From positions 2,043,650-2,107,649 of the forward strand of contig NZ_LR594487.1 of the NCBI RefSeq assembly GCF_901686465.1: a stretch of DNA of 64,000 nt, in the 5' to 3' direction. This DNA is from Halorubrum sp. DM2 (GTDB lineage Archaea; Halobacteriota; Halobacteria; Halobacteriales; Haloferacaceae). Shown piece by piece: positions 1 to 64,000 of the stretch. The position numbers were made by a program, and so were the translations under genes. The notes under the pieces are model-generated. The model worked only from the letters and a program-made list of their open reading frames with translations, was not told where the DNA came from and did no database searches. The stretch's first letter is position 1. The number at the start of each line of letters is the position of its first letter.

Positions 1-611
1 CCGGGCAGATCTACGACTCCGCGGTCGACGGGAGCGACGCGGTCTACGTCCACGCCGGCGGCGCGTACACGACGGAGGTCCGCGACGCCGACGACGAGGT
101 CGGCGCGTACCGCGTCAACCCGGACCCGCCGGGGAACGACGACGGGGACGATGATGACGACGGGACCGGTGCGACCGACCCGATCCGGATCGAGCGCCCG
201 GAGACCGGCGCGGCCTCGCTCGCCGGCTACGTCGCGGACGTGGCCGAGGAGACGCGCGCCGCGGTCGCGGCCGCGGCGGCGAGCGACGACGGCGACGACG
301 GCGACGGGAACGATGGGGAATCCAGTGGCGGGTCCGGCGGAGGCGGCCCGTCGAACGCGGTCAACGGGTTAGAGCGGGCCCTCGCGGCCGCGGTCGACCA
401 AGCGGAGCGGGCCGAGGAACGCGCCCGCGAGGGCGACGGTGAGGGGACGGACCGCCAGTTGGCGAACGTCCTCGACCGGATCGCTCGGATCGAAGAGCGG
501 CTCGCCGCCGCGCGCGAGGGACTTCCTCCGGGGCTCGCGAACGCGACCGGGAAGCGGGTCGCGCAGGCGACCCGGCGCGTCGAACAGGCGCGGAGCGCGG
601 AGAAGCTGTAG
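1..611 (+). CDS. C-terminal part of a predicted surface/secreted haloarchaeal protein (5' truncated)
   Basis: The reading frame is open from base 3 of the window to a TAG at 609-611, so only the last ~200 residues are visible. The fragment begins with a short beta-rich segment, continues through an Asp/Gly/Asn-rich linker (about residues 46-58 of the fragment) and a second Gly/Ser/Asp-rich linker, and ends in a helical Ala/Glu/Arg-rich region with coiled-coil character. No membrane segment is visible in this part. Low-complexity acidic linkers between small domains are typical of haloarchaeal exported proteins, but the signal peptide, if any, lies outside the window. I do not recognise the family. 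The helical tail loosely resembles the N-terminal helical part of the surface protein at 14244-16220. Confidence 0.7.
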   Translation, partial: GQIYDSAVDGSDAVYVHAGGAYTTEVRDADDEVGAYRVNPDPPGNDDGDDDDDGTGATDPIRIERPETGAASLAGYVADVAEETRAAVAAAAASDDGDDGDGNDGESSGGSGGGGPSNAVNGLERALAAAVDQAERAEERAREGDGEGTDRQLANVLDRIARIEERLAAAREGLPPGLANATGKRVAQATRRVEQARSAEKL

Positions 612-719
612 TCGGGACCGAGCCCGGCGTCGCCGGGCTCGGCCACGGGGCGGTGTGACACGCCGCACCACTGGATGGAAAGCTATACGACGCCGACCCG
701 ACCACGCGTATATAAGCAG

Positions 720-3398
720 ATGTCTCAGGAGGGATACGACCACGCGACGGTGGAGGAACGCTGGCAGGAGGCGTGGGACGACGCCTCCGTCTATCACGTC
801 CCGGACGACGCCGAAGACCCGACGTACGTCCTCGGGATGTACCCGTACCCGTCCGGGAAGCTCCACATGGGCCACGTCCGTAACTACACGATCACGGACG
901 CGTACGCCCGCTACCGCCGGATGCGCGGCGACGACGTGCTCCACCCGATGGGGTGGGACGCGTTCGGACTGCCCGCCGAGAACGCCGCCAAGGAGCGCGA
1001 CACCAACCCCCGCGACTGGACGTTCGACTGTATCGACACGATGCGCGGGCAGATGAAGTCGATGGGGTTCGGCTACGACTGGGACCGGGAGGTCACCACC
1101 TGTACCCCGGAGTACTACCGGTGGAACCAGTGGCTGTTCTCCCGCTTCCGCGAGGCCGGCCTCGTCGAGCGCCGCGACGCCGAGGTGAACTGGTGTCCCT
1201 CCTGTGAGACCGTCCTCGCCGACGAGCAGGTCGAGGGCGAGGCGGAGTTGTGCTGGCGCTGTGACACCCCCGTCGAGACCCGCGAGCTGGACCAGTGGTT
1301 CCTGAAGATAACCGAGTACGCCGACGAGCTGCTGGAGGCCATCGACGGGCTGGAGGGGTGGCCCGACTCCGTGCGCCAGATGCAGCGCAACTGGATCGGT
1401 CGGCAGTACGGGGCGGAGGTCGATTTCTCGATCGAAGGACACGGCAGCGTCACCGCGTTCACCACCCGGATCGACACGATCCACGGCGCGACGTTCTTCG
1501 CGCTCGCGCCCGACCACCCGATCGCGCAGGAACTGGCGGAAGAAGACGACGCGGTCCACGAGTTCGTCCACCACGAGGCCGACCCGGACGGCGACGAGCC
1601 GAACGGGGTCGCGACCGACCTCACCGCGACGAACCCCGTCACGGGCGAGGAGATTCCGGTGTTCGTCGCCGACTTCGTCCTCTCGGACGTGGGGACGGGC
1701 GCGCTGATGGCTGTGCCCGGCCACGACGAGCGCGACCACGCGTTCGCGGAGAAGATGGGCGTCGAGATCCGCCCCGTGATCGCCCCCGAGCCGGACGACT
1801 GGGACGGCGAGACGGTCCCGGACACCCCCGACGTGGAGGAGGCGGCGTTCACCGACGACGGGGTCGTGATCGATTCCGGCGAGTACACCGGCCTCGACAG
1901 CGAGACCGCGCGAGAGCAGATCACGGCCGACACCGACGGCGCGGAAGAGACGACCCAGTACCGCCTGCGCGACTGGGGTATCTCCCGCCAGCGCTACTGG
2001 GGGACGCCGATCCCGATCGTCCACTGCGACGACTGCGGGGCGGTGCCGGTGCCCGACGAGGACCTGCCCGTCGAGCTACCGGAGTTCATCAACACGACCG
2101 GGAACCCGCTGGACGCCGCCGACGAGTGGCAGGAGACGACCTGCCCCGACTGCGGCGCGCCCGCGACCCGCGAGACCGACACGATGGACACGTTCGTCGA
2201 CTCCTCGTGGTACTTCCTGCGGTACGTCTCGCCGGGCCTGGAGGACGCCCCCTTCGACCTGGACCGCGCGAACGACTGGATGCCGGTCGACCAGTACGTC
2301 GGCGGCATCGAACACGCCGTGATGCACCTGCTGTACTCGCGCTTCTTCACCAAAGTGCTGGCCGACGAGGAGGGGTTGGAGCAGCGCGAGCCGTTCACGA
2401 ACCTGCTGGCGCAGGGGATGGTCCAGCTGGACGGCGAGAAGATGTCCAAGTCGGTTGGGAACACCGTCTCGCCGCAGCGGATCGTCGACGAGTACGGGGC
2501 CGACACCGCGCGGCTGTTCATGATGGAGGCCGCCCAGCCCGAGCGCGACTTCGACTGGTCCGAGGAGGGTGTCAAGTCCACCCACCGCTTTTTGACGCGG
2601 CTGAACGACCTCGTCGAGGACTACGCCGCGGGCGACGTTGCGCTCGCCGGCGACGGCGAGGCCGCGGACCGCGACGAGATCGACGACTACGTCGCCGACG
2701 AGACCGACGCCGCGGTCGCCATCGCGGGCGCGGAGTACGACGAACTAACCTTCAACGTCGCGCTCCGCGAGGCGCAAGGGCTGGTCCGTACCCTGCGGAG
2801 CTACCGGGAGTACGCCGACCCCCACCCCGCCGTCTTCGAGCGCGGCGTCGACGTCGCGGTCCGCCTGCTGGCCCCGGTCGCGCCCCACCTCGCCGAGAAG
2901 CTGTGGGAGACGCTCGGCCGCGACGGGTTCGTCGCCGAGGCCGAGTGGCCGAGCGCGAGCGTCGACCGCGACACCGTCGAGCGCCGCCGCCGGCTGGTGA
3001 CCAACACCCGCGAGGACGTGCGCGACATCGTCGAGGTCGCCGGCATCGACGACCCCGAGCGGATCGACGTCGTCGTCGCGCCCGACTGGAAGTACGACGC
3101 GCTGGCGATCGCGATCGACAGCGACGCCGACAACCTCATCTCGGAGCTGATGGCCGAGAGCCACATCCGCGAGCGGGGCGACGCGGCCGCCGCCTACGGA
3201 CAGGACCTTCAGGCGAACCGTGAGGCGCTCCGGGAGACGCTCGGCGGCGACGCCGAGTACGACGCGCTGCGCGCGGCCGCGTGGCTGATCGAGCGCGAGT
3301 TCGACGCCCCGGTCCGCGTCGCGCGCGCCGCGGACGCCGACGAGGGCGTGGTCCGAAAGGCGGAGCCGGGCCGACCCGCCATCGACATCGTCGAGTGA
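720..3398 (+). CDS. leuS: Leucyl-tRNA synthetase, bacterial-type body
   Basis: This 892-residue cytoplasmic class I synthetase charges tRNA-Leu with leucine. The HIGH signature is HMGH at residues 49-52 and KMSKS is at 574-578. A zinc-binding CPSC...CWRC cluster follows the first Rossmann half, and the CP1 editing insert lies roughly at 220-420. The catalytic body is of bacterial type (VRNYTITDAYARY, HPMGWDAFGLPAENAA). The last ~120 residues, ending in DIVE, do not look like the usual bacterial C-terminal domain and resemble archaeal LeuRS tails. An upstream in-frame ATG at 675 is possible, but the conserved N-terminus (MSQEGYDHATVEERWQEAW) fits the ATG at 720. A TATA-like gctatac at about 682-688 would give a short leader. 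The gene appears monocistronic. Confidence 0.97.
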   Translation: MSQEGYDHATVEERWQEAWDDASVYHVPDDAEDPTYVLGMYPYPSGKLHMGHVRNYTITDAYARYRRMRGDDVLHPMGWDAFGLPAENAAKERDTNPRDWTFDCIDTMRGQMKSMGFGYDWDREVTTCTPEYYRWNQWLFSRFREAGLVERRDAEVNWCPSCETVLADEQVEGEAELCWRCDTPVETRELDQWFLKITEYADELLEAIDGLEGWPDSVRQMQRNWIGRQYGAEVDFSIEGHGSVTAFTTRIDTIHGATFFALAPDHPIAQELAEEDDAVHEFVHHEADPDGDEPNGVATDLTATNPVTGEEIPVFVADFVLSDVGTGALMAVPGHDERDHAFAEKMGVEIRPVIAPEPDDWDGETVPDTPDVEEAAFTDDGVVIDSGEYTGLDSETAREQITADTDGAEETTQYRLRDWGISRQRYWGTPIPIVHCDDCGAVPVPDEDLPVELPEFINTTGNPLDAADEWQETTCPDCGAPATRETDTMDTFVDSSWYFLRYVSPGLEDAPFDLDRANDWMPVDQYVGGIEHAVMHLLYSRFFTKVLADEEGLEQREPFTNLLAQGMVQLDGEKMSKSVGNTVSPQRIVDEYGADTARLFMMEAAQPERDFDWSEEGVKSTHRFLTRLNDLVEDYAAGDVALAGDGEAADRDEIDDYVADETDAAVAIAGAEYDELTFNVALREAQGLVRTLRSYREYADPHPAVFERGVDVAVRLLAPVAPHLAEKLWETLGRDGFVAEAEWPSASVDRDTVERRRRLVTNTREDVRDIVEVAGIDDPERIDVVVAPDWKYDALAIAIDSDADNLISELMAESHIRERGDAAAAYGQDLQANREALRETLGGDAEYDALRAAAWLIEREFDAPVRVARAADADEGVVRKAEPGRPAIDIVE

Positions 3399-3473
3399 CG
3401 GGCCGGCGGGCCGCGCGGTCGATCCCTCGGTCTGATCGACTGGCCCCTCGGTCCGCTCGGCCGACCCCGGAAA

Positions 3474-3483
3474 CGCTTAGTCG
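3474..3483 (+). promoter_or_regulatory. TATA-like box for kynU
   Basis: The element cgcttagtcg is centred about 26 nt upstream of the kynU ATG at 3504. That spacing would place the transcription start at or next to the start codon, a leaderless mRNA. It is assigned by position and composition only. Confidence 0.45.
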
Positions 3484-3503
3484 CCGGCGCGGTCCCATCG
3501 CAT

Positions 3504-4949
3504 ATGGACGATCCGTACGCCCCCGCGCGAAACGCGCTCGCGGGCGAGGGGCTCGGCGGTTCGGACGGCGTCGACGGGCGGGCCGGTGACGGGCTGACGG
3601 GCGACGCCGCCGACGCCGACCCCGCGGTGCTGGCCGCCCGGCTCGACGAGAACGATCCGCTCTCCGGGTTCGCGGACCGGTATCACGTGCCCGACGGCGT
3701 GTTGTACATGGACGGTAACTCGCTCGGGCCCGCGAGCGACGCCGCCCTCGCGAGCCTCGACCGCGTCGTCGACGAGTGGCGCGATCTACTGATCGCCGGC
3801 TGGACCGACGCCGACCCGCCGTGGTTCGAGGTCGGCGAGCGGCTCGGCGACGCGCTCGCGCCGCTCGTGGGTGCCGAGCCGGACGAGGTCGTCGTCGGCA
3901 ACTCGATTACCGTCAACCTCCACACGCTCGTCGGCACCTTCCTCGACGAGCTGCTGGCCGGGAACGGGCCGGAGCGCGAGGGATTCGAACGCGCCGACGG
4001 GACGTGGGCACCGGACGGGGATCCCGATCCCGCGGTCCTCGTCAACGAACTGGACTTCCCGTCCGACCACTACGCGATCCGGGCGCAGCTCCGGGGACGC
4101 GGGATCGACCCCGACGAGAAGCTCCGGGTCGTTCCGAGCCGGGACGGTCGGACGATCGATCCCCGGGACGTCGAGGCTGCGCTGGCGGCGCACGACGACG
4201 TGGGGATCGTCTTCATGCCGACCGCGCTGTACCGGTCCGGACAGCTGTTCGACGTGGAGCGGATCGCGGCGGCCGCCCACGAGGCGGGCGCGTACGCCGG
4301 GTTCGACGCGGCCCACTCCGCGGGCGCGGTGCCCCACGAGTTCGACGCGGCCGGCGTCGACTTCGCGGTGTGGTGCACCTACAAGTACCTCAACGCCGGG
4401 CCGGGATCGATCGGCGCGCTGTACGTCGCCGAGCGCCACCACGGGCTCACGCCCGCGCTGGCGGGATGGTGGGGCCACGAGAAGGCGACGCAGTTCGAGA
4501 TGAACATGGAGTACACGCCCGCCGACTCCGCGGGCGCATGGCAGATCGGGACGCCGCCACTGCTCTCGGCCGCGCCGCTCGAAGGCTCGGTCGAACTCCT
4601 GCGGGAGGCCGGGATCGAGCGCCTGCGGGAGAGGTCGCTCGCGCTGACCGACTTCCTCATCGCCTTGGTTGACGACCGGCTCCCCGAAATCGCGGTCGGG
4701 ACGCCCAGAGCGCACGCGGCCCGCGGCGGCCACGTCGCTTTAGAACACCCGGACGCCGAACGACTGAGCGAGGCGCTCACCGACCGCGGCGCGGTGGTCG
4801 ACTTCCGGCCGCCGAACGCGGTCCGCGTCTGTCCCGCGGCCCCGTACACCTCCTTCGCCGACGTGCTCGACGTCGTCGACGCAATCGAGGCGATCCTCGA
4901 CGGCGGTGCGCACGAGAAGTACGCGACCAACGACGGCGGCGTGACGTAG
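3504..4949 (+). CDS. kynU: Kynureninase
   Basis: This 481-residue PLP-dependent fold-type I enzyme is predicted to cleave kynurenine (or 3-hydroxykynurenine) to anthranilate (or 3-hydroxyanthranilate) plus alanine. Family landmarks include the N-terminal MDGNSLGPAS motif, the EVVVGNSITVNLHT segment, the PLP-binding FDAAHSAGAVPHEF (Asp pairing with the pyridine nitrogen) and CTYKYLNAGPGS, in which K294 is the predicted Schiff-base lysine. The first ~50 residues form an Ala/Gly/Asp-rich extension not usual in bacterial kynureninases. No other tryptophan-catabolism gene is next to it, so its partners must be encoded elsewhere. The next gene starts 107 nt downstream with its own AT-rich promoter region. 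Confidence 0.93.
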   Translation: MDDPYAPARNALAGEGLGGSDGVDGRAGDGLTGDAADADPAVLAARLDENDPLSGFADRYHVPDGVLYMDGNSLGPASDAALASLDRVVDEWRDLLIAGWTDADPPWFEVGERLGDALAPLVGAEPDEVVVGNSITVNLHTLVGTFLDELLAGNGPEREGFERADGTWAPDGDPDPAVLVNELDFPSDHYAIRAQLRGRGIDPDEKLRVVPSRDGRTIDPRDVEAALAAHDDVGIVFMPTALYRSGQLFDVERIAAAAHEAGAYAGFDAAHSAGAVPHEFDAAGVDFAVWCTYKYLNAGPGSIGALYVAERHHGLTPALAGWWGHEKATQFEMNMEYTPADSAGAWQIGTPPLLSAAPLEGSVELLREAGIERLRERSLALTDFLIALVDDRLPEIAVGTPRAHAARGGHVALEHPDAERLSEALTDRGAVVDFRPPNAVRVCPAAPYTSFADVLDVVDAIEAILDGGAHEKYATNDGGVT

Positions 4950-5032
4950 CGGTCACGGTCGAGGACGACACGCCCACGGGCGACAGACGAACGCCTTCTC
5001 CGTCCCACCCACAGAGTTATCCGCCGAATTTG

Positions 5033-5042
5033 CGTATATATA
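5033..5042 (+). promoter_or_regulatory. TATA box upstream of PAS histidine kinase
   Basis: The run gtatatatac is a near-perfect archaeal TATA element in an otherwise GC-rich gap. Its centre is only about 18 nt from the ATG at 5056, closer than the usual ~27. Either a less perfect element such as gagttatcc at about 5014-5022 is used, or translation starts further in (the next in-frame ATG is near 5131). Confidence 0.5.
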
Positions 5043-5055
5043 CGTAAGAAGAACG

Positions 5056-6918
5056 ATGCTAGGAGAGTCAAACAACGACGGTAGTGGGTTTGAAGCGGCA
5101 GGCAGGGGGGTGGACACAGTTTACGAGGCGATGTTTCTGGAGATGGACGATGCGGTCTTTTTAGTCGAGGTCGCGAAGACGGACGGCGGCTACGAGTTTA
5201 CGTTTCGACAGAACAACACCGCGCATCAGGAACAGACGGGGTTCTCCGAGGACACGATGTGGGGTCAGACGCCGCGAGAACTCCTCGGCGAAGAGCAGGG
5301 AGCGGCCGTGGCCGCGAACTACCGTCGCTGCGTCGAACAGGGGGCCACGATCGAGTACGAGGAGCGGCTCGAGTTCCCGGGAGGAACGACCGACTGGCAG
5401 ACGAAACTGACGCCGATCACCGAGGACGGATCCATCACCCGTATCGTCGGCGTCGCTCGGGACATCACGGAAAAAAAGCGACGGGAACGAGAATACCGGC
5501 GCACCCACCGCCGGTTCCAGACGGTGTTAGAGACGATGCCGGCGGCAGCGTTTCTGAAGGACACCGACGGTCGATATCTCCTGATGAATCAGGCGTGCCG
5601 CGACCTGCTCGACATCGACGGGGATCCCGTCGGAATGACCGACGAGGAGCTCTTTCCGCGAGCGGTCGCCGAGCGGGCTCGGGCGGACGATCTCCGGGTC
5701 ATCGAGGGCGGAGAGATGGTGGAGATCGAGGAGACGGTCCCGACGCCCGCGGGCGAGACGAGCCGGCTGACTCGGAAGTCTCCCGTGTACGACGAGGAAG
5801 GCGAGATCCGGGCGATATGTGGCGTTTCGACCGATATCACCGAGCAGAAACGGCGCGAGGAGGAGATCGAAACGACCCGCGAGGAGCTCCGACAGATCAT
5901 TGACCTCGTGCCGGACCTCGTGTTCGCGAAGGATCGCGACGGCCGGTATCTTCTGGCCAACGAGGCGACCGCGGCGGCGTACGGGAAGACGCCCGAAGCG
6001 GTCGAGGGTAACTCCGAGTCGGACATCATCCCCAGCGTCGACGACTCCGAGGCGTTCCGACAGGACGACATCGAGGTGATCGAGTCGGGCGAACCGAAGA
6101 CGGTCGGCGAGGAGACGCTGACGACGGCGGCCGGCGAAACGCGCGTTTTTCAGACGACGAAGATCCCGTACCTGAACCCGAAAACGGGCGAAGACGCCGT
6201 CTTGGGGTACGCCCGCGACGTGACCGATCTGAAGGCGTACGAGGAGACGCTCGAACGGCAGCGAGACAGTCTCACCCTGCTCAATCAGGTCGTCCGTCAC
6301 GACATCCGCAACCAGCTGATGGTCGCGGAGTCGTACACCGAACTCCTCGAAGACGCGCTCCCCGACGACCAGAGCCGAACGTACGCGCGGACCGTCATCG
6401 AAGCGACGAGACAGGCGATGGAGATCACGGAGACGGCCAGGGATGTCACGGAGGTGCTGCTACAGGTCGGGTCCGACCGGTCTCCGGTGAGTCTCCGCGA
6501 CGAACTCTCCGAGCAGATAGCACAGATACGGTCGGAACAGGACCGCGCGACGGTCTCCGTCGACGGGTCGATCACCGACGTGACGGTGCTGGCTGACGAG
6601 CTGTTGGAGGCGGTGTTCCGGAACCTGCTGATGAACGCGGTCGTCCACAACGACAAGGACGTGGCCGAGATCGGGGTGTCGACCCGCGTCTCGGGCGACA
6701 TGGTGTGCGTGTCGATCGGGGATAACGGCCCCGGAATCGATGACGAACACAAAGAGCAGATCTTCCAAGAAGGCGAGAAGGGCCTCGAAAGCGGCGGAAC
6801 GGGCGTCGGGTTGTACCTCGTCAAGACGCTCGTGGACAAGTACGGCGGCGACGTGTGGGTCGAGGACAACGAGCCGACGGGCAGCGTGTTCGTCGTCGAG
6901 CTGCCGCTCGCCGAGTGA
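5056..6918 (+). CDS. Soluble triple-PAS sensor histidine kinase
   Basis: The 620-residue protein has no membrane segment, so it is predicted to sense a cytoplasmic cue. Three PAS/PAC modules run roughly 22-145, 150-275 and 280-400. Each ends in a PAC-like strand (GVARDITEKKRR, GVSTDITEQKRR, GYARDVTDLKAY). The dimerisation/phosphoacceptor motif is VVRHDIRNQL with H415, a form common in haloarchaeal kinases. The HATPase domain follows, with an N box (RNLLMNAVVHND), a G1 box (GDNGPGID) and a G2 box (GGTGVGLYLVKTLVDKYGG). No response regulator is adjacent, so the output partner is unknown. The N-terminal ~25 residues are uncertain because the TATA box sits unusually close to this ATG. Confidence 0.9.
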   Translation: MLGESNNDGSGFEAAGRGVDTVYEAMFLEMDDAVFLVEVAKTDGGYEFTFRQNNTAHQEQTGFSEDTMWGQTPRELLGEEQGAAVAANYRRCVEQGATIEYEERLEFPGGTTDWQTKLTPITEDGSITRIVGVARDITEKKRREREYRRTHRRFQTVLETMPAAAFLKDTDGRYLLMNQACRDLLDIDGDPVGMTDEELFPRAVAERARADDLRVIEGGEMVEIEETVPTPAGETSRLTRKSPVYDEEGEIRAICGVSTDITEQKRREEEIETTREELRQIIDLVPDLVFAKDRDGRYLLANEATAAAYGKTPEAVEGNSESDIIPSVDDSEAFRQDDIEVIESGEPKTVGEETLTTAAGETRVFQTTKIPYLNPKTGEDAVLGYARDVTDLKAYEETLERQRDSLTLLNQVVRHDIRNQLMVAESYTELLEDALPDDQSRTYARTVIEATRQAMEITETARDVTEVLLQVGSDRSPVSLRDELSEQIAQIRSEQDRATVSVDGSITDVTVLADELLEAVFRNLLMNAVVHNDKDVAEIGVSTRVSGDMVCVSIGDNGPGIDDEHKEQIFQEGEKGLESGGTGVGLYLVKTLVDKYGGDVWVEDNEPTGSVFVVELPLAE

Positions 6919-7005
6919 CCGGCAGCCGAGGTCGCCGCAGAGGAATTGTTTGTCCGCGTCTCGAACGGCGACGGGCTTAATCGCTCGAATCCCCAACCGC
7001 GAGTA

Positions 7006-9975
7006 ATGGCAGAGTCGTCGGGAATGGACGCGTTCGCGCACCTCGGGGGCGAGATCCGGGAGGCGCTCTCGGAGCGGGGCTTCACCACACCCACGGAGCC
7101 CCAGCGGGAAGCCATCCCGCCGCTCGCCGACGGGAGAAACGCCCTCGTCTTGGCCCCGACGGGCACCGGGAAGACGGAGACCGCAATGCTCCCCGTCTTC
7201 GACGCACTCGTCGAGGCCCGGAACGCGCCCGGCGACCCGCCGCGCGAAGGGATATCCGCCCTCTACATAACCCCGCTCCGCGCGCTCAACCGCGACATGA
7301 TGGACCGGCTGGAGTGGTGGGGCGACCGGCTCGACGTCGAGGTCGCGGTGCGGCACGGCGACACCACGCAGTACGAACGCAGCAAACAGGCCGACGACCC
7401 GCCGGACGTCCTCATCACGACGCCGGAGAGTCTTCAGGCAATCTTGACCGGCTCGAAGATGCGGGTCGCGCTCGAAGACATCGAACACGTCGTGATAGAC
7501 GAGGTCCACGAGCTCGCGTCGGCGAAGCGGGGCGCGCAGCTCACGGTCGGGCTCGAACGGCTCCGCCGGCTGTCCGGCCCCTTCCAGCGGGTCGGACTCT
7601 CCGCGACGGTCGGCGACCCCGAGGAGGTCGGGAAGTTCCTCGTCGGCACGGGGACGCGCGACCCCGACCGGCCCGGCGACCGCGCGTTCGAGACCGTCGA
7701 GGTCGCCGCCGGGACGCGGACCGACGTGCGCGTCCTCGACCCGGAGATTACGGACCGCGACACCGTCCTCGCCGGCAAGCTCGCGGTCGACGAGACGACC
7801 GCGAGCCACGTCCGAACGATCCGCGAGATCGTCGCCGACAACGACTCCACGCTGATCTTCGTCAACACGCGGCAGACCGCGGAGGCGCTCGGCTCGCGGT
7901 TCAAGACGCTCGCGGAGAACGAACGCGAGGCGACCGAACGCGGCGACGGAGAGCGCGACGGCGACACCGCCGACCCCGACGAAGTCACCGAGATCGAGCT
8001 CCACCACGGCTCGCTGTCGAAGGACGTGCGGATCGACGTGGAAGACCGGTTCAAGTCCGGCGACCTCGACGGCCTCGTCTGTACCTCCTCGATGGAGCTC
8101 GGCATCGACGTGGGCCGCGTCGACCACGTGGTCCAGTACGGCAGCCCGCGCGAGGTCGCTCGCCTCCTCCAGCGCGTCGGGCGCGCGGGCCACCGCCGCG
8201 ATCTGGTCTCCGAGGGGACGGTCGTCACGCAGGGCGGCGACGACACGCTCGAAGCGATGGCGATCGCGCGCCGCGCCGGCGATGAACTCGTCGAACCGGC
8301 GAACATCCACCACGGAAGCTTAGACACGGTCGCGAACCAGATCGTCGGGGTCGTGATGGACGAGGGGGAGGTCCACGCCCGCGAGGCGTACCAAACGGTC
8401 ACGAACGCCTACCCGTTCAGGAACCTCTCGGAGCCGGAGTTCCAGGAGGTCGTCCACGAACTCGACGGCAACCGGCTGCTGTGGCTCGACGAGGAGACGG
8501 ACACGCTCGAAAAGTCGGGCGGGACGTGGCAGTACTTCTACGCGAACCTCTCGATGATCCCCGACGAGTCCACCTACGAGGTGTACGACATGTCCTCGCG
8601 GCGGCAGATTGGGACCTTAGACGAGCAGTTCGTCGTCAACTTCGCCGGGCCGGGCGAGACGTTCGTCCAGCGCGGCGAGATGTGGCGAATTACCGAGGTC
8701 GACGAGGAGGAGGAGCGCGTGAACGTCACGCCGATCCCCGACCCCACGGGCGAGGTCCCATCGTGGGTCGGTCAGGAGATCCCGGTCCCGAAGCCCGTCG
8801 CCGAGGAGGTGGGGAAGATCCGCGGCGAGGCCGCGGCCGCCCTCGACGCCGGGTCGACCCCCGAGGCGGTCGCCGCCGACCTCGCCGACCGATACCCGAC
8901 TGACGAGGCGACGGTCGCGGCCGCGCTGACGACGGTCGTTGACCACGTCGACACCGGTCATCCCGTGCCGACGGACGACCGAATCGTGATCGAGGGGAGC
9001 GCCCACACCGTCGCGGTCAACGCCGCCTTCGGCCACGAGGTCAACGAGACGCTCGCGCGCCTGCTCGCGGCGCTCGTCGGCCAGCGCGCCGGGTCGTCGG
9101 TCGGGATGGACGTCGACCCGTACCGGATCGAGTTCGAGGTCCCCCACGGCGTCGACCCCGGGACCTTCCGCGAGGTGTTGGAGACGACCGACCCCGAGCG
9201 GTTGGAAGCGTACCTCGAACTCGCCGTCAAGAAGTCGGACGCGCTGAAGTTCACGCTCGCGCAGGTCGCCGCGAAGTTCGGCGCTGTCAAGCGGTACAAG
9301 GAGGGACGAGGCCGGTTCGGCGGCGACCGCCTGCTCGCCGCTCTTGAGGACACGCCCGTCTACGACGAGGCGCTGCGCGAAGTGTTCCACGCCGACCTCG
9401 CGGTCCCGGAGACGGCCGACCTGCTCGCGGAGATTCAGTCGGCGGCGGACGGCGGCGACGGCGTCGCGGTCGACATCGCCCGCGAGCGCACCCCGCTCGG
9501 CACCGCCGGTCGCTCGGCGGGCACGGAGTTCCTCGTGCCCGACAACGCCGACGCCGACGTGATCGAGACGGTCAGAGAGCGGATTCAAGACGACCGGGTA
9601 ATCATCTTTTGTCTCCACTGTACGGACTGGAAACACACGACGAAGGTCCGGCGCGTCCGCGACCAGCCCGAGTGTCCCGACTGCGGGTCCACCCGGATCG
9701 CGGCGCTCAACCCGTGGGACGACGAGACGGTCGCCGCGGTGCGCGCGACGGAGAAGGACGACGAACAGGAGCGCCGCACCGAGCGTGCCCACCGCGCCGC
9801 GAGCCTCGTTCAGACCCACGGCAAGCGGGCGGTGATCGCGCTGGCGGCGCGCGGCGTCGGCCCCCACAACGCCGCGCGGATCATCAACAAGCTCCGCGAG
9901 GACGAAGACGAGTTCTACCGCGACGTGCTCAGACAGGAGCGCGAGTACGCGCGCACGCAATCGTTCTGGGATTAG
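7006..9975 (+). CDS. Lhr-type superfamily 2 DNA/RNA helicase
   Basis: This 989-residue ATP-dependent helicase belongs to the large helicase-related (Lhr) group. Motif I is APTGTGKT (50-57) and motif II is DEVH (165-168). Motif III is LSATV, and the second RecA domain carries FVNTRQTAE, ELGIDVGRVDHVVQYGSP and QRVGRAGHR. A winged-helix/beta-barrel core and a long C-terminal region follow. A predicted zinc site in the C-terminal part uses C869, C872, C890 and C893 (CxxC-17-CxxC). Family members act in DNA repair or RNA metabolism; the substrate here cannot be told from sequence. The ATG at 7006 is preferred over a TTG at 6946 because a cttaat TATA-like element lies ~28 nt upstream and motif Q follows directly. 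Confidence 0.92.
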   Translation: MAESSGMDAFAHLGGEIREALSERGFTTPTEPQREAIPPLADGRNALVLAPTGTGKTETAMLPVFDALVEARNAPGDPPREGISALYITPLRALNRDMMDRLEWWGDRLDVEVAVRHGDTTQYERSKQADDPPDVLITTPESLQAILTGSKMRVALEDIEHVVIDEVHELASAKRGAQLTVGLERLRRLSGPFQRVGLSATVGDPEEVGKFLVGTGTRDPDRPGDRAFETVEVAAGTRTDVRVLDPEITDRDTVLAGKLAVDETTASHVRTIREIVADNDSTLIFVNTRQTAEALGSRFKTLAENEREATERGDGERDGDTADPDEVTEIELHHGSLSKDVRIDVEDRFKSGDLDGLVCTSSMELGIDVGRVDHVVQYGSPREVARLLQRVGRAGHRRDLVSEGTVVTQGGDDTLEAMAIARRAGDELVEPANIHHGSLDTVANQIVGVVMDEGEVHAREAYQTVTNAYPFRNLSEPEFQEVVHELDGNRLLWLDEETDTLEKSGGTWQYFYANLSMIPDESTYEVYDMSSRRQIGTLDEQFVVNFAGPGETFVQRGEMWRITEVDEEEERVNVTPIPDPTGEVPSWVGQEIPVPKPVAEEVGKIRGEAAAALDAGSTPEAVAADLADRYPTDEATVAAALTTVVDHVDTGHPVPTDDRIVIEGSAHTVAVNAAFGHEVNETLARLLAALVGQRAGSSVGMDVDPYRIEFEVPHGVDPGTFREVLETTDPERLEAYLELAVKKSDALKFTLAQVAAKFGAVKRYKEGRGRFGGDRLLAALEDTPVYDEALREVFHADLAVPETADLLAEIQSAADGGDGVAVDIARERTPLGTAGRSAGTEFLVPDNADADVIETVRERIQDDRVIIFCLHCTDWKHTTKVRRVRDQPECPDCGSTRIAALNPWDDETVAAVRATEKDDEQERRTERAHRAASLVQTHGKRAVIALAARGVGPHNAARIINKLREDEDEFYRDVLRQEREYARTQSFWD

Positions 9976-10006
9976 CGCGCCGCGCCCCCGTTTGTCGACA
10001 CGCTCG

Positions 10007-10016
10007 TTTTTAAGTG
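10007..10016 (+). promoter_or_regulatory. TATA-like box for SpoIIM-family gene
   Basis: The element tttttaagtg is centred 27 nt before the ATG at 10039, the spacing expected for a leaderless haloarchaeal transcript. Confidence 0.55.
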
Positions 10017-10038
10017 TCGGACGAACGAACCGGACGCC

Positions 10039-11544
10039 ATGGACCTCTCCGCCGCGGTCACGGCCATGACGGCGACCCTCCGTCGACGCCCCGCCGACCT
10101 CCTCCCCTTTTACCTCCTCGGCACCGCCGTACCCGTGATCGCCCGCCTCGGAACGTTCGCCGCGCTCGCGGGTATCTACGCGTACCTTGAGGTGACCGGG
10201 CGGCTCGCGGCGGCCCGCGATGCGCTCGCCGGGGTCGAACCGCCGCCGGAGACGCAGGACCCGGAGGCGATTCAGGCGTGGGCCGAGGGGTTGGCCCCCG
10301 CGTTCGAGCCGCTGGTGACGCCGACCGTCGGGGCCATCTTCGCCGCCGGCGTGCTCGTCACAGTCGTCCTCGCGATCCTCTCGTACGCCGTCGTCTCGGC
10401 CGGCCAGCTCTCAGCCGTGATCGCCGCCCTCCGCGACGAGCGGGGCCTCGTCGGAGGGATCGCGGGCGCTCGGTCCCGCTGGCTCACGTTCCTCGGGCTG
10501 TACGTCGCCGAACTGCTCCTGTGGGCCGGGGTGATCGCGCTCGGGTCGATCGCGGTCGGCGTGGCGTTCCTCGCGAACCCGTTCCTCGGTGCCGCCGTCG
10601 CGGTCGCCGCCCTGCTCGTCGGCTTCGTCGCCCTCGCGCTCGTCCGGATCCTCTTCGCGTTCGCACCCGTCGCCGTCGTCGTCGACGACGCTGGTGTGGT
10701 CGGGGGCGTAGAGGGCGCGGGCGGCTTCGTGCGGTCGAACCCGGTCGACGCCGCCGCGTACCTCGTCGTCGCGGTCGGAACGCTGGTCGGCGTCGCGTCC
10801 GTCGCTTCGGGGGTCGCGTTCCTCGGCGGCGGTCCCGTCGTCGCGCTCGCCAGCGCGGTCGTCGTCGCGCCCGCGCTCGACCTGCTGAAGACCGTGCTCT
10901 ACGGCGACTACCGCGGGACGGTCGATCCCGTTTCGCCGCCCGAGGCGGGCGTCAGGACGCAACTGTCCGGAGGACTCCGGCGCGGCTGGCGGGAGCTGAC
11001 CGCCTTCGTCCGGGCGACGCCGGGCCACCACGCCCTCGCGCTCGCGGTGGCGGTCGGGTTCGGCGCGGTCGGGTGGTTCGCCGCCGCGCCGTTCGCCGAG
11101 ACGGTCCCGACCTCGATCGAGGGACGGATCGCCGGACAGATCCCGCCCGTAGCGGCGCTGACGTACTTCGGGAACAACTGGGGGGTCGCGATCGCGACCG
11201 CCTTCTCCGGGGTCGGGCTCGCCGTCCCGGCGCTGTCGTCGCTCGCGTTCAACGGAGTCGCGCTCGGGGCCACCGCCGCCTTGGAGGAGAACCTCGCGGC
11301 GCTCGTCGCGTTCGTGGTCCCCCACGGGATCTTCGAGATCCCCGCGCTCGTCGTCTCGGGGGCGCTCGGGGTCCACCTCGGCGTCGTCTCGTGGCGGACG
11401 TTCCGCGGCCGCGCGAGCCGCGAGCGGTTCGCCGACGCCTTGGAGACCGCCTTCTGGGTGACCGTCGGGCTCGGGATACTCCTCGGCGTCGCCGGGCTCG
11501 TCGAGGGGTTCGTCAGCCCGTACTACTGGCGGCCGTTCCTGTGA
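10039..11544 (+). CDS. Stage II sporulation protein M (DUF95)-family membrane protein
   Basis: The 501-residue polytopic membrane protein has about ten hydrophobic segments. The N-terminal half (to ~290) resembles the multi-helix membrane domains found beside glycerophosphodiester phosphodiesterases. The C-terminal half carries the SpoIIM/DUF95 pattern: GNNWGVAIATAFSGVG, then FNGVALGATAALEENLAALVAFVVPHGIFEIPAL. In archaea this family is not linked to sporulation, and roles in membrane remodelling or transport are inferred only. The gene has its own promoter and is followed 58 nt later by a small membrane protein on the same strand. Confidence 0.8.
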   Translation: MDLSAAVTAMTATLRRRPADLLPFYLLGTAVPVIARLGTFAALAGIYAYLEVTGRLAAARDALAGVEPPPETQDPEAIQAWAEGLAPAFEPLVTPTVGAIFAAGVLVTVVLAILSYAVVSAGQLSAVIAALRDERGLVGGIAGARSRWLTFLGLYVAELLLWAGVIALGSIAVGVAFLANPFLGAAVAVAALLVGFVALALVRILFAFAPVAVVVDDAGVVGGVEGAGGFVRSNPVDAAAYLVVAVGTLVGVASVASGVAFLGGGPVVALASAVVVAPALDLLKTVLYGDYRGTVDPVSPPEAGVRTQLSGGLRRGWRELTAFVRATPGHHALALAVAVGFGAVGWFAAAPFAETVPTSIEGRIAGQIPPVAALTYFGNNWGVAIATAFSGVGLAVPALSSLAFNGVALGATAALEENLAALVAFVVPHGIFEIPALVVSGALGVHLGVVSWRTFRGRASRERFADALETAFWVTVGLGILLGVAGLVEGFVSPYYWRPFL

Positions 11545-11602
11545 GTAGCTCCGACGCGGCGAACCGCCCGCAGCCTTATTAGCACACGCTCGAAGCGACG
11601 GT

Positions 11603-11956
11603 ATGGAACCGCTCGTCGCCGTCATCCTCGTCGGCGTCCCGCTCGCATGGCTCGTCGGCTTCGCAGCCTACGCGTACGTCGACGCGCCGAAGCACGGCAT
11701 GGACCCGCGCAAGTGGGCGGTCATCGCCTTCGTCGTCCCGCTGTTCGGCTTCCTCGCGTACGTCTTCGAGCGCGACGAGCAGGGGTACGACCCCGAGAGC
11801 GACCCGTACGCTGAGGGAAGCGAGGAGCGAACCGGCGGCTTCGCGGTCCACGAGTCGCGGCAGGGCGAGAAGCGCCTCGGTCCCGCCGGAACCGAAGCCG
11901 ACGAGGGCGACGACGCGGACGACGAGTGGAACGACCCGGACGGCGTCGACCTGTGA
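11603..11956 (+). CDS. Small membrane protein with acidic tail
   Basis: This 117-residue protein has two predicted membrane helices, at about 4-25 and 38-55, separated by a basic segment (DAPKHGMDPRKW). A cytoplasmic tail rich in Asp, Glu and Gly follows. The FVVPLFGFLAYVFERD segment resembles phospholipase D N-terminal anchor domains, but no nuclease domain is present. A TATA-like ccttattag at about 11574-11582 lies ~25 nt upstream of the ATG. It converges with the DUF6276-like gene, whose stop lies 3 nt away. Function unknown. Confidence 0.75.
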   Translation: MEPLVAVILVGVPLAWLVGFAAYAYVDAPKHGMDPRKWAVIAFVVPLFGFLAYVFERDEQGYDPESDPYAEGSEERTGGFAVHESRQGEKRLGPAGTEADEGDDADDEWNDPDGVDL

Positions 11957-11958
11957 GC

Positions 11959-12348
11959 TCAGAGCGCGTCGATCAGCGCCGCCCGGCGGCGGTCGAGGTC
12001 GAACGCGGCGTCGGCCGCGTCGAGGCGACCGAGGAACGCGAAGACGTCGGCACCCGCCCGTTCGGCGTGAGTGATTAGCGCCTCGATCGATTCGCGGTTC
12101 AGCGCGAACGACTCCAGTTTGCCACAACAGAGCGCCAGGGCGATCCCCGCCTCGCCGGACGGAAACGCGGGGTCGACCGCGGAAAGATCCGGGTCGGCGG
12201 TCGGGTCGCCGTCGACGCCCGCCTCGTTCGCGGGGACGACGCGGAGACACCGGGTACAGATCGCGGCCGCGTCCGCCGGCGCGTGTTCGCGGAGCGCGGA
12301 CGGCACCGCGAACGCGACGACGGCGGCGTCGCAGTGAGGACAGGACAC
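11959..12348 (-). CDS. Small zinc-ribbon-like haloarchaeal protein (DUF6276-like)
   Basis: The 129-residue protein opens with MSCPHCDAAVVAF and has a second Cys pair in AAAICTRCLRVVP, a predicted zinc ribbon of the CxxC...CxxC type. A helical domain follows, with an unusual CCGKLESF motif and a C-terminal helix-rich region. From recall it matches the haloarchaeal DUF6276 family, whose role is unknown. It is convergent with the small membrane protein to its left. Its start lies upstream of a ~140-nt gap before the end of atpD, so it is probably transcribed from its own promoter or by read-through from atpD. Confidence 0.72.
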   Translation of the reverse strand: MSCPHCDAAVVAFAVPSALREHAPADAAAICTRCLRVVPANEAGVDGDPTADPDLSAVDPAFPSGEAGIALALCCGKLESFALNRESIEALITHAERAGADVFAFLGRLDAADAAFDLDRRRAALIDAL

Positions 12349-12486
12349 GACCGACGATAGGCACCGCTCGAAGATAAAAACGGTTGTCTGCGGCGGGCGG
12401 GAAACGCCACGAACGGACTCCGGAGCGGGAACGAACCCGACGAGAGCGGATATCGCAGAGAGAGAACGGCCGACGCGCGGGCGTCG

Positions 12487-13188
12487 TCAGTCGGCGGGTT
12501 CGGGGTCTTCGGTCTCCGCGGCCGCCGCCTCCGCGGCCGCCTCGGCCGCTTCGGCGGCCTCCTCTTCCTCCTTTTTGTCCTTGATCTTCTTCATGCGGAA
12601 GATCTCCTCGCGCTCCTGCTCTTCGAGCTTCTGCTCGATGTACTCCTGGTTCTCGTACAGAGTCGGGAGCAGCGTGAACTCCAAGGCGTTCACGCGGCGC
12701 TTCGTGGTCTCGATCTCCGTGAGCATCTTCTTCATCGCCGTCTCGACCTCGGCGGCGAGGATGATCGATTCGAGCAGCTGCTCGTAGGCGTCGGCCGCCT
12801 CGTCGATCCGCGCCGAGGAGCCGAGCAGGCCGTACCCCCGCTCGTCGAGGCTCTTCTGGACCTTCGAGGACTCGATCTGCGGGACCACGACGCCCATGAT
12901 GTTCTTCGACTGGGTCGTGATCTCCGGGTGTTCTTTCAGCGCCGCGGCCGCGCCGCGGACGGCGACGTCGCCCTCCATCGCCCGGGCCATGTCGATCTTG
13001 CGCTGGGCCGTCTCGTAGTTCTCGGAGACCTCCGACCGGACGTCCTGCGCCTGGTCGAGGATGTCCATGAACTCCATGATGAGTCCGTCGCGCTTCTGTT
13101 CGAGCGTGTCGTGACCGCGTTCGGAGAGCTCGATGCGGTCCTCGATCGCCATCAGGTTCTTGCGCGTCGGTTTGACGTCCTTGGCCAT
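12487..13188 (-). CDS. atpD: A-type ATP synthase subunit D (central stalk)
   Basis: The 233-residue protein forms the central rotor stalk linking the A3B3 head to the membrane ring. It starts [13 protein letters not shown], the typical subunit D N-terminus, and has long N- and C-terminal helices (about 5-75 and 125-205) that form the coiled coil of the rotor. The last ~25 residues form an Ala/Glu-rich acidic tail. In most archaea atpD follows atpB closely. Here its start is 4.4 kb from the atpB stop and it has its own TATA-like element (13214-13229), so it must be expressed separately from the rest of the complex. Confidence 0.96.
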
Positions 13189-13515
13189 CTTGTGGGTAGG
13201 TTCCGCCCAGAGGCGGTTAATTCTTTTCAGACGCGGCGTGTCGCGGGGCGGACCGGCGTCCGCACGGCGACGGAGCCGTCGACTGGGGCCGAGACGAAAA
13301 ACGGAGAACGGGACGGGTCGCGTGCCTCTGACAGCGGCGAGCGATCGCTCCCGACGACCGAGGTCGGGACGGCGACCCCCGTTCCAGGTCCGGTGGGGCT
13401 GACGGCGGGGACGCGACCCGTCGGGACCCGTGGCGATCCGTCGTGCCGATCGGTCGTCCGGTCCACTCCGGTTCGGTCCGGTGCCGCTCGTCGCAGTTCG
13501 TGCGGCTCCCTCCGC
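13189..13515 (-). promoter_or_regulatory. Intergenic region with atpD promoter
   Basis: This 327-nt gap separates the start of atpD from the stop of the DUF7345-like gene. Near atpD it holds an AT-rich stretch at 13214-13229 that reads as gaattaaccg on the minus strand. It is centred about 33 nt from the ATG and is the likely atpD promoter. The rest is GC-rich without a convincing ORF; the frames open here are shadows. No clear terminator hairpin was seen. Confidence 0.5.
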
Positions 13516-14247
13516 CTACGTCCGTCGCCAGCCGGCGTATCCGAGGAGCCCGGCGACGAGGAGCGCCAGCGTTGGCACCAGCGGGGTCGGCAGCGAGCCG
13601 TCGGTGACGCCTCCGGCCTCCGTGGGCGCGAGTGTGGCTGAGAACCCGGACAGGTCCGCGCCGGGCCTCCACTCGGCGGTCGCGGCGCTGCCCTCCGCCG
13701 TTGAGGTCGTCGCGTCCGCTTCGACCGTCGCGTCGGTCAGCGCGTACCCGTCGGGCGCGACGAGCACGAACGGGCGATCGGGGCGGAACGCGCTCGCGAA
13801 CGGCTCGCTCACGACCAGTCGGTCGCCGTCGACCGCGGCGAGGTTCGTCCACGTCGCCGAGACCCGGACGACGCCGGTCCCGTCCGTCGACTCCGCTTCG
13901 AGTCTCGCGTCGGAGACGCCCATCTCTCGTCCCGTCTCGGCCGCGGTTCGCTCGGCGATCCGCGTCATACGGTTCTCGAACCGGTCTGTGACGTTCTCGG
14001 GGCGTTCGCGCAGCGCCTCGAACGCCGCCTCGTCGGCGTCGTCAGCGAGGTCGTACGTCAGCACGACCGTAACCGTCGCGTCGCCGTCCGCGTCGAGCGC
14101 GACGACGAACGACGACCCCTCCTCGACCGCCGGCCCCGTCCCCGGGCCGTCGAGCGCCGCGACGCCCGGAACGAGGAACACGGCGATCACCGCGAGTGCC
14201 GCGACAGCGGCGGTGACGACGGCGGTCCGACCGCGGGAAGGAGTCAC
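13516..14247 (-). CDS. Exported membrane-anchored sensor-like protein (DUF7345-like domain, no HTH)
   Basis: The 243-residue protein has an N-terminal signal/anchor helix (about 8-32), an extracytoplasmic domain (about 45-205) and a C-terminal membrane helix (SLPTPLVPTLALLVAGLLGYAGW) ending in basic residues. The extracytoplasmic domain is clearly homologous to that of the regulator at 16400-17560. Both contain the pattern VR...TWT..AAVDGD..V and a PDGYA segment. This copy ends right after the last helix and lacks the winged helix. It overlaps the upstream surface-protein gene by 4 nt (ATGA), so the two are co-transcribed. It may act as a co-sensor or decoy for the divergent regulator; this is inference. 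Confidence 0.8.
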   Translation of the reverse strand: MTPSRGRTAVVTAAVAALAVIAVFLVPGVAALDGPGTGPAVEEGSSFVVALDADGDATVTVVLTYDLADDADEAAFEALRERPENVTDRFENRMTRIAERTAAETGREMGVSDARLEAESTDGTGVVRVSATWTNLAAVDGDRLVVSEPFASAFRPDRPFVLVAPDGYALTDATVEADATTSTAEGSAATAEWRPGADLSGFSATLAPTEAGGVTDGSLPTPLVPTLALLVAGLLGYAGWRRT

Positions 14248-16220
14248 TCGTCGTCCCCCTCGTCGTCATCGTCTTCGGCCTCTCCATCGTCTTCCGCCTC
14301 GTCGTCACTCTCGTCATCGCTCTCGTCTTCCGGCCCGTCGTCGTCAGCGCTGAACTCGAACTCGAGTTCGCCGTCGCGCTCGCCGTCCTCGACCTCGATC
14401 TCGACTTCATCTTCGTCGGGCAGCGTCACGTCGATCCGGCCGTCCGCGTCGGTCGTTCCGGCGACCTCACCTCCGACCTCGACGGTCGCGCCCTCGACCG
14501 GCTCACCGTCGGTATCGGTCACTTCGACCGTCACCGTCACACCGGGAGCGGGGTCGCCGGAGACGACGGCGACCGAGAGGTCCGTATCGTCCGCGTCGTC
14601 GTCGCGCCCGTCGCCCTCTACATCGTCCGCGTCGTCGTCGCGCTCGTCGACATCAACATCTCCGGTCGCGAGCGTCCCGTCCGAACCGACCGAGAACTCG
14701 ATCTCGGCCTCAAACGCGCCCTTCACCAGCGTCACGTCGAACTCGTCGTCGTCGGGCGCGTCGAACGAGAGCGTCCCGTCCGCATCGGTCGTTCCGACTC
14801 GGTCGCCGTCGACGGAGGCGGAGACGCCTTCGACCCCTTCGCCGTCGTAGGTCACCGAGACGTCGACGGTGCCGTTCTCGACGGAGCCGCCGACGGAGAA
14901 CCGCTCGGCGAAGTCGTCTTCGTCGCGGTCGTCGTCCGCGCCGAGCGTGAGTTCCAGTTCGCCCTCGCGCTCGCCGTCCACGACCTCGATGTCGACTTCG
15001 TCGTCGTCGGGCAGCGTCACGTCGATCCGCCCGTCCGCGTCGGTCGTTCCGACGTCCCGATCGTCCAGTTCGACCGTCGCGCCCTCGACGGGCTCGCCGG
15101 CGGCGGTCACGCGGAGCGTCACCGTCGCGTTCGGCTCGGCCGTGCCCTCGACGATCGAGATCGAGAGGGGAGTCTCCTCATCGGCGTCGTCATCGTCATC
15201 GTCGTCCCGCTCGCGCGGTTCGGTCTCCTCTTCGAACTCGAAGACCGTACCGGTCTGGCCGTCGACGCTCACCTCGGCCTCGCCGGTCGTCTCCGGACCG
15301 AAGAAGGCGAACTCGAACTCGTAGTAGCCGTCGTCCTCGTCGCGGTCGGTGGACCGAAGCGTCCACTCACCGTCCGCGTCGGTCGACAGCTCCGCGGTGG
15401 CGGCGGTGAGCGCCTCGCTCTGGTTCACCTCGAAGGTACCGTTACCGGGCTGGTCGCGTTCTATCTCGCGGGAGCGCTCCCCGTCGTCGCTCTCGACCTC
15501 GATGGAGACGCCGCCGTCGACCTCCAGCGAGAACTCGCCCGCGCTCTCCCCGGTATACTGCGCGAGTAGTGCGCTCGCGCCGGTTCCGGTCACGCGGGCG
15601 AGCCGCTCTCTGGCGTCCGCGTTCGCGCTCCGATCGTAGCCGGCGGCCCGGAGCTCGATCTCGGAGACGTCGTCCGTGCCGCCCGCGACGCGTTCGAAGC
15701 CGCGGTCGACCGTCCGCGCCTGTCCGGCGAGGACCGCGAGCCGCTGTGCGAACTCGCCGCGGTCGATCTCGCCGTCCTCGTAGGCGACGCGGGCCTCGCG
15801 CTGGTCGGCGACGATCTCGTCTGCGCGCTCGCGGAGCGCCGCCGACCGCTCGGCGAGGACCGTCGCGCGCTCGGACTCGTTCGCGTCTTCGAGCGCCGCG
15901 TCGAGCGACGACGCCGCCACGTCGCCCGACACCTCGTCGTCGGTGACGGCGATGATCGTCGCGAGCTGCTGTCCGACCGTCGCTCGCGAGTCCCCGTCGG
16001 TCGCGTTTTCGTCGTCGGAACCGCTCGCGGTCCCGTTCGTCGTGTTTCCGTCGGTCTGTGCCGGGACGGTCGACGCGTCGATGTCGGTCGACGCCGCTCC
16101 GTCCGATTCGATTGCCGTCGCGTCCCCGCCGGTCGCCGCGCTCGCCAGCGCGCCGCCGGGCACGGTGCCCACGACGAGCCCCAGTGCTACGAGAACGGTC
16201 AGAATTCGTGTGCCTCGCAT
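14244..16220 (-). CDS. Secreted surface protein with Ig-like/PEGA-type repeats
   Basis: This 658-residue protein starts at an ATG preceded by a TATA element (16244-16257), in preference to an in-frame ATG 102 nt further up. It has a signal peptide (basic MRGTR, hydrophobic core, ALASAA). An Asp/Thr-rich spacer and a helical domain (about 90-190) follow, then three related beta domains of ~85 residues containing EPVEGATVEL..., GVEGVSASVDG... and a nearly identical EPVEGATVEVGG... copy. Each repeat carries TTDADG(R/T) plus a (L)PDDDE-type motif. The first and third share the same DNA over tens of bases (around 14419 and 15009). The C-terminus is an Asp/Glu/Ser-rich tail. It is probably envelope-associated; function unknown. 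Confidence 0.82.
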   Translation of the reverse strand: MRGTRILTVLVALGLVVGTVPGGALASAATGGDATAIESDGAASTDIDASTVPAQTDGNTTNGTASGSDDENATDGDSRATVGQQLATIIAVTDDEVSGDVAASSLDAALEDANESERATVLAERSAALRERADEIVADQREARVAYEDGEIDRGEFAQRLAVLAGQARTVDRGFERVAGGTDDVSEIELRAAGYDRSANADARERLARVTGTGASALLAQYTGESAGEFSLEVDGGVSIEVESDDGERSREIERDQPGNGTFEVNQSEALTAATAELSTDADGEWTLRSTDRDEDDGYYEFEFAFFGPETTGEAEVSVDGQTGTVFEFEEETEPRERDDDDDDDADEETPLSISIVEGTAEPNATVTLRVTAAGEPVEGATVELDDRDVGTTDADGRIDVTLPDDDEVDIEVVDGEREGELELTLGADDDRDEDDFAERFSVGGSVENGTVDVSVTYDGEGVEGVSASVDGDRVGTTDADGTLSFDAPDDDEFDVTLVKGAFEAEIEFSVGSDGTLATGDVDVDERDDDADDVEGDGRDDDADDTDLSVAVVSGDPAPGVTVTVEVTDTDGEPVEGATVEVGGEVAGTTDADGRIDVTLPDEDEVEIEVEDGERDGELEFEFSADDDGPEDESDDESDDEAEDDGEAEDDDDEGDDE

Positions 16221-16243
16221 GACGGTCGCAACGAGGGACCCTA

Positions 16244-16257
16244 CCCTCATATACCGG
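16244..16257 (-). promoter_or_regulatory. TATA box for the surface-protein operon
   Basis: On the minus strand the sequence reads ggtatatgag, centred about 30 nt upstream of the ATG at 16220. It supports that start over the upstream in-frame ATGs and implies a leaderless mRNA covering 16220 to 13516. Confidence 0.6.
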
Positions 16258-16364
16258 GACGACCGTGGCGTTTCGTTCCGTCGAGTTTCCACGTTTTGCG
16301 TCCGCGGAACGGACCGTTTCACCGAGTTTCAGCGGGTTTCTCGACGCTCCCGCGAGACGATCTG

Positions 16365-16376
16365 TGGGTTTAACCC
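16365..16376 (+). promoter_or_regulatory. TATA-like box for membrane-tethered regulator
   Basis: The element gggtttaacccg is centred about 29 nt before the ATG at 16400. It is itself palindromic (gggtt/aaccc), so it could also serve as an operator. It lies in the 179-nt divergent gap shared with the surface-protein operon. Confidence 0.5.
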
Positions 16377-16399
16377 GAGCGGCGGGAAACCGTACGGTA

Positions 16400-17560
16400 A
16401 TGAGACGACGCGGCCGGACGGCCCGCTCGATCGCCGCCCTCCTCCTCGCCGTCTGCTGTGTGGCGGCCCTCGGAGTCGCCGTCCCCGCGGGCGCGCAGTC
16501 CGTCGCGGTCCCCCAGACCGACGACCAGCCCGCCCCGGACAACACGATCACACGGATCGATCTGGCTGCCAATGGCTCGGCGACGTGGGAGATCACCCTC
16601 CGGACTCGGCTCGAAAACGACTCCGACGTGGCGGAGTACGAGCGGTTCCAAGAGCGGTTCCGGTCGAACACGAGCCGCTACCTCGGCCCCTTCTCCGAGC
16701 GGATGTCCGGCGTCGTCGCGGCCGCGAACGACTCGTCGGACCGCGAGATGTACGCGACCGGCTTCGAGGCCGACACCGCGATACAGGAGGTCCCGCGGCG
16801 GTGGGGCGTCGTCCGCTTCCGGTTCACGTGGACCAGCTTCGCCGCGGTCGACGGCGACGCGGTGGTCGCCGGCGACGTCTTCGCCGGGGGGTTCTTCATC
16901 GGCGACGACGACTCGCTGGCCGTCTCGATCCCGGACGGGTACGCGGTCGAGTCGGTCACCCCGGAGCCGGACGACGTCGGAGAGGGGGTCGTCGAGTGGC
17001 GCGGCCGCGAGGACTTCGACGACGGGCAACCGAGCGTCCGTGCCGTGCCGGCGGCGGGAGGCAGCGACGGCGCGGGCGGGGGTTCGGACTCGGGCGGGGT
17101 CGGAAGCGAAACCGTCCTCGCCGCCCTCGCTCTCGTCTTCGGGGCGGTCGCGCTCGTCGCCTACGCCGTGCGGACCGGTCGATTCGGACTCGACGGCGAG
17201 CAGACCGATCTCGGGGGAAGTCCCGTGGTCACGGATCGCGACGTCGCCGCCGCCGATGACAGCAGAACCGCTACCGCCACCGAGACCGCGAGCGAATCCG
17301 GGGCCGACGACGAGTCCGACGCGGTCGATCCCGAACTCCTCACCGACGAGGACCGAGTCAGGCGTGCCCTCCGCGAGCGCGACGGCCGGATGAAGCAATC
17401 TGACGTAGTCGAGGAACTCGGCTGGTCGAAGTCGAAGACCTCGCGCGTGCTCTCGCGGATGGCGGACGCGGGCGGGGTAGAGAAGCTGCGGATCGGCCGC
17501 GAGAACGTGATCGATCTCGCCGACGGCGACGACGCGGCCGACGAGGACCGATCGGCGTAA
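16400..17560 (+). CDS. Membrane-tethered winged-helix transcriptional regulator with extracytoplasmic sensor
   Basis: The 386-residue predicted one-component system has a signal/anchor helix (about 12-35), a DUF7345-like extracytoplasmic domain (about 50-215), a Gly/Ser linker and a single membrane helix (ETVLAALALVFGAVALVAYAV). A cytoplasmic acidic linker leads to a winged-helix DNA-binding domain (LLTDEDRVRRAL through KLRIGRENVIDLAD). The HTH core contains KQSDVVEELGWSKSKTSRVLSRM, typical of haloarchaeal MarR/IclR-like regulators. It is divergent from the operon encoding its HTH-less paralogue (13516-14247) and the repeat-containing surface protein, which are the obvious candidate targets. 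The start is fixed by the TATA-like element 29 nt upstream. Confidence 0.85.
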   Translation: MRRRGRTARSIAALLLAVCCVAALGVAVPAGAQSVAVPQTDDQPAPDNTITRIDLAANGSATWEITLRTRLENDSDVAEYERFQERFRSNTSRYLGPFSERMSGVVAAANDSSDREMYATGFEADTAIQEVPRRWGVVRFRFTWTSFAAVDGDAVVAGDVFAGGFFIGDDDSLAVSIPDGYAVESVTPEPDDVGEGVVEWRGREDFDDGQPSVRAVPAAGGSDGAGGGSDSGGVGSETVLAALALVFGAVALVAYAVRTGRFGLDGEQTDLGGSPVVTDRDVAAADDSRTATATETASESGADDESDAVDPELLTDEDRVRRALRERDGRMKQSDVVEELGWSKSKTSRVLSRMADAGGVEKLRIGRENVIDLADGDDAADEDRSA

Positions 17561-17602
17561 TCACTAGTCGGAGTCGGTGCGAAAGAGTGGAGAGAAGCCG
17601 GG

Positions 17603-19024
17603 TCAGTCGGCCGCTTCGACGGCCTCGCGCTCGGCGTCGTCCTCGCGGTAGTACTCCTCGATGAACTCCTCGTCGATCCGGTTGAGGGCGTCCTTCGGAA
17701 GCATCGAGAGCAGGTCCCAGCCGATGGAGAGCGTCTCGTCGATGTCGCGGGTGGTCTCGAAGCCCTGATCGATGAACTCCGACTCGAACGCGTCCGCGAA
17801 GTCGAGGTACTTGTTATCGAGTTCCGAGAGCGCCTCGCGACCGACGATGTTCACGAGGTCGCGGAGGTCCTCGCCCTCCGCGTACGCCGCGAACATCTGG
17901 TCTTTCACGTCGGCGTGGTCCTCGCGGGTGAGCCCCTCGCCGATCCCGTCGTCCATCAGCCGCGACAGGCTGGGGAGGACGTTGATCGGCGGCTGGAGGC
18001 CCTGACTGTTGAGGTCGGGGTCGACGTAGATCTGCCCCTCCGTGATGTACCCGGTCAGGTCCGGGATCGGGTGGGTGTCGTCGTCGCCCGGCATCGTGAG
18101 GATCGGGATCTGCGTGACCGACCCGTCGCGGCCCTTGATCCGGCCCGCGCGCTCGTACAGCTGCGCCAGGTCGGTGTACATGTATCCGGGGTAGCCACGA
18201 CGGCCCGGAACCTCCTCGCGGGCCGCGCCGATCTCGCGGAGCGCCTCGCAGTAGTTGGTCATGTCCGTCAGGATGACGAGGACGTGGTAGTCCTTCTCGA
18301 AGGCGAGGTACTCGGCCGTGGTGAGCACCATCCGCGGCGTGACCGTCCGCTCGACGGCGGGGTCGTCCGCGAGGTTCATGAAGACGACGGAGCGTTCGAG
18401 CGCGCCGGTGCGCTCGAAGTCCTGCATGAACTCGTTGGCCTCCTCTTGGGTGATCCCCATCGCGCCGAAGATGACGGCGAACTCGGAGCCGTCCTCGTCG
18501 TCGCCCTCCTCCTCTTCGGGCACGCTGGCCTGCCGCGCGATCTGCATCGCCAGTTCGCTGTGCGGCTGGCCGGAACTGGAGAAGATCGGGAGCTTCTGCC
18601 CGCGGACGAGCGTGTTCATCCCGTCGATGGCGGAGACGCCCGTCTCGATGAACTCCTCGGGGTACTCCCGGGAGTAGGGGTTGATCGCCGCGCCGACGAT
18701 GTCCTGTCGCTCCTCCGGAACGATCTCCGGGCCGTCGTCGATCGGCCGGCCGGAGCCGTCGAGCACCCGACCGAGCAGATCCTCGGTGACGGGCATCTTC
18801 ATCGTCTCGCCCAAGAAGCGGACGGACGCGTCTCTGTCGATACCGCTCGTCCCCTCGAAGACCTGGATCGCGACCACGTCCTCCGAGGATTCGAGCACCT
18901 GCCCGCGCAGCGTCTCGCCCTGTGCCGTCTCGATCTCGACGATCTCGTCGTAACCGATCGCCTCGTCGACCTCGGCGTACACGAGGGGACCGCTGATCTC
19001 GGTGATGGTTTGGTACTCTTTCAT
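17603..19024 (-). CDS. atpB: A-type ATP synthase subunit B (regulatory, non-catalytic)
   Basis: The 473-residue protein begins [19 protein letters not shown]. It has the beta-barrel N-domain, a nucleotide-binding-like core whose P-loop is degenerate ([12 protein letters not shown] in place of GxxxxGKT), and the helical C-domain. The degenerate loop marks the B rather than the A subunit. Three B subunits alternate with three A subunits in the soluble head. The ATG at 19024 lies 1 nt from the atpA stop, so the longer upstream reading frame is a shadow. The gene is last in the contiguous atp cluster; downstream comes the convergent regulator gene, not atpD. Confidence 0.97.
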
Positions 19025-19025
19025 A

Positions 19026-20801
19026 TTAGTAGAGGCTCCGGAGTTCCTCGGCGATGTCCGCCTTGAGCTCCTCGATGTACTCCTCGTAGTCCTCTTGGAC
19101 GCCAATCCGGTTAATTCGGGGGGCGGCCTCGGTGTCGACGATCTCCTCGACCGGGACGCCGGCGTCGAGCGCGTCGAACGCCTCGTCGTTGAACGCCTGG
19201 ATCGTCGTCAGCATGAGGTACGTCTTCTCCGGCGGACAGAAGGTGTCGACCGGGTGGAACGCGTTCTGCTGGAGGTACGCCTCGCGCAGGTAGCGCGCGA
19301 CCTCGAGGGTGAGCTGCTGGTCGTCGGGGAGAGCGTCCTTCCCGACGAGCTGAACGATCTCCTGTAGCTCCGTCTCCTCGTCGAGCACGTCGACCGCCCA
19401 CTGGCGTCGCTCCGCCCAGTCGTCGGCGACCTTGTCTTCGAACCACGGGTCCAGCTGGTCTTTGTACAGCGAGTACGATTCGTTCCAGTTGATCGACGGG
19501 AAGTGGCGGCGCTCCGCTAAGTCCGCGTCGAGCGCCCAGAACGTCTTCACGATACGCAGCGTGTTCTGCGTGACCGGCTCCGAGAAGTCGCCGCCGGGCG
19601 GTGACACCGCGCCGATAGCCGAGACGGACCCCTCCGTCCCGTTGACGTTCTCGAAGTAGCCGGCCCGCTCGTAGAACTGCGCCAGACGGGCGGCGAGGTA
19701 CGCGGGGTACCCCTCCTCGCCGGGCATCTCCTCCAGCCGGGAGGAGATCTCGCGCATCGCCTCCGCCCACCGCGAGGTGGAGTCGGCCATCAGCGCCACG
19801 TCGTACCCCATGTCGCGGTAGTACTCGGCGATCGTGATCCCCGTGTAGATACAGGACTCACGCGCCGCGACGGGCATGTTCGAGGTGTTCGCGATGAGCG
19901 AGGTGCGGGCCATCAGCGGGTTGCCGTTGGCCGGGTCCTCCAGCTCGGGGAAGTCCTCGATGACCTCGGTCATCTCGTTGCCGCGCTCGCCGCAGCCGAC
20001 GTAGACGATGATGTCCGCGTCGGCGTACTTGGCGAGCTGGTGCTGGGTGACCGTCTTCCCGGAGCCGAACGGCCCCGGAATCGCGGCCGTCCCGCCCTTC
20101 GCGATGGGGAACAGGCCGTCGAGGATGCGCTGACCGGACACCAGCGGCGTCCGGGGCGTCTTCTTGTTCGCGGAGGGGCGCGCCTCGCGGACGGGCCACT
20201 CCTGGTGCATCGAGACGTCCGTCCCGTTGGCGAGCTCGGCCACCGTCTCGGTGACGTCGAACGAGCCCGACTCGACGGCGGTGACCTCGGTGGTCTCGCC
20301 CTCGTCGAGCGCGTCCGGCGGCACCATCACCTTGTGGTCGATGGTGACCGTCTCCTCGACGATGCCGACCACGTCGCCGCGGCCGACCTCGTCGCCGACC
20401 TCGACGGTGGGCTCGAACTCCCACTCCTTCTCGAGGTCGATACCGGGGGCGTCAACCCCGCGGTCGAGGTACGGACTGCCCATCTTGCCCTCCAGCACGT
20501 CCAAGGGGCGCTGAACGCCGTCGTAGATGGCGTCCAGCACGCCCGGACCCAGGTCGACCGACAGCGGCTCGCCCGTGTTCTCGACGGGTTCGCCGGGGCC
20601 GACGCCGGAGGTCTCCTCGTACACCTGAACGGTCGTGAGGTCGCCCTCGATCTCGATCACTTCCCCCATGAGCCCTTCGTCGCCGACGTAGACGACGTCG
20701 TTCATGCGGGCGTCGAGATCGCGGGCGGTCACGACCGGACCGCTCACGCTCTGAATGACGCCGTCGTCGGAGACGGCGTCGGTTGTGTCTGCTTTGCTCA
20801 T
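19026..20801 (-). CDS. atpA: A-type ATP synthase subunit A (catalytic)
   Basis: The 591-residue catalytic subunit carries the P-loop GPFGSGKT with K249. It also has the family's N-terminal barrel, the ~90-residue non-homologous insert (about 110-200), and the conserved [14 protein letters not shown] and [27 protein letters not shown] segments. Length is normal and no intein interrupts the P-loop, a frequent insertion point in archaeal A subunits. It is separated from atpF by 1 nt and from atpB by 1 nt, in a tightly packed operon. Confidence 0.98.
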
Positions 20802-20802
20802 G

Positions 20803-21132
20803 TTAGTCTTCGTCCTCCATCAGGTCGATGCCGATGGCGCGTTTGATCTGGTCGCGCAGCCCGCCGCTGCCGGCTCCGGAGCCGCCGAGCGTCACGAGGA
20901 CCGGCTCGATGCTCCCCTCGACCGCCTCGCGGGTCCCCCGCGAGAGGTGGTCGAGGTCGTCGTCGTGCATCACGATGATGCCGACGCCCTCGTCGTCGAG
21001 CGTCCGCTCGACCGCGTCGTCGAGCTTCTCGTCTTTCTCGTCGTCCGGCACGTTCTCGAACGCCCGGACGCCGGCGAGACGGAACCCGGTCGTGAACTCC
21101 GGGCTGCCGACGACCGCTATCTCCTGGCTCAT
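20803..21132 (-). CDS. atpF: A-type ATP synthase subunit F
   Basis: The 109-residue small rotor subunit sits on the central stalk with subunit D. It begins [23 protein letters not shown] and has the Rossmann-like [13 protein letters not shown] core and a flexible Gly/Ser segment before the C-terminal helix. Its start overlaps the atpC stop by 4 nt (ATGA), implying translational coupling. Confidence 0.95.
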
Positions 21133-22175
21133 GTTATCACCAGCTCCGATTCGATCTCGTCGGGCGACAGCCCGGCCTCCTTCCCGCGGGCGATCGCCCG
21201 GATGTTCTCCGTCTCGCGCTCCTTCGCGAGGATGTACGAGATGATCGGGGTGACCGACACGGGGTGGATCGTGCCGAGCCGGTCGCCGTACGCCAACAGC
21301 GCGGCGTCGATCGCGTGTTCGAACGCGATGAGGCTGTCGGCCTCCTCTAGCTCGCGGAGCGCGGGACCGAGCTCGTCGCCGTACTGGCTGTCGCCGATGT
21401 ACTCGACCAGCTCGTCGATGTTCTGCGCCAGCCGCGCGAGCGACGAGCGGGTGAACAGGTCACCGCCCTCGATGAAGTACGCCGCGGGGTCGATATCCGC
21501 GCCCGAACGGGCGAGCCGGAGCGCGTTCGTCGCGTTCCGGAAGTCGACCTCCGCCTTGAGGAACGCCTCGTACTGCCGGGTCGGCTCGTCGCCGCCAAGC
21601 CCGGAGAGGAGCCGCTCGTAGAACGCGCGGTCGACCGCGTTCTCTAAGGGCACCAGCACGCCCGTCTCCTCGAACTCGGCGTACGCCTCCCGCAGCGGCT
21701 CCCCGTAGATCGTGTCTTCGAGGACCTCGATCACGCCGTCGATCGAGTCCGCCTCAAGCAGCCGGCGGATCCGACGGTCGTCGAACTCGCCGGCGCGGAT
21801 CAGGTCGACCTCGACGGCCGACTGCTCCGCGTCGGTGTAGACGCCGCGGATGACCGTCTTCACGTTCCACGCGTCGAACTTCCGGAGGTACCGGGCGATC
21901 AGGTCGTACAGCGACCCCTCGCTCCAGTCGAGGATGGCGTCGAACTGCTCGGCGAGGTTCCGATTCAACGCGTACTCGATCAGGTCCACGCCGCCGTGGC
22001 GGCTTCCGAGGGCGTTGATCTCCGCGCCGTAGCTCGACTCCTCCATGAACCGGGCGATCTCGGCCGGACCCATCCGAGTGAGCTTGCGGTACTCATCGTC
22101 CCCGAAGAGGCTGCCGCGGCGGGCACGAACCCGCGCGACGACGTACTCGGGGTTCGGGCTGCCGGCGGCGCTCAT
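21129..22175 (-). CDS. atpC: A-type ATP synthase subunit C
   Basis: The 348-residue all-helical subunit forms the funnel-shaped socket between the central stalk and the c ring. It has the characteristic N-terminus (PNPEYVVARVRARRGSLF), the repeated YxxL/LRxK-type helical hairpins and the WNVKTVIRG motif. It overlaps atpE upstream and atpF downstream by 4 nt each. Confidence 0.96.
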   Translation of the reverse strand: MSAAGSPNPEYVVARVRARRGSLFGDDEYRKLTRMGPAEIARFMEESSYGAEINALGSRHGGVDLIEYALNRNLAEQFDAILDWSEGSLYDLIARYLRKFDAWNVKTVIRGVYTDAEQSAVEVDLIRAGEFDDRRIRRLLEADSIDGVIEVLEDTIYGEPLREAYAEFEETGVLVPLENAVDRAFYERLLSGLGGDEPTRQYEAFLKAEVDFRNATNALRLARSGADIDPAAYFIEGGDLFTRSSLARLAQNIDELVEYIGDSQYGDELGPALRELEEADSLIAFEHAIDAALLAYGDRLGTIHPVSVTPIISYILAKERETENIRAIARGKEAGLSPDEIESELVIT

Positions 22176-22750
22176 TGGTCGAACAGCCGGTCCGAGATGT
22201 TCTTCAACTCGTCGTCCCAGACGGACTCTAAGACCGAGTCGAACGTGTTGTTCACGCGAACGCGGGAGGTGTCGCTCTCGACGACGACGCCGCCGAGGCA
22301 GTCGACCTCGCCGTCGACCTCGGCGTTGCGGTCGGCGACGAGATCTTCGAGCAGCTCGACGTCCTCGGCGCGAGTGTAGACGGCGACATCCTCGTCGCCG
22401 TCGAACTCCGCCAGGCTCGCGTCGAGCAAGGCCTCGGTGAGCTCGCGGCGGTCGTCGCCGTCGAGCCCCTCGATGGCGGCCTCGACGTCGTCATGAACGT
22501 CTTCTAAGACGTCGCGACGAGCGCCGAGCCGCTCCTGTTTGGCCTCGAGCTTCGCCGAGGAGAGCGTCTGTTCGCGCTCCTGGTCGATCTGGTCGTCGAC
22601 CTCGGCGAGCCGCTCCTCGCGGATGCGCTCCGCGTCGGTCTCGGCCTCGGCGACGATCTCGTCGGCCTCGGCCTCGGCCGCCTCGCGGATCTCCTCCGCA
22701 CGCGCGCGGGCTTCGTCTCGAACGTCCTCAACGACGGTTTCCAAACTCAT
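22172..22750 (-). CDS. atpE: A-type ATP synthase subunit E (peripheral stalk)
   Basis: The 192-residue protein has a long N-terminal Ala/Glu/Arg coiled-coil helix (about 10-95), which pairs with subunit H in the peripheral stalk. A globular C-terminal domain that contacts the head (VDGEVDCLGGVVVES, NTFDSVLES) follows. It sits 21 nt downstream of atpK and overlaps atpC by 4 nt. Confidence 0.95.
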   Translation of the reverse strand: MSLETVVEDVRDEARARAEEIREAAEAEADEIVAEAETDAERIREERLAEVDDQIDQEREQTLSSAKLEAKQERLGARRDVLEDVHDDVEAAIEGLDGDDRRELTEALLDASLAEFDGDEDVAVYTRAEDVELLEDLVADRNAEVDGEVDCLGGVVVESDTSRVRVNNTFDSVLESVWDDELKNISDRLFDQ

Positions 22751-22771
22751 TGGTTGAAAAACGCTGGAGGA

Positions 22772-23026
22772 TTAACCGACGATGAAGACGACGACGAGCG
22801 CCAGAATGACGATCGTCTCGGGGAGGACCGTCAGGATGAGCCCGTTGACGAACAGATCTTCGTCCTCGGCCATCGCGCCGACGGCAGCCGACCCGATGCC
22901 GCGCTCCGCGTAACCCGCCCCGAGTGCCGCAAGCCCGACGGCGAGGGCCGCCGCGGCGTTGGGGTCAGTCAGCGTTCCACCGGTCGACAGTACGAGGTTC
23001 CCGAGTTCGTTGGTAGCTTCAAACAT
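22772..23026 (-). CDS. atpK: A-type ATP synthase subunit K (proteolipid c ring)
   Basis: The 84-residue two-helix proteolipid has the second helix NGLILTVLPETIVILALVVVF carrying E70, the predicted ion-carrying carboxylate. The first helix contains the Gly/Ala-rich AVGLAALGAGYAERGIGSAA pattern used for ring packing. The protein is of single-hairpin size, so each ring subunit would carry one carboxylate. The ~200-nt gap upstream holds its own TATA-like element, consistent with the need for many copies per complex. Confidence 0.96.
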   Translation of the reverse strand: MFEATNELGNLVLSTGGTLTDPNAAAALAVGLAALGAGYAERGIGSAAVGAMAEDEDLFVNGLILTVLPETIVILALVVVFIVG

Positions 23027-23080
23027 TGGTAGTAGTTGCTGTTGCTCGTCTCCGAACGGTTGCTAATTGCCTCTACAGGA

Positions 23081-23090
23081 GTCATAAAGC
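23081..23090 (-). promoter_or_regulatory. Probable internal promoter before atpK
   Basis: On the minus strand the element reads gctttatgac, in the least GC-rich part of the gap. It lies about 59 nt from the atpK ATG, giving a predicted leader of roughly 30 nt. An extra promoter here would raise expression of the multi-copy proteolipid relative to the upstream H and I genes. Confidence 0.45.
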
Positions 23091-23207
23091 TTCCCAAAAC
23101 GACCGAACAGAATCCGGGAGAACAGTGGGGAAAGCGGCGGCTACTGCGGTCAGATACCCGACAACGTTGCCGGGTTCGTGCGGGCGGACCGCGGCGAGAC
23201 CGACCAG

Positions 23208-23229
23208 CGGCCGGAGATCGCTCCGGCCG
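23208..23229 (-). terminator. Hairpin directly after the atpI stop codon
   Basis: The sequence cggccggag-atcg-ctccggccg forms a perfect 9-bp stem with a 4-nt loop, touching the atpI stop codon at 23230-23232. It has no following U-tract. A role as an RNA-stabilising or processing hairpin, or a partial terminator, is more likely than a strong terminator. Confidence 0.5.
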
Positions 23230-25443
23230 TCAGTCCTCGCGGGTGTACTTCCGGTCGCGTCCGAACGGCAGGTACTCGCGGCCGCCGCCCTCGTAGAAGT
23301 TCCCGAAGAACTCCACGTACTCGAGGCGGACCGCCTGAATGCCGGCAGACGTGACGCCGAGCAGGAGCACGACGATGTGACCGACGACCGCCACGACGAT
23401 CCCGCCGAGGAGCGCGACGACGCCGACTGCGCCGATCGAGGCCGGGTCGAACGCGGTGGTGATCCCCGCGAAGACCAGCTCCTCGCTCGCCGTCTCCTGA
23501 ACGTGGTGGAGGTGCTCGTTCGTGAAGATGAAGTGGAAGCTCCCCTCGCCGCCCTCGTCGATGTACGCACCGAACGCGAGCAGGTTGACCGCGAGCGCCA
23601 TCCCGCCCTTCGCGAGCAGGACGGCCATGATCCGGGCGTACGAGATGACGTTGACGACCGGTGCGAGCGCTTCGGCGAGCTCCGGTGTCGCGCCGACCGC
23701 GAGCAGGCCGAGGCCGAGCAGGATCGCCGCGATGGCCGCGTACCCGACCACGCCCGGGACGGGGAACGTCTCGAACGACACGACCCCGAACGTCAGGACG
23801 CCGAACGCCTCGTAGAGGAAGTCCGGCTTCGGTCCGGGGAGCTGCTGGCTGAAGATCCAGATCCACGCGCCGTTGAGGATCAGCAGCCACGACCCGGCCT
23901 CGTACAGCGCGTGCTTCAGGTCGTGCTGCTGGTAGTGGCTCACGAACGAGAGGATGTGCCCGAGGTTCAGGTGGACGATCCCGAACAGCACGCTGGCGAC
24001 GAGGAACGACAGCGCCCAGTTGAGGTCGGCGGGCGAGAGGCCCTTCCCCTCGACCGGCCAGTGAACGTCACCCGGCAGCAGCTGGTAGGCGTGGTACCCG
24101 AACACGTCGATACCGAAGTAGATCCCGAACAGTATCGTGAAGCCGCCGGCCCACATCGCGACGGAGCCGAGTTCGCGGAACGCGCCGTCGAACTTGGTGT
24201 ACATGAAGGCCCCGATGGCGGCGTAGAGGACGCCGTATCCCACGTCGCCGATCATGAACCCGAACATCGCCGGGAACGTCAGGAACACCAGCAGCGTCGG
24301 GTCGAACTCCGAGTACTTCGGGCGACCGAACGCCTGAACGAGCAGTTCGAACGGTCCCGCAGCGCCGCCGTTGTCCTGAACGACCGGCGGGTCGTCCGTA
24401 CCGTGCGCCGCGTGGCCGCCGTCGGTGGCGACCGCCTCTTCAGTCTCGGCGTCCGCGGTCGCGTCGGCCGACGCCGCGCCACCCGCGTCGTCGTCGACGG
24501 ACTCGGTGTGGTGGTCGCCGTCGGGCGTGAACGAGGCGCGCTCCAGCTCCTCGACCTCGGCGTGGTCGCCGACCGCGTCGGCGACCGCCGCCTCGAAGTC
24601 GGGGTAGGTCTCGGTCGGAACCCATCCCTCGGCGACGAAGGCGTTCTCCGTCGTCGCAAAGGAGAGCGGCGCTTCCTTCTTCTCGGCCTCGATGGTGAGC
24701 TGCTCTTCGGCGCGCAGGAGGAAGCCGGCTGCCTCCGCTTTGACCGATTCCAGCTCGGTCTCGACCGCGTCGAGTTCGTCGCGGAGGTCTGCCTGTTCGG
24801 CCTCCAGCTCCGCGACGTACTCGTCCGGGCTGGCGTCCGCGTCCGGCACGTCGAGCAGCGCGATGTCGACGCCGACCAGCGCGTCCTGAACGACGCCCTC
24901 GGCGTCGGGGTCCGACGGCTTCGCGACGATGGCGAGCACGTCGCCGCCGACGAAGACGTCGAAGGCGTCTATCCCCTCGGCGTCTTCGAGCGCCGCCTCG
25001 ACGGGACCGGGCTTGGCCTCGCCGACGACGACCTCGACGGAGTCGTAGCCGCGCAGGTACGCTAAGTCGATCCCCAGCTCGGCGAACGGCTCCATCCGAT
25101 CGATCTCCTCTTGCCGGTCGCGGATCGCGTTCTGGAGCTCGTCGCGCTGGTCGTTGAGGTCGTTGACCCGCTCGCGGACGCGGTCGAGCTCGGTGACGAG
25201 TTCCTCGTCGTCAAGCGAACGCGCGACCTCGGCGTCGTCCTCGTCGACGTCGAGGATGCTTTCGAGCGACCGCACCGTCACGAGCCGCTCGTTCAGCGTC
25301 TCGGCTCCGTCGAGCGAAGTTCCCGGTTCGAACCCCTCGTACCGCTCGTCGTAGTCGGTGACGTGCAGGGAGTGGTGCGAGTACGCCGCCTCGATGACGT
25401 CGTCGATGACGCGCTTCGAGCCCGTCACCGACACCCGGCTCAT
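23230..25443 (-). CDS. atpI: A-type ATP synthase subunit I (a-subunit, membrane stator)
   Basis: The 737-residue protein has an N-terminal cytoplasmic half (to ~385) with coiled coils and two alpha/beta lobes. An acidic Asp/Ala/Thr/His-rich linker (about 335-375) leads to a C-terminal membrane half with seven to eight helices that forms the ion half-channels beside the c ring. The start is taken at the ATG of MSRVSVTGSKRVIDDVIEAAY, 4 nt after the atpH stop; the longer frame into atpH is an overlap artefact. An alternative ATG lies six codons earlier. It is followed by a stable hairpin and a 200-nt gap before atpK. Confidence 0.95.
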   Translation of the reverse strand: MSRVSVTGSKRVIDDVIEAAYSHHSLHVTDYDERYEGFEPGTSLDGAETLNERLVTVRSLESILDVDEDDAEVARSLDDEELVTELDRVRERVNDLNDQRDELQNAIRDRQEEIDRMEPFAELGIDLAYLRGYDSVEVVVGEAKPGPVEAALEDAEGIDAFDVFVGGDVLAIVAKPSDPDAEGVVQDALVGVDIALLDVPDADASPDEYVAELEAEQADLRDELDAVETELESVKAEAAGFLLRAEEQLTIEAEKKEAPLSFATTENAFVAEGWVPTETYPDFEAAVADAVGDHAEVEELERASFTPDGDHHTESVDDDAGGAASADATADAETEEAVATDGGHAAHGTDDPPVVQDNGGAAGPFELLVQAFGRPKYSEFDPTLLVFLTFPAMFGFMIGDVGYGVLYAAIGAFMYTKFDGAFRELGSVAMWAGGFTILFGIYFGIDVFGYHAYQLLPGDVHWPVEGKGLSPADLNWALSFLVASVLFGIVHLNLGHILSFVSHYQQHDLKHALYEAGSWLLILNGAWIWIFSQQLPGPKPDFLYEAFGVLTFGVVSFETFPVPGVVGYAAIAAILLGLGLLAVGATPELAEALAPVVNVISYARIMAVLLAKGGMALAVNLLAFGAYIDEGGEGSFHFIFTNEHLHHVQETASEELVFAGITTAFDPASIGAVGVVALLGGIVVAVVGHIVVLLLGVTSAGIQAVRLEYVEFFGNFYEGGGREYLPFGRDRKYTRED

Positions 25444-25447
25444 CCGC

Positions 25448-25804
25448 TCAGGCCTGAGCATCCACCGCCTCCTCGGCCTGCTCGTGAACCGCCGCCTCGA
25501 ACCGTTCGACGGCGTAGTCGACGGCCGATTCCACCCGGTCGCGGGCCTCGCGTTCGAGCTCGTCGCGGTCCGAACGCCCCGACTCGAGGATCTCCTCGCG
25601 CCGCTCTTCGATCTCCTCTCGGGCCGTTTCGAGCCGCTCTTCGGCCTCGGAGTCCGCCTCCTCCTCGGCCTCGGCGCGGATCTCGTCCGCGCGATCACGA
25701 GCCTCGGCGAGGCGCTCTTCGGCGTCCGATTCCGCGTCCGCAATGATCTCGTCCGCCTCCCGTTCGGCCTCCTTGATTGAGTTGAGCACCTCTGGTCTCG
25801 CCAT
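25448..25804 (-). CDS. atpH: A-type ATP synthase subunit H (peripheral stalk)
   Basis: The 118-residue protein is almost wholly charged helix (MARPEVLNSIKEAEREADEI..., then repeated EE/RR heptads). It is the partner of subunit E in the right-handed coiled coil of the peripheral stalk. It is the first gene of the atp operon and its start lies ~35 nt from the operon's TATA element. Read from the other strand this region gives long false ORFs. Confidence 0.92.
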   Translation of the reverse strand: MARPEVLNSIKEAEREADEIIADAESDAEERLAEARDRADEIRAEAEEEADSEAEERLETAREEIEERREEILESGRSDRDELEREARDRVESAVDYAVERFEAAVHEQAEEAVDAQA

Positions 25805-25834
25805 GCTACTAATCGCCTGAAACTCTACAAGCGA

Positions 25835-25843
25835 CGTATAAGG
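25835..25843 (-). promoter_or_regulatory. Main atp operon promoter (TATA box)
   Basis: On the minus strand the element reads ccttatacg, centred ~35 nt before the atpH ATG, giving a short predicted leader of about 8 nt. It is the only good TATA element in the 177-nt divergent gap on this strand and would drive H-I-K-E-C-F-A-B. Confidence 0.55.
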
Positions 25844-25949
25844 TGTTTGCGAAAGCCCGCGGGGTTTCGCGCGGATTCCGGGCCGATTCCGGGCGGATAT
25901 CGGACCGAACTCGTCGGACGCGCCCGCCGAGTCCGGGCGTCGCCGCCTA

Positions 25950-25958
25950 CATTTAAGT
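25950..25958 (+). promoter_or_regulatory. TATA box for the minD4-like gene
   Basis: The element catttaagt is centred 28 nt before the ATG at 25982, the canonical spacing for a leaderless mRNA. This supports that ATG over the longer upstream frame. Confidence 0.6.
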
Positions 25959-25981
25959 GCCAGTCGCCGGACCGTCACCGT

Positions 25982-27631
25982 ATGGCAACGGTGTATGCGG
26001 TCGCGTCGGCGAAAGGTGGGGTCGGGAAGACCACCACGACCGCCGCGCTGGCGACGATCCTGGCGGAGTCGGGGGCCGACGTCATCGCGATCGACGCCGA
26101 CCTCGGCATGGCGAACCTCGCGAGCGCCGTCGGGGTCACGCCCGGCGAGATCACCATCCACGACGTGCTCGCGGACGAGGCGGAGCCCGCCGCGGCGGTC
26201 CGCGAGGGACCGTCCGGGCTCCGGGTCGTTCCGGGCGCGACCGACCTCGACGCGTACGCGGCCGCGGACCCGTCGGGACTCCGCCGGGTGATCGAGGCGT
26301 TCGACGACGCCGAGTTCGTGTTCGTCGACGCCGGCGCGGGGCTGTCGCACGACTCCACGCTCCCGCTCGCGATCGCCGACGAGACGCTGCTCGTCTCGAC
26401 GCCGGAGCGGAGCGCCCTCGGCGACACCGAGAAGACGCGACAGCTGACCGAGCGCCTCGGCGGGACGGTCGCCGGCGCTGCGATCACCCGCGTGACCGAC
26501 GACACCGACGAGGTCGTCACCGCCTTACTCGACGCTCCCGTCCTCGGTCGGATCCCGGACGACGAGGCCGTGGCCCGGGCCGCGGCGGCGAACCGTTCCC
26601 TGTCGGCCGCTGCGCCCGACGCGCCGGCGACGCGGGCGTACCGCGACCTGGTCCGGGCGCTGACCGGCGTCGACGTCGCCGGAGCGGGACTCGACGAACC
26701 CGCGGCCGACGCGGCGAGCGAGGCGCGGGCCGGCGGCGAGGGAGGAAGCAGCGAGGGCGGTGGCGAGAGCCCGGACGAGGAGAGCGCGGCCGAACCGGAC
26801 GCGACGGACGACGACGCGGACGACGACGGCCCGGTGACCGACGACGCGGTGATCGTCGACGACGGGCCGGAGACGGCGGTCGGTGACGACGCGGAGGAGT
26901 CCTCAGCGGAGGAAGACGAGACGCCGGCCCCCGACGATGACCAACCGGCGGACGACGACGACATCATCGTCGCGGACCCCGACGCGACCGGGGTGGCGGA
27001 CACCAGCGACGGCGACGACATCATCGTCGCAAGCGAGGACGAAGCCGACGCTGAGACGGTGGGCGACGACGATGAGGCGGACACAGAGGTGGACGACGCC
27101 GAAACGGCCGACGCGGACGACGCCGAAACGGTCGACTCCGAGTCAGCCGAGGCTGAGATCGCGGACACCGATCACGACGGAGCCGACAGCGAGATCGCGG
27201 ACGACGACGAGGCCGACGCCGAGAGCGTGACCGACGACCGCGGGACTGCCGGCGAGGAGGACGCCGCGGTCGACGCCAACACCGACATCGATGCCACCGC
27301 CGAGAGCGACGCCGAGACCGACGACGGCGACGACCCCGACGCGATCCCGGATGCGGACGAGACCGCGCGGGTGACGGCGACCGAGCGGACCGAGTCGGAC
27401 GACGACATCGACGACGAACTGGCCGGCAGCATTCCGTTTCGCGACGACGATACCGGGACGATGAACACCGTGCTGTCGGAGGAGCCGGAAGACGGCGACG
27501 ACGCCAGCGGCGAGAGCGCGGACGGCGAGACGGCCGAGGAGTCGTCTCCGGACGCCGGCGACGAGGAGGACAAGGGAGACGAGGGCGACGGGAAGGACGG
27601 CGGATTCTTCAGTCGGCTGCTCGGTCGGTGA
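25982..27631 (+). CDS. minD4: MinD-family ATPase with long acidic C-terminal extension (MinD4-like)
   Basis: The 549-residue protein starts with a MinD/ParA-type deviant Walker A motif, KGGVGKT (11-17), with both signature lysines. VIAIDADLGMANLA and FVFVDAGAGLSHDS follow. The ATPase domain ends near 235. Residues ~236-535 form a disordered, extremely acidic stretch with short internal repeats (DDDIIVA twice; DDAET twice; EIAD repeats). The last residues, GGFFSRLLGR, form a short amphipathic basic/hydrophobic helix like the membrane-targeting sequence of MinD. In Haloferax volcanii a MinD4 with a long C-terminal extension positions archaella and chemosensory arrays. I recall that gene lying near the atp operon, as here. 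The symbol is assigned by architecture and context. Confidence 0.82.
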   Translation: MATVYAVASAKGGVGKTTTTAALATILAESGADVIAIDADLGMANLASAVGVTPGEITIHDVLADEAEPAAAVREGPSGLRVVPGATDLDAYAAADPSGLRRVIEAFDDAEFVFVDAGAGLSHDSTLPLAIADETLLVSTPERSALGDTEKTRQLTERLGGTVAGAAITRVTDDTDEVVTALLDAPVLGRIPDDEAVARAAAANRSLSAAAPDAPATRAYRDLVRALTGVDVAGAGLDEPAADAASEARAGGEGGSSEGGGESPDEESAAEPDATDDDADDDGPVTDDAVIVDDGPETAVGDDAEESSAEEDETPAPDDDQPADDDDIIVADPDATGVADTSDGDDIIVASEDEADAETVGDDDEADTEVDDAETADADDAETVDSESAEAEIADTDHDGADSEIADDDEADAESVTDDRGTAGEEDAAVDANTDIDATAESDAETDDGDDPDAIPDADETARVTATERTESDDDIDDELAGSIPFRDDDTGTMNTVLSEEPEDGDDASGESADGETAEESSPDAGDEEDKGDEGDGKDGGFFSRLLGR

Positions 27632-27682
27632 CGAGAGAAACGGGGAGAGAAACTGTCTCGGGGGACCGGGCTGCGATGCCGA

Positions 27683-28654
27683 TCAGGCTTCTGACGGCGC
27701 GCGGGCGCGGTCGCGGATCAGCTCGCGGATCTCCTCCGGATCGGTGACGTCCGCGAGCTCCTCGCAGGAGACGAGAGCGGTGCCGTCGACCGACTCGCGC
27801 TTCTCGTCCTCCTCGGTGAAGTACACGGAGCGGGTCTGGGCCACCTCGCCGATGGAGGACATGATCCGGGCGCGCTTCTCGGCCGCGGCGGTGAACGCCG
27901 AGTGGCCGGTGAGCACGCGCGTCGCCGGGCTGTCCTCGTCCTCGGAGACCGCCTTGAACGGCGCACGCGCGGTCGGGTGGACGGTGAACCCGGCGCTCGT
28001 GAGCACGTGGAGGACGTGTTCGTCGTCGGGGTCGGCCGCGGGCGCGGACGGCGTCGGCTCCGCGTCGCGGACGTCGTCCGCGCCCTCCAGCACGTCGACC
28101 GGGCTGGAGAACGGCTGGTCGAACAGCTCCTCCAGCTGGATCGCCACTTCGATGGAGGCGTTCATCCCGTCCTCGTACTTCGAGACGGTGCGTCTGGAGA
28201 CGCCGAGTTCGGTCGCGAGACGGCCGAGCGACCAGCCGCGCTCCTCGCGCTCGTCGGCCAGCAGGTCGCCGTCGAGGCTGACGTACAGTCCGCCGGGGGC
28301 GGCGTAGATGAGCGGCGGCATCCCCTCGACGAACAGGTCGTACGCGGTGTCGGGGTTGATCACCGGCACGCCGTGTCTGAAGTAGACGACGCCGGGTTTC
28401 AGCTCCTCGTCGCGGGTACGGACGCCGATCACCATCGGCGTCCCCCTGAGGTACTCGCCGAGCCGGCGCATCTCCGCGCCGGTCTCCGCGTCGAGCGCGT
28501 CGACGTTGCCGAGTATCTTCAAAAGGAGGAGGTCCTCGTCGCGCCGGGCCGCCACGTCGAAGCTCTTGGGCCGGACCGCACACCGGTCGCTGACGAGGAA
28601 CCCCGCGTCCTCCAGCATCGCGGTGACGTTTCCGATGAGCGCAGTCCGGGACAT
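27683..28654 (-). CDS. Xre-type HTH transcriptional regulator (COG1395-like)
   Basis: The 323-residue archaeal regulator has an N-terminal domain (to ~125) containing a conserved [13 protein letters not shown] core. A cro/C1-type helix-turn-helix (about 135-185; [28 protein letters not shown]) and a C-terminal domain (about 215-310) follow. The C-terminal part contains a VLTGHSAF-type motif. This layout matches the archaeal COG1395 predicted regulators; their targets are unknown. A TATA element reading gcatatata on the minus strand (28676-28684) lies 25-30 nt upstream of the start, implying a leaderless mRNA. It is convergent with the minD4-like gene. Confidence 0.88.
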
Positions 28655-28675
28655 AGCTAAAATAAGCGTCTCGGC

Positions 28676-28684
28676 GTATATATG
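28676..28684 (-). promoter_or_regulatory. TATA box for COG1395-like regulator
   Basis: The run gtatatatg (catatatac on the minus strand) lies 25-30 nt upstream of the ATG at 28654. It is the only AT-rich stretch in the divergent gap near this start. Confidence 0.6.
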
Positions 28685-28852
28685 CGTTGTGTCGTCCGCC
28701 TCCCGACGAAACCACCGCCCGCCTGCGATTTTCTCCGCTCGGGCCGGGAAACGGTTAAATACTCCGCGAGCGCCGAGAGCGATCTGGCGGGGGCGGGACG
28801 CGACTCGCCCGCCCTCGAAAGGGACTTGACCCGCCGTCGCGAACGTCGTTAC

Positions 28853-30265
28853 ATGCCGATCGTCGCCGTCGACGACACCGACTCCCGCGAGCGCGGGATG
28901 TGTACGACGTACGTGGCGACGCGGATCGCGGAACGGCTCGCGGACGCCGGCGGCCGGGTCCGGCGACGTCTCCTCGTCCGCCTGAATCCGGCCGTGAAAC
29001 ACAAGACTAGGGGGAACGCCGCGGTCGCGCTCCACGTCTCCGGCGTCGGCGCGGGACGGGCCGCCGAGGTCGCCGTCGAGACGGTCGCCGAGTTCGCCGC
29101 CGCGTCGGACCCGCGGACCTCGCCGGGCGTGGTCGTCGCCGACCGCGACGTCGAAGGCGACCCGTTCGACCCGACCGGCTCGCCGATCCCCGACGCGGTC
29201 GCCGCGTTCGCCCGGCGCGCGCTCCGCGAGCGGCTCTGCGTCGCGGAAGCGGTCGATCTGGCCGAGGAACACGGGTTCCGACACGCCGCGATCGGATCGG
29301 CGGGCGGCGCGGACGGGGGCGAGTCGGTCGCCGGTCGGGGGCGGATCGGCGCGCTGGCCGCGGTGGGCGCGCCGGCCGCGTTCGCCGACTGGACGGTCGA
29401 GCGGATCTCCTACCGCGAGCTCGACCGCTGCGGGACGCCCCGCGATGTCGACGTCGAGAGCGTCTTCGCCGCCGCCGAGGAGGGATATCCGGTGGTCTGG
29501 GACACCGTCGACCGGGAGGCGGGCGCTGCCGTCTGCGTCCCCAACGCCCCCGGCCCGATCCTCCACGGGATCCGGGGCGACGACGCCGACGCGTGCCGGG
29601 CGGTCGCGGCCGGAATCGGCGGCGAAGCGGTCGACCGCGCCGCGACGTTCCTGACGAATCAGGGGACCGACGCCCACCTCGCGCCGGGGCGGATCGGCGA
29701 CCTGCGCGACGGCGCGGGCTACCGCGTCGCGGGCGTCGTCGCGGGCGCGCCGGAGACGAAACAGGGGGGGCACGTCCACGTCGCGGTCGCGAGCGACCGG
29801 ACCGAGAGCGACTGGAGCGGGAACAACCGAGGAGGAGAAGGCGACGGGACCGACGCCGACCGCCTCCGCGCCGTCGCGTTCGCGCCCACCGGCCGGTTCC
29901 GCGACCGGGTCCGGGCGCTGCGCCCCGGCGACCGCGTCACCCTCTGTGGCGAACACGAGGTGCGGGCGGACGCGGACGGCCCGGAGCACACCCTGAAACT
30001 GGAGAAGTTCGCCGTGCGCGACCTCGTTCGGACCGCGCCAGCCGTGCCGACCTGTCCCGACTGCGGGCGCTCGATGTCCTCGGCTGGACGTGGTCAGGGG
30101 TACCGCTGTCGCGACTGCGGGACAAGCGCGTCGGGGAAGGTCGAGACGCCGATCGACCGCGACCTCGAACCGGGGTGGTACGAGGTGCCGCCGAGCGCGC
30201 GCCGCCACGTCGCGAAGCCGCTCGTCCGCGGGGGGTTCGACGCGCCGACCCACCCGGAGCGATGA
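28853..30265 (+). CDS. tiaS: tRNA(Ile2) 2-agmatinylcytidine synthetase
   Basis: The 470-residue archaea-specific enzyme modifies C34 of the CAU-anticodon tRNA-Ile with agmatine, so that it reads AUA. The N-terminus [20 protein letters not shown] and the [20 protein letters not shown] segment are family hallmarks. The middle contains [14 protein letters not shown] and [11 protein letters not shown]. The C-terminal part has an OB-fold-like region and a zinc ribbon ([10 protein letters not shown]...YRCRDCG). A Gly/Asn/Asp-rich insert around residue 322 fits haloarchaeal loops. The start at 28853 matches the family N-terminus, but the nearest TATA-like element (gttaaatact, about 28754) is ~95 nt upstream, so a longer leader is likely. 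Confidence 0.93.
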
Positions 30266-30291
30266 AGTGATCCGGGTGAGAGCGGGCGGAC

Positions 30292-30645
30292 GTGACCGGA
30301 ATCGTCTTCCACGCGACGGAGCGACGCGACGCGGTCGTCGAGTTCTACCGCGACCGACTGGACGCGACCGTGCGGCTCGAACAGCCGGACTGTACGATAC
30401 TCGAGTTCGACGGCTTCCTGTTCGGGTTCTGCGAGCGCGCGGCGGCCGACGACTGCGGCATCCTCACCTTCGTCTACCCGGACAGGGAGAGCGTTGACGC
30501 CGCCCGGGATCGACTCGGCGACGCGGTCGTGGAGGAGCCGCGAGAGAACGAGACGTACGACATCTACCAGTGTTTCGCCGAGGATCCAGAGGGCCGGACA
30601 GTCGAGTGTCAGGCGTTCCTCGACGACGACGTCGACATCGAGTAG
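30292..30645 (+). CDS. VOC-superfamily (glyoxalase-like) protein
   Basis: The 117-residue protein has a GTG start. The betaalphabetabetabeta pattern of the vicinal-oxygen-chelate fold is visible: [21 protein letters not shown], then [36 protein letters not shown], and the final [15 protein letters not shown] with the usual D-P-(E/D)-G-R/N turn. The metal-ligand pattern cannot be assigned to a known enzyme, so the substrate is unknown. It follows tiaS by 26 nt on the same strand. Confidence 0.82.
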
Positions 30646-30679
30646 GCGGCGGTCGGCGAGCCGGAGGGGTCGTGCCCGC

Positions 30680-30910
30680 TCACTCGTCGAGGTCGTGGGC
30701 GTCGCGCCACGCGGCCGCCCGCTCCGCGGCCGCCTCGCCGTCGTCGAACCGCTCCCGCTCGTAGGTCGACTCGTCTGCCGCCTGCTCCATCACGTCGAGG
30801 CGGACGACGAAGCCGCCGGCCGCGCGCTCGCGTAGCCTGACCGTCGCGTAGCCGTCCGATCGCTCCCACTCGGTGACCGTGCCGTCGTCGCGCTCCAGCG
30901 ACCAGCTCAT
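30680..30910 (-). CDS. Small conserved haloarchaeal protein
   Basis: The 76-residue acidic protein begins MSWSLERDDGTVTEWERSDGYATVRLRER and has predicted beta strands followed by a C-terminal helix rich in Ala/Arg/Asp. It has no membrane segment and no cysteines. It resembles small DUF families common in haloarchaea; function unknown. It is convergent with the VOC gene. Confidence 0.65.
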   Translation of the reverse strand: MSWSLERDDGTVTEWERSDGYATVRLRERAAGGFVVRLDVMEQAADESTYERERFDDGEAAAERAAAWRDAHDLDE

Positions 30911-30998
30911 ACCCGGCCGGACGCGCCCCGCGGCTAAAGCGGTGGGGTTCCGCAGTCGGGCCGGTTGGTCGCGGTTCCGTTGATCGCCCGCGCTCGGG

Positions 30999-31175
30999 TC
31001 AGTCGCCCGCGCTCGGCGAGCGGTCCGTTCCCGGCGTCTCCGCCGCCTCCGGCGTGCCGGCGTACCCGCACACCGGACAGACGACGTAGCCCAGCGAGTC
31101 GTAGGGGACCGACGTCGAGGGGGCGGTCACGTCGCAGTCGGGGCAGTCGAACGTCGCCGCGTCCTCTGTCGACAT
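30999..31175 (-). CDS. 58-residue zinc-ribbon microprotein
   Basis: This short frame encodes MSTEDAATFDCPDCDVTAPS..., with a second Cys pair in VVCPVCGYAG. The result is a CxxC-20-CxxC zinc ribbon followed by a short polar tail. Cysteine pairs this regular are rare by chance in GC-rich shadow frames, and the start is a proper ATG. Small zinc-finger proteins of this kind are abundant in haloarchaea and several affect stress or surface phenotypes; the role of this one is unknown. It is divergent from the M24 peptidase, 93 nt away. Confidence 0.75.
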   Translation of the reverse strand: MSTEDAATFDCPDCDVTAPSTSVPYDSLGYVVCPVCGYAGTPEAAETPGTDRSPSAGD

Positions 31176-31240
31176 GCTACCGCATAGCGACCGATCGCCC
31201 GTAGTTATGCGCCGCTTGCTGCCCCGTCAACGCCGCCCTA

Positions 31241-31250
31241 CTTATATACC
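31241..31250 (+). promoter_or_regulatory. TATA box for the M24 peptidase gene
   Basis: The element cttatatacc is centred 24 nt upstream of the GTG at 31269, so the mRNA would be leaderless with a GTG start. Confidence 0.6.
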
Positions 31251-31268
31251 GAGACCGAACTCCGTCGC

Positions 31269-32468
31269 GTGACCGACGACGCACACGCGAGCGGGGCGGA
31301 CGCGGGGGAGCCGACCGGACCGCACGAGCGACGACGCGAGCGAACCGCGCGGCGGCTCGACGCGGCCGACGCCGCGGGGCTGATAGCGTTCCCGAGTCGG
31401 AACCTCGAATATCTCACCGGGTTCGCCGAGGAGCCGGGCGAGCGACACTTCTTCCTCGTGATTCCGGCCGCGAGCGCCGTAGATTCGGACCCGGCGCTGC
31501 TCGTGCCGGCGCTGTACGAGACGCAGGTTAGGGAGGCGACGAGCGTCGGAGAGATCCGGACGTGGAGCGACGGCGACGACCCGGTCGCGGCGACCCGCGA
31601 CCTGCTCGCTGACCGGGAGCTCGACGGGGGCCGGCTCCTCGTCGACGACACGATGTGGGCGCGGTTCTCGCAGGACCTCCGCGCGGCCGCCCCCGACGCG
31701 ACGTGGGGGCTGGCGAGCGAGGCCCTCGCGGACCTCCGGGTCAGGAAAGACGAGGCCGAGCTGGCGGCGCTCCGCGAGGCGGCTGCGGTCGCGGACGCCG
31801 TCGTCGTCGACCTCCGCGAACTGGGCGCGGACGCGGTCGGGGTGACGGAGGCCGCCCTCGCCGACCGGATCGCGGAGCGGCTGGCCGAGCGGGGCGGCCG
31901 CGGCGTCAGCTTCGAGACGGTCGTCGCGGCGGGCGAGAACGGCGCGAAGCCGCACCACGGCCACGGCGACCGAGAGATCCGGGCGGGCGAGCCGGTCGTC
32001 CTCGACTTCGGGACGCGCGTCGACGGCTACCCCTCGGACCAGACGCGGACGCTCGCCTTCGGCGGGGAGCCGTCCGAGGAGTACCGGGAGGTCCACGAGG
32101 TCGTGCGCGAGGCGCAGGCGGCCGGGGTCGCGGCCGTCGAACCCGGTGTCCCCGCGTCTACGGTCGACCGCGCCGCGCGCGACGTGATCGAGGCGGCGGG
32201 GTACGGGGAGGCGTTCGTCCACCGGACCGGTCACGGCGTGGGGTTGGACGTCCACGAGGAGCCGTACCTCGTCGCCGGCAACGATCGGCGACTGGAGCCG
32301 GGGATGGTGTGCTCCGTCGAGCCGGGAATCTACCTCGACGGGCGGTTCGGCTGCCGGATCGAGGACCTCGTCGTCGTCACCGAAGACGGCTGCGAGCGGC
32401 TGAATCGGACCGACCGCGGCTGGGAGACGGGCGTCGAAGCCGACGGCTCGTCGTCGGGTGAGACGTGA
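31269..32468 (+). CDS. M24-family Xaa-Pro dipeptidase/aminopeptidase
   Basis: The 399-residue cytoplasmic metallopeptidase has an N-terminal creatinase-like domain (about 25-150) and the pita-bread catalytic domain. Predicted di-metal ligands are D246 and D257 in LDFGTRVDGYPSDQTRT, the His of HRTGHGVGLDVHEEP, the Glu of VEPGIY and the Glu of CRIEDLV. HHGHGDREI upstream supplies the first active-site His. It likely removes residues N-terminal to proline in dipeptides or peptides. The start is a GTG placed by the TATA box 24 nt upstream. It stands alone in transcription. Confidence 0.92.
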   Translation: MTDDAHASGADAGEPTGPHERRRERTARRLDAADAAGLIAFPSRNLEYLTGFAEEPGERHFFLVIPAASAVDSDPALLVPALYETQVREATSVGEIRTWSDGDDPVAATRDLLADRELDGGRLLVDDTMWARFSQDLRAAAPDATWGLASEALADLRVRKDEAELAALREAAAVADAVVVDLRELGADAVGVTEAALADRIAERLAERGGRGVSFETVVAAGENGAKPHHGHGDREIRAGEPVVLDFGTRVDGYPSDQTRTLAFGGEPSEEYREVHEVVREAQAAGVAAVEPGVPASTVDRAARDVIEAAGYGEAFVHRTGHGVGLDVHEEPYLVAGNDRRLEPGMVCSVEPGIYLDGRFGCRIEDLVVVTEDGCERLNRTDRGWETGVEADGSSSGET

Positions 32469-32550
32469 GAGAACGCGACCGAAAACGCGGAGACCGGCGT
32501 GCCGACGCTCGACACGCGAATACGGGAGTCGTGTGCCTGCGCCCCCAACC

Positions 32551-32605
32551 GAAAATTATGGCCGGATAATATAACAGTATTACCGAATTATTTCGGGTGT
32601 GCTCC
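32551..32605. other. AT-rich island in the gap after the M24 peptidase
   Basis: Within the 257-nt gap 32469-32725, about 55 nt are strikingly AT-rich, unlike the flanks. They contain two small inverted repeats: ccgaa-ttat-ttcgg at about 32583-32596, and an imperfect cggataatat/agtattaccg pair just before it. No ORF fits. It could be a terminator/promoter cluster, a small RNA locus or a protein-binding site. The remaining gap is GC-rich and ends in a ccattagtg TATA-like element about 27 nt before the next ATG. Confidence 0.35.
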
Positions 32606-32725
32606 CGCGGTCGGACCGGCGGTGCGGGTGATCTCGGAGAGCGGTGAGTCCGGAGGGCGCGGCCGCCCTCGCGGGACGCGAGCGGCATCGAAACCATTAG
32701 TGTCGCCCGAGCGGAACCGCGACGC

Positions 32726-33028
32726 ATGAGCGACACCGATGCGGACGAGGATGACGAGGAGGCCGAAGCGGAGCCGGCCGTCGAACTCGGAGACGGGCCG
32801 GACGTGGCCGGTGAGCCGGTCGCCCGCGTCGCGTCGCGGCTCACTTGGCCCGCGACGCGCAGCGACGTCCGGGCACAGGAGGGCGACGCCGAGATCCGGA
32901 CGCCCGAGGGCCCCCGCGAGCTCGACGCGGTGCTCGCGGAGAGCGAGGTCCCGCTGTTCGAGAGCCGGAGCGAGTTCGTCCGAGCGGTGGAGGATGTCGT
33001 CGGTCGCGGTCCCGTCGCGACCGAGTAG
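32726..33028 (+). CDS. Small acidic haloarchaeal protein (DUF5789-like)
   Basis: The 100-residue protein has an acidic N-terminal third (DTDADEDDEEAEAEPAVEL) and a compact C-terminal part, with WPATRSDVRAQEGDAEIRTPEGPRELDAVLAES followed by a helix (FESRSEFVRAVEDVVG). The second half matches what I recall of the haloarchaeal DUF5789 family; function unknown. Its ATG lies ~27 nt from a TATA-like ccattagtg, consistent with a leaderless mRNA. Confidence 0.7.
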   Translation: MSDTDADEDDEEAEAEPAVELGDGPDVAGEPVARVASRLTWPATRSDVRAQEGDAEIRTPEGPRELDAVLAESEVPLFESRSEFVRAVEDVVGRGPVATE

Positions 33029-33081
33029 CGAGGGCGTCGTCCCGCCGCGGACTTTTTACTCGGGCGGCGCGGAGTCGACAC

Positions 33082-33534
33082 ATGACGATTCCGTTCGATC
33101 CGCACGAGCTGGACCCCGAGGAGTACGGCGAGACGCGGACGACGCTCGAAACCGACCACGAGTCGGCGATCGAACGCGTCCGCGAGGTGTGTACCGACGC
33201 CGGGTTCGGGATTCCGGTCGAGTTTTCCCCCTCCGAACTCCTCAACGAGAAGGTCGATGCTGACCGGGACCCGTACTACGTTCTCGGCGCGTGTAACCCC
33301 CGGATGGCGGACCGCGCGCTCGACGCGACCGACGGCCGGATCGGCGGGCTGTTCCCCTGTAACATGATCGTCCGCGAGGTCGAACCCGGCACGCAGGAGG
33401 TGTACCACGTCTCGATCATGAAGATAGCGCGCCTGCTCGGACTCCCCGTCGATGACGACGAGATGGACGCGATCATCGATGACACCGGCGAGATGGTCGA
33501 CGCCGTGTTTGCGGAACTGGACAACGAGGCGTAG
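33082..33534 (+). CDS. DUF302-family protein
   Basis: The 150-residue protein has the DUF302 layout: ALETDHESAIERVREVCTDAGF-type N-terminal strand-helix, VLGACNPRMADRALDA, then IGGLFPCNMIVREVEPGTQEVYHVSIM. The NPRMAD and LPCNM-like motifs are characteristic. Some DUF302 proteins bind haem or are linked to sulfur metabolism, but no partner gene is present here. A TATA-like ctttttact lies ~28 nt before the ATG. The non-coding repeat copy A starts 58 nt after the stop. Confidence 0.85.
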   Translation: MTIPFDPHELDPEEYGETRTTLETDHESAIERVREVCTDAGFGIPVEFSPSELLNEKVDADRDPYYVLGACNPRMADRALDATDGRIGGLFPCNMIVREVEPGTQEVYHVSIMKIARLLGLPVDDDEMDAIIDDTGEMVDAVFAELDNEA

Positions 33535-33591
33535 GCTCCGGTCCGCAAGGACGTTGACCACCTCTTATCTGAACCTGATCACCGAGCCGAG

Positions 33592-33960
33592 GCGGTGGCG
33601 CGCGCCTGCGAGCGGTCGCCACCGGCGACCGCGAGACAGCACGCGCGAGGGAGTCAGTCGCCGGAGCGAAGCGGAGGCGACTGACGAGGCTGGGGAGGCG
33701 TGAGGCTGTGGTGCCGTGCGGGGTGGGACTCGAAGGGGCAGCCGGGAGCCGGGCGCAGGCGACGCAAGCACCGCAACGAGGGAGCGGAAGCGACCGAGTG
33801 AGGAGCGCAGCAAGCGTGCGCCCGGCTCCCGGCTGGGGCTTCGGCGGTCTCGTTCGGAGTGTCGGCAGCGACTACGTCGTAGCGAGCGGCTGGGGCTTCG
33901 GCGGTCTCAGTCGTGACGAGATCAGCGGTGTATAGCCAAGCGGCTGGGGATTCGAGAGCG
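33592..33960 (+). repeat. Dispersed structured element, copy A (plus orientation)
   Basis: This is one of four related non-coding elements in the window. Shared blocks run in order: gcggtggcgcgcgcctccgag, cgcgagggagtc, ggagcgaagcggagg, cgaggctggggaggcgtgag, gactcgaaggggcag, gcaccg and gagcgcagc(g/a)agcg, ending in ggctggggcttcgg. Three hairpins are specific to this copy: 33612-33620/33624-33632 (gcggtcgcc/ggcgaccgc), 33654-33662/33676-33684 (tcagtcgcc/ggcgactga), and a perfect 17-bp stem 33741-33757/33817-33833 (gccgggagccgggcgca with its complement). The tail has three units starting ggctggggc/a at 33831, 33888 and 33942. A cctcttatctg TATA-like element lies ~27 nt upstream of the core. Confidence 0.85.
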
Positions 33961-33986
33961 TTCGCCGCCGATCGGTCGCCAGCCGC

Positions 33987-34655
33987 TCAGAGTGACACGT
34001 CCGTCTCGATGTCCTCGGTCGCCTCTTTCAGCCCGTCCTCGCGGGCGTCGCTCGCGAGCGACCCCTCGATGTCGGCGTCGGTGAAGAGATCGCGGAACGT
34101 GTCGCGGAACCGGTCGTTCGCCCGAGTCGAGGCGATGTCAGTGCGCGCGACCGCGGCGTAGCGGGCGACCCGATCGGGCGTCGCGCCGAGCTCCGCCGCG
34201 CACTCGACGATCGAGTTGCCCGCGCCGGTGAGCCGCTTCAGGTCGGCGTACGCGAAGTCGTCGCCCGCACCGTCACTGTCGGCCTCCCGGTCGGCGTCGC
34301 GCACGAGGTGGAGGTCGAGTCGCATCTTCCGAACCGTCTCGGCGTCGACCGCGTCGGGGTCGACGTTGGCATCCTCCCGCTCCGTCAGCGCGTCGCGGAG
34401 CGCGGCCGCGGTCTCGGCGTCGTCGTCGTCTTCGAACCGCCCGCGGGCGACGAGGACGTACGCGTCGTCGTCGAGATCCGTCGAGAAGCCGTACCGCTCG
34501 CGCATCGCGGCGACGAGGTCGCGCGCGGTCGCGTCGACCGACGCCTCGTCGGAGTCGATGAGGGTCCCCCGCGCCGCGTCCTGGCGCTCGGTGACCGACT
34601 CGGACCCGGTGGTGTCGACGAACAGGTCGCGGAGGTCGGCGGTCTTCTCGTCCAT
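33987..34655 (-). CDS. Conditioned medium-induced protein 4-like
   Basis: The 222-residue soluble acidic protein begins MDEKTADLRDLFVDTTGSESVTERQ, which matches my recollection of haloarchaeal proteins annotated as conditioned medium-induced protein 4. It has a helical N-terminal domain with MRERYGFSTDLDD, an acidic middle, and a C-terminal helix-turn-helix-like segment (DLKRLTGAGNSIVECAAELGATPDRVARYAAV) that could bind nucleic acid. The C-terminus is acidic. The name refers to induction by spent medium in haloarchaea; molecular function is unknown. It is convergent with repeat copy A. Confidence 0.72.
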   Translation of the reverse strand: MDEKTADLRDLFVDTTGSESVTERQDAARGTLIDSDEASVDATARDLVAAMRERYGFSTDLDDDAYVLVARGRFEDDDDAETAAALRDALTEREDANVDPDAVDAETVRKMRLDLHLVRDADREADSDGAGDDFAYADLKRLTGAGNSIVECAAELGATPDRVARYAAVARTDIASTRANDRFRDTFRDLFTDADIEGSLASDAREDGLKEATEDIETDVSL

Positions 34656-34831
34656 GGACGTACGTATGCGCCGGCACGGTAGAAAAGCCTCGTGTCGGGG
34701 CGGCGGCGCGGTTTCCCGGCGACCCGAGCATCCTCTCGTGACGAACCCGGCGGGACGGCGGGCGCAGGAGGTGTGTCGTATCGAAATGTAAATCCCACAA
34801 TACCTATCACGCTTCCCTCGCACGACTACGC

Positions 34832-35038
34832 ATGAACGCGGATAGGAAGATTCAAAGACTCCTTTTCGGCGTCTCCGGAGTCGTTTGGGTGGGATGCGGA
34901 CTCCTCGTGGGGATCGGAATTTCAGCGTTCATGTGGGGACTAACGCTGATCCTCTTCGGCTACTTTCTTTCCAGACTCGTTCAAGAGACGAAACGGCTTG
35001 CCGATGCTACCGAAAAGATCGCCGAACGATCGAACTAG
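34832..35038 (+). CDS. Small two-helix membrane protein, lower GC
   Basis: The 68-residue protein has a basic N-terminus (NADRKIQR), one long or two short hydrophobic helices (about 10-48), and an amphipathic charged C-terminal helix (SRLVQETKRLADATEKIAERS). Base composition and codon use are visibly less GC-rich than the neighbours, which hints at recent acquisition or lineage-specific origin. A caatacct element ~30 nt upstream may be its TATA box. Family not recognised. Confidence 0.6.
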   Translation: MNADRKIQRLLFGVSGVVWVGCGLLVGIGISAFMWGLTLILFGYFLSRLVQETKRLADATEKIAERSN

Positions 35039-35074
35039 TCCGTGGGTGGCAGGCGCGAGACGACGGACGAGTTT

Positions 35075-37111
35075 TCACACCAGCCCGCCCACGGTAAAGA
35101 CGACGTAACAGCACGCCACCAGCGCGCCGGAGTGAAGCAACGCCGCGTAGCGCCCGCGGGCGGCGGTGCCGGCGAACCACCCGGACGCCAGCACCGTCGC
35201 CTGCGTGACGACGTACAGCCGGAACCGCTCCAGTTCGGGGTACACGCCCTCCGGCTCCGTCACGGCGTCCGACGCGGCCGCGAACTCCGCGAGCCGCGCG
35301 GCGTCGACCACCTGCGTGTTCACGACCGCGACGACGCCGGCGACGAGGACCGCCGCGGCCCAGCCGACCGCGATGTACGGCTGCATCGCCGAGCGGAGCG
35401 CGCGCTGCTCGCTGTAGAGCCGCCCGACCTCGATCCGGAGCGTCTCGAACACCGCGTCGGCGTCGCCGCCGGCGTTCAGCGCGCCCGTGACCAGCCCGAG
35501 CGTCCCGGCCGCGAGAGGGGTCCCCACGCGGTCGACGAACCGCTCGATGGCGGCCGCGCGCACGTCGACCGAGGTCGCCTCCTCGGCCGGGTCGGACTCT
35601 CTCCCGGTCACGGCCTCGGTCGCGGTCGTCGACCGTAGCGCGAACGCGAGGTCGGCCACGTCGTCGTCGAGGACGCCGAGGTCCGCGTCGCGCGCGACCG
35701 CGTCGACGGCCTCGGCGAGCGGACGCCCCTGCGCGACGTGCCCCGAGACGGCGTGGACGAAGTCCGCCAGCTCGCGGTCCTTCGCGTCGTCGATCCGGGT
35801 CCGCCGCGCGGCGACGAGTCCGACCGGCACCGCGAACGCCGCGTAGCCGACGAGGACGACGTTGACGAGCGTGTAGCCCGCGACCGCGAGCCAGAGCGCG
35901 AGCGCGACCGCGGGTCCCGCGGCGACGACCGCCGTGCTGGCGGGGTTGCGCCCGGCGCTCGCGAGGACCGCCCGCGGGCTCGCGGGGACCGCGTAGCTCG
36001 CCCGCTGGCTCGGCGGGCGGAGCGTGCCGACCGCGACGGCGGCCGCGAGCCCGAACGCGACGAGGAACGCGACCGCGCCGTAGAGTACGACCGCGCGGGT
36101 CGGTACCACGCCGACGGGCGTCGACACCGGCGGGAGCAGTTCGGGGATCACGACCGACAGCGCGGTCGCGCCGATGACGAGCAGCGCCGGCAACACCAGC
36201 ACGGCGACGAACAGCTCCGTGAGCAGTTCGAGGAACCGGCGGGCCCGCTTCCGGGCGCGGTCCTGTCGGTGGGATAGCATTCGGCGCTCGGTCGCGAGGA
36301 ACTCCGAGAGCGCCTCGTCGCCGGCCGCCGCGCGCTTCCGGAACTTGAGAAGGAACGGCGCGAGCAGCTCCCGGGAGGGGGTGTCGCGGGCGACGCGCCG
36401 CAGCCCCTCGTCGAGGCTCCCGGCGAGCCGGGCGGCGTTGAGCGCCTTCCGGAGCGAGGTCGCGGTGGCCCCGTACGCGTCGTCGTCGGCCGCCTTCCGG
36501 AGCATCGCCCGCGGCCCGTCGCTCCCCGAGGCGAGCAGTTCGAGGTACCGCACCGCCCCGGGGAGGGTGCGCTCGATGTCGGTCCGCCGCGTGGCGGCCA
36601 CCCACCGGAGGTGGAGGCCGGCGACCGCCACGGTCGCGCGCTTCGCGAGGAGCGCGACCGCGACCGCGACGAGCGCCGCGGCGCGGTCCGTGCGGAGCGG
36701 CCCGACCGAGCCGGGCGTCGGCGCGGGCGTCGCCGTCGACCCCCCGGAGAGCAGCGCCGCGCCGAACCGGGCCTCGACCGCGGCCGCGACCGCGGGGGCC
36801 GCGCCGGCCGCGACGACGAGCGCCGGGAGGAAGACGGCGGCAGCGACGACCCACGAGAGGCCGTACGCCCGCGCGAGGTACGTCTCGAAGCCGGTGTCGA
36901 GCGCGGTCCCGCGGTACCGCTTCCGGTCGGCGTCGTGGCGGCGGTCGCTCGCGTGGCGCGCGAACAGCGCGTAACAGACCCGGTCGACGACTGCCAGCCG
37001 GCCGCCCGCCGCGAGCGCGTCGTCCGCGCTCGCCTCGGTCGTCCCGGTCGTTTCGGTCGTCTTGGTCGCCTCGCTCGCGCCGGTCGTTCCGGTCGTCCGC
37101 CGCCGGCTCAC
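35075..37111 (-). CDS. pilC: Type IV pilus/T2SS-like membrane platform protein PilC
   Basis: The 678-residue protein carries two GspF/TadC-like modules (about 95-310 and 400-640), each with a helical cytoplasmic part and membrane helices. This duplicated layout is typical of archaeal type IV pilus platforms. Motifs include LPGAVRYLELLASGSDGPRAMLRKAADD in the first copy and KDRELADFVHAVSGHVAQGRPLAEAVDAVA in the second. The GTG start overlaps the pilB stop by 4 nt, so the two are translationally coupled. No pilin or prepilin peptidase gene is adjacent. Confidence 0.87.
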   Translation of the reverse strand: MSRRRTTGTTGASEATKTTETTGTTEASADDALAAGGRLAVVDRVCYALFARHASDRRHDADRKRYRGTALDTGFETYLARAYGLSWVVAAAVFLPALVVAAGAAPAVAAAVEARFGAALLSGGSTATPAPTPGSVGPLRTDRAAALVAVAVALLAKRATVAVAGLHLRWVAATRRTDIERTLPGAVRYLELLASGSDGPRAMLRKAADDDAYGATATSLRKALNAARLAGSLDEGLRRVARDTPSRELLAPFLLKFRKRAAAGDEALSEFLATERRMLSHRQDRARKRARRFLELLTELFVAVLVLPALLVIGATALSVVIPELLPPVSTPVGVVPTRAVVLYGAVAFLVAFGLAAAVAVGTLRPPSQRASYAVPASPRAVLASAGRNPASTAVVAAGPAVALALWLAVAGYTLVNVVLVGYAAFAVPVGLVAARRTRIDDAKDRELADFVHAVSGHVAQGRPLAEAVDAVARDADLGVLDDDVADLAFALRSTTATEAVTGRESDPAEEATSVDVRAAAIERFVDRVGTPLAAGTLGLVTGALNAGGDADAVFETLRIEVGRLYSEQRALRSAMQPYIAVGWAAAVLVAGVVAVVNTQVVDAARLAEFAAASDAVTEPEGVYPELERFRLYVVTQATVLASGWFAGTAARGRYAALLHSGALVACCYVVFTVGGLV

Positions 37112-39468
37112 GGCCGCCCCCGTCCGGCGCGGTCGCTCCCATCGCTCTGGCTACCGCTGCCGCCGTTCGCCCCGTCGCCCTCGGGGTCGCCGCCTCGGTC
37201 CCTCGTTCTCGCGGCGCGCTCGACGGTCGCCGCCTCGTCGGTGCGCAGGTCGGCGAGGAACTCGAAGAGCGCCTCCGGGTCGTCCACGCCGTCGCGCACG
37301 AGGTACTCCACGTACCGCCGCTTCGACTCGAACTCGGCGGCGACGGCCTCGCGGTCGCGGTCGGTCCGGCTCGCGATCCGGTCGAAGACGCGGAACCGCG
37401 GCCCGCTTCCCGGGGCGTCGCCCGAGCCGGTAGCCGAGTCGCTCGCCCCCGCTTCCGCGACGCGTCCGTCGCCGTCCTTTCGGTCGCTCTCGTTCCCGCC
37501 CGGCGCGCCGGGGAACCGGAAGGTCCCGTCGCCGTCGCGCCACGCGACCGTGTTGTATCGGACGGACTCGTCGCCGACCTCGACGACGCCCGCGCCGCCC
37601 CGCTTCGGGTCGCCGCTCGGACTCCGCTTCGCCTCGGGGTCGAGCCCCTCGTAGGCGGCCTCGGAGAGCGGTTCGATCGCCCGGGAGACGTAGCGCTCCC
37701 CGTCGACTTGCCGCGGGAAGACGACGAGGTCGACCTCGCGGAGTAGGCGCGCTGGCAGGTCCCGCTCGCGCAGGCGGTCGGCGAGCGCCCCGATGTCCTC
37801 GGCGTGCGTCGTGCCGATCACCCCGTGGCCGGTCGCTAGGCTCTCGCCGAAGGTCTCGAAGCTCTCCGGGGTGTTGATCTCGGCGATGACTTCGACGTCG
37901 GGGTTGAGGTAGTTGGCCTCGGTCATCAGCTCCGCCATCCCCACCGACTTGTAGGCGTCCTCGTGGTCGCGGGTGGTGAGCGAGACGCCCGTCTCGTGCG
38001 GGAGCCGCACCTCGCGGGACCCCTCGTCGACGGAGACCGGCCGGGCGTCGAACGGGATGAAGGGGGTGTGGGCGTTGAGCAGCGTCGTCTTCCCCACGCC
38101 GGTCGGGCCGGCGAAGAGGACGACCCCGCGGTGTTCGTACAGCAGCCACAGAAGCGTCACCAGGTCGACGGAGAGCGCGCCGCGCTCGACCAGATCGACC
38201 GGGGTGAGCGCGTCCGCGCGCTGCTTCCGGATCGAGACGTGCGGACCCCCCTCGGAGATGACGGGCAGCGCCACCGCACAGCGGATCGTCTGCGGCACGC
38301 CGTCGAGTTCGAGGTTCACCTTCGCGGAGGGCGTCGAGGCGTTCAGCTCCGTCCCGTCGCGGGCGGCGATCCCGGTGACGACGTTGACGAACGTCGTCTC
38401 GTCGTCGAACGACAGGTTCGTCGGCACGCGCTCCCCGACGCGGTTCGCCTCCACGTCCTCCAGATGGGGGTCGCGGATCGGCACCGTCAGGATGCCCTCG
38501 CCGACGAGGTCGCGCAGGACGTAGTACGCGAGGTCGTCGAGGCGGTCGCGTGCGTACCGCGAGTCGACCGGCGGCGCGGCCAGCCCTCGCTCCGCCAGCG
38601 CGGCCCGCGCCCGGTGGGCCGCCGCGTCGAGCCACGCCCGGGTGTTGCGCGCCGTGAGCCGCCGGGAGAGGAACCGGCGGGCGCGGGCGGCGACGAACGA
38701 CTCGCGGTCCGCTATCACGTCGCTCACGGTCGTCTCCCAGATCCGTGATTTACACTCCTCGATGAGTTCCTCGTCGCCGGGCAGCAGGTCCGGCTCCAAC
38801 ACGGCGTACTTCGTCTCGAACGCGTCCGACCCGAGCAGCCGCTCGCGGTAGACCACCACGTCGACGGCGAGCCCGGCGAACTCGACCGCGTACTGCGCGA
38901 GCCGCTCTGCGGCGACCCGCTCGACGTAGTCGGCGTCCGCGTCGATCCCGGTCTCTAGCGGCGCGAACGTCTCGGTGTGGACCACCAGCTCGCGGTCGTC
39001 GCCCACGTCGGCCACCGCGATCCGGTCGTCCAAGGCGATCGGGGTGAGCTCGCCGAGCAGTCGGAACTCCCGCAGCGCGTGGTAGTCGATCCGGCGGCGC
39101 GCGGCCGCGCTGGCGTCGACCAGCCGGTCGATCGCCTCCGCGTACTTCGGGTCGAACCCCCGCTCGGCGCGCTCGATCACCCCGACCCGCGTGAGCGGGC
39201 GGCGGTGTCGCACCGCGGAGAACCGGTCGTGGACGCGGTCGAGGGCGCGCTCGTCGGCGGGCGACAGCGGCGGCTCGCGCACGTCGTAGCCGAACCGCCC
39301 GCCGTCGCGCTCGCGGACCGTCGCCACCACGCCGGGTGCCGACTCGTACTGCGCCCGGACGTCCGGCGCGTACCACGCCTCCGGGTCGTCCGGCGGCACG
39401 GGCGCGGGCACGGACTCGTCGCCGCCGCTCGTCTCCGCGCCAATCCGCAGCGTCGGTCCGTCGCTCAC
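37108..39468 (-). CDS. pilB: Type IV pilus/T2SS-like assembly ATPase PilB
   Basis: The 786-residue hexameric secretion ATPase powers pilin assembly with PilC. It has an N-terminal variable domain (to ~330), the Walker A GPTGVGKTT, an Asp-box-like VSVDEGSREVRLPHETG, the Walker B region VEVIAEINTPESFETFGES and the His-box GHGVIGTTHAEDIGALADRL. The Walker B neighbourhood reads AEIN where most TadA/PilB proteins have GEvR. The C-terminal ~150 residues include a Gly/Ser/Asp-rich linker and a terminal helical domain. The start is a GTG overlapping the stop of a 22-codon upstream ORF, and the best TATA element is ~95 nt further up. Confidence 0.88.
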   Translation of the reverse strand: MSDGPTLRIGAETSGGDESVPAPVPPDDPEAWYAPDVRAQYESAPGVVATVRERDGGRFGYDVREPPLSPADERALDRVHDRFSAVRHRRPLTRVGVIERAERGFDPKYAEAIDRLVDASAAARRRIDYHALREFRLLGELTPIALDDRIAVADVGDDRELVVHTETFAPLETGIDADADYVERVAAERLAQYAVEFAGLAVDVVVYRERLLGSDAFETKYAVLEPDLLPGDEELIEECKSRIWETTVSDVIADRESFVAARARRFLSRRLTARNTRAWLDAAAHRARAALAERGLAAPPVDSRYARDRLDDLAYYVLRDLVGEGILTVPIRDPHLEDVEANRVGERVPTNLSFDDETTFVNVVTGIAARDGTELNASTPSAKVNLELDGVPQTIRCAVALPVISEGGPHVSIRKQRADALTPVDLVERGALSVDLVTLLWLLYEHRGVVLFAGPTGVGKTTLLNAHTPFIPFDARPVSVDEGSREVRLPHETGVSLTTRDHEDAYKSVGMAELMTEANYLNPDVEVIAEINTPESFETFGESLATGHGVIGTTHAEDIGALADRLRERDLPARLLREVDLVVFPRQVDGERYVSRAIEPLSEAAYEGLDPEAKRSPSGDPKRGGAGVVEVGDESVRYNTVAWRDGDGTFRFPGAPGGNESDRKDGDGRVAEAGASDSATGSGDAPGSGPRFRVFDRIASRTDRDREAVAAEFESKRRYVEYLVRDGVDDPEALFEFLADLRTDEAATVERAARTRDRGGDPEGDGANGGSGSQSDGSDRAGRGRP

Positions 39469-39533
39469 GGCCGATCCCTCCGCTCCGCTCGGTCGCCGCC
39501 GCCGTCATCGCCGCAACCGCTTCGGTCGCACAT
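39465..39533 (-). CDS. Possible 22-residue leader ORF upstream of pilB
   Basis: On the minus strand an ATG at 39533 opens MCDRSGCGDDGGGDRAERRDRP and ends in a TGA at 39465-39467. That stop overlaps the pilB GTG in the form GTGA. The ATG lies ~30 nt from the only TATA-like element of the region (39559-39569), so a leaderless transcript would start at this small ORF, not at pilB. It has two cysteines and is polar. It may be a leader peptide used for translational coupling; alternatively the transcript simply has a leader. Evidence is positional only. Confidence 0.4.
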   Translation of the reverse strand: MCDRSGCGDDGGGDRAERRDRP

Positions 39534-39558
39534 CGTCGCCCGCGGCTCGTCGATCCCC

Positions 39559-39569
39559 GGTTTTAACTG
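39559..39569 (-). promoter_or_regulatory. TATA box of the pilB-pilC operon
   Basis: The minus strand reads cagttaaaacc, a good haloarchaeal TATA/BRE-like element. It is centred ~31 nt from the leader-ORF ATG (39533) and ~97 nt from the pilB GTG. Confidence 0.55.
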
Positions 39570-39770
39570 TTCGTTTTCGTACCTGTCAGATTTGTTTTAG
39601 CGACCGGAAACGAACTCGCCCGCGTCGAATTCGAGTGGACCGGACGCCGGTATCGGTGGCCGTCGCTGTCCGACGCGGCGGTCCTCGATTCGGACGAGGA
39701 GTGAGTACGATGTGACCGCCCGCTCTCCTCCCCTCCTCCGCAATTCTCCAAACTGATATCGTGCGGGAAC

Positions 39771-39780
39771 GGTTAAAACC
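39771..39780 (+). promoter_or_regulatory. TATA box for membrane histidine kinase
   Basis: The element ggttaaaacc is centred 27 nt before the ATG at 39803, supporting a leaderless mRNA from that ATG. Confidence 0.6.
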
Positions 39781-39802
39781 CGTCAATGCGGAGTGGCGAC
39801 AA

Positions 39803-41014
39803 ATGCGGTGGACACGAGCCAAGAACGCCGGCCAACTCGGACTGCTCGCGGCCCTCGGCCTCGTTCCGCTCGGATTCCTCCTGTCCTCGCTGTCGGGGAT
39901 GTCCGACCCCGTGGCGGTCGTGACCGGTGTCGTCGTCCCCATCGTCTGTAGCGCGCTCGTCGTCCTCGCGACCGTTCCGGTCGCCCGCTCGCCGCTCTCG
40001 CCGGCGTACACCGGGTTCATCGTCGCGTGGACCGCGCTGGGCGCGCTGACGCTCGGAGCCGTCGCGCTGCTTTTCGTCAGCTACGAGATGAGCCAGGGGC
40101 CGCCGCCGTCGAACCCCGCCCTCGTCATCGGCGGCGCGGCGTCGGTCGGGTCGGCGTTCGGGCTCGCGTTCGGGCTGACCGACGCGCGTCAACGCTGGGC
40201 ACAGGGCCAACTCGAACGCGCTAACGGACAGCTCACGGTGTTGAACCGTGTGCTCCGGCACAACATCCGCAACGCGATGACGGTCGTCCGAGGGCGCGCG
40301 CGGTTCATCCGCCAGCAGGCCGAGGCGAGCCAGCGGGCCGGGGCGGACGGCGCGGGCGACGGCCTCGCGGACCACGCCGTCGTCGTCGAGGAGAACGCCG
40401 AGCGCCTGCTCGGGGTCAGCGAACACGCCCGCCATATCGACGCGGTGATCGGGCCGGACGACGACGTGGAGGAGGTGGCGACGACCGTCGACCTCGTCGG
40501 CGTCGCGGAGGGAGCGATCGAGCGACTCGGGGCCGAACACCCGGCGGCCGAGTTCGTCGCGCCCGCGGCGGTCGCCTGTCGCGTCCGCGCGCACCCCCTC
40601 ACGGAAGTCGCCGTCTCGGAACTGATCGAGAACGCGGTCGTCCACGGCGGCGACGCGCCCCGCGTCGCGGTGTCGGTGCGGCGGGACGGCGACGGGGCGA
40701 CGCTCCGCGTCGACGACGACGGGCCGGGTATCCCGCCCGAGACGGTCGAGGCGATCCAGCGCGGGTACGAGACGTCGATGCGCCACGCCGACGGGCTCGG
40801 GCTGTGGCTCGTCCGGTGGGTCGTCGACCGCTCGGTCGCCGACCTCGGTTTCGACGCCGACGGCGACGGGCAGACCGTGACCATCCGCTTCGAGCGCGTC
40901 GAGACCGCCGACGGCGAGCCGTCCCCGGCGGCCAGCGGCGATCCGAACGACCTCCCCGACGCGGACGCGACGGGCGGCGGTCGCCCGACTGCGGCCACCG
41001 CCGACAGTCCCTGA
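39803..41014 (+). CDS. Membrane sensor histidine kinase
   Basis: The 403-residue protein has four predicted membrane helices within residues ~10-125 and little extracellular sequence, so it may sense the membrane state or an intramembrane cue. The phosphoacceptor motif is VLRHNIRNAMTVV with H153. The HATPase domain has ELIENAVVHGG, DDDGPGIPPETVEA and GLGLWLVRWVVDRS motifs, and the tail is acidic. The start is taken as ATG 39803 because a ggttaaaacc TATA element at 39771-39780 lies 27 nt upstream; a GTG at 39761 is the alternative. No response regulator is adjacent. Confidence 0.87.
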   Translation: MRWTRAKNAGQLGLLAALGLVPLGFLLSSLSGMSDPVAVVTGVVVPIVCSALVVLATVPVARSPLSPAYTGFIVAWTALGALTLGAVALLFVSYEMSQGPPPSNPALVIGGAASVGSAFGLAFGLTDARQRWAQGQLERANGQLTVLNRVLRHNIRNAMTVVRGRARFIRQQAEASQRAGADGAGDGLADHAVVVEENAERLLGVSEHARHIDAVIGPDDDVEEVATTVDLVGVAEGAIERLGAEHPAAEFVAPAAVACRVRAHPLTEVAVSELIENAVVHGGDAPRVAVSVRRDGDGATLRVDDDGPGIPPETVEAIQRGYETSMRHADGLGLWLVRWVVDRSVADLGFDADGDGQTVTIRFERVETADGEPSPAASGDPNDLPDADATGGGRPTAATADSP

Positions 41015-41141
41015 CCGCGGCCACCGCTGACGGTCCCCGAACGCGACGACTCCCGAGTCCTCGGGTCCGGCGGTCTCGCCGCTCCGAGCAGCGCCCGCCG
41101 GGATCCCGGGCCTTTTGCCCCGCCCGCCAGTAGTCGATCCC

Positions 41142-42194
41142 ATGCGCGCAGCCGTCTTCAACGGTCCCGGAGAGATCGGCGTCGAAGAGCGACCGCGGCC
41201 CGAGATCGAGGCCCCGACGGACGCGATCGTCCGCGTCACCCACACCGCGATCTGCGGCTCGGACCTCTGGTTCTACCGCGGCGACAGCGACCGCGACCCC
41301 GGCTCGCCGGTCGGCCACGAACCGATGGGGATCGTCGAGGAAGTGGGCGACGACGTGACCTCGGTCGCCCCCGGTGACCGCGTCCTCGCCCCCTTCGCGA
41401 TCTCCTGTGGCGAGTGCGAGTTCTGTCGGAAGGGGCTCCACACCTCCTGCGAGAACGGCGACTCGTGGGGCGGCGACAACGGCGGCGGCCAGGGCGAGTA
41501 CGTCCGGTCGACCCACGCCGACGGGACGCTCGTCCGCGTGCCCGACCGCCACGCCGACGACGAGGACACCCTCCGGTCGCTGCTCCCGCTGACCGACGTG
41601 CTGGGCACCGGCCACCACGCGGCCGTCAGCGCGGGCGTCGAGGAAGGGTCGACGGTGGCCGTCATCGGCGACGGCGCGGTCGGCCTCTGCGGCGTCCTCG
41701 CGGCTCGCCGACTCGGCGCGGAGCGGATAATCGCCGTGGGCCACCACGAGGACCGGCTCGAACTCGCCGCGGAGTTCGGCGCGACCGAGACCGTCTCCGA
41801 GCGCGGCGAGGAAGCGGTCGAGCGGATCCGCGAGCTCACCTACGGCGGCCCGAACCACGTGATGGAGTGCGTCGGCGCGGCGAGCGCCATGAACACCGCC
41901 ATCGATGTCGTCCGCCCCGGCGGCCAGATCGGCTACGTCGGGGTCCCGTACGGCGTCGACGACGAGGGCCTCGACGTGTTCGGCATGTTCGGCGACAACG
42001 TCACGCTCGCGGGCGGGGTCGCCCCGGTCCGCGCCTACGCCGAGGAACTGATGGCCGACGTGCTTCAGGGCACGCTCGACCCGTCGCCGATCTTCACCGA
42101 GACGGTCGACCTCGACGGGGTCCCCGAGGGGTACCGCATGATGGACGAGCGCGAGGCGATCAAGGTGCTGGTGAAGCCCCACGGCGACGTATAA
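41142..42194 (+). CDS. Zinc-dependent alcohol dehydrogenase (MDR family)
   Basis: The 350-residue medium-chain dehydrogenase/reductase has the catalytic zinc ligand CGSDLWFYRG (Cys), the GHEPMGIVEEVG motif (His-Glu) and a structural zinc loop CGECEFCRKGLHTSC with four cysteines. A Rossmann segment VAVIGDGAVGLCGVLAA binds NAD(P). A Gly/Asp/Asn-rich loop (GDSWGGDNGGGQGEY) follows the structural zinc site. The substrate cannot be assigned; glucose/threonine-type or general alcohol dehydrogenases of this class are all possible. Repeat copy C lies head-on 46 nt downstream of its stop. Confidence 0.92.
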   Translation: MRAAVFNGPGEIGVEERPRPEIEAPTDAIVRVTHTAICGSDLWFYRGDSDRDPGSPVGHEPMGIVEEVGDDVTSVAPGDRVLAPFAISCGECEFCRKGLHTSCENGDSWGGDNGGGQGEYVRSTHADGTLVRVPDRHADDEDTLRSLLPLTDVLGTGHHAAVSAGVEEGSTVAVIGDGAVGLCGVLAARRLGAERIIAVGHHEDRLELAAEFGATETVSERGEEAVERIRELTYGGPNHVMECVGAASAMNTAIDVVRPGGQIGYVGVPYGVDDEGLDVFGMFGDNVTLAGGVAPVRAYAEELMADVLQGTLDPSPIFTETVDLDGVPEGYRMMDEREAIKVLVKPHGDV

Positions 42195-42239
42195 GCGTCT
42201 CGCAACCCCCGGACCGACACGATCGGGGTCTTCGAACTC

Positions 42240-42592
42240 TCGATCGCTCGGCTGTACGTTGTTGATCCCGTCACGACTGAGACCGCCGAAGCCCCGGTCA
42301 CTCGGCTGTACGCGACGACTCTCGTTACTACCGGGACCGCCGAAGCCCCAGTCGCGAGGACTCGATGCGCTCGCTGTGGTCCTCAGTCGCTCACTCCGCT
42401 CGCTCCTTTCGGTCCTTGCGTCGCGCGTCTTCGCCCTCGCGACTGCCCCTTCGAGTCCCGCCCCGCAACCGCACCGCACCTCACGCCTCCCCAACCTCGT
42501 CGCTGGCACCCTCCGCTTCGCTCCGGGAGCCAGCGACTCCCTCGCGCGACGCTCCTCGGCCGCGATACGGCCTCGGAGGCGCGCGCCACGGC
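42240..42592 (-). repeat. Dispersed structured element, copy C (minus orientation)
   Basis: This is the reverse-oriented copy of the element described at 33592. It keeps the invariant blocks, but its hairpin arms differ from the other copies and still pair. They are ggccg/cggcc at 42558-42562/42568-42572, tcgctggc/gccagcga at 42500-42507/42529-42536, and a 10-bp stem 42350-42359/42435-42444 (agtcgcgagg/cctcgcgact). The tail units are at 42340-42353 and 42286-42299, 54 nt apart; a degenerate third lies near 42240. The second tail unit and its spacer are about 80% identical to the matching part of copy A. Frames open across it are not genes. Confidence 0.83.
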
Positions 42593-42684
42593 ACCGCAGA
42601 TCCGTCTTTTCCCACGCTAAGAGTCCAGAGATACCCGATATCGGCGTAACTTTTAGAAGCCACCAGTTCTTGTCAATAGTTGTC

Positions 42685-42861
42685 ATGTGCCATCATTACG
42701 ACGAGGCGCGCACGTGGACGGAAATCGAGGCGCGTCACCGGCCCGATGAGGCGGACGAACGCGACGACGAGATCCCCGACGTCGACGCGGTCGACGAGCC
42801 GGCGGGCGAGACGGAGGAGACCGAACCGCCGGCGGAACCGCGCGCCCCGGCCGACGACTGA
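42685..42861 (+). CDS. 58-residue acidic protein with MCHHYD start
   Basis: The short protein begins MCHHYDEARTWTEIEARH and continues into a Pro/Glu/Asp-rich disordered tail (DVDAVDEPAGETEETEPP). The N-terminal Cys-His-His cluster could bind metal. Similar MC(H/N)HYD-type microproteins are, from recall, widespread in haloarchaea; function unknown. An aacttttagaag AT-rich element lies ~30-40 nt upstream of the ATG, so the gene is probably transcribed on its own. The longer frame running back into repeat copy C is not coding. Confidence 0.72.
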   Translation: MCHHYDEARTWTEIEARHRPDEADERDDEIPDVDAVDEPAGETEETEPPAEPRAPADD

Positions 42862-42984
42862 CGCGGTCGGGCACGACCCCGCCTCGAATCCCGACTTTCT
42901 ATCGCGCGTCGCTCTCTCCCGGAGCCGCGGCCGCGGCGCTCCCGAACGAAAAACTTTCAACTGGAATTCACGAATCGACCGTTC

Positions 42985-44067
42985 GTGTCCTCCGCCCTCC
43001 CCTCCGCCGGAACCGCCGCGATCGTGTGCCTGCTTCTCGTCGGCGTCGCGCTCAGCTTCGCCTTTCAGGCGACGGCCGGCGGCACGGATATCACCTACGA
43101 GGCGACGGCGGTCGAACCCGGCGAGGATCCGAGCACCGTCGCGGAGGCGGCCCCCAACGTCACCGACCTCGACGAGCGGCTCTCGGACACGCCCGACCGG
43201 TACCGGGAGCCGATCCGCACCGCCGCCGCGACCGGATCGTTCGACGGCGTGCTCTCGCCGGAGTTGAACATCGTCCTTGACGACGTCGAGTCGCCGTACG
43301 TCCGGTACGACGGGCGCTACTACGCGTGGACGTTCTCCACCCGTGGGGAGACGACGAACGCGACGATCGAGATGCGGGAGACCGACGCCGAGTCGGTGTT
43401 CGCGGCCGTCGCCCGCCCGGCGTCCGAGTCACCGTCGAGCGTCCGACGGGTCATCGACGAGGGGACCGCGAACGGCTCGGGCGTGCGGTCGGGGCTATAC
43501 CGTCAGGACGGGGCGTACTACGCCGTCGCGGTCGAAAGCGAGGCCGCGGTCGCCGCCGGGATCGCGAGCGCCTTCGCGGGCTTCGCGCTCACGCCGGTCG
43601 GTCGGGGGTACGCCGCCGTCGGACTAGGACTGTTGGCGTACCGCTACCGCGAGCCCACCCGCGACCGACTCCTGACCGTCCGCCGGGCCGCCGTGGTCGC
43701 CGCGCTCGCCGTCCCGCTCGCGCTCGCCGCCACCGCTCTCTTCGAGACCGGCTCGCCCTCCCGGTTCGTCATCGGTCCCGCGACCGCCGCCGTCGTCGCG
43801 TCCGGCGTCGTCGCCGGCGCGTGCGTCGCCCAGAGCCGGTGGCGAGCGCTCGTCGCCGCGACCGTCGGGATCGGGCTGCTCGCCACGGCCGCCGTCGCGG
43901 CCGCTCTCGGCCCGATCGGTCTCGTGTTCGGCCCGCTCGCCGTGCTGTGGGGATTCGCGACCGGTCTCGTCCCGTTCGGGTACGGCTACTGGTTCGCGCG
44001 GCCCGCGCCGGACGCACCGGACGCGTCAGACCCGACGGCGCGCGAGGGCTGCGACGCCGACCCGTGA
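42985..44067 (+). CDS. Polytopic membrane protein with extracytoplasmic domain, unrecognised
   Basis: The 360-residue protein starts with a GTG. It has an N-terminal signal/anchor helix (about 8-30), an extracytoplasmic domain (about 35-195) with a YVRYDGRYYAWTFSTRG beta segment and Asn-x-Ser/Thr sites (NVT, NAT, NGS), and then five or six membrane helices (about 200-345). The short cytoplasmic tail is Asp/Pro-rich. The layout suggests an envelope sensor or a transport accessory protein. I do not recognise the family. It is convergent with the CARF-like regulator. Confidence 0.72.
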   Translation: MSSALPSAGTAAIVCLLLVGVALSFAFQATAGGTDITYEATAVEPGEDPSTVAEAAPNVTDLDERLSDTPDRYREPIRTAAATGSFDGVLSPELNIVLDDVESPYVRYDGRYYAWTFSTRGETTNATIEMRETDAESVFAAVARPASESPSSVRRVIDEGTANGSGVRSGLYRQDGAYYAVAVESEAAVAAGIASAFAGFALTPVGRGYAAVGLGLLAYRYREPTRDRLLTVRRAAVVAALAVPLALAATALFETGSPSRFVIGPATAAVVASGVVAGACVAQSRWRALVAATVGIGLLATAAVAAALGPIGLVFGPLAVLWGFATGLVPFGYGYWFARPAPDAPDASDPTAREGCDADP

Positions 44068-44110
44068 CGCCGACCCGTGACGTTCCGACATGCCGCCGTC
44101 CCGCCTCCGA

Positions 44111-44869
44111 TCACTCCCGGAGCAGGTAGCGGAACGCGCGGAGGTGGTTCGACCCGCTCTCAGTGACGGAGAGGTACTGGTACTTGGAGTGTTCCTCGAC
44201 GTCGACGAACCCGCGCTCCGCCAGCGGGTCGACGACGTGGGCGTTGAGCCGCCGGTAGTACCCTCGCTCCGGGTTCTGGACGCCCTCGGTGTCGTAGCGC
44301 TCGACGAAGGGGAGCCCCTCCTCCCGGCCGTAGTCGATGAGATCGCCTTTGGTGACGGGCTGTTCCCGCTCGACGTACGCGAGAACGGCGACGTGTTCGG
44401 CGTTCGGCTCCTCGATCGGATACTTCGGGAGCGTCTCCGGCGGCTTCGCGCCCGAGGCGACCGGCCGCTCCTCGCCGCCCGCGTACTCCGTCGCGCGGAC
44501 GTAGTACGGGATCGCGCCGGAGACCATACAGGCGATCATCCCTCCGATCGCGGTCACCTTCGACCCCGACGCGAGGTTCACGTAGACGTTGTGATCTCGC
44601 AGTTCGTCCGATATCTCGGCGATCGTTCCGAGCGAACTGAAGAGATTGAAGATGTCGCACTCGACGGTCTCGGTCCGGACCCCTTCGGTCCGGATCCGCT
44701 CGCGGGCGGTCTCGTGGTATGCCGGCCGGTCGACCCCGTCACGGTCCGCGTCCGGTTCGAGGAAGATCACCTCGTCGGCGTCGCCGTCGACGACCGGTTC
44801 GACGATGCGGTCTAACTCGTATCCCAGCGGAACGACGTGGACCCGCTTCGGAACGTCGAGATCGCTCAT
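44111..44869 (-). CDS. CARF-like/HTH regulator (HFX_2341/DUF6293 family)
   Basis: The 252-residue protein has an N-terminal Rossmann-like domain (about 8-130): VHVVPLGYELDRIVEPVV, then DEVIFLEPD, and NVYVNLASGSKVTAIGGMIACM. The second motif is the glycine/serine-rich nucleotide-binding turn seen in CARF-related domains. The C-terminal part (about 150-252) is a winged helix (HVAVLAYVEREQPVTKGDLIDYG, then YYRRLNAHVVDPLAERGFVDVEE). This matches the haloarchaeal HFX_2341/DUF6293 regulators. CARF domains usually sense cyclic oligonucleotides in CRISPR systems, but no cas gene is present. A perfect aacac/gtgtt palindrome lies just upstream. Confidence 0.85.
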   Translation of the reverse strand: MSDLDVPKRVHVVPLGYELDRIVEPVVDGDADEVIFLEPDADRDGVDRPAYHETARERIRTEGVRTETVECDIFNLFSSLGTIAEISDELRDHNVYVNLASGSKVTAIGGMIACMVSGAIPYYVRATEYAGGEERPVASGAKPPETLPKYPIEEPNAEHVAVLAYVEREQPVTKGDLIDYGREEGLPFVERYDTEGVQNPERGYYRRLNAHVVDPLAERGFVDVEEHSKYQYLSVTESGSNHLRAFRYLLRE

Positions 44870-44874
44870 GTGCT

Positions 44875-44889
44875 AACACGCGCCGTGTT
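44875..44889. promoter_or_regulatory. Palindromic operator candidate upstream of CARF-like regulator
   Basis: The sequence aacac-gcgcc-gtgtt is a perfect 5-bp inverted repeat with a 5-nt centre. It lies 6-20 nt upstream of the regulator's ATG (44869). In a leaderless gene this is between the TATA region and the start, a typical repressor position. Autoregulation is inferred. Confidence 0.4.
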
Positions 44890-45163
44890 GATATTGATGG
44901 TTGTGATTACAGTGTCGTTATTCCTGTTCGTGTCATGATAATTCCTATCCGGCCGGAGGCCCTCATACCGATCGCCGACGGGGTCTCCCGCTGTCCGCTC
45001 CCTCCGAACGACGTGGGTCGACCGCCCGTCGGTCGGCCCGTTCGGCCCTCCCCCAATCGCCGTCGTCGGTCCGCGTTCCTCCCCCGAGACCTCGTCGGTG
45101 GTCTCGTCGTCGACCGCGCGATCTACCCGCATCCTCAAGCCGCCGGCGTCCGTGGTGTCCGAC

Positions 45164-45835
45164 ATGGACCGCAACGCCGTGCGCCGCGCGTGGGACGAGG
45201 TCGCCGAGACGTACGCCGCGCGCCGCGATCCCGACGGCTCGGACGCGGCGCTCGTCGGCGACCTGCTCGACTCGCTGTCGACGCCCGACTCCGCGGACCC
45301 CCCGCGCGTCCTCGACGTGGGCTGTGGCGACGGCGCGCGGACCCTCGCGAACCTCCCGCCGGGCAGCGTCGGACTCGACGTCTCGCGGCGCGGACTCGAC
45401 CTCGCCCGCGAAACGGTCCCGGACGCCCGCCTCGTCCACGGCGAGATGACGGCGCTCCCCGTCGGCGACGACCGCTTTGACGCGATCACGGCGTACCACG
45501 CGGTGTTTCACGTCGACCGTGAGCGCCACCCCGACGTGTACGCGGAGTTCGCCCGCGTCCTCCGACCGGGCGGGCGGCTCCTCATGACCCTCCCGGGCGG
45601 CCGGTTCGAGACGGTCCGGCGGGGGTGGATGGGCGGGCGGATGTTCTTCTCCGCCCCCGGCCGCGAGCGGACCCTCGACCAGCTCCGCGCGGCGGGGTTT
45701 TCGGATATCGAGACGACGACCGCGACCGATCCGCTGGGCAGCAGTACCGAGTTCGTCTTCGCGACGCTGGGCCCGGACCGGGCGGCGGACGTGAGCGAGA
45801 CAGAGTCGGCCGAGACGGACACGAGCGACCCGTGA
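45164..45835 (+). CDS. SAM-dependent class I methyltransferase
   Basis: The 223-residue protein begins MDRNAVRRAWDEVAETYAARRDPDG. It has the SAM-binding motif I VLDVGCGDGARTL, motif II SVGLDVSRRGLDLAR, a GEMTALPVGDDRFDAI segment, and motif III/IV YAEFARVLRPGGRLLMTLPGG. This is the UbiE/Methyltransf_11 pattern, with a TPP/GG-type C-terminal strand and an acidic tail. The small-molecule substrate is unknown. Its stop overlaps the GTG start of the next gene (GTGA), so they are coupled. Confidence 0.9.
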   Translation: MDRNAVRRAWDEVAETYAARRDPDGSDAALVGDLLDSLSTPDSADPPRVLDVGCGDGARTLANLPPGSVGLDVSRRGLDLARETVPDARLVHGEMTALPVGDDRFDAITAYHAVFHVDRERHPDVYAEFARVLRPGGRLLMTLPGGRFETVRRGWMGGRMFFSAPGRERTLDQLRAAGFSDIETTTATDPLGSSTEFVFATLGPDRAADVSETESAETDTSDP

Positions 45836-46104
45836 GCGACCCCGACGAGGTGCCCCACGACGTGCGTGCGAGCCTCGAACAGCTGCTCGCGGCGGCGGCG
45901 TCCGCGGCCGCCGACGGCGACCACCAGACGGTCCGGGCGACGCTCGACACCGCCGAGACGGTCGCGACGAACAAGCTGCCGGCCGGCGAGCGGCGGGACC
46001 GGATCCGATGGGGGTGCGGCGCGGCGGCCGACGCGCTCCCGAACGCCGACCTCGCGGCCGCGTACGCGACGGCGACCGCGGACGCCGTCGCCGACGGCGA
46101 ATGA
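45832..46104 (+). CDS. Small helical haloarchaeal protein coupled to the methyltransferase
   Basis: The 90-residue all-helical protein reads [27 protein letters not shown], then TVRATLDTAETVATNKLPAGERRDRIRWGCG. The GTG start overlaps the methyltransferase TGA, an arrangement that usually means the products act together. Two helical hairpins with a tetratricopeptide-like feel are predicted. Family members are known to me only as conserved haloarchaeal hypotheticals. The longer upstream frame is a shadow of the methyltransferase gene. Confidence 0.7.
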   Translation: MSDPDEVPHDVRASLEQLLAAAASAAADGDHQTVRATLDTAETVATNKLPAGERRDRIRWGCGAAADALPNADLAAAYATATADAVADGE

Positions 46105-46166
46105 CGGTCCGCACGCGGCCTCTCGCATCGCCACGCATTTGCTATCGCGGAATGTACCTCGAAACT

Positions 46167-46352
46167 ATGGAGCAACGCGACGCCCGGTTCGTCCTCCTGA
46201 GTACCCTCCTCGCGTGTATCCTGTTGAACACGCTCGACGCCCCGACTACCAGATGGTTCCGGACGGCGTCGTTCGCTCTCGCGTACGCGACGTTGCTCTA
46301 CGCCGGCTACGTGGTCGTCCGTCCCCGCCTCGGGTGGCTTCCCGCCCGGTGA
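46167..46352 (+). CDS. 61-residue two-helix membrane protein
   Basis: It begins MEQRDARFVLLSTLLACILLNT and has two hydrophobic helices (about 7-24 and 35-52), with basic residues at the C-terminus. A start five codons earlier (MYLETMEQ) is equally possible. The frame upstream of that overlaps the previous gene and is not coding. Unrecognised; probably a small inner-membrane protein. Confidence 0.55.
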   Translation: MEQRDARFVLLSTLLACILLNTLDAPTTRWFRTASFALAYATLLYAGYVVVRPRLGWLPAR

Positions 46353-46404
46353 CCGACCGCGTTCGGACCCCTGACTTTAGTCCCTCGCGCGCTTCGAGTC
46401 GACC

Positions 46405-47361
46405 ATGCGCGTCGCCTCCCTGCTGCCATCCGCCACGGAGACGCTGTTCGCCCTCGGCGTCGAACCGGTCGGCACCTCGCACAGCTGCGACCACCCGCCG
46501 GCCGCCCGCGAGCTACCGACGCTGACAAGCACCGTCGTCGACTACGAGGACCGCTCGGCGAGCGACATCGACGCCCAGATGCGCGCGGTCGACGGCGCGG
46601 TCTACGACCTCGACGAGGAGCGGCTCGCCGCCCTGGAGCCGGACCTCCTCGTCACGCAGGCGACCTGTGACATCTGCGCGGTGGACGCGGGCGAGGTCCG
46701 GGTGGCCGCCGAGCGCCTCGACCCCGCGCCCGACGTGTTGGCCTTGGACCCGCACTCCTTTTCCGACGCCCTCGACGACGTCCGGCGGATCGGCGAGGCG
46801 GTCGGCGAGGAGGCGGCTGCGAACGCGCTCCGCGCCGACCTCCGGGAGCGCGTCGACGCGGTCCGGGAGCGGGCCGAGCGGGCAGTCGCTGACGAGGGTC
46901 GCCCCCGGACCGCGGTCCTCGACTGGACGGAGCCGCCGATCCGGGCGGGCCACTGGGTGCGCGACATGGTCGAACTCGCGGGCGGCGACCCGTCGTTCCA
47001 GCCCGACGGTCCCTCCGAGCCGGTGGCGTTCGAGGACGTTCGCGCGGCCGACCCCGAGGCCTTGGTGGTCGCGCCCTGCGGGTTCGACCGCGACCGCGCC
47101 GTCGACGCGGTCGGCGACCTCGCGGAACGCACCGGCTTCGACGCGTTGCGCGCGGTCCGCCGCGACCGCGCCTACGCGGTCGACGGCAACGGGCTGTTCA
47201 ACCGACCGAGCCACCGACTCGTTGACTCGCTGGAGGCGCTGTTCGCCTGTCTCCACCCCGATCACGCTTCGACGCCGCCGGCCGCGAACGATCGGGTCGC
47301 GCGCGTCTCGCGTGACGGGAGCGAGGCCGCGTCCCCCACCGTCCGCGCCGACGGCGGGTGA
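46405..47361 (+). CDS. BtuF-like (cobalamin/iron-siderophore) binding protein without signal peptide
   Basis: The 318-residue protein has the class III periplasmic-binding fold: MRVASLLPSATETLFALGVEPVGTSHSC at the N-terminus, LEPDLLVTQATCDICAVD, a long connecting helix (EAAANALRADLRERVDAVRERAE) and VLDWTEPPIRAGHWVRDMVELAGG. It lacks any signal peptide or lipobox, so it is predicted to be cytoplasmic, unlike transporter-linked BtuF. The CDIC motif and other cysteines could bind the corrin or a metal. No BtuC/BtuD genes are adjacent. The C-terminal ~40 residues are disordered. Confidence 0.85.
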   Translation: MRVASLLPSATETLFALGVEPVGTSHSCDHPPAARELPTLTSTVVDYEDRSASDIDAQMRAVDGAVYDLDEERLAALEPDLLVTQATCDICAVDAGEVRVAAERLDPAPDVLALDPHSFSDALDDVRRIGEAVGEEAAANALRADLRERVDAVRERAERAVADEGRPRTAVLDWTEPPIRAGHWVRDMVELAGGDPSFQPDGPSEPVAFEDVRAADPEALVVAPCGFDRDRAVDAVGDLAERTGFDALRAVRRDRAYAVDGNGLFNRPSHRLVDSLEALFACLHPDHASTPPAANDRVARVSRDGSEAASPTVRADGG

Positions 47362-47430
47362 GCGGTCGGCGCGGTCGCCGTCTCAGGTCTCCGCACGGTC
47401 TCCGTCTCTGGTCTCCGTGCGGCTGCCGCC

Positions 47431-47889
47431 TCAGATCTCCGATCGATCGCGGAGCCCGGAGAGTGTCCCGGCCGCGCGCAGGTCCGCAATCGTACAGTAC
47501 CACGCGCCGCGCACGCCGTTCAGATCGTTCTCGACCGGGCGGTCCAGCGGCACGAGGTCGTCGAACTCAAAGACCACGACGACGCGCTCCTCGGAGAACG
47601 GATCGATCAGCGCCGCCCAGTCCGACTCGTCCATCGGTCTCGGCTCGCCGCGGGTCTGCTCGGTGCGGGCGGCGACGCGGGCGTAGTGCGTGACCGCCGA
47701 CACCGGGGCGGTCCGGTAGAAGGCCAGGTATTCGAAGTCGGCGCGGGTACGGTCGTACGACCGCGGGGCGGGGTAGAAGCCCTCGCGGCAGCGCTCGAAG
47801 GTGTCCGGTCGGGTCGCGACGACGCAGACCCGGCCGTCGCCGGGCGCGTCGTCGTCGGGGGCGTCCGCCGCGAACCGGTCGAGGTCCAC
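47431..47889 (-). CDS. Uncharacterised acidic protein (DUF), leaderless GTG start
   Basis: The 152-residue protein starts at a GTG (DLDRFAADAPDDDAPGDGRVCVVATRPD...). It is chosen because the shared TATA element at 47912-47921 lies ~28 nt upstream; a longer frame would run through that promoter. The protein is soluble with alternating strands and helices (FEYLAFYRTAPVSAVTHYARVAARTE, then ERVVVVFEFDDLVPLDRPVENDLNGVRGAWYCTIADLRAAGT). This pattern resembles ASCH/PUA-like or restriction-modification-associated small domains. I cannot assign it further. It is divergent from the ABC exporter. Confidence 0.68.
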   Translation of the reverse strand: MDLDRFAADAPDDDAPGDGRVCVVATRPDTFERCREGFYPAPRSYDRTRADFEYLAFYRTAPVSAVTHYARVAARTEQTRGEPRPMDESDWAALIDPFSEERVVVVFEFDDLVPLDRPVENDLNGVRGAWYCTIADLRAAGTLSGLRDRSEI

Positions 47890-47911
47890 GGGTGTGCTGG
47901 GAGGCGAGCGC

Positions 47912-47921
47912 GGATATATCC
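47912..47921. promoter_or_regulatory. Palindromic TATA box shared by two divergent leaderless genes
   Basis: The element ggatatatcc is a perfect 10-nt palindrome. Its centre is ~28 nt from the GTG of the minus-strand gene (47889) and ~29 nt from the ATG of the plus-strand ABC gene (47946). It is the only AT-rich element in the 56-nt gap, so it probably directs transcription both ways. Confidence 0.6.
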
Positions 47922-47945
47922 CCGCTCGGCCCGTACCGCGGGGCA

Positions 47946-48983
47946 ATGGCACGGAGCGCGGCGAGCGCGCGCGACGAGACCCGGAGCGGCGGTGACGACG
48001 TATCGAGCGACGAGCTCTCCGGCCCGCCCGCGCTCGCGGTCGAGGGGCTCACGAAGCGGTTCGGCGACGGCGACGACGCGGTGACCGCGGTCGACGACGT
48101 GAGCCTCACGGTCGAGCGCGGATCGGTCGTCGGCCTGCTCGGCCCGAACGGCGCGGGGAAGACGACGCTGATCAAGTGCGCGCTGGGTATCGTCATCCCC
48201 GACGCGGGGTCGGTCCGGGTGTTCGGCAACGATGTGCGCGACGGCCGGGGGACCGCCTACGCCGACGTGGACGCGATGTTGGAGGGCGCGCGCAACGACT
48301 ACTGGCGGCTCACCGTCCGCGAGAACCTGCGCTACTTCGCGACGGTGAGCGGCGTCGACCCCGACTCCGTGGCGGCGCGCCACGACCGACTGCTCGACAG
48401 GCTCGATCTGGCCGACAAGGCGGACACGCCGGTCCGCGACCTCTCGCGCGGCATGAAACAGAAGGTGTCGCTGGCGAGCGTGCTGGCGGGCGGCGCGGAG
48501 CTGGTCTTCTTGGACGAGCCGACGCTCGGACTCGACGTCGAGAGCGCGCGGACGCTCCGGGCCGAGCTGCGCCGGCTCGCGGCCGAGGAGGGGCTCACCA
48601 TCGTCGTCAGCAGCCACGACATGACGACGATCGAGGCGGTGTGCGACCGCGTCGTGATGTTGTCGAACGGGCGGATCGTCGCCGACGACACGGTCGAGGC
48701 GCTGCTCGGCGCGGCCGACCGCGACGTCGTCCGCGTGGCGAGCCCCGACCTCGATCGGGAGACGATCGCGGGGCTCCGCGAGCGGTTCGAGGTCGTCGGC
48801 GTCGACCCCGACGCGACCCCGCCCGCGGTGACGGTCGCCGCGGGCGGCGACCGGCTGTACGACCTGACCGACGCGCTCCGCGCGGCCGGCGTCACGGTGT
48901 CGGACATCCGGACGGTCCAGCCCGACCTCGAAGACGTGTTCCTCGAACGCACCGGCAGCGTTCCCGGCGGTGACTCCTCGTGA
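47946..48983 (+). CDS. ABC-2-type exporter ATP-binding protein
   Basis: The 345-residue protein has a Walker A GPNGAGKTT, Q-loop region, signature LSRGMKQKVSLASVLAGG (degenerate C-loop), Walker B ELVFLDEPTLGLD and H-loop VSSHDMTTIE. An N-terminal ~30-residue Ser/Gly/Asp extension precedes the ATPase. A C-terminal ~85-residue domain (after NGRIVADDTVEALL) resembles those of ABC-2 antibiotic/lipid exporters. Its stop overlaps the GTG of the permease gene, forming a two-gene exporter operon. Substrate unknown. The ATG at 47946 is set by the bidirectional TATA box. Confidence 0.93.
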   Translation: MARSAASARDETRSGGDDVSSDELSGPPALAVEGLTKRFGDGDDAVTAVDDVSLTVERGSVVGLLGPNGAGKTTLIKCALGIVIPDAGSVRVFGNDVRDGRGTAYADVDAMLEGARNDYWRLTVRENLRYFATVSGVDPDSVAARHDRLLDRLDLADKADTPVRDLSRGMKQKVSLASVLAGGAELVFLDEPTLGLDVESARTLRAELRRLAAEEGLTIVVSSHDMTTIEAVCDRVVMLSNGRIVADDTVEALLGAADRDVVRVASPDLDRETIAGLRERFEVVGVDPDATPPAVTVAAGGDRLYDLTDALRAAGVTVSDIRTVQPDLEDVFLERTGSVPGGDSS

Positions 48984-49780
48984 GTGGAGACGAGGACGAG
49001 CTGCGGCCGGCCACCTACTACCATCTTGCGCGGGCCGTGCTGTACCGGGAGTTCCTCATCTTCGTGCGCTACCCGGCCAACGCGATCGGGGGGATCGTGG
49101 TCTCGCTGTTCTTCTTCGCCGCGCTGTTCCTCGGCGGGCAGCTGCTCGCGGGGCAGGCGCTGACGGACTCGATCGAGGGGATCGTCGTCGGCTACTTCCT
49201 GTGGACGCTGTCGGTGGGCGCGTACTCGTCGGTGTCGAACGACATCGGCAGCGAGGTCCAGTGGGGGACCTTAGAGCGGCACATCACCACCCCGTTCGGC
49301 TTCGCGCCGGTCGCGCTGCTGAAGGGGGTCGCGAAGGTGGTGCGGACGTTCCTCACGAGCGCGGTGATCCTCGCGGCCATGCTCCTCGCGACCGGGACGC
49401 GGCTCAGCCTCGCGCCGGTGACGGTGGTCGCCGTCGCGGGGCTGTCGATCGTCTCGGTCCTCGGACTCGGTTTCGCCGCGGGGGGCGTGACGGTGCTGTA
49501 CAAGCGGATCGGCAACTGGCTCAACCTCCTCCAGTTCGGCTTCGTCGGGCTGATCTCGGCACCCGTCTTCGACCTGCCGTGGACGCGCGTCCTCCCGCTG
49601 GCGCACGGGAGCGCCATGCTCCAGCGCGCGATGGTCGACGGGATCCGACTCTGGGAGTTCCCGCTCGCCGACCTGGGGCTGCTCGTCGCCGTGGCGGTCG
49701 GCTACCTGCTCGGCGGCTACCTCGTGTTCCAGCTCGCTACCCGGCGAGCGCGGCGGTTGGGCGTGCTCGGTGACTACTGA
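48980..49780 (+). CDS. ABC-2-type exporter permease
   Basis: The 266-residue membrane protein has six predicted helices. It begins at a GTG overlapping the ATPase stop by 4 nt. An N-terminal amphipathic helix (YYHLARAVLYREFLIFVRYPANAI) precedes the first helix, as in ABC-2 permeases. The central VQWGTLERHITTPFGFAPVALLKG segment is the typical coupling region. It forms an exporter with the preceding ATPase; the substrate is unknown. Confidence 0.9.
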   Translation: MSGDEDELRPATYYHLARAVLYREFLIFVRYPANAIGGIVVSLFFFAALFLGGQLLAGQALTDSIEGIVVGYFLWTLSVGAYSSVSNDIGSEVQWGTLERHITTPFGFAPVALLKGVAKVVRTFLTSAVILAAMLLATGTRLSLAPVTVVAVAGLSIVSVLGLGFAAGGVTVLYKRIGNWLNLLQFGFVGLISAPVFDLPWTRVLPLAHGSAMLQRAMVDGIRLWEFPLADLGLLVAVAVGYLLGGYLVFQLATRRARRLGVLGDY

Positions 49781-49885
49781 TCCGCCGCCGCCGGCTCCGG
49801 ATGTTAACTCGGGATCGACTCCCTGTAAAAAACCCCGACTGGGGTAGCTTTATTTTCATGGATAAGGGTGATAGACCTGTCACAC

Positions 49886-50797
49886 ATGACTGACGTCACC
49901 CTTCGTCGGACGCAGCTAGCGACGCCCGCGAGCGACGAGAAGATGATGCATTCGGCCGCCGACAGCGACGCCGACGAGGTCTTCCTCGACCTAGAGGACT
50001 CGGTCGCGCCCGACGCGAAGCCGGCCGCGCGCGAGCCGCTGATCGAGGCGGCCCGCGAGGAGGACTGGAGCGACAAGGTCCTCAGCTTCCGTATGAACGG
50101 AATCGACACCAAGTGGTGGTACGACGACGTGATCACCGTCGTCGGCGAGGCGGGCGAGTACATCGACGACATCATCGTCCCGAAGGTCAAGTCCGCCAGC
50201 GACGTTCACACCGTCGAGAACCTCCTCGCGCAGGTCGAGGAGAACAACGGGCTGGAGGTCGGCGCGATCGGGCTCGAACCCCAGATCGAGGACGGCGAGG
50301 GGATCCACAACGTCCACGAGATCGCCCACGCCTCCGATCGGCTCTCCTCTATCATCTTCGGCCCCGGCGACTACTCGGCGGCGATGGGGACGCCCGGACT
50401 CGACATCGGGCAGTTCCCCGAGTACCCCGGGCACTACTGGCACCACGCGCTCTCGGAGTGTAACTCCGCGGCGAAGTCGGCCGGCCTCCCCTGTCTCGAC
50501 GGCCCGTACGCGGACATCGAGGACCCCGACGGGTTCCGCGAGTCCGCGAGCAACGCCAACATGATCGGCTGCGACGGTAAGTGGGCGATCCACCCCTCGC
50601 AGATCGAGATCGGCAACGAAGTGTTCGCGCCGGACCCGGAGACGGCCGAGCGCGCCAAGCGCATCGTCGACGCCTACGCCGAGGCGATGGAGGAGGGCAA
50701 GGGCGCGGTGAGCGTCGACGGCCAGATGGTCGACGAGGCGACCAACAAGATGGCCCAAGACATCGTCGAGAAGGCCGAGGCCGCCGGCATCCTGTAA
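49886..50797 (+). CDS. HpcH/HpaI-family CoA lyase (CitE-like; malyl-CoA/methylmalyl-CoA lyase candidate)
   Basis: The 303-residue TIM-barrel enzyme has LATPASDEKMMHSAADSDADEVFLDLEDSVAP, the family N-terminus with the catalytic Glu-Asp pair. It also has FRMNGIDTKWWYDDV (substrate Arg), IIVPKVKSASDVHTVE, GLEPQIEDGEGIHNVHEIA with metal-binding Glu, and GPGDYSAAMG. CGDGKWAIHPSQIEIGNEVF-like sequence closes the barrel. In haloarchaea such proteins act as malyl-CoA/beta-methylmalyl-CoA lyases of the methylaspartate cycle or as related thioesterases; which applies here cannot be told. The start is preferred at ATG 49886 over one six codons earlier. Confidence 0.88.
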   Translation: MTDVTLRRTQLATPASDEKMMHSAADSDADEVFLDLEDSVAPDAKPAAREPLIEAAREEDWSDKVLSFRMNGIDTKWWYDDVITVVGEAGEYIDDIIVPKVKSASDVHTVENLLAQVEENNGLEVGAIGLEPQIEDGEGIHNVHEIAHASDRLSSIIFGPGDYSAAMGTPGLDIGQFPEYPGHYWHHALSECNSAAKSAGLPCLDGPYADIEDPDGFRESASNANMIGCDGKWAIHPSQIEIGNEVFAPDPETAERAKRIVDAYAEAMEEGKGAVSVDGQMVDEATNKMAQDIVEKAEAAGIL

Positions 50798-50835
50798 TCG
50801 GTCTCGACCGTTCGACCCGCGTCCCGCTGATACAC

Positions 50836-50845
50836 CGATTTTTTT
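50836..50845 (+). terminator. U-tract terminator after the CitE-like gene
   Basis: A run of seven T (50839-50845) lies ~40 nt downstream of the stop codon. Archaeal termination often uses such oligo-T tracts without a hairpin. It is the only long T run in the gap. Confidence 0.55.
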
Positions 50846-50971
50846 GCGCCGACTCAGTCTTAGAGCGGTCGTGCTCTGGACGACGGCGGGGGTGCGTACT
50901 ATAAACCCGAGTCGGTGAGCGTACATTTAAAAAGATCTGAGCGACGACGAGGACCGTTTATAAAGAATAAT

Positions 50972-51240
50972 GCGGTGGCGCGTGCCTCCGAGCGTGCCGC
51001 CGAAGGCGGCCGCGAGGAGCACCGCGCGAGGGAGTCGGTCGCCGGAGCGAAGTGGAGGCGACCGACGAGGCTGGGGAGGTGTGAGGTGCTGTGCGGTTGC
51101 GATCGGGTGGGACTCAAAGGGGCAGCTGTGAGGCGGGCGCAGGCAACGTAAGCACCGCAGGAACGAGCGAAGCGAGTGACGAGGAGCGCAGCGAGCGTGC
51201 GCCCGCCTCACGGCTGGGGCTTTGGAGGCCTTCGCCGAAT
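50972..51240 (+). repeat. Dispersed structured element, copy B (plus orientation)
   Basis: This is the third example of the element described at 33592. Its own hairpins are gccgcc-gaa-ggcggc (50996-51010), tcggtcgcc/ggcgaccga (51035-51043/51057-51065) and a 17-bp stem with one G-U pair (51125-51141/51198-51214; gctgtgaggcgggcgca). The inner loop of the third stem contains gagcgaagcgagtgacgagg. Only one tail unit (ggctggggctttgg, 51212-51225) is clear. A strong TATA-like tttataaag lies at 50957-50965 just before the core, and catttaaaaag lies ~40 nt upstream. It occupies most of the 555-nt gap between the CitE-like gene and the glyoxalase gene. Confidence 0.84.
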
Positions 51241-51352
51241 CGTCGTTCACTTATAGATAGCCGACAGCGACACCACTTAGCCACTTATAAACAACCGATC
51301 AATCGACGCGCGATACGTACTCCCGAAATCGCTCGTCGTTCGCCAGTTCCGA

Positions 51353-51721
51353 TTAAAGCGGCTCGATCAGTTCGACCGCGTGCCCGTCGGGGTCTTTCAC
51401 GAACGCGGTGCGCGCGCCGGCCTCGGGCTGGTCGCCCGGCTCCTTCACGACGCCGTGGTGGTCGATCGACTCGAACGCCTCGTCGACGTCGTCGACGCCG
51501 ACTGCGACGTGGTCGTACCGGTCGCCGTCGTCGCTCGGCTCCTCGCCGTCGGTGTCGGACAGCTGGAACTCGACGCCCGCGTCGTCGGCGACGTAGACGT
51601 TCCGCGTGTCGCCGTCCCCGGTCGTGAACTCCCAGGAGCGCTCGAACCCGAGCTGTTCGACGTACCAGTCCGCCGTCCGGTCCGCGTCGGCCACGTTGAG
51701 ACACGTGTGGAGTATCTCCAT
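51353..51721 (-). CDS. Glyoxalase I-like VOC protein
   Basis: The 122-residue protein is a close match to lactoylglutathione-lyase-type VOC enzymes: MEILHTCLNVADADRTADWYVEQLGFERSWEF, then VEFQLSD, YDHVAVGVDDVDEAFESIDHHGV, and AFVKDPDGHAVELIEPL. Predicted metal ligands are the His of the first strand, the Glu of VEFQL, the His of DHVAV and the Glu of VELIE, all present. Haloarchaea lack glutathione, so the natural thiol or substrate may differ. A gggttaaatccc TATA element lies ~27 nt upstream, so the mRNA is leaderless. Confidence 0.88.
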   Translation of the reverse strand: MEILHTCLNVADADRTADWYVEQLGFERSWEFTTGDGDTRNVYVADDAGVEFQLSDTDGEEPSDDGDRYDHVAVGVDDVDEAFESIDHHGVVKEPGDQPEAGARTAFVKDPDGHAVELIEPL

Positions 51722-51743
51722 GATGCCCGCCTCTCGGGGAGAC

Positions 51744-51755
51744 GGGTTAAATCCC
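51744..51755 (-). promoter_or_regulatory. TATA box for the glyoxalase-like gene
   Basis: The minus strand reads gggatttaaccc, a near-perfect palindrome. It is centred ~28 nt from the ATG at 51721, as expected for a leaderless transcript. Confidence 0.6.
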
Positions 51756-51855
51756 GGCGGGAGACGGCCGCACGGCGACGGTGACCGGAACCGGATCGCC
51801 TCGCAAAATTATCATTAACAAAGGTTTTATTCTCTCGCTCGCCCCGGATCACACT

Positions 51856-54800
51856 ATGGCAACCGAACCCACGTGGGGGAGCGACACGCCGGACCTGGAC
51901 ACGTCCGCGGCCGCGCTCGGTCACGACCGGCCGGACGTGGCCGCTTATCGGGACCTGGCATCGGACCTCCGCGAGCGGGTCGCGGGAGAGGTCCAGTTCG
52001 ACGAGTACGCGCAGGTGCTGTACGCGACGGACGGGAGCATCTATCAGGCGCGACCGGCCGGGGTCGTGATCCCGCGCTCGGTCGCGGACGTTCAGGCCGC
52101 GATGGAAGTCGCCGCCGACCACGGTGTCCCGGTCATCCCGCGGGGGGCCGGCTCCTCGCTGGGCGGACAGACCGTCGGGCCGGGCTGCGTGGTGTTGGAC
52201 TTCTCCACGCACATGGACGAGATTCTGGAGGTCCGCCCCGACGACCGGCGGGCAGTGGTCCAGCCCGGCGTCGTTCAGGACCACCTCGACGACCGCCTCG
52301 CCGAGGACGGGCTGAAGTTCGCGCCCGACCCGGCCTCCTCCGCGCGGGCGACCGTCGTCGGCGGAATCGGCAACAACTCCACCGGGGCGCACTCGGTGCG
52401 GTACGGGATCACGGACGCGTACACGGAGGAGCTGACGGTCGTGCTCGCGGACGGCTCGCTGATCGAGACCCGCGAGGTCGTCCTCGACTCCCCGGAGTAC
52501 GAGGCGATCGTCTCGGGCGACGACTTGGAGGCGTCCCTGTACGAAACGACGCGGGCGCTCGTTGAGGACAACCGAGCGCAGATCGACGAGAAGTATCCGA
52601 ACCTCAAGCGCTCCGTCTCCGGGTACAACCTCCACAAGGTGATCTACGAGAACGACGACGGCGACGAGGTGATCAACCTCTCGAAGCTGTTCGTCGGCGC
52701 GGAGGGCACGCTCGGCACGATCGTCGAGGCCGAGGTGTCGCTCGTCACCCGGCCCGAGGAGACGGCGCTCGCGCTGTACACGTTCGACTCGCTGGTCGAC
52801 GCGATGAAGGCCGTGCCCGAGGCCCTAGAGTTCCCCGTGAGCGCGGTCGAGCTGATGGACGACGAGGTGTTCTCGCTGGCGGCCGGGTCACAGGAGTTCG
52901 CGCAGTACGCCGAGCCGATCCCGGACCGCGCGGCCGCGGCGCTCATGCTGGAGTGGGACTCGGAGCTGGTCGACGACTTCGAGGCGGCGATCGCGGACAC
53001 GACCGCCCACTTCGTCGACGAGGGCGACGCCTTCGACGTGCTGGAGGCGTACACCGACGAGGACCAGGAAGACCTCTGGAAGCTCCGAAAGGCTGCCATC
53101 CCGCTGTTGATGAGCATGCGCGGCGACCCGAAGCCGTACCCGTTCATCGAGGACGCGACCGTGCCGCCCGAGGAGCTGGCCGAGTACGTCGGGCAGTTCG
53201 AGGACGTGCTGGAGAACCACGACACCTCGGCCGCCTACTTCGCGCACGCCGGGAGCGGCACGCTCCACATCCGCCCCATCCTCTCTTTGAAAGAGGAGGA
53301 GGGCGTCGAGAAGATGCACTCCATCTCCGAGGACGTCACCGACCTCGTCTTGGAACACCACGGCGCGTTCTCCGGCGAGCACGGCGACGGGCTCGCGCGC
53401 ACCGAGTTCAACCCGAAGATGTACGGCGAGGAGCTGTGGAGCGCCTTTCAGGAGCTCAAGTCGACGTTCGACCCCGAGTGGCGGATGAACCCGGGCAAGG
53501 TCGTCTACGTCGACGGTGACACCGCCGCCGAGCGCGGCTACCCCGACACGGCGGCCGACACGGACATGCGCGAGAACCTCCGGTACGGGCCCGCGTACGA
53601 GTCGATCGAGCCGCAGACGACGCTCGACTTCGACGACGAGGGCGGGTTCTCCCATCTCGTCGAGCTGTGTAACGGCTGCGGCACCTGTCGGGAGACGGAC
53701 TCCGGCGTGATGTGTCCGACCTACCGCGCCTCCGAGGAGGAGATACAGGCGACCCGGGGGCGCGCGAACATGCTCCGGGCCGCCATCAGCGGCGAGCTGG
53801 ACGACGACGAGATCCACTCCGACCGCTTCCAAGAGGAGGTGCTCGGCCTCTGTGTCGGCTGTAAGGGGTGTAAAAGCGACTGCCCGACCGGCGTCGACCT
53901 CGCGAAGCTCAAAGCCGAGGTGAAACACGAACACCACGAGGAGGAGGGGTCGGGGCTCCGCGAGCGGATCTTCCGGGACATCGACCGGTTCTCCGCGCTG
54001 GGGAGCACGCTCGCGCCGATCTCGAACGCGGCGACGAAGATCCCCGGGGCCCGGAGAGTGATGGACGCGGTGGCGGGGATCGCGCCCGACCGCGAGCTGC
54101 CGACGTTCCGTTCCGAGAGCTTCGAGGAGTGGTTCGCGGCGCGCGGCGGCTCGACGGTCGCCCCCGCCGAGGCGGTCGACACGGTCGCGCTGTTCCCGGA
54201 CACCTACACGAACTACAGCTACCCGGCGGCCGGGAAGGCGGCCGTCTCGGTGCTGGAGGCCGCGAACGTCCGCGTGGAGGTACCCGACGATCTGGCTCCC
54301 TCCGGTCGGGCGGCGTTCTCGACGGGGTTCCTCGACGACGCCCGCGAGCGCGCCGCGACCAACGTCGAGCGGCTCGCGCCCCGGGTCCGCGACGGCCAGT
54401 CGGTGGTCTTCGTCGAGCCCTCGGACGCCGTGATGTTCCAAGACGAGTACTTAGACCTCCTCGACGGCGACGACGTCGAGGCGGTGTCGGCCGCCGCCTA
54501 CGGCGTGTTGGAGTACCTCGACGCCGGCCGCGTCGACGAGCGGCTGGCGTTCGACGCGCCCGCGGAGTCGCTCACCTACCACGGCCACTGTAACCAGAAG
54601 GCGACGAACAAGGACCACCACGCGGTCGGCGTGCTGCGGCGCGCCGGCTACGACGTGGACCCGCTCGACTCCTCGTGTTGCGGGATGGCCGGCTCGTTCG
54701 GCTACGAGTCGGAGCACTACGACATCTCGAAGGCGATCGGGCGGATCCTCTTCGATCAGGTCGATGAGAGCGACGGCGAGACGGTGACCGCGCCCGGCGC

Positions 54801-54960
54801 GTCCTGCCGGTCGCAGCTCGGCGACCGCGGGAGCGACGCGGAGAACCCGCCGCACCCGATCGAGAAGGTCGCCGAGGCGGTGACGGGACCCGCGCCGGAC
54901 GCGGTCGCCGACGCGAACGCCGGCGACGCGACGGCCGCGACGGCGGTCGACGACGACTGA
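51856..54960 (+). CDS. FAD/Fe-S D-2-hydroxyacid (D-lactate/glycolate-type) dehydrogenase
   Basis: The 1034-residue protein fuses three modules. First comes a PCMH-type FAD-binding domain (about 40-290; IPRGAGSSLGGQTVG, GGIGNNSTGAHSVRYG). Next is a GlcD-like C-terminal FAD oxidase domain (about 290-590; HAGSGTLHIRP, GEHGDGLARTEF). Last is a GlpC-like iron-sulfur/CCG module (about 610-1000; CNGCGTCRETDSGVMCPT, CVGCKGCKSDCPTGV, and a CCGMAGSFGYE cysteine-rich motif). This is the YdiJ/Dld layout for oxidising D-2-hydroxyacids and passing electrons to the respiratory chain. The lactate permease nearby makes D-lactate a good guess. A ttttattct TATA-like element lies ~28 nt before the ATG. Confidence 0.9.
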   Translation: MATEPTWGSDTPDLDTSAAALGHDRPDVAAYRDLASDLRERVAGEVQFDEYAQVLYATDGSIYQARPAGVVIPRSVADVQAAMEVAADHGVPVIPRGAGSSLGGQTVGPGCVVLDFSTHMDEILEVRPDDRRAVVQPGVVQDHLDDRLAEDGLKFAPDPASSARATVVGGIGNNSTGAHSVRYGITDAYTEELTVVLADGSLIETREVVLDSPEYEAIVSGDDLEASLYETTRALVEDNRAQIDEKYPNLKRSVSGYNLHKVIYENDDGDEVINLSKLFVGAEGTLGTIVEAEVSLVTRPEETALALYTFDSLVDAMKAVPEALEFPVSAVELMDDEVFSLAAGSQEFAQYAEPIPDRAAAALMLEWDSELVDDFEAAIADTTAHFVDEGDAFDVLEAYTDEDQEDLWKLRKAAIPLLMSMRGDPKPYPFIEDATVPPEELAEYVGQFEDVLENHDTSAAYFAHAGSGTLHIRPILSLKEEEGVEKMHSISEDVTDLVLEHHGAFSGEHGDGLARTEFNPKMYGEELWSAFQELKSTFDPEWRMNPGKVVYVDGDTAAERGYPDTAADTDMRENLRYGPAYESIEPQTTLDFDDEGGFSHLVELCNGCGTCRETDSGVMCPTYRASEEEIQATRGRANMLRAAISGELDDDEIHSDRFQEEVLGLCVGCKGCKSDCPTGVDLAKLKAEVKHEHHEEEGSGLRERIFRDIDRFSALGSTLAPISNAATKIPGARRVMDAVAGIAPDRELPTFRSESFEEWFAARGGSTVAPAEAVDTVALFPDTYTNYSYPAAGKAAVSVLEAANVRVEVPDDLAPSGRAAFSTGFLDDARERAATNVERLAPRVRDGQSVVFVEPSDAVMFQDEYLDLLDGDDVEAVSAAAYGVLEYLDAGRVDERLAFDAPAESLTYHGHCNQKATNKDHHAVGVLRRAGYDVDPLDSSCCGMAGSFGYESEHYDISKAIGRILFDQVDESDGETVTAPGASCRSQLGDRGSDAENPPHPIEKVAEAVTGPAPDAVADANAGDATAATAVDDD

Positions 54961-55117
54961 CGGCGGGGCGGCGGCGGTGGCAACGACTGACGGCGGCGCA
55001 ACGGCCGCGGCGAAGTGACACCTTCCTCGCCCGGCGAAACCCCCCCGAACGATCCTGACGATCCGGTTGATATATCACGAACTATTCACCACGATATATT
55101 GCGATTTCGAGCTTCTT

Positions 55118-55270
55118 ATGCCCGTGAAAGTCCTATCTGTGGATGTAATGACTGATATCAAAACGATCTACAAGAACGGATCCGTGCGACTGAAAGACAC
55201 CCCGCGACCCGAGGACCTCGACGCGACGACCAGTCCGGTCGCGCGCCTCGTCGACTGGCTGCGCGCCTGA
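55118..55270 (+). CDS. Small AT-richer ORF, unrecognised
   Basis: The 50-residue product starts MPVKVLSVDVMTDIKTIYKNGSVRLKD; a 40-residue form starting at 55148 is equally possible. It is preceded by a clear cgatatatt TATA-like element ~22 nt from the first ATG. The upstream sequence is much less GC-rich than the neighbours. The IKTIYKNGSVRLKD strand pattern is loosely like short AF2212/DUF104-type antitoxins, but no toxin gene is adjacent. It could be a remnant or a free-standing microprotein. Confidence 0.45.
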   Translation: MPVKVLSVDVMTDIKTIYKNGSVRLKDTPRPEDLDATTSPVARLVDWLRA

Positions 55271-55382
55271 GTCGCGTATCTTCTCGCCTGAAACGGCCGG
55301 TCGCTGAAGAGCGCTGATAAGACGGATATTTCGTGGCTGATGTTGGTGCTGAAAATGGAGTTGCCTCTGATCTGGTGAACAC

Positions 55383-55713
55383 CGCCGAAGCCCCGGCTGT
55401 GGGGCACTACGTGGTCAGACTCGACACGAGTGATTCCGTAACCGAAACCACCGAAGCCCCAGCCGCGAGGAGGTCACACGCTCGCTGCGCGCCTCACTCA
55501 GTCGCTCGTTTCACTCGCTCCTTCGTTTCGGTGCTTACGTCGCCTGTGACCTCCTCGCGGCTGCCCCTTCGATTCCCACCCCGCACAGCACCGCAACCGC
55601 ACCTCACGCCTCCCCAACCTCGTCGGCGGTCCTCCGCTTCGCTTCGGGCCGCCGACTCCCTCGCGCGACGCTCCTCGCGCTTTTAAAAGGCGCTCGGAGG
55701 CGCGCGCCACCGC
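55383..55713 (-). repeat. Dispersed structured element, copy D (minus orientation)
   Basis: This is the fourth copy, reversed. Its third stem is a perfect 18-bp inverted repeat (55461-55478/55545-55562; agccgcgaggaggtcaca and its complement). The second stem is tcggcgg/ccgccga (55623-55629/55649-55655). The first hairpin has a gcgc/gcgc base around a T4A4 loop (55677-55693) and is the weakest of the set. Tail units ccgaagcccc on the plus strand lie at 55451-55464 and 55385-55398, 66 nt apart. The element fills most of the 626-nt gap between the small ORF and lctP. No coding potential is seen in it; the remaining ~180 nt before the lctP stop also hold no gene. Confidence 0.83.
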
Positions 55714-55896
55714 ACTAACTCAACAGATCGATCACTCCGTCACCTGTACTGAGCTTGAGGCTGTGAAATCATCAATCGCTGTGGATTTCGATAGGGTCGA
55801 CAGCGCCGGCTCGACCCGTCCGGCCCGATGGACTCGCGACTCGCGAGTCGCCGTCGAGTCGATAAAAAGTCCGCACCGCGGCGTCGGTCCCGGCGG

Positions 55897-57663
55897 TCAG
55901 AACACGCCGGTGAACAGCACGTAGCTGAACAGCACACACAGCAGCCCGACGCCCGTCGCGTAGTACAGCAGGGGGATGAGGTTCAGCCGCATCACCCGCC
56001 CCTCCTGTCCGAGGAGACCGACCGTCGCCAGCGCGGCGACGAGGTTGTGGATCGCGACGAGGTTCCCGATCGCGCCGCCGACGGCCTGCGCGCCGACGAT
56101 GATCGTCCGCGGGAGCCCGAGCTGCGTCGCCGCCTCGAACTGGAACGCGCCGAAGGTGATGTTCGAGACGGTGTTCGAGCCGGCCATCGCCGCACCGAGC
56201 GCGCCGATGAGCGCCGCGACGGCGGGGTAGGCGACCCCCAGCAGGTCGGCGGTCGTCTGCGCGAGCAACACGATCATGCTCCCGACCTCGGGCGCGCCCG
56301 GGTGCGCGCCGGACTGGAGCATCACCTGGACCATCGCGATGACGAAGACGAGGGCGATGAACGGCGAGACGATCTTCCGGGCCGCCTCCTTCCACGCGTC
56401 GCCCACCTCCTGACCGGACATTCCGAAGATCGGGATCGCGAGGACGGCGCTCACGAGCAGCCAGAAGCCGGGGACGTTCATCCACGCGACGGACCCGCTG
56501 AGCGTCGTCCCGAGGATGTCGTTCCAGTTGACGATGAAGACGTTGCGGTTGATGAAGTTCGATATCGGGCCGACCGCTCGCGTGACCACGAGCAGGACCA
56601 CGAGCAGGACGTACGGCGCCCACGCCTTGAGCAGGGAGATGTCCTCGCCGCCCTCCAGGTCGGCCGCCTCGGCCTCGGGCGAGACGCCGCCGCGGCTCTC
56701 CGCGCTACCGCCGTTCGAGCCGTTCGACTGGCCCGGTTCGATCGTGCCGACCCAGTGGTCCTTCCACCGGTCGCGCTCGGGGAACTCCCACTCGTTGTCC
56801 GGCAGGAGGTAGCCGGCGCGCACGACGCTCAGGATGATCGCGCCGCCGACCATCGAGCCGATCAGCGACGGGAACTCGGCGGTGAGGAACCACGCCGAGA
56901 GCCAGTACGGCACCGCGAACGCGATCCCGGAGGCGAGACACAGCGGCGCGACCTCCCACGCCGGTGCCAGCGAGCGCTCGTCGGGGTCGCCGAAGAAGTA
57001 GACGACCATCCCGACCGCGAAAAGCGGCATCACGAACCCGACCAAGGCGTGATACGTCGCCGCCCACGCGGCCACCTCGACCGAGAACTCTTGGACGGTC
57101 ATCCCGCTCCCCTCGATGGCGCTCCGCGTGAACTCGACGCTGCCGAGCGGTCTCTCGATTCCGACGACGATCGGCGTCCCCACCGCGCCGTACGTGACGG
57201 CGATGATGTGGCCGATTATCGCCGCGATGACCGCCGCGAGCGCCGGGAAGCCCAGCCCCAGCAGCAGCGGCGCGACGACCGCCGCGGGCGTCCCGAAGCC
57301 GGCCGCCCCCTCGATGAACGTCGCCATGAAGAACGCGATCAGGACGATCTGGACGCGGCGGTCGTCGCTCACCGCCGCGAACCCGCGGTTGATCCGGTCG
57401 AACGCGCCCGCCTCCATCAGCGTGTACAGGAGGACGAGCGCGCCGAAGACGATCCAGAGGATCTCGATCGCGGTCATCACCCCCACGGCGGACGCGCCCA
57501 ACAGCCAGTTCACCGGCATGTTCCACGCGAAGTAGCCCACCCCGATCGCGGCGACCCACGCCAGCGGCATCGCGCGCGTCGCCGGCCAGAGGAGGCCGAC
57601 AAGCAGGACGCCCGCGAGCAGCAGCGGTACCGCCGCAACCGCGACGTCGACGCCGGTCGTCAT
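55897..57663 (-). CDS. lctP: L-lactate permease (LctP/GlcA family)
   Basis: The 588-residue transporter has about 13-14 membrane helices and family signatures WIVFGALVLLYTLMEAG, FMATFIEGAAGFGTPAAVVAPLLLGLGFP and IGHIIAVTYGAVGTP. A hydrophilic Gly/Ser/Asn-rich loop (about 325-350) is the main cytoplasmic excursion. It probably imports lactate or glycolate by ion symport. The D-2-hydroxyacid dehydrogenase lies ~0.9 kb away on the opposite strand, so the two may form a lactate-utilisation locus split by repeat copy D. A ccgttatatccag element (57678-57690) is a likely promoter, although it is somewhat closer to the ATG than usual. Confidence 0.95.
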   Translation of the reverse strand: MTTGVDVAVAAVPLLLAGVLLVGLLWPATRAMPLAWVAAIGVGYFAWNMPVNWLLGASAVGVMTAIEILWIVFGALVLLYTLMEAGAFDRINRGFAAVSDDRRVQIVLIAFFMATFIEGAAGFGTPAAVVAPLLLGLGFPALAAVIAAIIGHIIAVTYGAVGTPIVVGIERPLGSVEFTRSAIEGSGMTVQEFSVEVAAWAATYHALVGFVMPLFAVGMVVYFFGDPDERSLAPAWEVAPLCLASGIAFAVPYWLSAWFLTAEFPSLIGSMVGGAIILSVVRAGYLLPDNEWEFPERDRWKDHWVGTIEPGQSNGSNGGSAESRGGVSPEAEAADLEGGEDISLLKAWAPYVLLVVLLVVTRAVGPISNFINRNVFIVNWNDILGTTLSGSVAWMNVPGFWLLVSAVLAIPIFGMSGQEVGDAWKEAARKIVSPFIALVFVIAMVQVMLQSGAHPGAPEVGSMIVLLAQTTADLLGVAYPAVAALIGALGAAMAGSNTVSNITFGAFQFEAATQLGLPRTIIVGAQAVGGAIGNLVAIHNLVAALATVGLLGQEGRVMRLNLIPLLYYATGVGLLCVLFSYVLFTGVF

Positions 57664-57928
57664 CCCTTCGTCCCCCCGTTATATCCAGCAGTTCGACACC
57701 CTCCACGACTCGTGTTAGGAATGCTCACCCACATGCGACGTGAGTTCATCACGTTCATTAATTATAAAAACTCGCGTTTCAACGAAACTGTCACTTTCGC
57801 TCCCAAACCCTAACCCTCAGCCCCCTACGGCGACGATACCGCGGGGGTTTCGATCCGACGACGAGAAACTGACATACACTCGATTACGAACCGAGACAAC
57901 GGCGGTCGGTCGCGGCGTCGCGGGGAGC

Positions 57929-58378
57929 CTACCGCTCCTCGTCCGGCTCCGCCGCGAGCGCCTCGTCGCGGAGCTCGCGGCAGCGGTCGCCGCGGACCTC
58001 AAGCTCCGGGACGGGCGTCGGCGTCCCCTCCTCGTCGACGGCGACGAACACGAAGTACGACTCCGTGGTGAGTTCGCGCTCGCCGGTGCGTGGGGCCTCG
58101 CGGAACGCGCGCAGGCGGACGCGGACGCTCGTCCGCCCGGCCGCGTACGCGTACGACTCGATGACGCAGGTGTCGCCTTGGGGAACGGGCCGCTTGAAGT
58201 CGAGTTCGTTGATCTTCGCCGTGACGCAGGTCTCGCCGGCGTGGCGCATCGCGGACATCGCGCCCACCTCGTCCATCCACTTGACGACGTTGCCCCCGTG
58301 CGCGGAGGCGTAGTTGTTCGTGTGGGTCGGCTGGACGCGCTGGCGGTTCTCGATGTACGTGTCGCTGACGCTCGGCAT
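57929..58378 (-). CDS. Acyl-CoA thioesterase (hotdog fold)
   Basis: The 149-residue protein has the YciA/BACH-type hotdog pattern: THTNNYASAHGGNVVKWMDEVGAMSAMRHAG (with the conserved N..GG..M.W.D core), TCVTAKINELDFKRPVPQGDTCVIESYAYAAGRTSVRVRLRAF and TTESYFVFVAVDEEG. It is predicted to cleave acyl-CoA thioesters as a dimer or hexamer. The gene sits between lctP and the transducer gene with its own ggcctttttcccg-like upstream element. Substrate chain length unknown. Confidence 0.9.
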   Translation of the reverse strand: MPSVSDTYIENRQRVQPTHTNNYASAHGGNVVKWMDEVGAMSAMRHAGETCVTAKINELDFKRPVPQGDTCVIESYAYAAGRTSVRVRLRAFREAPRTGERELTTESYFVFVAVDEEGTPTPVPELEVRGDRCRELRDEALAAEPDEER

Positions 58379-58553
58379 GCTCGTGGGTGGCGCGGCCGCG
58401 GGAAAAAGGCCGATCCTGCGGACGGCGCATCGCCGCGCGCCCGGCGGCCTTCGGACCCGAATCGGTTCGGGTACCGCACGTCATATTATCGATCTGGGTA
58501 ATTTGATCTTTACTCCTAAATACCGGATCCAGTTTCGTACGGATAGTGTACCT

Positions 58554-60158
58554 ATGCTGAACGCGATCACCACGCGCTACGGCCGACGGGTCGGCGCGGC
58601 CGTCCTCCTGACGCTCGCCGCGACGCTCGGATTCATCGCCCTCTTCGCGGGCCACGTCGCGACGGTCGGGACGCCGGCGGCGGCGACGGCGGCCGTGACC
58701 TCCATCGGCGTCGTCGTCACGCTGAACCTCGGGTTGCTGGGTATCGTCCTCGTCGGGAACGTCGCGGTCGAACTCCGGCGGCTGACGGAGACCGCCGAGG
58801 CGGTCGGCCGCGGCGAGTTCGACGCGAGCGCGAGTTCGGATCGCCGCGACGAGATCGGGCGGCTGTTCGACGCCTTCGACGAGACGCGCCGGTCGCTCCG
58901 GGACGCGGTCGCCGAGTCCGAGCGCGCGCAGTCGGAGGCCGAGTCGGCCCGCGAGGAGGCCGAGTCGCTGTCCGACACGCTGCTCGACCGCGCCGAGGAG
59001 ATCGGGGGTGCCATGGAGCGGGCGGCCGAGGGCGACCTCACGCGCCGGCTCCCCGAGGACAGCGACGTCGACGCGATCGAGCGCATCACGGCCGCGTACA
59101 ACGAGATGACCGGCGGGCTCTCGGCGACGGTCGAGGACATCCAGTCGTTCGCGGGCGACGTGGAGGCCACGAGCGAGGAGATGGCGGCCGAGGCCGACGA
59201 CGTGGCGGAGATGAACCAGGAGGTGGCCGCCGAGATGCGGGCGCTGGCCGACGAGCTGGACGAGCAGACCGACCGGCTGCGCGAGACGGCCGCGGACACC
59301 GACGACTTCTCGGCGACCGTCGAGGAGATCGCCTCCACCACCGACGAGGTGGCGGGCGACGCGAGCGCCGCGGCCGACCTCGGCGAGGAGGGGGAGGCGC
59401 GGGCGACCGAGGCGATCGAGGCGATCGTCGCGATCGGCGACCTCCTCGCGGACCTCGACGAACTGGTCGCCGGGCTGGACGACCGGATGGACGGCGTCGC
59501 GGAGACGACCGACGTGATCGCGGACATCGCCGAACAGACCAACATCCTCGCGCTGAACGCCTCGATCGAGGCGTCGCGCGCGGGCGGCGACGGCGACGGG
59601 TTCGCGGTCGTCGCCGACGAGGTGAAGGGGCTCGCCGAGGAGACGCGCGAGTCGACGACGGAGATCGAGGCGACGATCGGCGAGGTGACCGAGGACGTGT
59701 CGGCGGTCGCCGGCGAGATGGACCGGACGATGACGGAGTTAGACGAGACGACCGCGGCGGTTCGCGAGGCGGGGACGGCGATAGAAGAGCTCACCGGCAC
59801 CGTCGAGGACGTCGACGTCGCGATGGGCGACATCGCGCGGGCGACGGACGAGGGCGCGGAGGGGATCGAGTCGGTCGCGGCGCGCGTCGAGGCGGTCCAC
59901 GGCTCCGCCACCGACGCCGCGGACCGCGCCCGGACGCTGGCCGAGGCCGCGGACGACACCGCCGAGACGGTCGGCGACCTCGCGGCGACGGCGACGGCGC
60001 TCGCCGAGCGTACCGCGTCGCTCACCGACCGGCTCGCCCAGTTCGAGACGCGGGCGGACGCGGACGCCGCGGGTGTCGACGCTGCGGGGGCGACGGTCGC
60101 GAGAGGCGACGACACGCCCCCGGAACCGGCCGCCGCAGACGGAGGTGAGCGCCGATGA
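58554..60158 (+). CDS. HtrII-like methyl-accepting transducer paired with an opsin homologue
   Basis: The 534-residue transducer has TM1 (about 13-33), a very short external loop, and TM2 (about 47-69). Two HAMP-like segments follow (RRLTETAEAVGRGEFDAS...DEIGRLFDAF; GAMERAAEGDLTRRL...), then a long coiled coil and the signalling tip EQTNILALNASIEASRAG. The lack of an external ligand domain, the two HAMP modules and the TLNLGL motif in TM2 match sensory-rhodopsin transducers. In HtrII an Asn in this stretch (N74) bonds to SRII; here it is N58. Its stop overlaps the opsin start by ATGA. It probably signals to CheA/CheW in a chemosensory array. The start is supported by a cctaaatacc element ~34 nt upstream. 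Confidence 0.88.
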   Translation: MLNAITTRYGRRVGAAVLLTLAATLGFIALFAGHVATVGTPAAATAAVTSIGVVVTLNLGLLGIVLVGNVAVELRRLTETAEAVGRGEFDASASSDRRDEIGRLFDAFDETRRSLRDAVAESERAQSEAESAREEAESLSDTLLDRAEEIGGAMERAAEGDLTRRLPEDSDVDAIERITAAYNEMTGGLSATVEDIQSFAGDVEATSEEMAAEADDVAEMNQEVAAEMRALADELDEQTDRLRETAADTDDFSATVEEIASTTDEVAGDASAAADLGEEGEARATEAIEAIVAIGDLLADLDELVAGLDDRMDGVAETTDVIADIAEQTNILALNASIEASRAGGDGDGFAVVADEVKGLAEETRESTTEIEATIGEVTEDVSAVAGEMDRTMTELDETTAAVREAGTAIEELTGTVEDVDVAMGDIARATDEGAEGIESVAARVEAVHGSATDAADRARTLAEAADDTAETVGDLAATATALAERTASLTDRLAQFETRADADAAGVDAAGATVARGDDTPPEPAAADGGERR

Positions 60159-60889
60159 TTGAGCCGACCGCGGTGCGGTTCGCGTCGGCGGGGGTCTACG
60201 CGGTCTCCGCGGTCGTGCTGTTCGCGCTCGCGCGGCGCAAGCCGGCGGAACTGCGCCGGTACTGTTACCCGTTCGTCGCGGTCGTGGCGCTCGCGGGCGT
60301 CGGGATCGGGATGTGGGGGGCGGAGATTGGGACGTTCAGCGTCGCGAGCGGCACGCTGGAGGCCGGCCAGCTGCTCACCGACTACGTGGCGTACCCGTTC
60401 CTGTTCGGGTTCGCGGCGTTCGTCGCCGGGGCGGGCCGGCGGTACGTCGGCGCGGTCGTCGCGCTCACCGTCGCGCTCCGGCTCGGCTACGACTTTGCCG
60501 AGGTGTTCGCGGGGCCGCTCGCGACGGCGGGCACGCTCGCCATCCTCGTCGGGTACGTGACGCTGATCGGGCTGTTCTTCGGGCCGGTGGCGAGCGCGGC
60601 GTCGCAGCAGCCCCCCGCCCGCGAGCTGTTCTACACAAAGACGCGGAACCTCGCGCTGTTCGCCTTCGGCGTGTTGATCGCATGGGCGATGCTCCAGATC
60701 GCCGGGCTGTTCGACGCCTTCACCGCGACGGTGACGCTGGAGTACCTCGACATCCTCTTGCGCGTCGGCTTCGCCGGCTTTGTGTTCGCCAACGTGGAGA
60801 CGCTGACGGCCGACGCGGAGTCGGCAGCCGGTGACAAAGAGGGCGGGAGCGTCGAACCCGCGGGGACCGGCGCGTCGACCGCGGACTGA
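60155..60889 (+). CDS. Sensory-rhodopsin-like seven-helix protein lacking the retinal-binding lysine
   Basis: The 244-residue protein has seven predicted membrane helices (about 7-27, 38-58, 72-92, 97-118, 120-142, 163-186, 192-213). It aligns well with Natronomonas SRII, for example GPVASAASQQPPARELFYTKTRNL against the SRII E-F loop, and EYLDILLRVGFAGF against the TM7 retinal site. The Schiff-base lysine (SRII K205) is R203, and no other lysine lies within a helix. In TM3, SRII R72 and D75 correspond to Q72 and T75 (P81 kept). In TM6 the pocket aromatics aligned to W171, Y174 and W178 are replaced. D199 (BR D212 equivalent) and Y197 (SRII Y199, transducer contact) are kept. Coupled to the transducer gene by ATGA. 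Confidence 0.85.
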   Translation: MIEPTAVRFASAGVYAVSAVVLFALARRKPAELRRYCYPFVAVVALAGVGIGMWGAEIGTFSVASGTLEAGQLLTDYVAYPFLFGFAAFVAGAGRRYVGAVVALTVALRLGYDFAEVFAGPLATAGTLAILVGYVTLIGLFFGPVASAASQQPPARELFYTKTRNLALFAFGVLIAWAMLQIAGLFDAFTATVTLEYLDILLRVGFAGFVFANVETLTADAESAAGDKEGGSVEPAGTGASTAD

Positions 60890-61005
60890 CGATCGGTTCT
60901 CTCCGTTCGCCCTGACCCGCCGCTTCGTCTCGCGTCGCCGCCGGTCAGTGGTCTCGACGGCGACCCCGAGGCGGTCGGTGTCGTCGACGGTCGCCGCCTT
61001 GGAGT

Positions 61006-63474
61006 TCAGGCCGAACTCGCCGCGGTCCGTCCCGTCGGCGTGCTGCGGTAGCGCTCCCACAGCAACACCGCCGGCGGCAACGCGACGACCGTGAACACGA
61101 ACGAGTACAGAACGCTCAGCGCCATCAGGAGCCCGAAGTCCCCGAGCACTGGCGTGATCGCGAGCGCGAGCGCTCCCGTGCCGAGCGACGTCGTGAGCAT
61201 GCTCCCGAGGAGCGCACCCCCGGTGCCCGACAGCGTCGTGGTCATCGCGTCGTAGGCGTTCCGACCGCTGTTGTACTCGTCAATGAACCGGTGGGTCGCG
61301 TGGACCGAGTACGCGATCCCCAGCCCGATGGATATCGAGAGGATCGTCGCCGTCAGCGCGTTCAGGGATAGTCCGAGCGCCCGCATGGTCCCGATGAGGA
61401 ACGCGATCGCGACCAAGATCGGGAAGACGTTCACGATCCCCAGGTACGGTTTCCCCTCTAACACGGCGTAGGCGACGACGAGGAACCCGGCCGTCAGTCC
61501 CACGGCGAGGATCATCCCTTGGATCGCCGAGTCGAAGATGATGTCCGTGATCGCGTCGAAGACGACGAGCTGTCCGGTCGCGGTCGCTTCGTACCGGAAG
61601 TCCTCGGCGAACGCGCGGGCGTCGGCGGCGGCCTCGGCCTGCGACGCGTCCGCGTCGATCGCGTACTCGATCTTGGCGTTCCGCCGGTCCGGCGTGAGGT
61701 ACTGCTCGGCGCGGTCGCCGGACGGCGACGCGAACAGCTCGTCGTAGATCCGGTCGAGGTTGCGTTCGGGAACCCCGTCACCGTCGCGGTCGTTCCGCGC
61801 GACGAGTTCGCCGAACTCGGGGTTCCGATCGGCGTGCGACCGGATCACCGTGGCGACGCTCGTCGGGCGAGCGCTTCCGCCGTCACCGACCGCGAGCGCG
61901 TCCGGCGGGTCCTCGTTCGGCTGTGAAAGCGCCGCCAAGGCGTGGTCCTCCTCGAAGTTCCCCTCGACGTATATCGTCACCGACTGGTCTTGGCTCGTGG
62001 CGAACCGGTCTTCCAACAGGTTGATCGTCTCCGTGACGGTGTAGGTCCCGGGCGCGAACGGCTCGGGCAGCGACGTGATGTACTCGGGCTGTTCGGCCGG
62101 CGGGAGGAAGTCCTCCTGCTCGAAGGAGGTGTCGACGCCGCTCCCGTAGGCGGCCGCGACGCCGCCGGTCAGGAGTAGCACCACGACGAACGCGATCGGC
62201 GCGTACCGACTGGCGCGCGCGGGGAACGCGAGCAGGCGTCCGAGCGTCGAGTCCTCCGAGGAGATCGGTTTCGAGTTGAACTCGGGGACGCCGTAGCGCT
62301 CGCGCAGGCGATCGACCTCCAGCTTCGCCGCGGGCAGGAACAGCCCGAAGATCAGGAAGGTGAACACGATACCGATCGCCGACGCGAGCCCGAGATCGCG
62401 GATCGGCGTGAGATCGGAGATGACGTTCGCGCCGAACCCGAACACGGTGGTCACCGTGACGATGACGAACGCGACCATCAGCTGGTTGTTCGCGGTTCGC
62501 ATCGCCTCGACGGGTTCGAACCCCTCGACGGTCTCCTCGCGGTAGCGGTTGATGATGTGGATGCCGAAGTCGACGCCGACCGCGAGCAGGAGTACCGGAA
62601 CGGCGATCATCTGCTGGTTGAACGGGATCCCCGAGTAGCCGAGGAACCCGAACGTCCACAACACCGTCATCAGAAGCGACAGCAGCCCGAGCGAGAGGTC
62701 GATCGGATCGCGGTAGGCGACGACGAGGAACAGCAACAGCAACAGCACCACGACGGGCATCACGATCGTCAGCGAGTCGCCGATCACCTGTCCGGTCTCG
62801 GCGTTGGTGATCCCGGTGCCGAACGCTCGGATGTCCGCCGGCTCGTCTTCAGCGATCGAGGCGACCTCCGTCTGGAGGCCCGCGAGATCGTCGAACCCGC
62901 TCGGGACGTCGTGCGAGACGACCGTGATCGAGGCGGACGCCGAGGCGCTCGTCGGGTTGAAATCGGTCGCGAGGCTGCGCGAGAACGCCGGGTTCTCGGC
63001 GGCGAGCTGGCGGACGGTCCGGCGCACCTCGGTCTCGGTCGCGCCCTCCAGCGCCCGCCGCTGTTCGGTCACCGTGGTCGCCGAGGGGTCGATCGCCTGC
63101 GCGACGGTCGTGGCCGCCCCGTTCGCGTCCGCCATCCGCAGCGACTCCCGCGACTCGACGCGTTCCAGTACTCGGAGGTTCCTGACGAGCGCCTCCTTCG
63201 AGAGGGCGTTCCCGCTGACGTGGATCAGCTGGGTCGACTCGCCGTTAGCCGCGAACGGGTCCTCGAACTCCTCGTTGACCGCGTCGAGCGCCTCCTGTTC
63301 GTCGAGCCCTTCGGTGAACCCCTCCGTGGGTTCGGTCTCGGTGGAGACGAGCCCGATCCCCCCCGCGAACACGGCGGTCAACAGGAGGAACGCGACGACG
63401 ACCGCGCGCGGGCGGTCGACGATGACGTCGTTGAGGCGTCGTATTCCCGCCTCGATCCGCTCGCCGAGTCGCAT
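61006..63474 (-). CDS. RND/MMPL-superfamily exporter
   Basis: The 822-residue membrane protein has the RND layout of twelve helices with two large external loops. TM1 (about 25-45) precedes the first loop (about 50-220), TM2-6 include GVDFGIHIINRYREE, and the second loop (about 440-610) is followed by the last helices with GLGIAYSVHATHRF. The two GxxxGIxxxxHxxxR-like motifs are at the usual sites. It follows a COG1361-type surface protein by 3 nt, so both are co-transcribed from beyond the window. It is convergent with the opsin gene. Likely exports lipids, drugs or surface components; substrate unknown. Confidence 0.92.
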   Translation of the reverse strand: MRLGERIEAGIRRLNDVIVDRPRAVVVAFLLLTAVFAGGIGLVSTETEPTEGFTEGLDEQEALDAVNEEFEDPFAANGESTQLIHVSGNALSKEALVRNLRVLERVESRESLRMADANGAATTVAQAIDPSATTVTEQRRALEGATETEVRRTVRQLAAENPAFSRSLATDFNPTSASASASITVVSHDVPSGFDDLAGLQTEVASIAEDEPADIRAFGTGITNAETGQVIGDSLTIVMPVVVLLLLLFLVVAYRDPIDLSLGLLSLLMTVLWTFGFLGYSGIPFNQQMIAVPVLLLAVGVDFGIHIINRYREETVEGFEPVEAMRTANNQLMVAFVIVTVTTVFGFGANVISDLTPIRDLGLASAIGIVFTFLIFGLFLPAAKLEVDRLRERYGVPEFNSKPISSEDSTLGRLLAFPARASRYAPIAFVVVLLLTGGVAAAYGSGVDTSFEQEDFLPPAEQPEYITSLPEPFAPGTYTVTETINLLEDRFATSQDQSVTIYVEGNFEEDHALAALSQPNEDPPDALAVGDGGSARPTSVATVIRSHADRNPEFGELVARNDRDGDGVPERNLDRIYDELFASPSGDRAEQYLTPDRRNAKIEYAIDADASQAEAAADARAFAEDFRYEATATGQLVVFDAITDIIFDSAIQGMILAVGLTAGFLVVAYAVLEGKPYLGIVNVFPILVAIAFLIGTMRALGLSLNALTATILSISIGLGIAYSVHATHRFIDEYNSGRNAYDAMTTTLSGTGGALLGSMLTTSLGTGALALAITPVLGDFGLLMALSVLYSFVFTVVALPPAVLLWERYRSTPTGRTAASSA

Positions 63475-63477
63475 CGC

Positions 63478-64000
63478 TTACCGCCTCCGGTACCAGACGG
63501 CCGCGCCACCGGCCGCGAGGACGACGAGCACGACGACGATCGGACCGATCGGCAGCCCGCCGCCCTCGCTCTCCGTCACGTCGATCGGCACCCGGACCGT
63601 GTCGGACAGCTGGCTGTCGCCGTTGGCGTCGTCGTACCGGAAGTCGAACGAGATCGGGTACGTGCTCCCGGGCGTGGCCGACCCGGTCGCGCTCAGGTCG
63701 AAGGTCATCGTCACGGTCTCGCCCGGTTCGATCGTCTGCGCGTACCCCGTGTCCGTGTCGCCGGTCGCGATCGGATCGTCGGTGAACAGCCGGGCCTCGA
63801 CGTCGCCGACCGTCTCGTTGAGGTTGTTCGTCACCTCGACCGAGAGGGTGCGCTCGCCGCCCGTCTCGAGCGTTCGGTCGGCGACCGCGACGTCGAACCG
63901 GTCGCGCTCGGGCGCGACGTCGAAGAGGAGCTCCAGGTCCTGATAGGCCCGCCGTTCGAGGTCGGCGGTGCGGTACTGGACCGCGACGTCAGCGGTGCGA
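63478..64000 (-). CDS. COG1361-type surface protein, C-terminal part (5' end outside the window)
   Basis: The minus-strand frame is open to the window edge, so only the last ~173 residues are seen. They contain a repeated beta domain with DRFDVAVADRTLETGGERTLSVEVTNNLNETVGDVEARLF and IEPGETVTMTFDLSATGSATPGSTYPISFDFRYDD. This is the NEW3/CARDB-like pattern of COG1361 proteins. A single C-terminal membrane helix (LPIGPIVVVLVVLAAGGAAVW) ending in YRRR anchors it. Such proteins are commonly encoded just upstream of archaeal RND exporters and are thought to be their extracytoplasmic partners. Confidence 0.85.
   Translation of the reverse strand, partial: RTADVAVQYRTADLERRAYQDLELLFDVAPERDRFDVAVADRTLETGGERTLSVEVTNNLNETVGDVEARLFTDDPIATGDTDTGYAQTIEPGETVTMTFDLSATGSATPGSTYPISFDFRYDDANGDSQLSDTVRVPIDVTESEGGGLPIGPIVVVLVVLAAGGAAVWYRRR

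Follow-up and report, generated by a model that had tools for sequence, protein, structure and literature searches.

The window analysed here, a stretch of 64,000 nucleotides of Halorubrum DNA, carries four copies of a repeat whose family is real and class-wide: it fills ~1% of the Halorubrum genome (~140 copies of 260 bases), is present across an archaeal class, the Halobacteria, and is yet missing from Rfam. Its copies fold and covary, are dispersed, have been gained, lost and turned round site by site, and have exchanged whole stems. Our leading reading, held tentatively, is that of a haloarchaea-specific non-coding, non-autonomous interspersed repeat acting as a folded single strand (the + strand for copy A), more probably of DNA than of RNA; its mobility machinery and its function are matters that we infer.

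We applied nhmmer, with a profile built from 60 copies, to the whole 64,000-nt window and recovered the four copies where a first-pass annotation had placed them, with no fifth full copy. The nhmmer bounds were 33593-33850 (+) for copy A, 42590-42335 (-) for B, 50973-51231 (+) for C and 55712-55445 (-) for D, each copy beginning about one base before its bound, at GCGGTGG. The features are as follows:

33592..33850, + strand: copy A, full element, by nhmmer; orthologous site filled in most Halorubrum species (24/30 loci)
33592..33652, + strand: copy A, domain P1/H1 (GCGGTGGCGCG..GCGAGGGA), helices 7-14:47-54 and 21-26:36-41
33653..33685, + strand: copy A, hairpin H2 (GTCAGTCGCC-GGAGCGAAGCGGA-GGCGACTGAC) with a d(GCGAAGC)-type tip, helix 1
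33721..33844, + strand: copy A, core module GGGTGGGACTCGAAGGGGCAG-[H3]-CTGGGGCTTCGG, helices 3-7, common to other haloarchaeal families and plasmids
33890..33954, + strand: copy A, tail with two more CGGCTGGGG(C/A)TTCG, at 33890-33901 and 33944-33954
42335..42592, - strand: copy B, full element; P1 42538-42592, H2 42499-42537, core 42340-42463
42286-42297, - strand: copy B, tail unit further on
50972..51231, + strand: copy C, full element; P1 50972-51033, H2 51034-51066, core 51105-51225; P3 pair of AT type (TCAAAG/CTTTGG), tail absent
55445..55713, - strand: copy D, full element; P1 55657-55713, H2 55622-55656, core 55451-55581
55385-55396, - strand: copy D, tail unit further on

The element proper is non-coding and measures ~255-260 bases, from GCGGTGGCG through CTGGGGCTTYGGCGGT, and is followed by a tail in which a ~55-base unit carrying CGGCTGGGGCTTCGGCGG stands in tandem 0-5 times, often with TTTATAA. 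Of the longer extents first proposed, the initial ~255 bases do fold, while the stretch beyond them is this tail of tandem units, which lies outside the fold. Reading and aligning the four copies showed that the invariant blocks and the complementary, copy-specific arms described by the first-pass annotation are genuine, but also that its third-stem lengths had been misassigned: the short helix belongs to B (13 bp) and not to C, which is not 10 bp long. Counting the shared CAG/CTG, the outer H3 helix has 13 contiguous pairs in B; in A, C and D it has 19, followed by another 2.

To the claim that covariation points to selection on structure, many copies now lend their weight. A consensus fold of 46 pairs was evaluated on 58 diverse copies against 500 shuffles with five measures, and on all five none of the 500 shuffles reached the observed value. 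Standard pairs occupied 96.8% of paired cells (83.6% in shuffles), 30 of the 46 pairs had changed on both sides (20.3 in shuffles), and double-change cells numbered 342, where the shuffles averaged 94.3; as a control, sliding the partners by 1-3 columns left 29-44% paired. A tree-based test on 137 copies, which uses a null of our own, returned 10 significant column pairs, 8 of which coincide with base pairs of the fold (pairing of 85% or more), and the significant nested pairs lie in H2, P3, H3 and the H3 tip. One pair of P3 switches on both sides between A-T and G-C (76 AT, 57 GC, 3 GT and 1 AC among the 137 copies). Since double changes are partly cassette events, the independent events are fewer than the changed cells. 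The covariation did not vanish once many copies were aligned, and significant covariation of the consensus fold, which is what a structured RNA is expected to display, is present.

The conserved core consists of GGGYGGGACTNAAAGGGGC, a ~100-nt hairpin and GGGGCTTTC; it is to this core, there in the form GGGYGGGACTGAAAGGGGC, hairpin, GGGGCTTTC, that comparison with other families narrows the element. Its 5' boundary is sharp, many loci having unrelated sequence upstream of GGGYGGG. Within the core, two GGG tracts face each other between a short helix, P3 (TCRAAG/CTTYGG), and the long H3 arm, and GGGYGGG lies immediately 5' of these tracts. The four G tracts are kept in 135, 123, 134 and 135 of 137 Halorubrum copies, and also in other families, where the search pattern used for the core comparison demanded them and the covariance-model matches did not; in one plasmid group the 5' tract is reduced to GGNGG. 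The arrangement of these tracts makes a quadruplex-duplex hybrid possible, and haloarchaeal cells hold molar KCl. Among the short motifs, GTGGGACTGAAAG presumably resembles the ends of CRISPR repeats.

At its tip H3 becomes a ladder in which covarying 2-bp blocks (GC/GC, AC/GT, GT/AC, GG/CC, AG/CT) alternate with tandem G.A mismatches; 116 of 137 copies show this ladder with a paired outer block. The apical triloops of H3 are GNA in 80 of 104 cases and its tetraloops GNNA in 25 of 25, only 6 of the 25 being GNRA, and H2 is capped by GAA in 66 of 89 triloops, as GCGAAGC. By a published rule, DNA mini-hairpins are extraordinarily stable when a GNA or GNNA loop is closed by two G-C pairs (PMC4686876).

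One strand folds preferentially. The sense strand has a fold z of -5.7 to -5.8 and a folding energy of -151.4 kcal/mol versus -118.0 kcal/mol for its complement, and in H3, P1 and H1, helices picked by Watson-Crick pairs only, it holds 87 G-T against 26 A-C cells. This excess indicates that one strand folds, without separating RNA from DNA. H2 alone has no such bias (8 G-T, 23 A-C), probably through alignment error. G-T pairs are rare overall, with 48 among 3,622 pairs in H2 and H3; given this rarity and the DNA-type loops, reading the element as single-stranded DNA is no worse than reading it as RNA. Preferential folding of one strand and DNA-favoured loops, as expected of single-stranded DNA, are both present and are not proof of DNA.

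A structured non-coding RNA is the most serious competitor, possible but less probable than the reading given at the outset. Under it, all copies or a subset would be transcribed and the RNA fold selected, a locus on plasmids described below would encode a larger, ~600-nt RNA working with an OB-fold protein, and the chromosomal copies would be its dispersed derivatives. The strong covariation, the conservation of single-stranded purine blocks and the G-T excess over A-C in H3, P1 and H1, as expected where G-U is tolerated on one strand, all speak for it, and metatranscriptomes hold conserved haloarchaeal sRNAs from intergenic regions that have been assigned no function (PMC7002113), to which the element might correspond. 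Against this, G-T pairs are scarce for an RNA, and the loops obey the DNA mini-hairpin rule, GNRA being rare. The first-pass annotation had itself offered RNA or folded single-stranded DNA in a dispersed element, and its structural inference is supported.

If the strand acts as DNA, as we tentatively favour, a single-stranded form would be exposed in replication or recombination, and the functional unit would be the core hairpin, with H3 capped by a GNA/GNNA mini-hairpin above the G.A ladder.

Four copies in the window greatly understate the case. In the single-contig genome of 3.45 Mb, blastn detected 40 strong copies, and a covariance model built on the last 200 positions at the 3' end gave at least 145 matches, mostly high-scoring, among 150 candidates scored; a few matches overlap or are fragments, and we count ~140 copies. 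The element occurs in 39 of 39 Halorubrum genomes sampled and, by blastn at E 1e-6, in 98 of 292 genomes and 33 of 77 genera of the class Halobacteria. The covariance model found ~100 matches each in G163 and G274, which are genomes of another family; of 16 chosen genomes, 13 had 5 to 83 matches. In a phylum-wide sample all 39 genomes that it matched belong to the class Halobacteria, and none of ~240 other genomes of the phylum did. Copy A had three partial matches in 72,556 plasmid records, and Halorubrum appears to carry the element almost exclusively on its chromosome; phages, searched with copy A, and viral contigs gave no match. One exact 20-base motif match carries a bacterial-MAG label (Pyrinomonadaceae MAG record JACDCK010000024.1, 5797-5816; L067) and may be mis-binned haloarchaeal DNA or chance. 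Rfam 15 had no match in the window and nothing above gathering over the element in five chromosomal loci, which weighs against the RNA alternative and bears out the earlier statement that no named family was recognised; we found none either.

Placement is intergenic and favours convergent genes, unlike the random placement that the first-pass annotation had named, joined to absent transcripts, as a possible objection. According to a simple codon-based gene caller, on which all these context counts rest, no copy lies inside a predicted gene, and of 187 classifiable copies 84 lie between convergent genes, 45 are antisense and 32 sense to co-directional genes, and 26 lie between divergent genes. 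Such mixed orientation relative to neighbouring genes is a further point against an RNA, and so is the lack of a promoter at a fitting distance. The motif TTATAAA does occur upstream, at a fixed distance: in 154 copies, 54 of the 67 occurrences that lie within 60 bases begin between -20 and -11. It recurs 20-30 bases downstream, in the tails. As the element's own promoter it was rejected on spacing, since it mostly starts ~15 bases before the element and would direct a start inside P1; its placement may instead reflect a target preference. Downstream T runs are rare (5 of 156 copies). In another Halorubrum genome, ~55 bases separate one copy (L032:1870-2181, - strand) from the gene for the archaeal RNase P RNA.

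To compare orthologous sites, we retrieved the genes that flank them in 39 species and scanned these loci for the element. Of the 30 loci obtained for site A, 24 hold a whole or partial copy, which has one orientation in the nearer species and is mostly inverted in more distant ones. Sites B, C and D were filled sporadically, in a minority of species, with truncated remnants. These patterns bear on the proposal of a host-serving cis element, that is, a boundary, terminator or nucleoid-organising site kept for its local effect, like some roles proposed for REP/BIME. The intergenic position, the 84 copies between convergent genes, the filling of site A in most species, though in both orientations, and the few plasmid and absent phage relatives of copy A would suit such an element; the minority occupancy and decayed remnants at B-D, the 26 copies between divergent genes and the T runs in just 5 of 156 copies would not, and we regard it as improbable.

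The copies have also been rewritten by one another. Identity among site-A orthologues across species is 80.5%, compared with 80.9% for non-orthologues and 84.1% for copies within the genome. L190 and L186 have nearly the same boundaries and downstream flank, but H1, H2, H3 and the tip have all been replaced between them, with both arms of each; in L149, and probably in L182 too, the interior of H3 is inverted. Orthologue divergence, whole-stem swaps and H3 inversion form the pattern expected from copy-to-copy recombination, including conversion of whole elements or hairpins, and we read from these comparisons that such recombination, with gain and loss, shapes the family. No near-identical copies were found among the genome copies compared, the best pair sharing just 92.8%, so recent jumping is not demonstrated. 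Since the family supplies ~140 natural versions of the same fold in each genome, structure, strand and inter-copy recombination become testable in cultivable organisms.

The same events raise the question of whether complementarity could come from hairpin-templated mutation (quasi-palindrome correction) and gene conversion alone, without structural selection. Arms are often complementary over 19 bp, and hairpins that switch as cassettes and an invertible H3 interior are DNA-level events at inverted repeats; arm correction, however, would not make invariant unpaired blocks, GGG tracts, G.A mismatches or GNA/GNNA tips, and the same core is kept across families, which leaves this explanation very unlikely. 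On the folded-strand reading, structure would be needed for copies to be recognised and then to spread or be converted, and conversion between copies would keep the conserved blocks uniform as the stems drift as matched pairs.

What moves the element does not appear to be a familiar transposase. A Y1/RAYT transposase was rejected as general mobiliser: PF01797 is absent from G016, which has many copies, and from G163 and G274 with ~100 matches each, and present in G157, G048 and G087, where no copies were found. No match to a transposon end or MITE, an outcome that the first-pass annotation had kept in view, was found, and these copy-rich genomes lack Y1 transposases. An ordinary MITE or IS200/IS605-type derivative with a known transposase as mover could draw on the high copy number, the intergenic position and the forms found elsewhere: the Halorubrum form has a single core, while several other families have two cores back to back, inverted, with ~20-25 bp between, and in family f10 inverted cores enclose a centre whose parts resemble P1 and H2. 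Yet PF01797 presence does not track copies, and at the empty sites B and D no target-site duplication or clean empty site was read, the intergenic flanks being too divergent between species; we consider a derivative of this kind highly improbable. In the family of G163 and G274 (L304, L309, L319), the bracketing cores differ consistently in their P3 helix, TGGAAG/CTTCCA in one and TCGAAAG/CTTTCG in the other.

A core from another family matches 40 haloarchaeal plasmid records. In 14 of 18 plasmid loci inspected (the exceptions being H4, H8, H13 and H28), the core and a ~290-aa gene are divergent, with the core ~410-620 bp upstream of the gene. The annotation of this gene is DNA-binding protein or replication factor A, and the C-terminal 75-80 residues of its product match OB-fold/RPA models. 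This RPA-like OB-fold gene is present in 199 plasmid records, pNRC100 included. The ~600 nt from its start codon to the core are non-coding, conserved and rich in inverted repeats, as seen in L360-L363, L365-L368 and L370-L381 (for example L360:2632-4105), and six more loci picked by the OB-fold gene alone have the same stretch with a variant core at its end, which scores weakly or not at all with the covariance model. Direct homology between the plasmid locus and the Halorubrum element is restricted to the core (model positions ~130-260). Neither the cassette exchange of stems, nor the class-wide span, nor this core shared with a plasmid OB-fold locus was visible to the first-pass annotation.

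The RNA alternative could also draw on this conserved stretch of 600 non-coding nucleotides and on its divergent position relative to the OB-fold gene. Nothing above the Rfam gathering threshold was found in it at three loci tested, however, and no TATA-like promoter was seen by eye. A G-T excess at this locus was dropped as evidence for RNA because one-strand RNAalifold favours G-T, and an unbiased count gives no overall bias (41 G-T, 45 A-C). As an anti-phage system the OB-fold protein had no PADLOC match. No full-length OB-fold relative was found beside a chromosomal copy, where two partial OB-domain matches occur (L003, L316).

The association with the OB-fold gene, known on plasmids only, is a lead to function: the RPA-like protein encoded beside the core would be a candidate binder of the folded strand. 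A more far-reaching proposal, speculative and rather doubtful, is that the chromosomal repeats and the locus on plasmids represent a single haloarchaeal system, so far undescribed, in two states, in which a ~600-nt folded nucleic acid would work with a dedicated RPA-like OB-fold protein and its 3' hairpin-G-tract module would have spread to ~100 chromosomal copies that rewrite their stems by recombination, possibly via a KCl-stabilised quadruplex-duplex hybrid.

We found no description of the family in open-access papers on haloarchaeal repeats, REP/BIME, archaeal G4, OB-fold plasmids or giant RNAs. It resembles REP/BIME/REPIN (RAYT, TnpA_REP) in being intergenic, in exceeding 100 copies per genome, in its hairpins without a gene inside and, in other haloarchaeal families, in its inverted pairs with short spacers. 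It differs from them in a core of ~120 nt instead of 20-40, in a foot of GGGACTNAAAG instead of the GTAG type, in unrelated sequence, in stems that covary instead of being conserved in sequence and, as regards RAYT, in filling some genomes that have no Y1 enzyme. With GOLLD, ROOL and OLE, the large structured bacterial RNAs of mobile elements (PMC12286853), it shares a large conserved non-coding plasmid locus rich in inverted repeats, but it has no Rfam relation, is linked to an OB-fold gene, has a 3' core that is also a genome-wide repeat and is known here from DNA alone.

In Neisseria a pilE-type G-quadruplex starts gene conversion, and conserved G tracts with copies exchanging sequence blocks recall that system; here, however, the 5' tract is GGNGG in one plasmid group, no antigen gene is involved and the quadruplex is a possibility. 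HEARO/omega RNAs belong to IscB/TnpB and are likewise structured sequences tied to mobile DNA, but the copies described here stand without a linked IscB/TnpB gene. On the plasmids, TnpB genes lie near a few of the loci, inconsistently.

Follow-up and report, generated by a model that had tools for sequence, protein, structure and literature searches.

Opsin-related proteins of haloarchaea and their relatives

Opsin-related proteins (ORPs) of haloarchaea were described by Becker et al. in 2016 (PMC4915679). In group A of this family, whose 16 sequences come mainly from Halorubrum, the retinal-binding lysine is replaced by arginine and pocket residues are lost, with signalling residues kept; 15 of the 16 adjoin a HAMP/MCP transducer. 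The purified ORP of Hrr. distributum gave no peak at 480–580 nm with excess retinal, and ORP protein was undetected in native cells. ORPs also occur in eight species that have neither a canonical opsin nor crtY/brp, and a blind sensory opsin with a retained transducer was proposed for the family (PMC4915679).

The SRII/HtrII pair of Natronomonas pharaonis shares with the ORP pair studied here its fold, operon logic, transducer architecture and Y199–N74 contact residues, but the ORP is without the retinal lysine and without a counterion at position 75, and its pocket is rebuilt. Type I opsins without the retinal lysine are also represented by betaproteobacterial Rh-noK and the lysine-less flotillin-associated rhodopsins (FArhodopsins; PMC10308929). 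These, however, are xanthorhodopsin/proteorhodopsin-like relatives of pumps, no transducer is reported in the FArhodopsin cluster, and Rh-noK rebinds retinal when its lysine is restored, whereas the change in the ORP extends to the pocket itself. SRM/HtrM of Haloarcula marismortui (PMC6450946) is, like the ORP pair, an extra sensory opsin–transducer pair beside SRI and SRII, but SRM binds retinal and absorbs at 504 nm.

Textbooks present type I opsins as devices for light. ORPs keep the signalling end and not the pigment, as would be expected of a photoreceptor turned to another stimulus, and the question of what that stimulus is remains as interesting as it was in 2016. The locus described here lies in a window of 64,000 nucleotides (the whole stretch of DNA analysed) from Halorubrum sp. 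DM2, and its two-gene unit, conserved transducer contact and Arg203/Asp76 prediction make the question testable by standard haloarchaeal genetics.

The ORP gene and its altered retinal pocket

The ORP gene and the residues discussed below are located as follows.

60141–60148, + strand: RBS-like GGAGGTGA, within the 3' end of the transducer gene and retained in most close homologues
60155–60889, + strand: group A ORP gene, predicted retinal-free opsin-related protein of 244 aa; ATG start, intact ORF
60368–60370, + strand: Gln72 codon (SRII R72)
60380–60382, + strand: Asp76 codon (SRII W76), proposed partner of Arg203
60479–60493, + strand: TM4 R109-L-G-Y112-D113, with polar/charged residues that do not vary within the Halorubrum group and lie at or close to the retinal pocket
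60713–60715, + strand: Asp187 codon (SRII T189), transducer contact site
60743–60745, + strand: Tyr197 codon (SRII Y199, which contacts transducer Asn74), invariant
60761–60763, + strand: Arg203 codon CGC, at the site of the retinal Schiff-base lysine, in register with SRII K205

Matches of the 244-residue protein in the PDB were microbial rhodopsins only, with NpSRII chains scoring best (phmmer, E 2.7e-7; E 2e-14 with a family profile). An AlphaFold model has seven helices, and its top structural matches are SRII/HtrII complexes (Z 22.1, 2.8 Å over 215 residues). Because the mean pLDDT of this model, which was built on a shallow alignment, is a moderate 62.7, it supports the fold and not side-chain geometry, and the confidence is too low for the Arg203–Asp76 distance to be read. 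The protein is thus predicted to be a seven-helix protein with SRII as its nearest solved relatives, as an earlier sequence-only reading of this DNA had supposed. Pfam PF01036 (Bac_rhodopsin) gave no match to the ORP at E below 1, although it does match the canonical opsins of the same genome; pipelines or counts of opsin-like genes built on PF01036 therefore miss group A ORPs.

The same reading had placed arginine at position 203 and no other lysine within the membrane, and both observations hold. The only lysines are at 29, 162 and in the 228–229 region, in loops, at the cytoplasmic end of TM6 and in the tail. Misalignment of TM7 was ruled out, as the flanking YLD...VGF lines up with SRII without a shift and there is no other membrane lysine that could take the site. 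A sequencing error at codon 203, all three bases of which differ from AAG as had been pointed out, was ruled out as well, because Arg203 is common to all 24 intact close homologues through different codons (CGC, CGG and CGT); no close relative has lysine.

Relative to SRII, the ORP carries the substitutions R72 to Q72, D75 to T75, W76 to D76, G112 to Y112, F127 to T127, W171 to F171, Y174 to L174 and W178 to A178, among which those at 72, 75, 171, 174 and 178 were already known from the sequence-only reading. The TM7 lysine of SRII, its D75 counterion with R72 and its aromatic retinal clamp are therefore all missing (R203; T75 and Q72; F171, L174 and A178), while the seven-helix type I opsin fold and an HtrII-type transducer are retained. 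In the changes at 76, 174, 178 and 127 (T/S in group A), the kept Y199 and D189 sites, the arginine at the Schiff-base site, the overlapping upstream HAMP/MCP transducer gene (PF00672 and PF00015) and its clustering with Halorubrum ORPs apart from canonical opsins, the protein agrees with published group A, as it does in genus; nothing of substance differs, and position 108 is Leu, not Met. It is almost certainly a retinal-free member of the ORP family and as such belongs to a class described in 2016. The sequence-only reading was right that this is a lysine-less opsin, but it missed the published haloarchaeal family, and its proposal of a blind sensory opsin with a kept transducer, which our analysis supports as the best account, matches that of PMC4915679 and is not new. 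The main text of that paper contains the W76-to-D change and mentions neither a salt bridge nor M109. Relative to that main text, the wider genus range, the ion-pair idea and the test of pocket conservation described below appear to be modest additions, as apparently do the TM3-acid association and the short-looped transducer with its Tyr197/Asn58 pair.

The host genome (3.45 Mb, one contig) encodes four canonical opsins besides the ORP, two of which lie immediately downstream of MCP genes, together with two BCD-family (Brp/Blh-like) genes for retinal synthesis and intact cheA, cheB, cheR, cheW and archaellin genes. Since BCD-family genes and four canonical opsins share the genome, a lack of retinal does not account for the loss of the lysine. 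Haloarchaea are rich in carotenoids, and light could conceivably be sensed through one of these, through a flavin or through non-covalently held retinal. Classical opsins mutated to lack the lysine can function when given aminated retinylidene compounds (work cited in PMC4915679), but here larger residues occupy the glycine positions of the ring pocket (G112 to Tyr, G130 to Ile), the clamping aromatics are gone, and the purified orthologue showed no visible peak despite excess retinal (PMC4915679). We regard an alternative chromophore as very improbable.

The canonical opsins of the host, two of them next to MCP genes, also permit a reading in which the ORP pair has no stimulus of its own and feeds in a steady or attenuating signal, or joins canonical SRII/HtrII arrays, for which the damping of SRI and SRII signalling by SRM–HtrM (PMC6450946) is a precedent. 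SRM still binds retinal, however, the eight ORP species that lack canonical opsins and crtY/brp (PMC4915679) offer no opsin to modulate, and the former pocket of the ORP is still conserved; a purely modulatory role is accordingly quite improbable.

The transducer and its coupling to the receptor

The transducer gene lies directly upstream and has the following features.

58554–60158, + strand: cognate HAMP/MCP transducer, HtrII-like, 534 aa; its stop overlaps the ORP start by four bases (ATGA)
58653–58655, + strand: His34 codon, aligned with NpHtrII E43
58725–58727, + strand: Asn58 codon, aligned with NpHtrII N74
58755–58904, + strand: HAMP domain (PF00672, 3.6e-11)
59442–59900, + strand: MCP signalling domain (PF00015, 4.5e-39)

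The N-terminal part of the transducer aligns with NpHtrII over the TM regions (E 3e-16), and by this alignment its periplasmic loop is short and it lacks an extracellular sensory domain of its own. In published SRII–HtrII structures, HtrII Asn74 pairs with SRII Tyr199 and HtrII Glu43 lies close to SRII Thr189 (in part also in PMC4915679). The first of these is predicted to be retained as ORP Tyr197 with transducer Asn58. Tyr197 faces an N or H of the transducer in 32 of 33 receptor–transducer pairs, in a contact-residue alignment that leaves out 18 of the 40 fetched transducers.

A search for orthologues that keep arginine beside a transducer gene, suggested by the sequence-only reading, found an MCP gene directly upstream, overlapping or adjacent, at 61 of 64 Arg-type loci versus 4 of 15 loci with a hydrophobic residue at 203 (BLAST). 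The latter correspond to group B ORPs (PMC4915679), which are likewise lysine-less, SRII-derived and sometimes beside a transducer, but differ from the window protein in the hydrophobic 203, in R72, in Tyr at 76 and in having no acid at 75/76.

Synteny across loci is limited to the MCP gene, the ORP gene and one divergent neighbour, a thioesterase gene. The compared loci share no further gene from which the stimulus might be guessed; a lactate permease gene and an MMPL gene are each found on the same side in the window and a single close relative only. The end of the transducer differs among close homologues: in the window (60130–60158) it reads GGERR with the four-base overlap, and in most of the others (L033–L042) it reads EVSADD with an eight-base overlap in another frame.

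Distribution and selection of Arg-type ORPs

Close ORP homologues were present in about half of the 52 genomes of the genus, and every named record with a close homologue is from Halorubrum, the one exception being a partial match in a Halobacteriales MAG. Identity to the ORPs of named Halorubrum species is 73–85% (about 81% for Hrr. distributum, in a strain other than that of the purified member). Residues Arg203, Asp76, Gln72, Arg109, Tyr112, Asp113, Glu196 and Tyr197 are invariant in the 24 intact close homologues. The dN/dS of the ORP is 0.28 over residues 1–220 and 0.30 in a second set in which that of the transducer is 0.21, values indicative of purifying selection; the C-terminal tail is nearly free of constraint (pN/pS 0.83).

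A few altered copies were observed. One single-contig genome of the genus carries a frameshifted ORP (L026, about 1498–2240, − strand) with the break near residue 100, which reflects either recent loss of the gene or a fault in the assembly. In a MAG (L043, 5929–6219) the first 28 transducer residues are fused in frame to ORP residues 172–244, the remnant of a deletion at the equivalent locus, and in Halorubrum californiense a second, internally deleted ORP fragment (L040, 8592–8813) lies downstream of an intact copy.

The frameshifted copy in one genome, the remnants in two others and the patchy presence are what a decaying relic of an SRII gene might leave, a condition that the sequence-only reading had named as fatal to its proposal. 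The invariant Arg203, a dN/dS of about 0.3 and a transducer–gene overlap kept across genera contradict it; gene decay was rejected on dN/dS and conservation, and a relic is hardly credible, even though one relative is frameshifted and two loci bear deletion remnants.

Of 392 genomes of the order searched with a profile, 76 had related proteins. Profile matches and genus loci together gave an alignment set of 64 distinct Arg-type, 15 hydrophobic-203 and 9 canonical sequences. In the tree the split between ORPs and canonical opsins has support of 100/99 and the Halorubrum group 100/97. The core Arg clade of 60 sequences spans about 14 genera and 5 families (by genome group codes), and Arg203, Tyr197, Tyr80, Lys162, Arg164 and Asn165 are shared by every member. 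The free tree splits the Arg-type rows into two groups, and an AU test does not reject a single clade (p 0.13), so that the arginine may have had one origin or two.

The TM3 acid and the candidate stimulus

An acid is found at TM3 position 75/76 in 63 of 64 Arg-type proteins, in 8 of 9 Lys-type proteins and in none of the 15 with a hydrophobic 203; the one Arg-type exception has Asn-Asn at 75/76. The pattern points to a TM3 acid as the partner of Arg203, on the model of Lys205 and Asp75 in SRII, and an ion pair between Arg203 and Asp76 (or residue 75) has, in our estimate, slightly better than even prospects of being real. Only two independent changes on the tree underlie the association of acid and basic residues, a number at which a sign test cannot reach significance, and we therefore treat it as a lead and not as proof.

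Positions of the former pocket are more conserved than other TM positions, both in Halorubrum (entropy 0.16 versus 0.64, p 0.0005) and in the other Arg-type ORPs (1.15 versus 1.67, p 0.006). This is not specific to ligand binding, as buried sites tend to be conserved in membrane proteins generally. Residues 108, 109, 113, 127, 134 and 171 vary among subgroups of the Arg class and are fixed or nearly fixed in Halorubrum, as expected if the subgroups were to bind different things.

The account that we favour is a two-gene receptor–transducer unit of SRII/HtrII architecture with a retinal-free opsin as receptor. Because the transducer has no sensory domain, it would be the 7TM protein and not the transducer that detects the stimulus. 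This stimulus would be chemical, probably a small molecule or ion reaching the former retinal cavity, and an ion pair between Arg203 in TM7 and Asp76 or residue 75 in TM3 would replace the protonated Schiff base and its counterion. Binding or protonation would change this latch and move TM6/TM7 against TM2 of the transducer, with output passing through Tyr197/Asp187 to the transducer membrane helices, the HAMP domain and control of CheA. That the ORP and its transducer form a transducer-coupled sensor for taxis is quite likely, and the fuller description of the ORP as a retinal-free, transducer-coupled sensor of something other than light is likely too; absence from about half of the genus genomes, the frameshifted copy, the deletion remnants and the failure to detect ORP protein in native cells (PMC4915679) count against it. 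As to whether the input is a chemical ligand or instead voltage, tension or pH, we see the chances as evenly balanced.

A physical sensor would use the buried Arg203/Asp76, with R109/D113, to answer membrane potential, pH or tension and so shift TM6/TM7 against the transducer. Canonical SRII needs small helix motions only, the transducer has no dedicated binding domain, and the Halorubrum group has invariant charged residues inside its membrane helices. Across the Arg class, however, R109 (R/V/N) and D113 (D/N/E/Q/A) are not kept; subgroup-specific ligands therefore fit better than one universal physical signal, and we consider a physical sensor unlikely. On the chemical reading, Arg-type ORPs could conceivably be widespread archaeal seven-helix chemoreceptors, GPCR-like, with a TM3–TM7 ion-pair switch and the ex-retinal cavity as a ligand site that varies between subgroups, a generalization that we put forward tentatively and that is somewhat unlikely to hold as a whole.

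Two divergent forms were also observed. In one genome (G008) a second locus (L111) encodes an ORP–transducer pair that is about 50% identical, with the usual pair also present. Four loci of one genus (L100, L104, L108 and L110; family code f7, genus code g27) combine Arg203 with the SRII-like R72, D75 and Y174, with Tyr at 76 and Gly at 178; this lineage branches apart from the main Arg clade and may be transitional.
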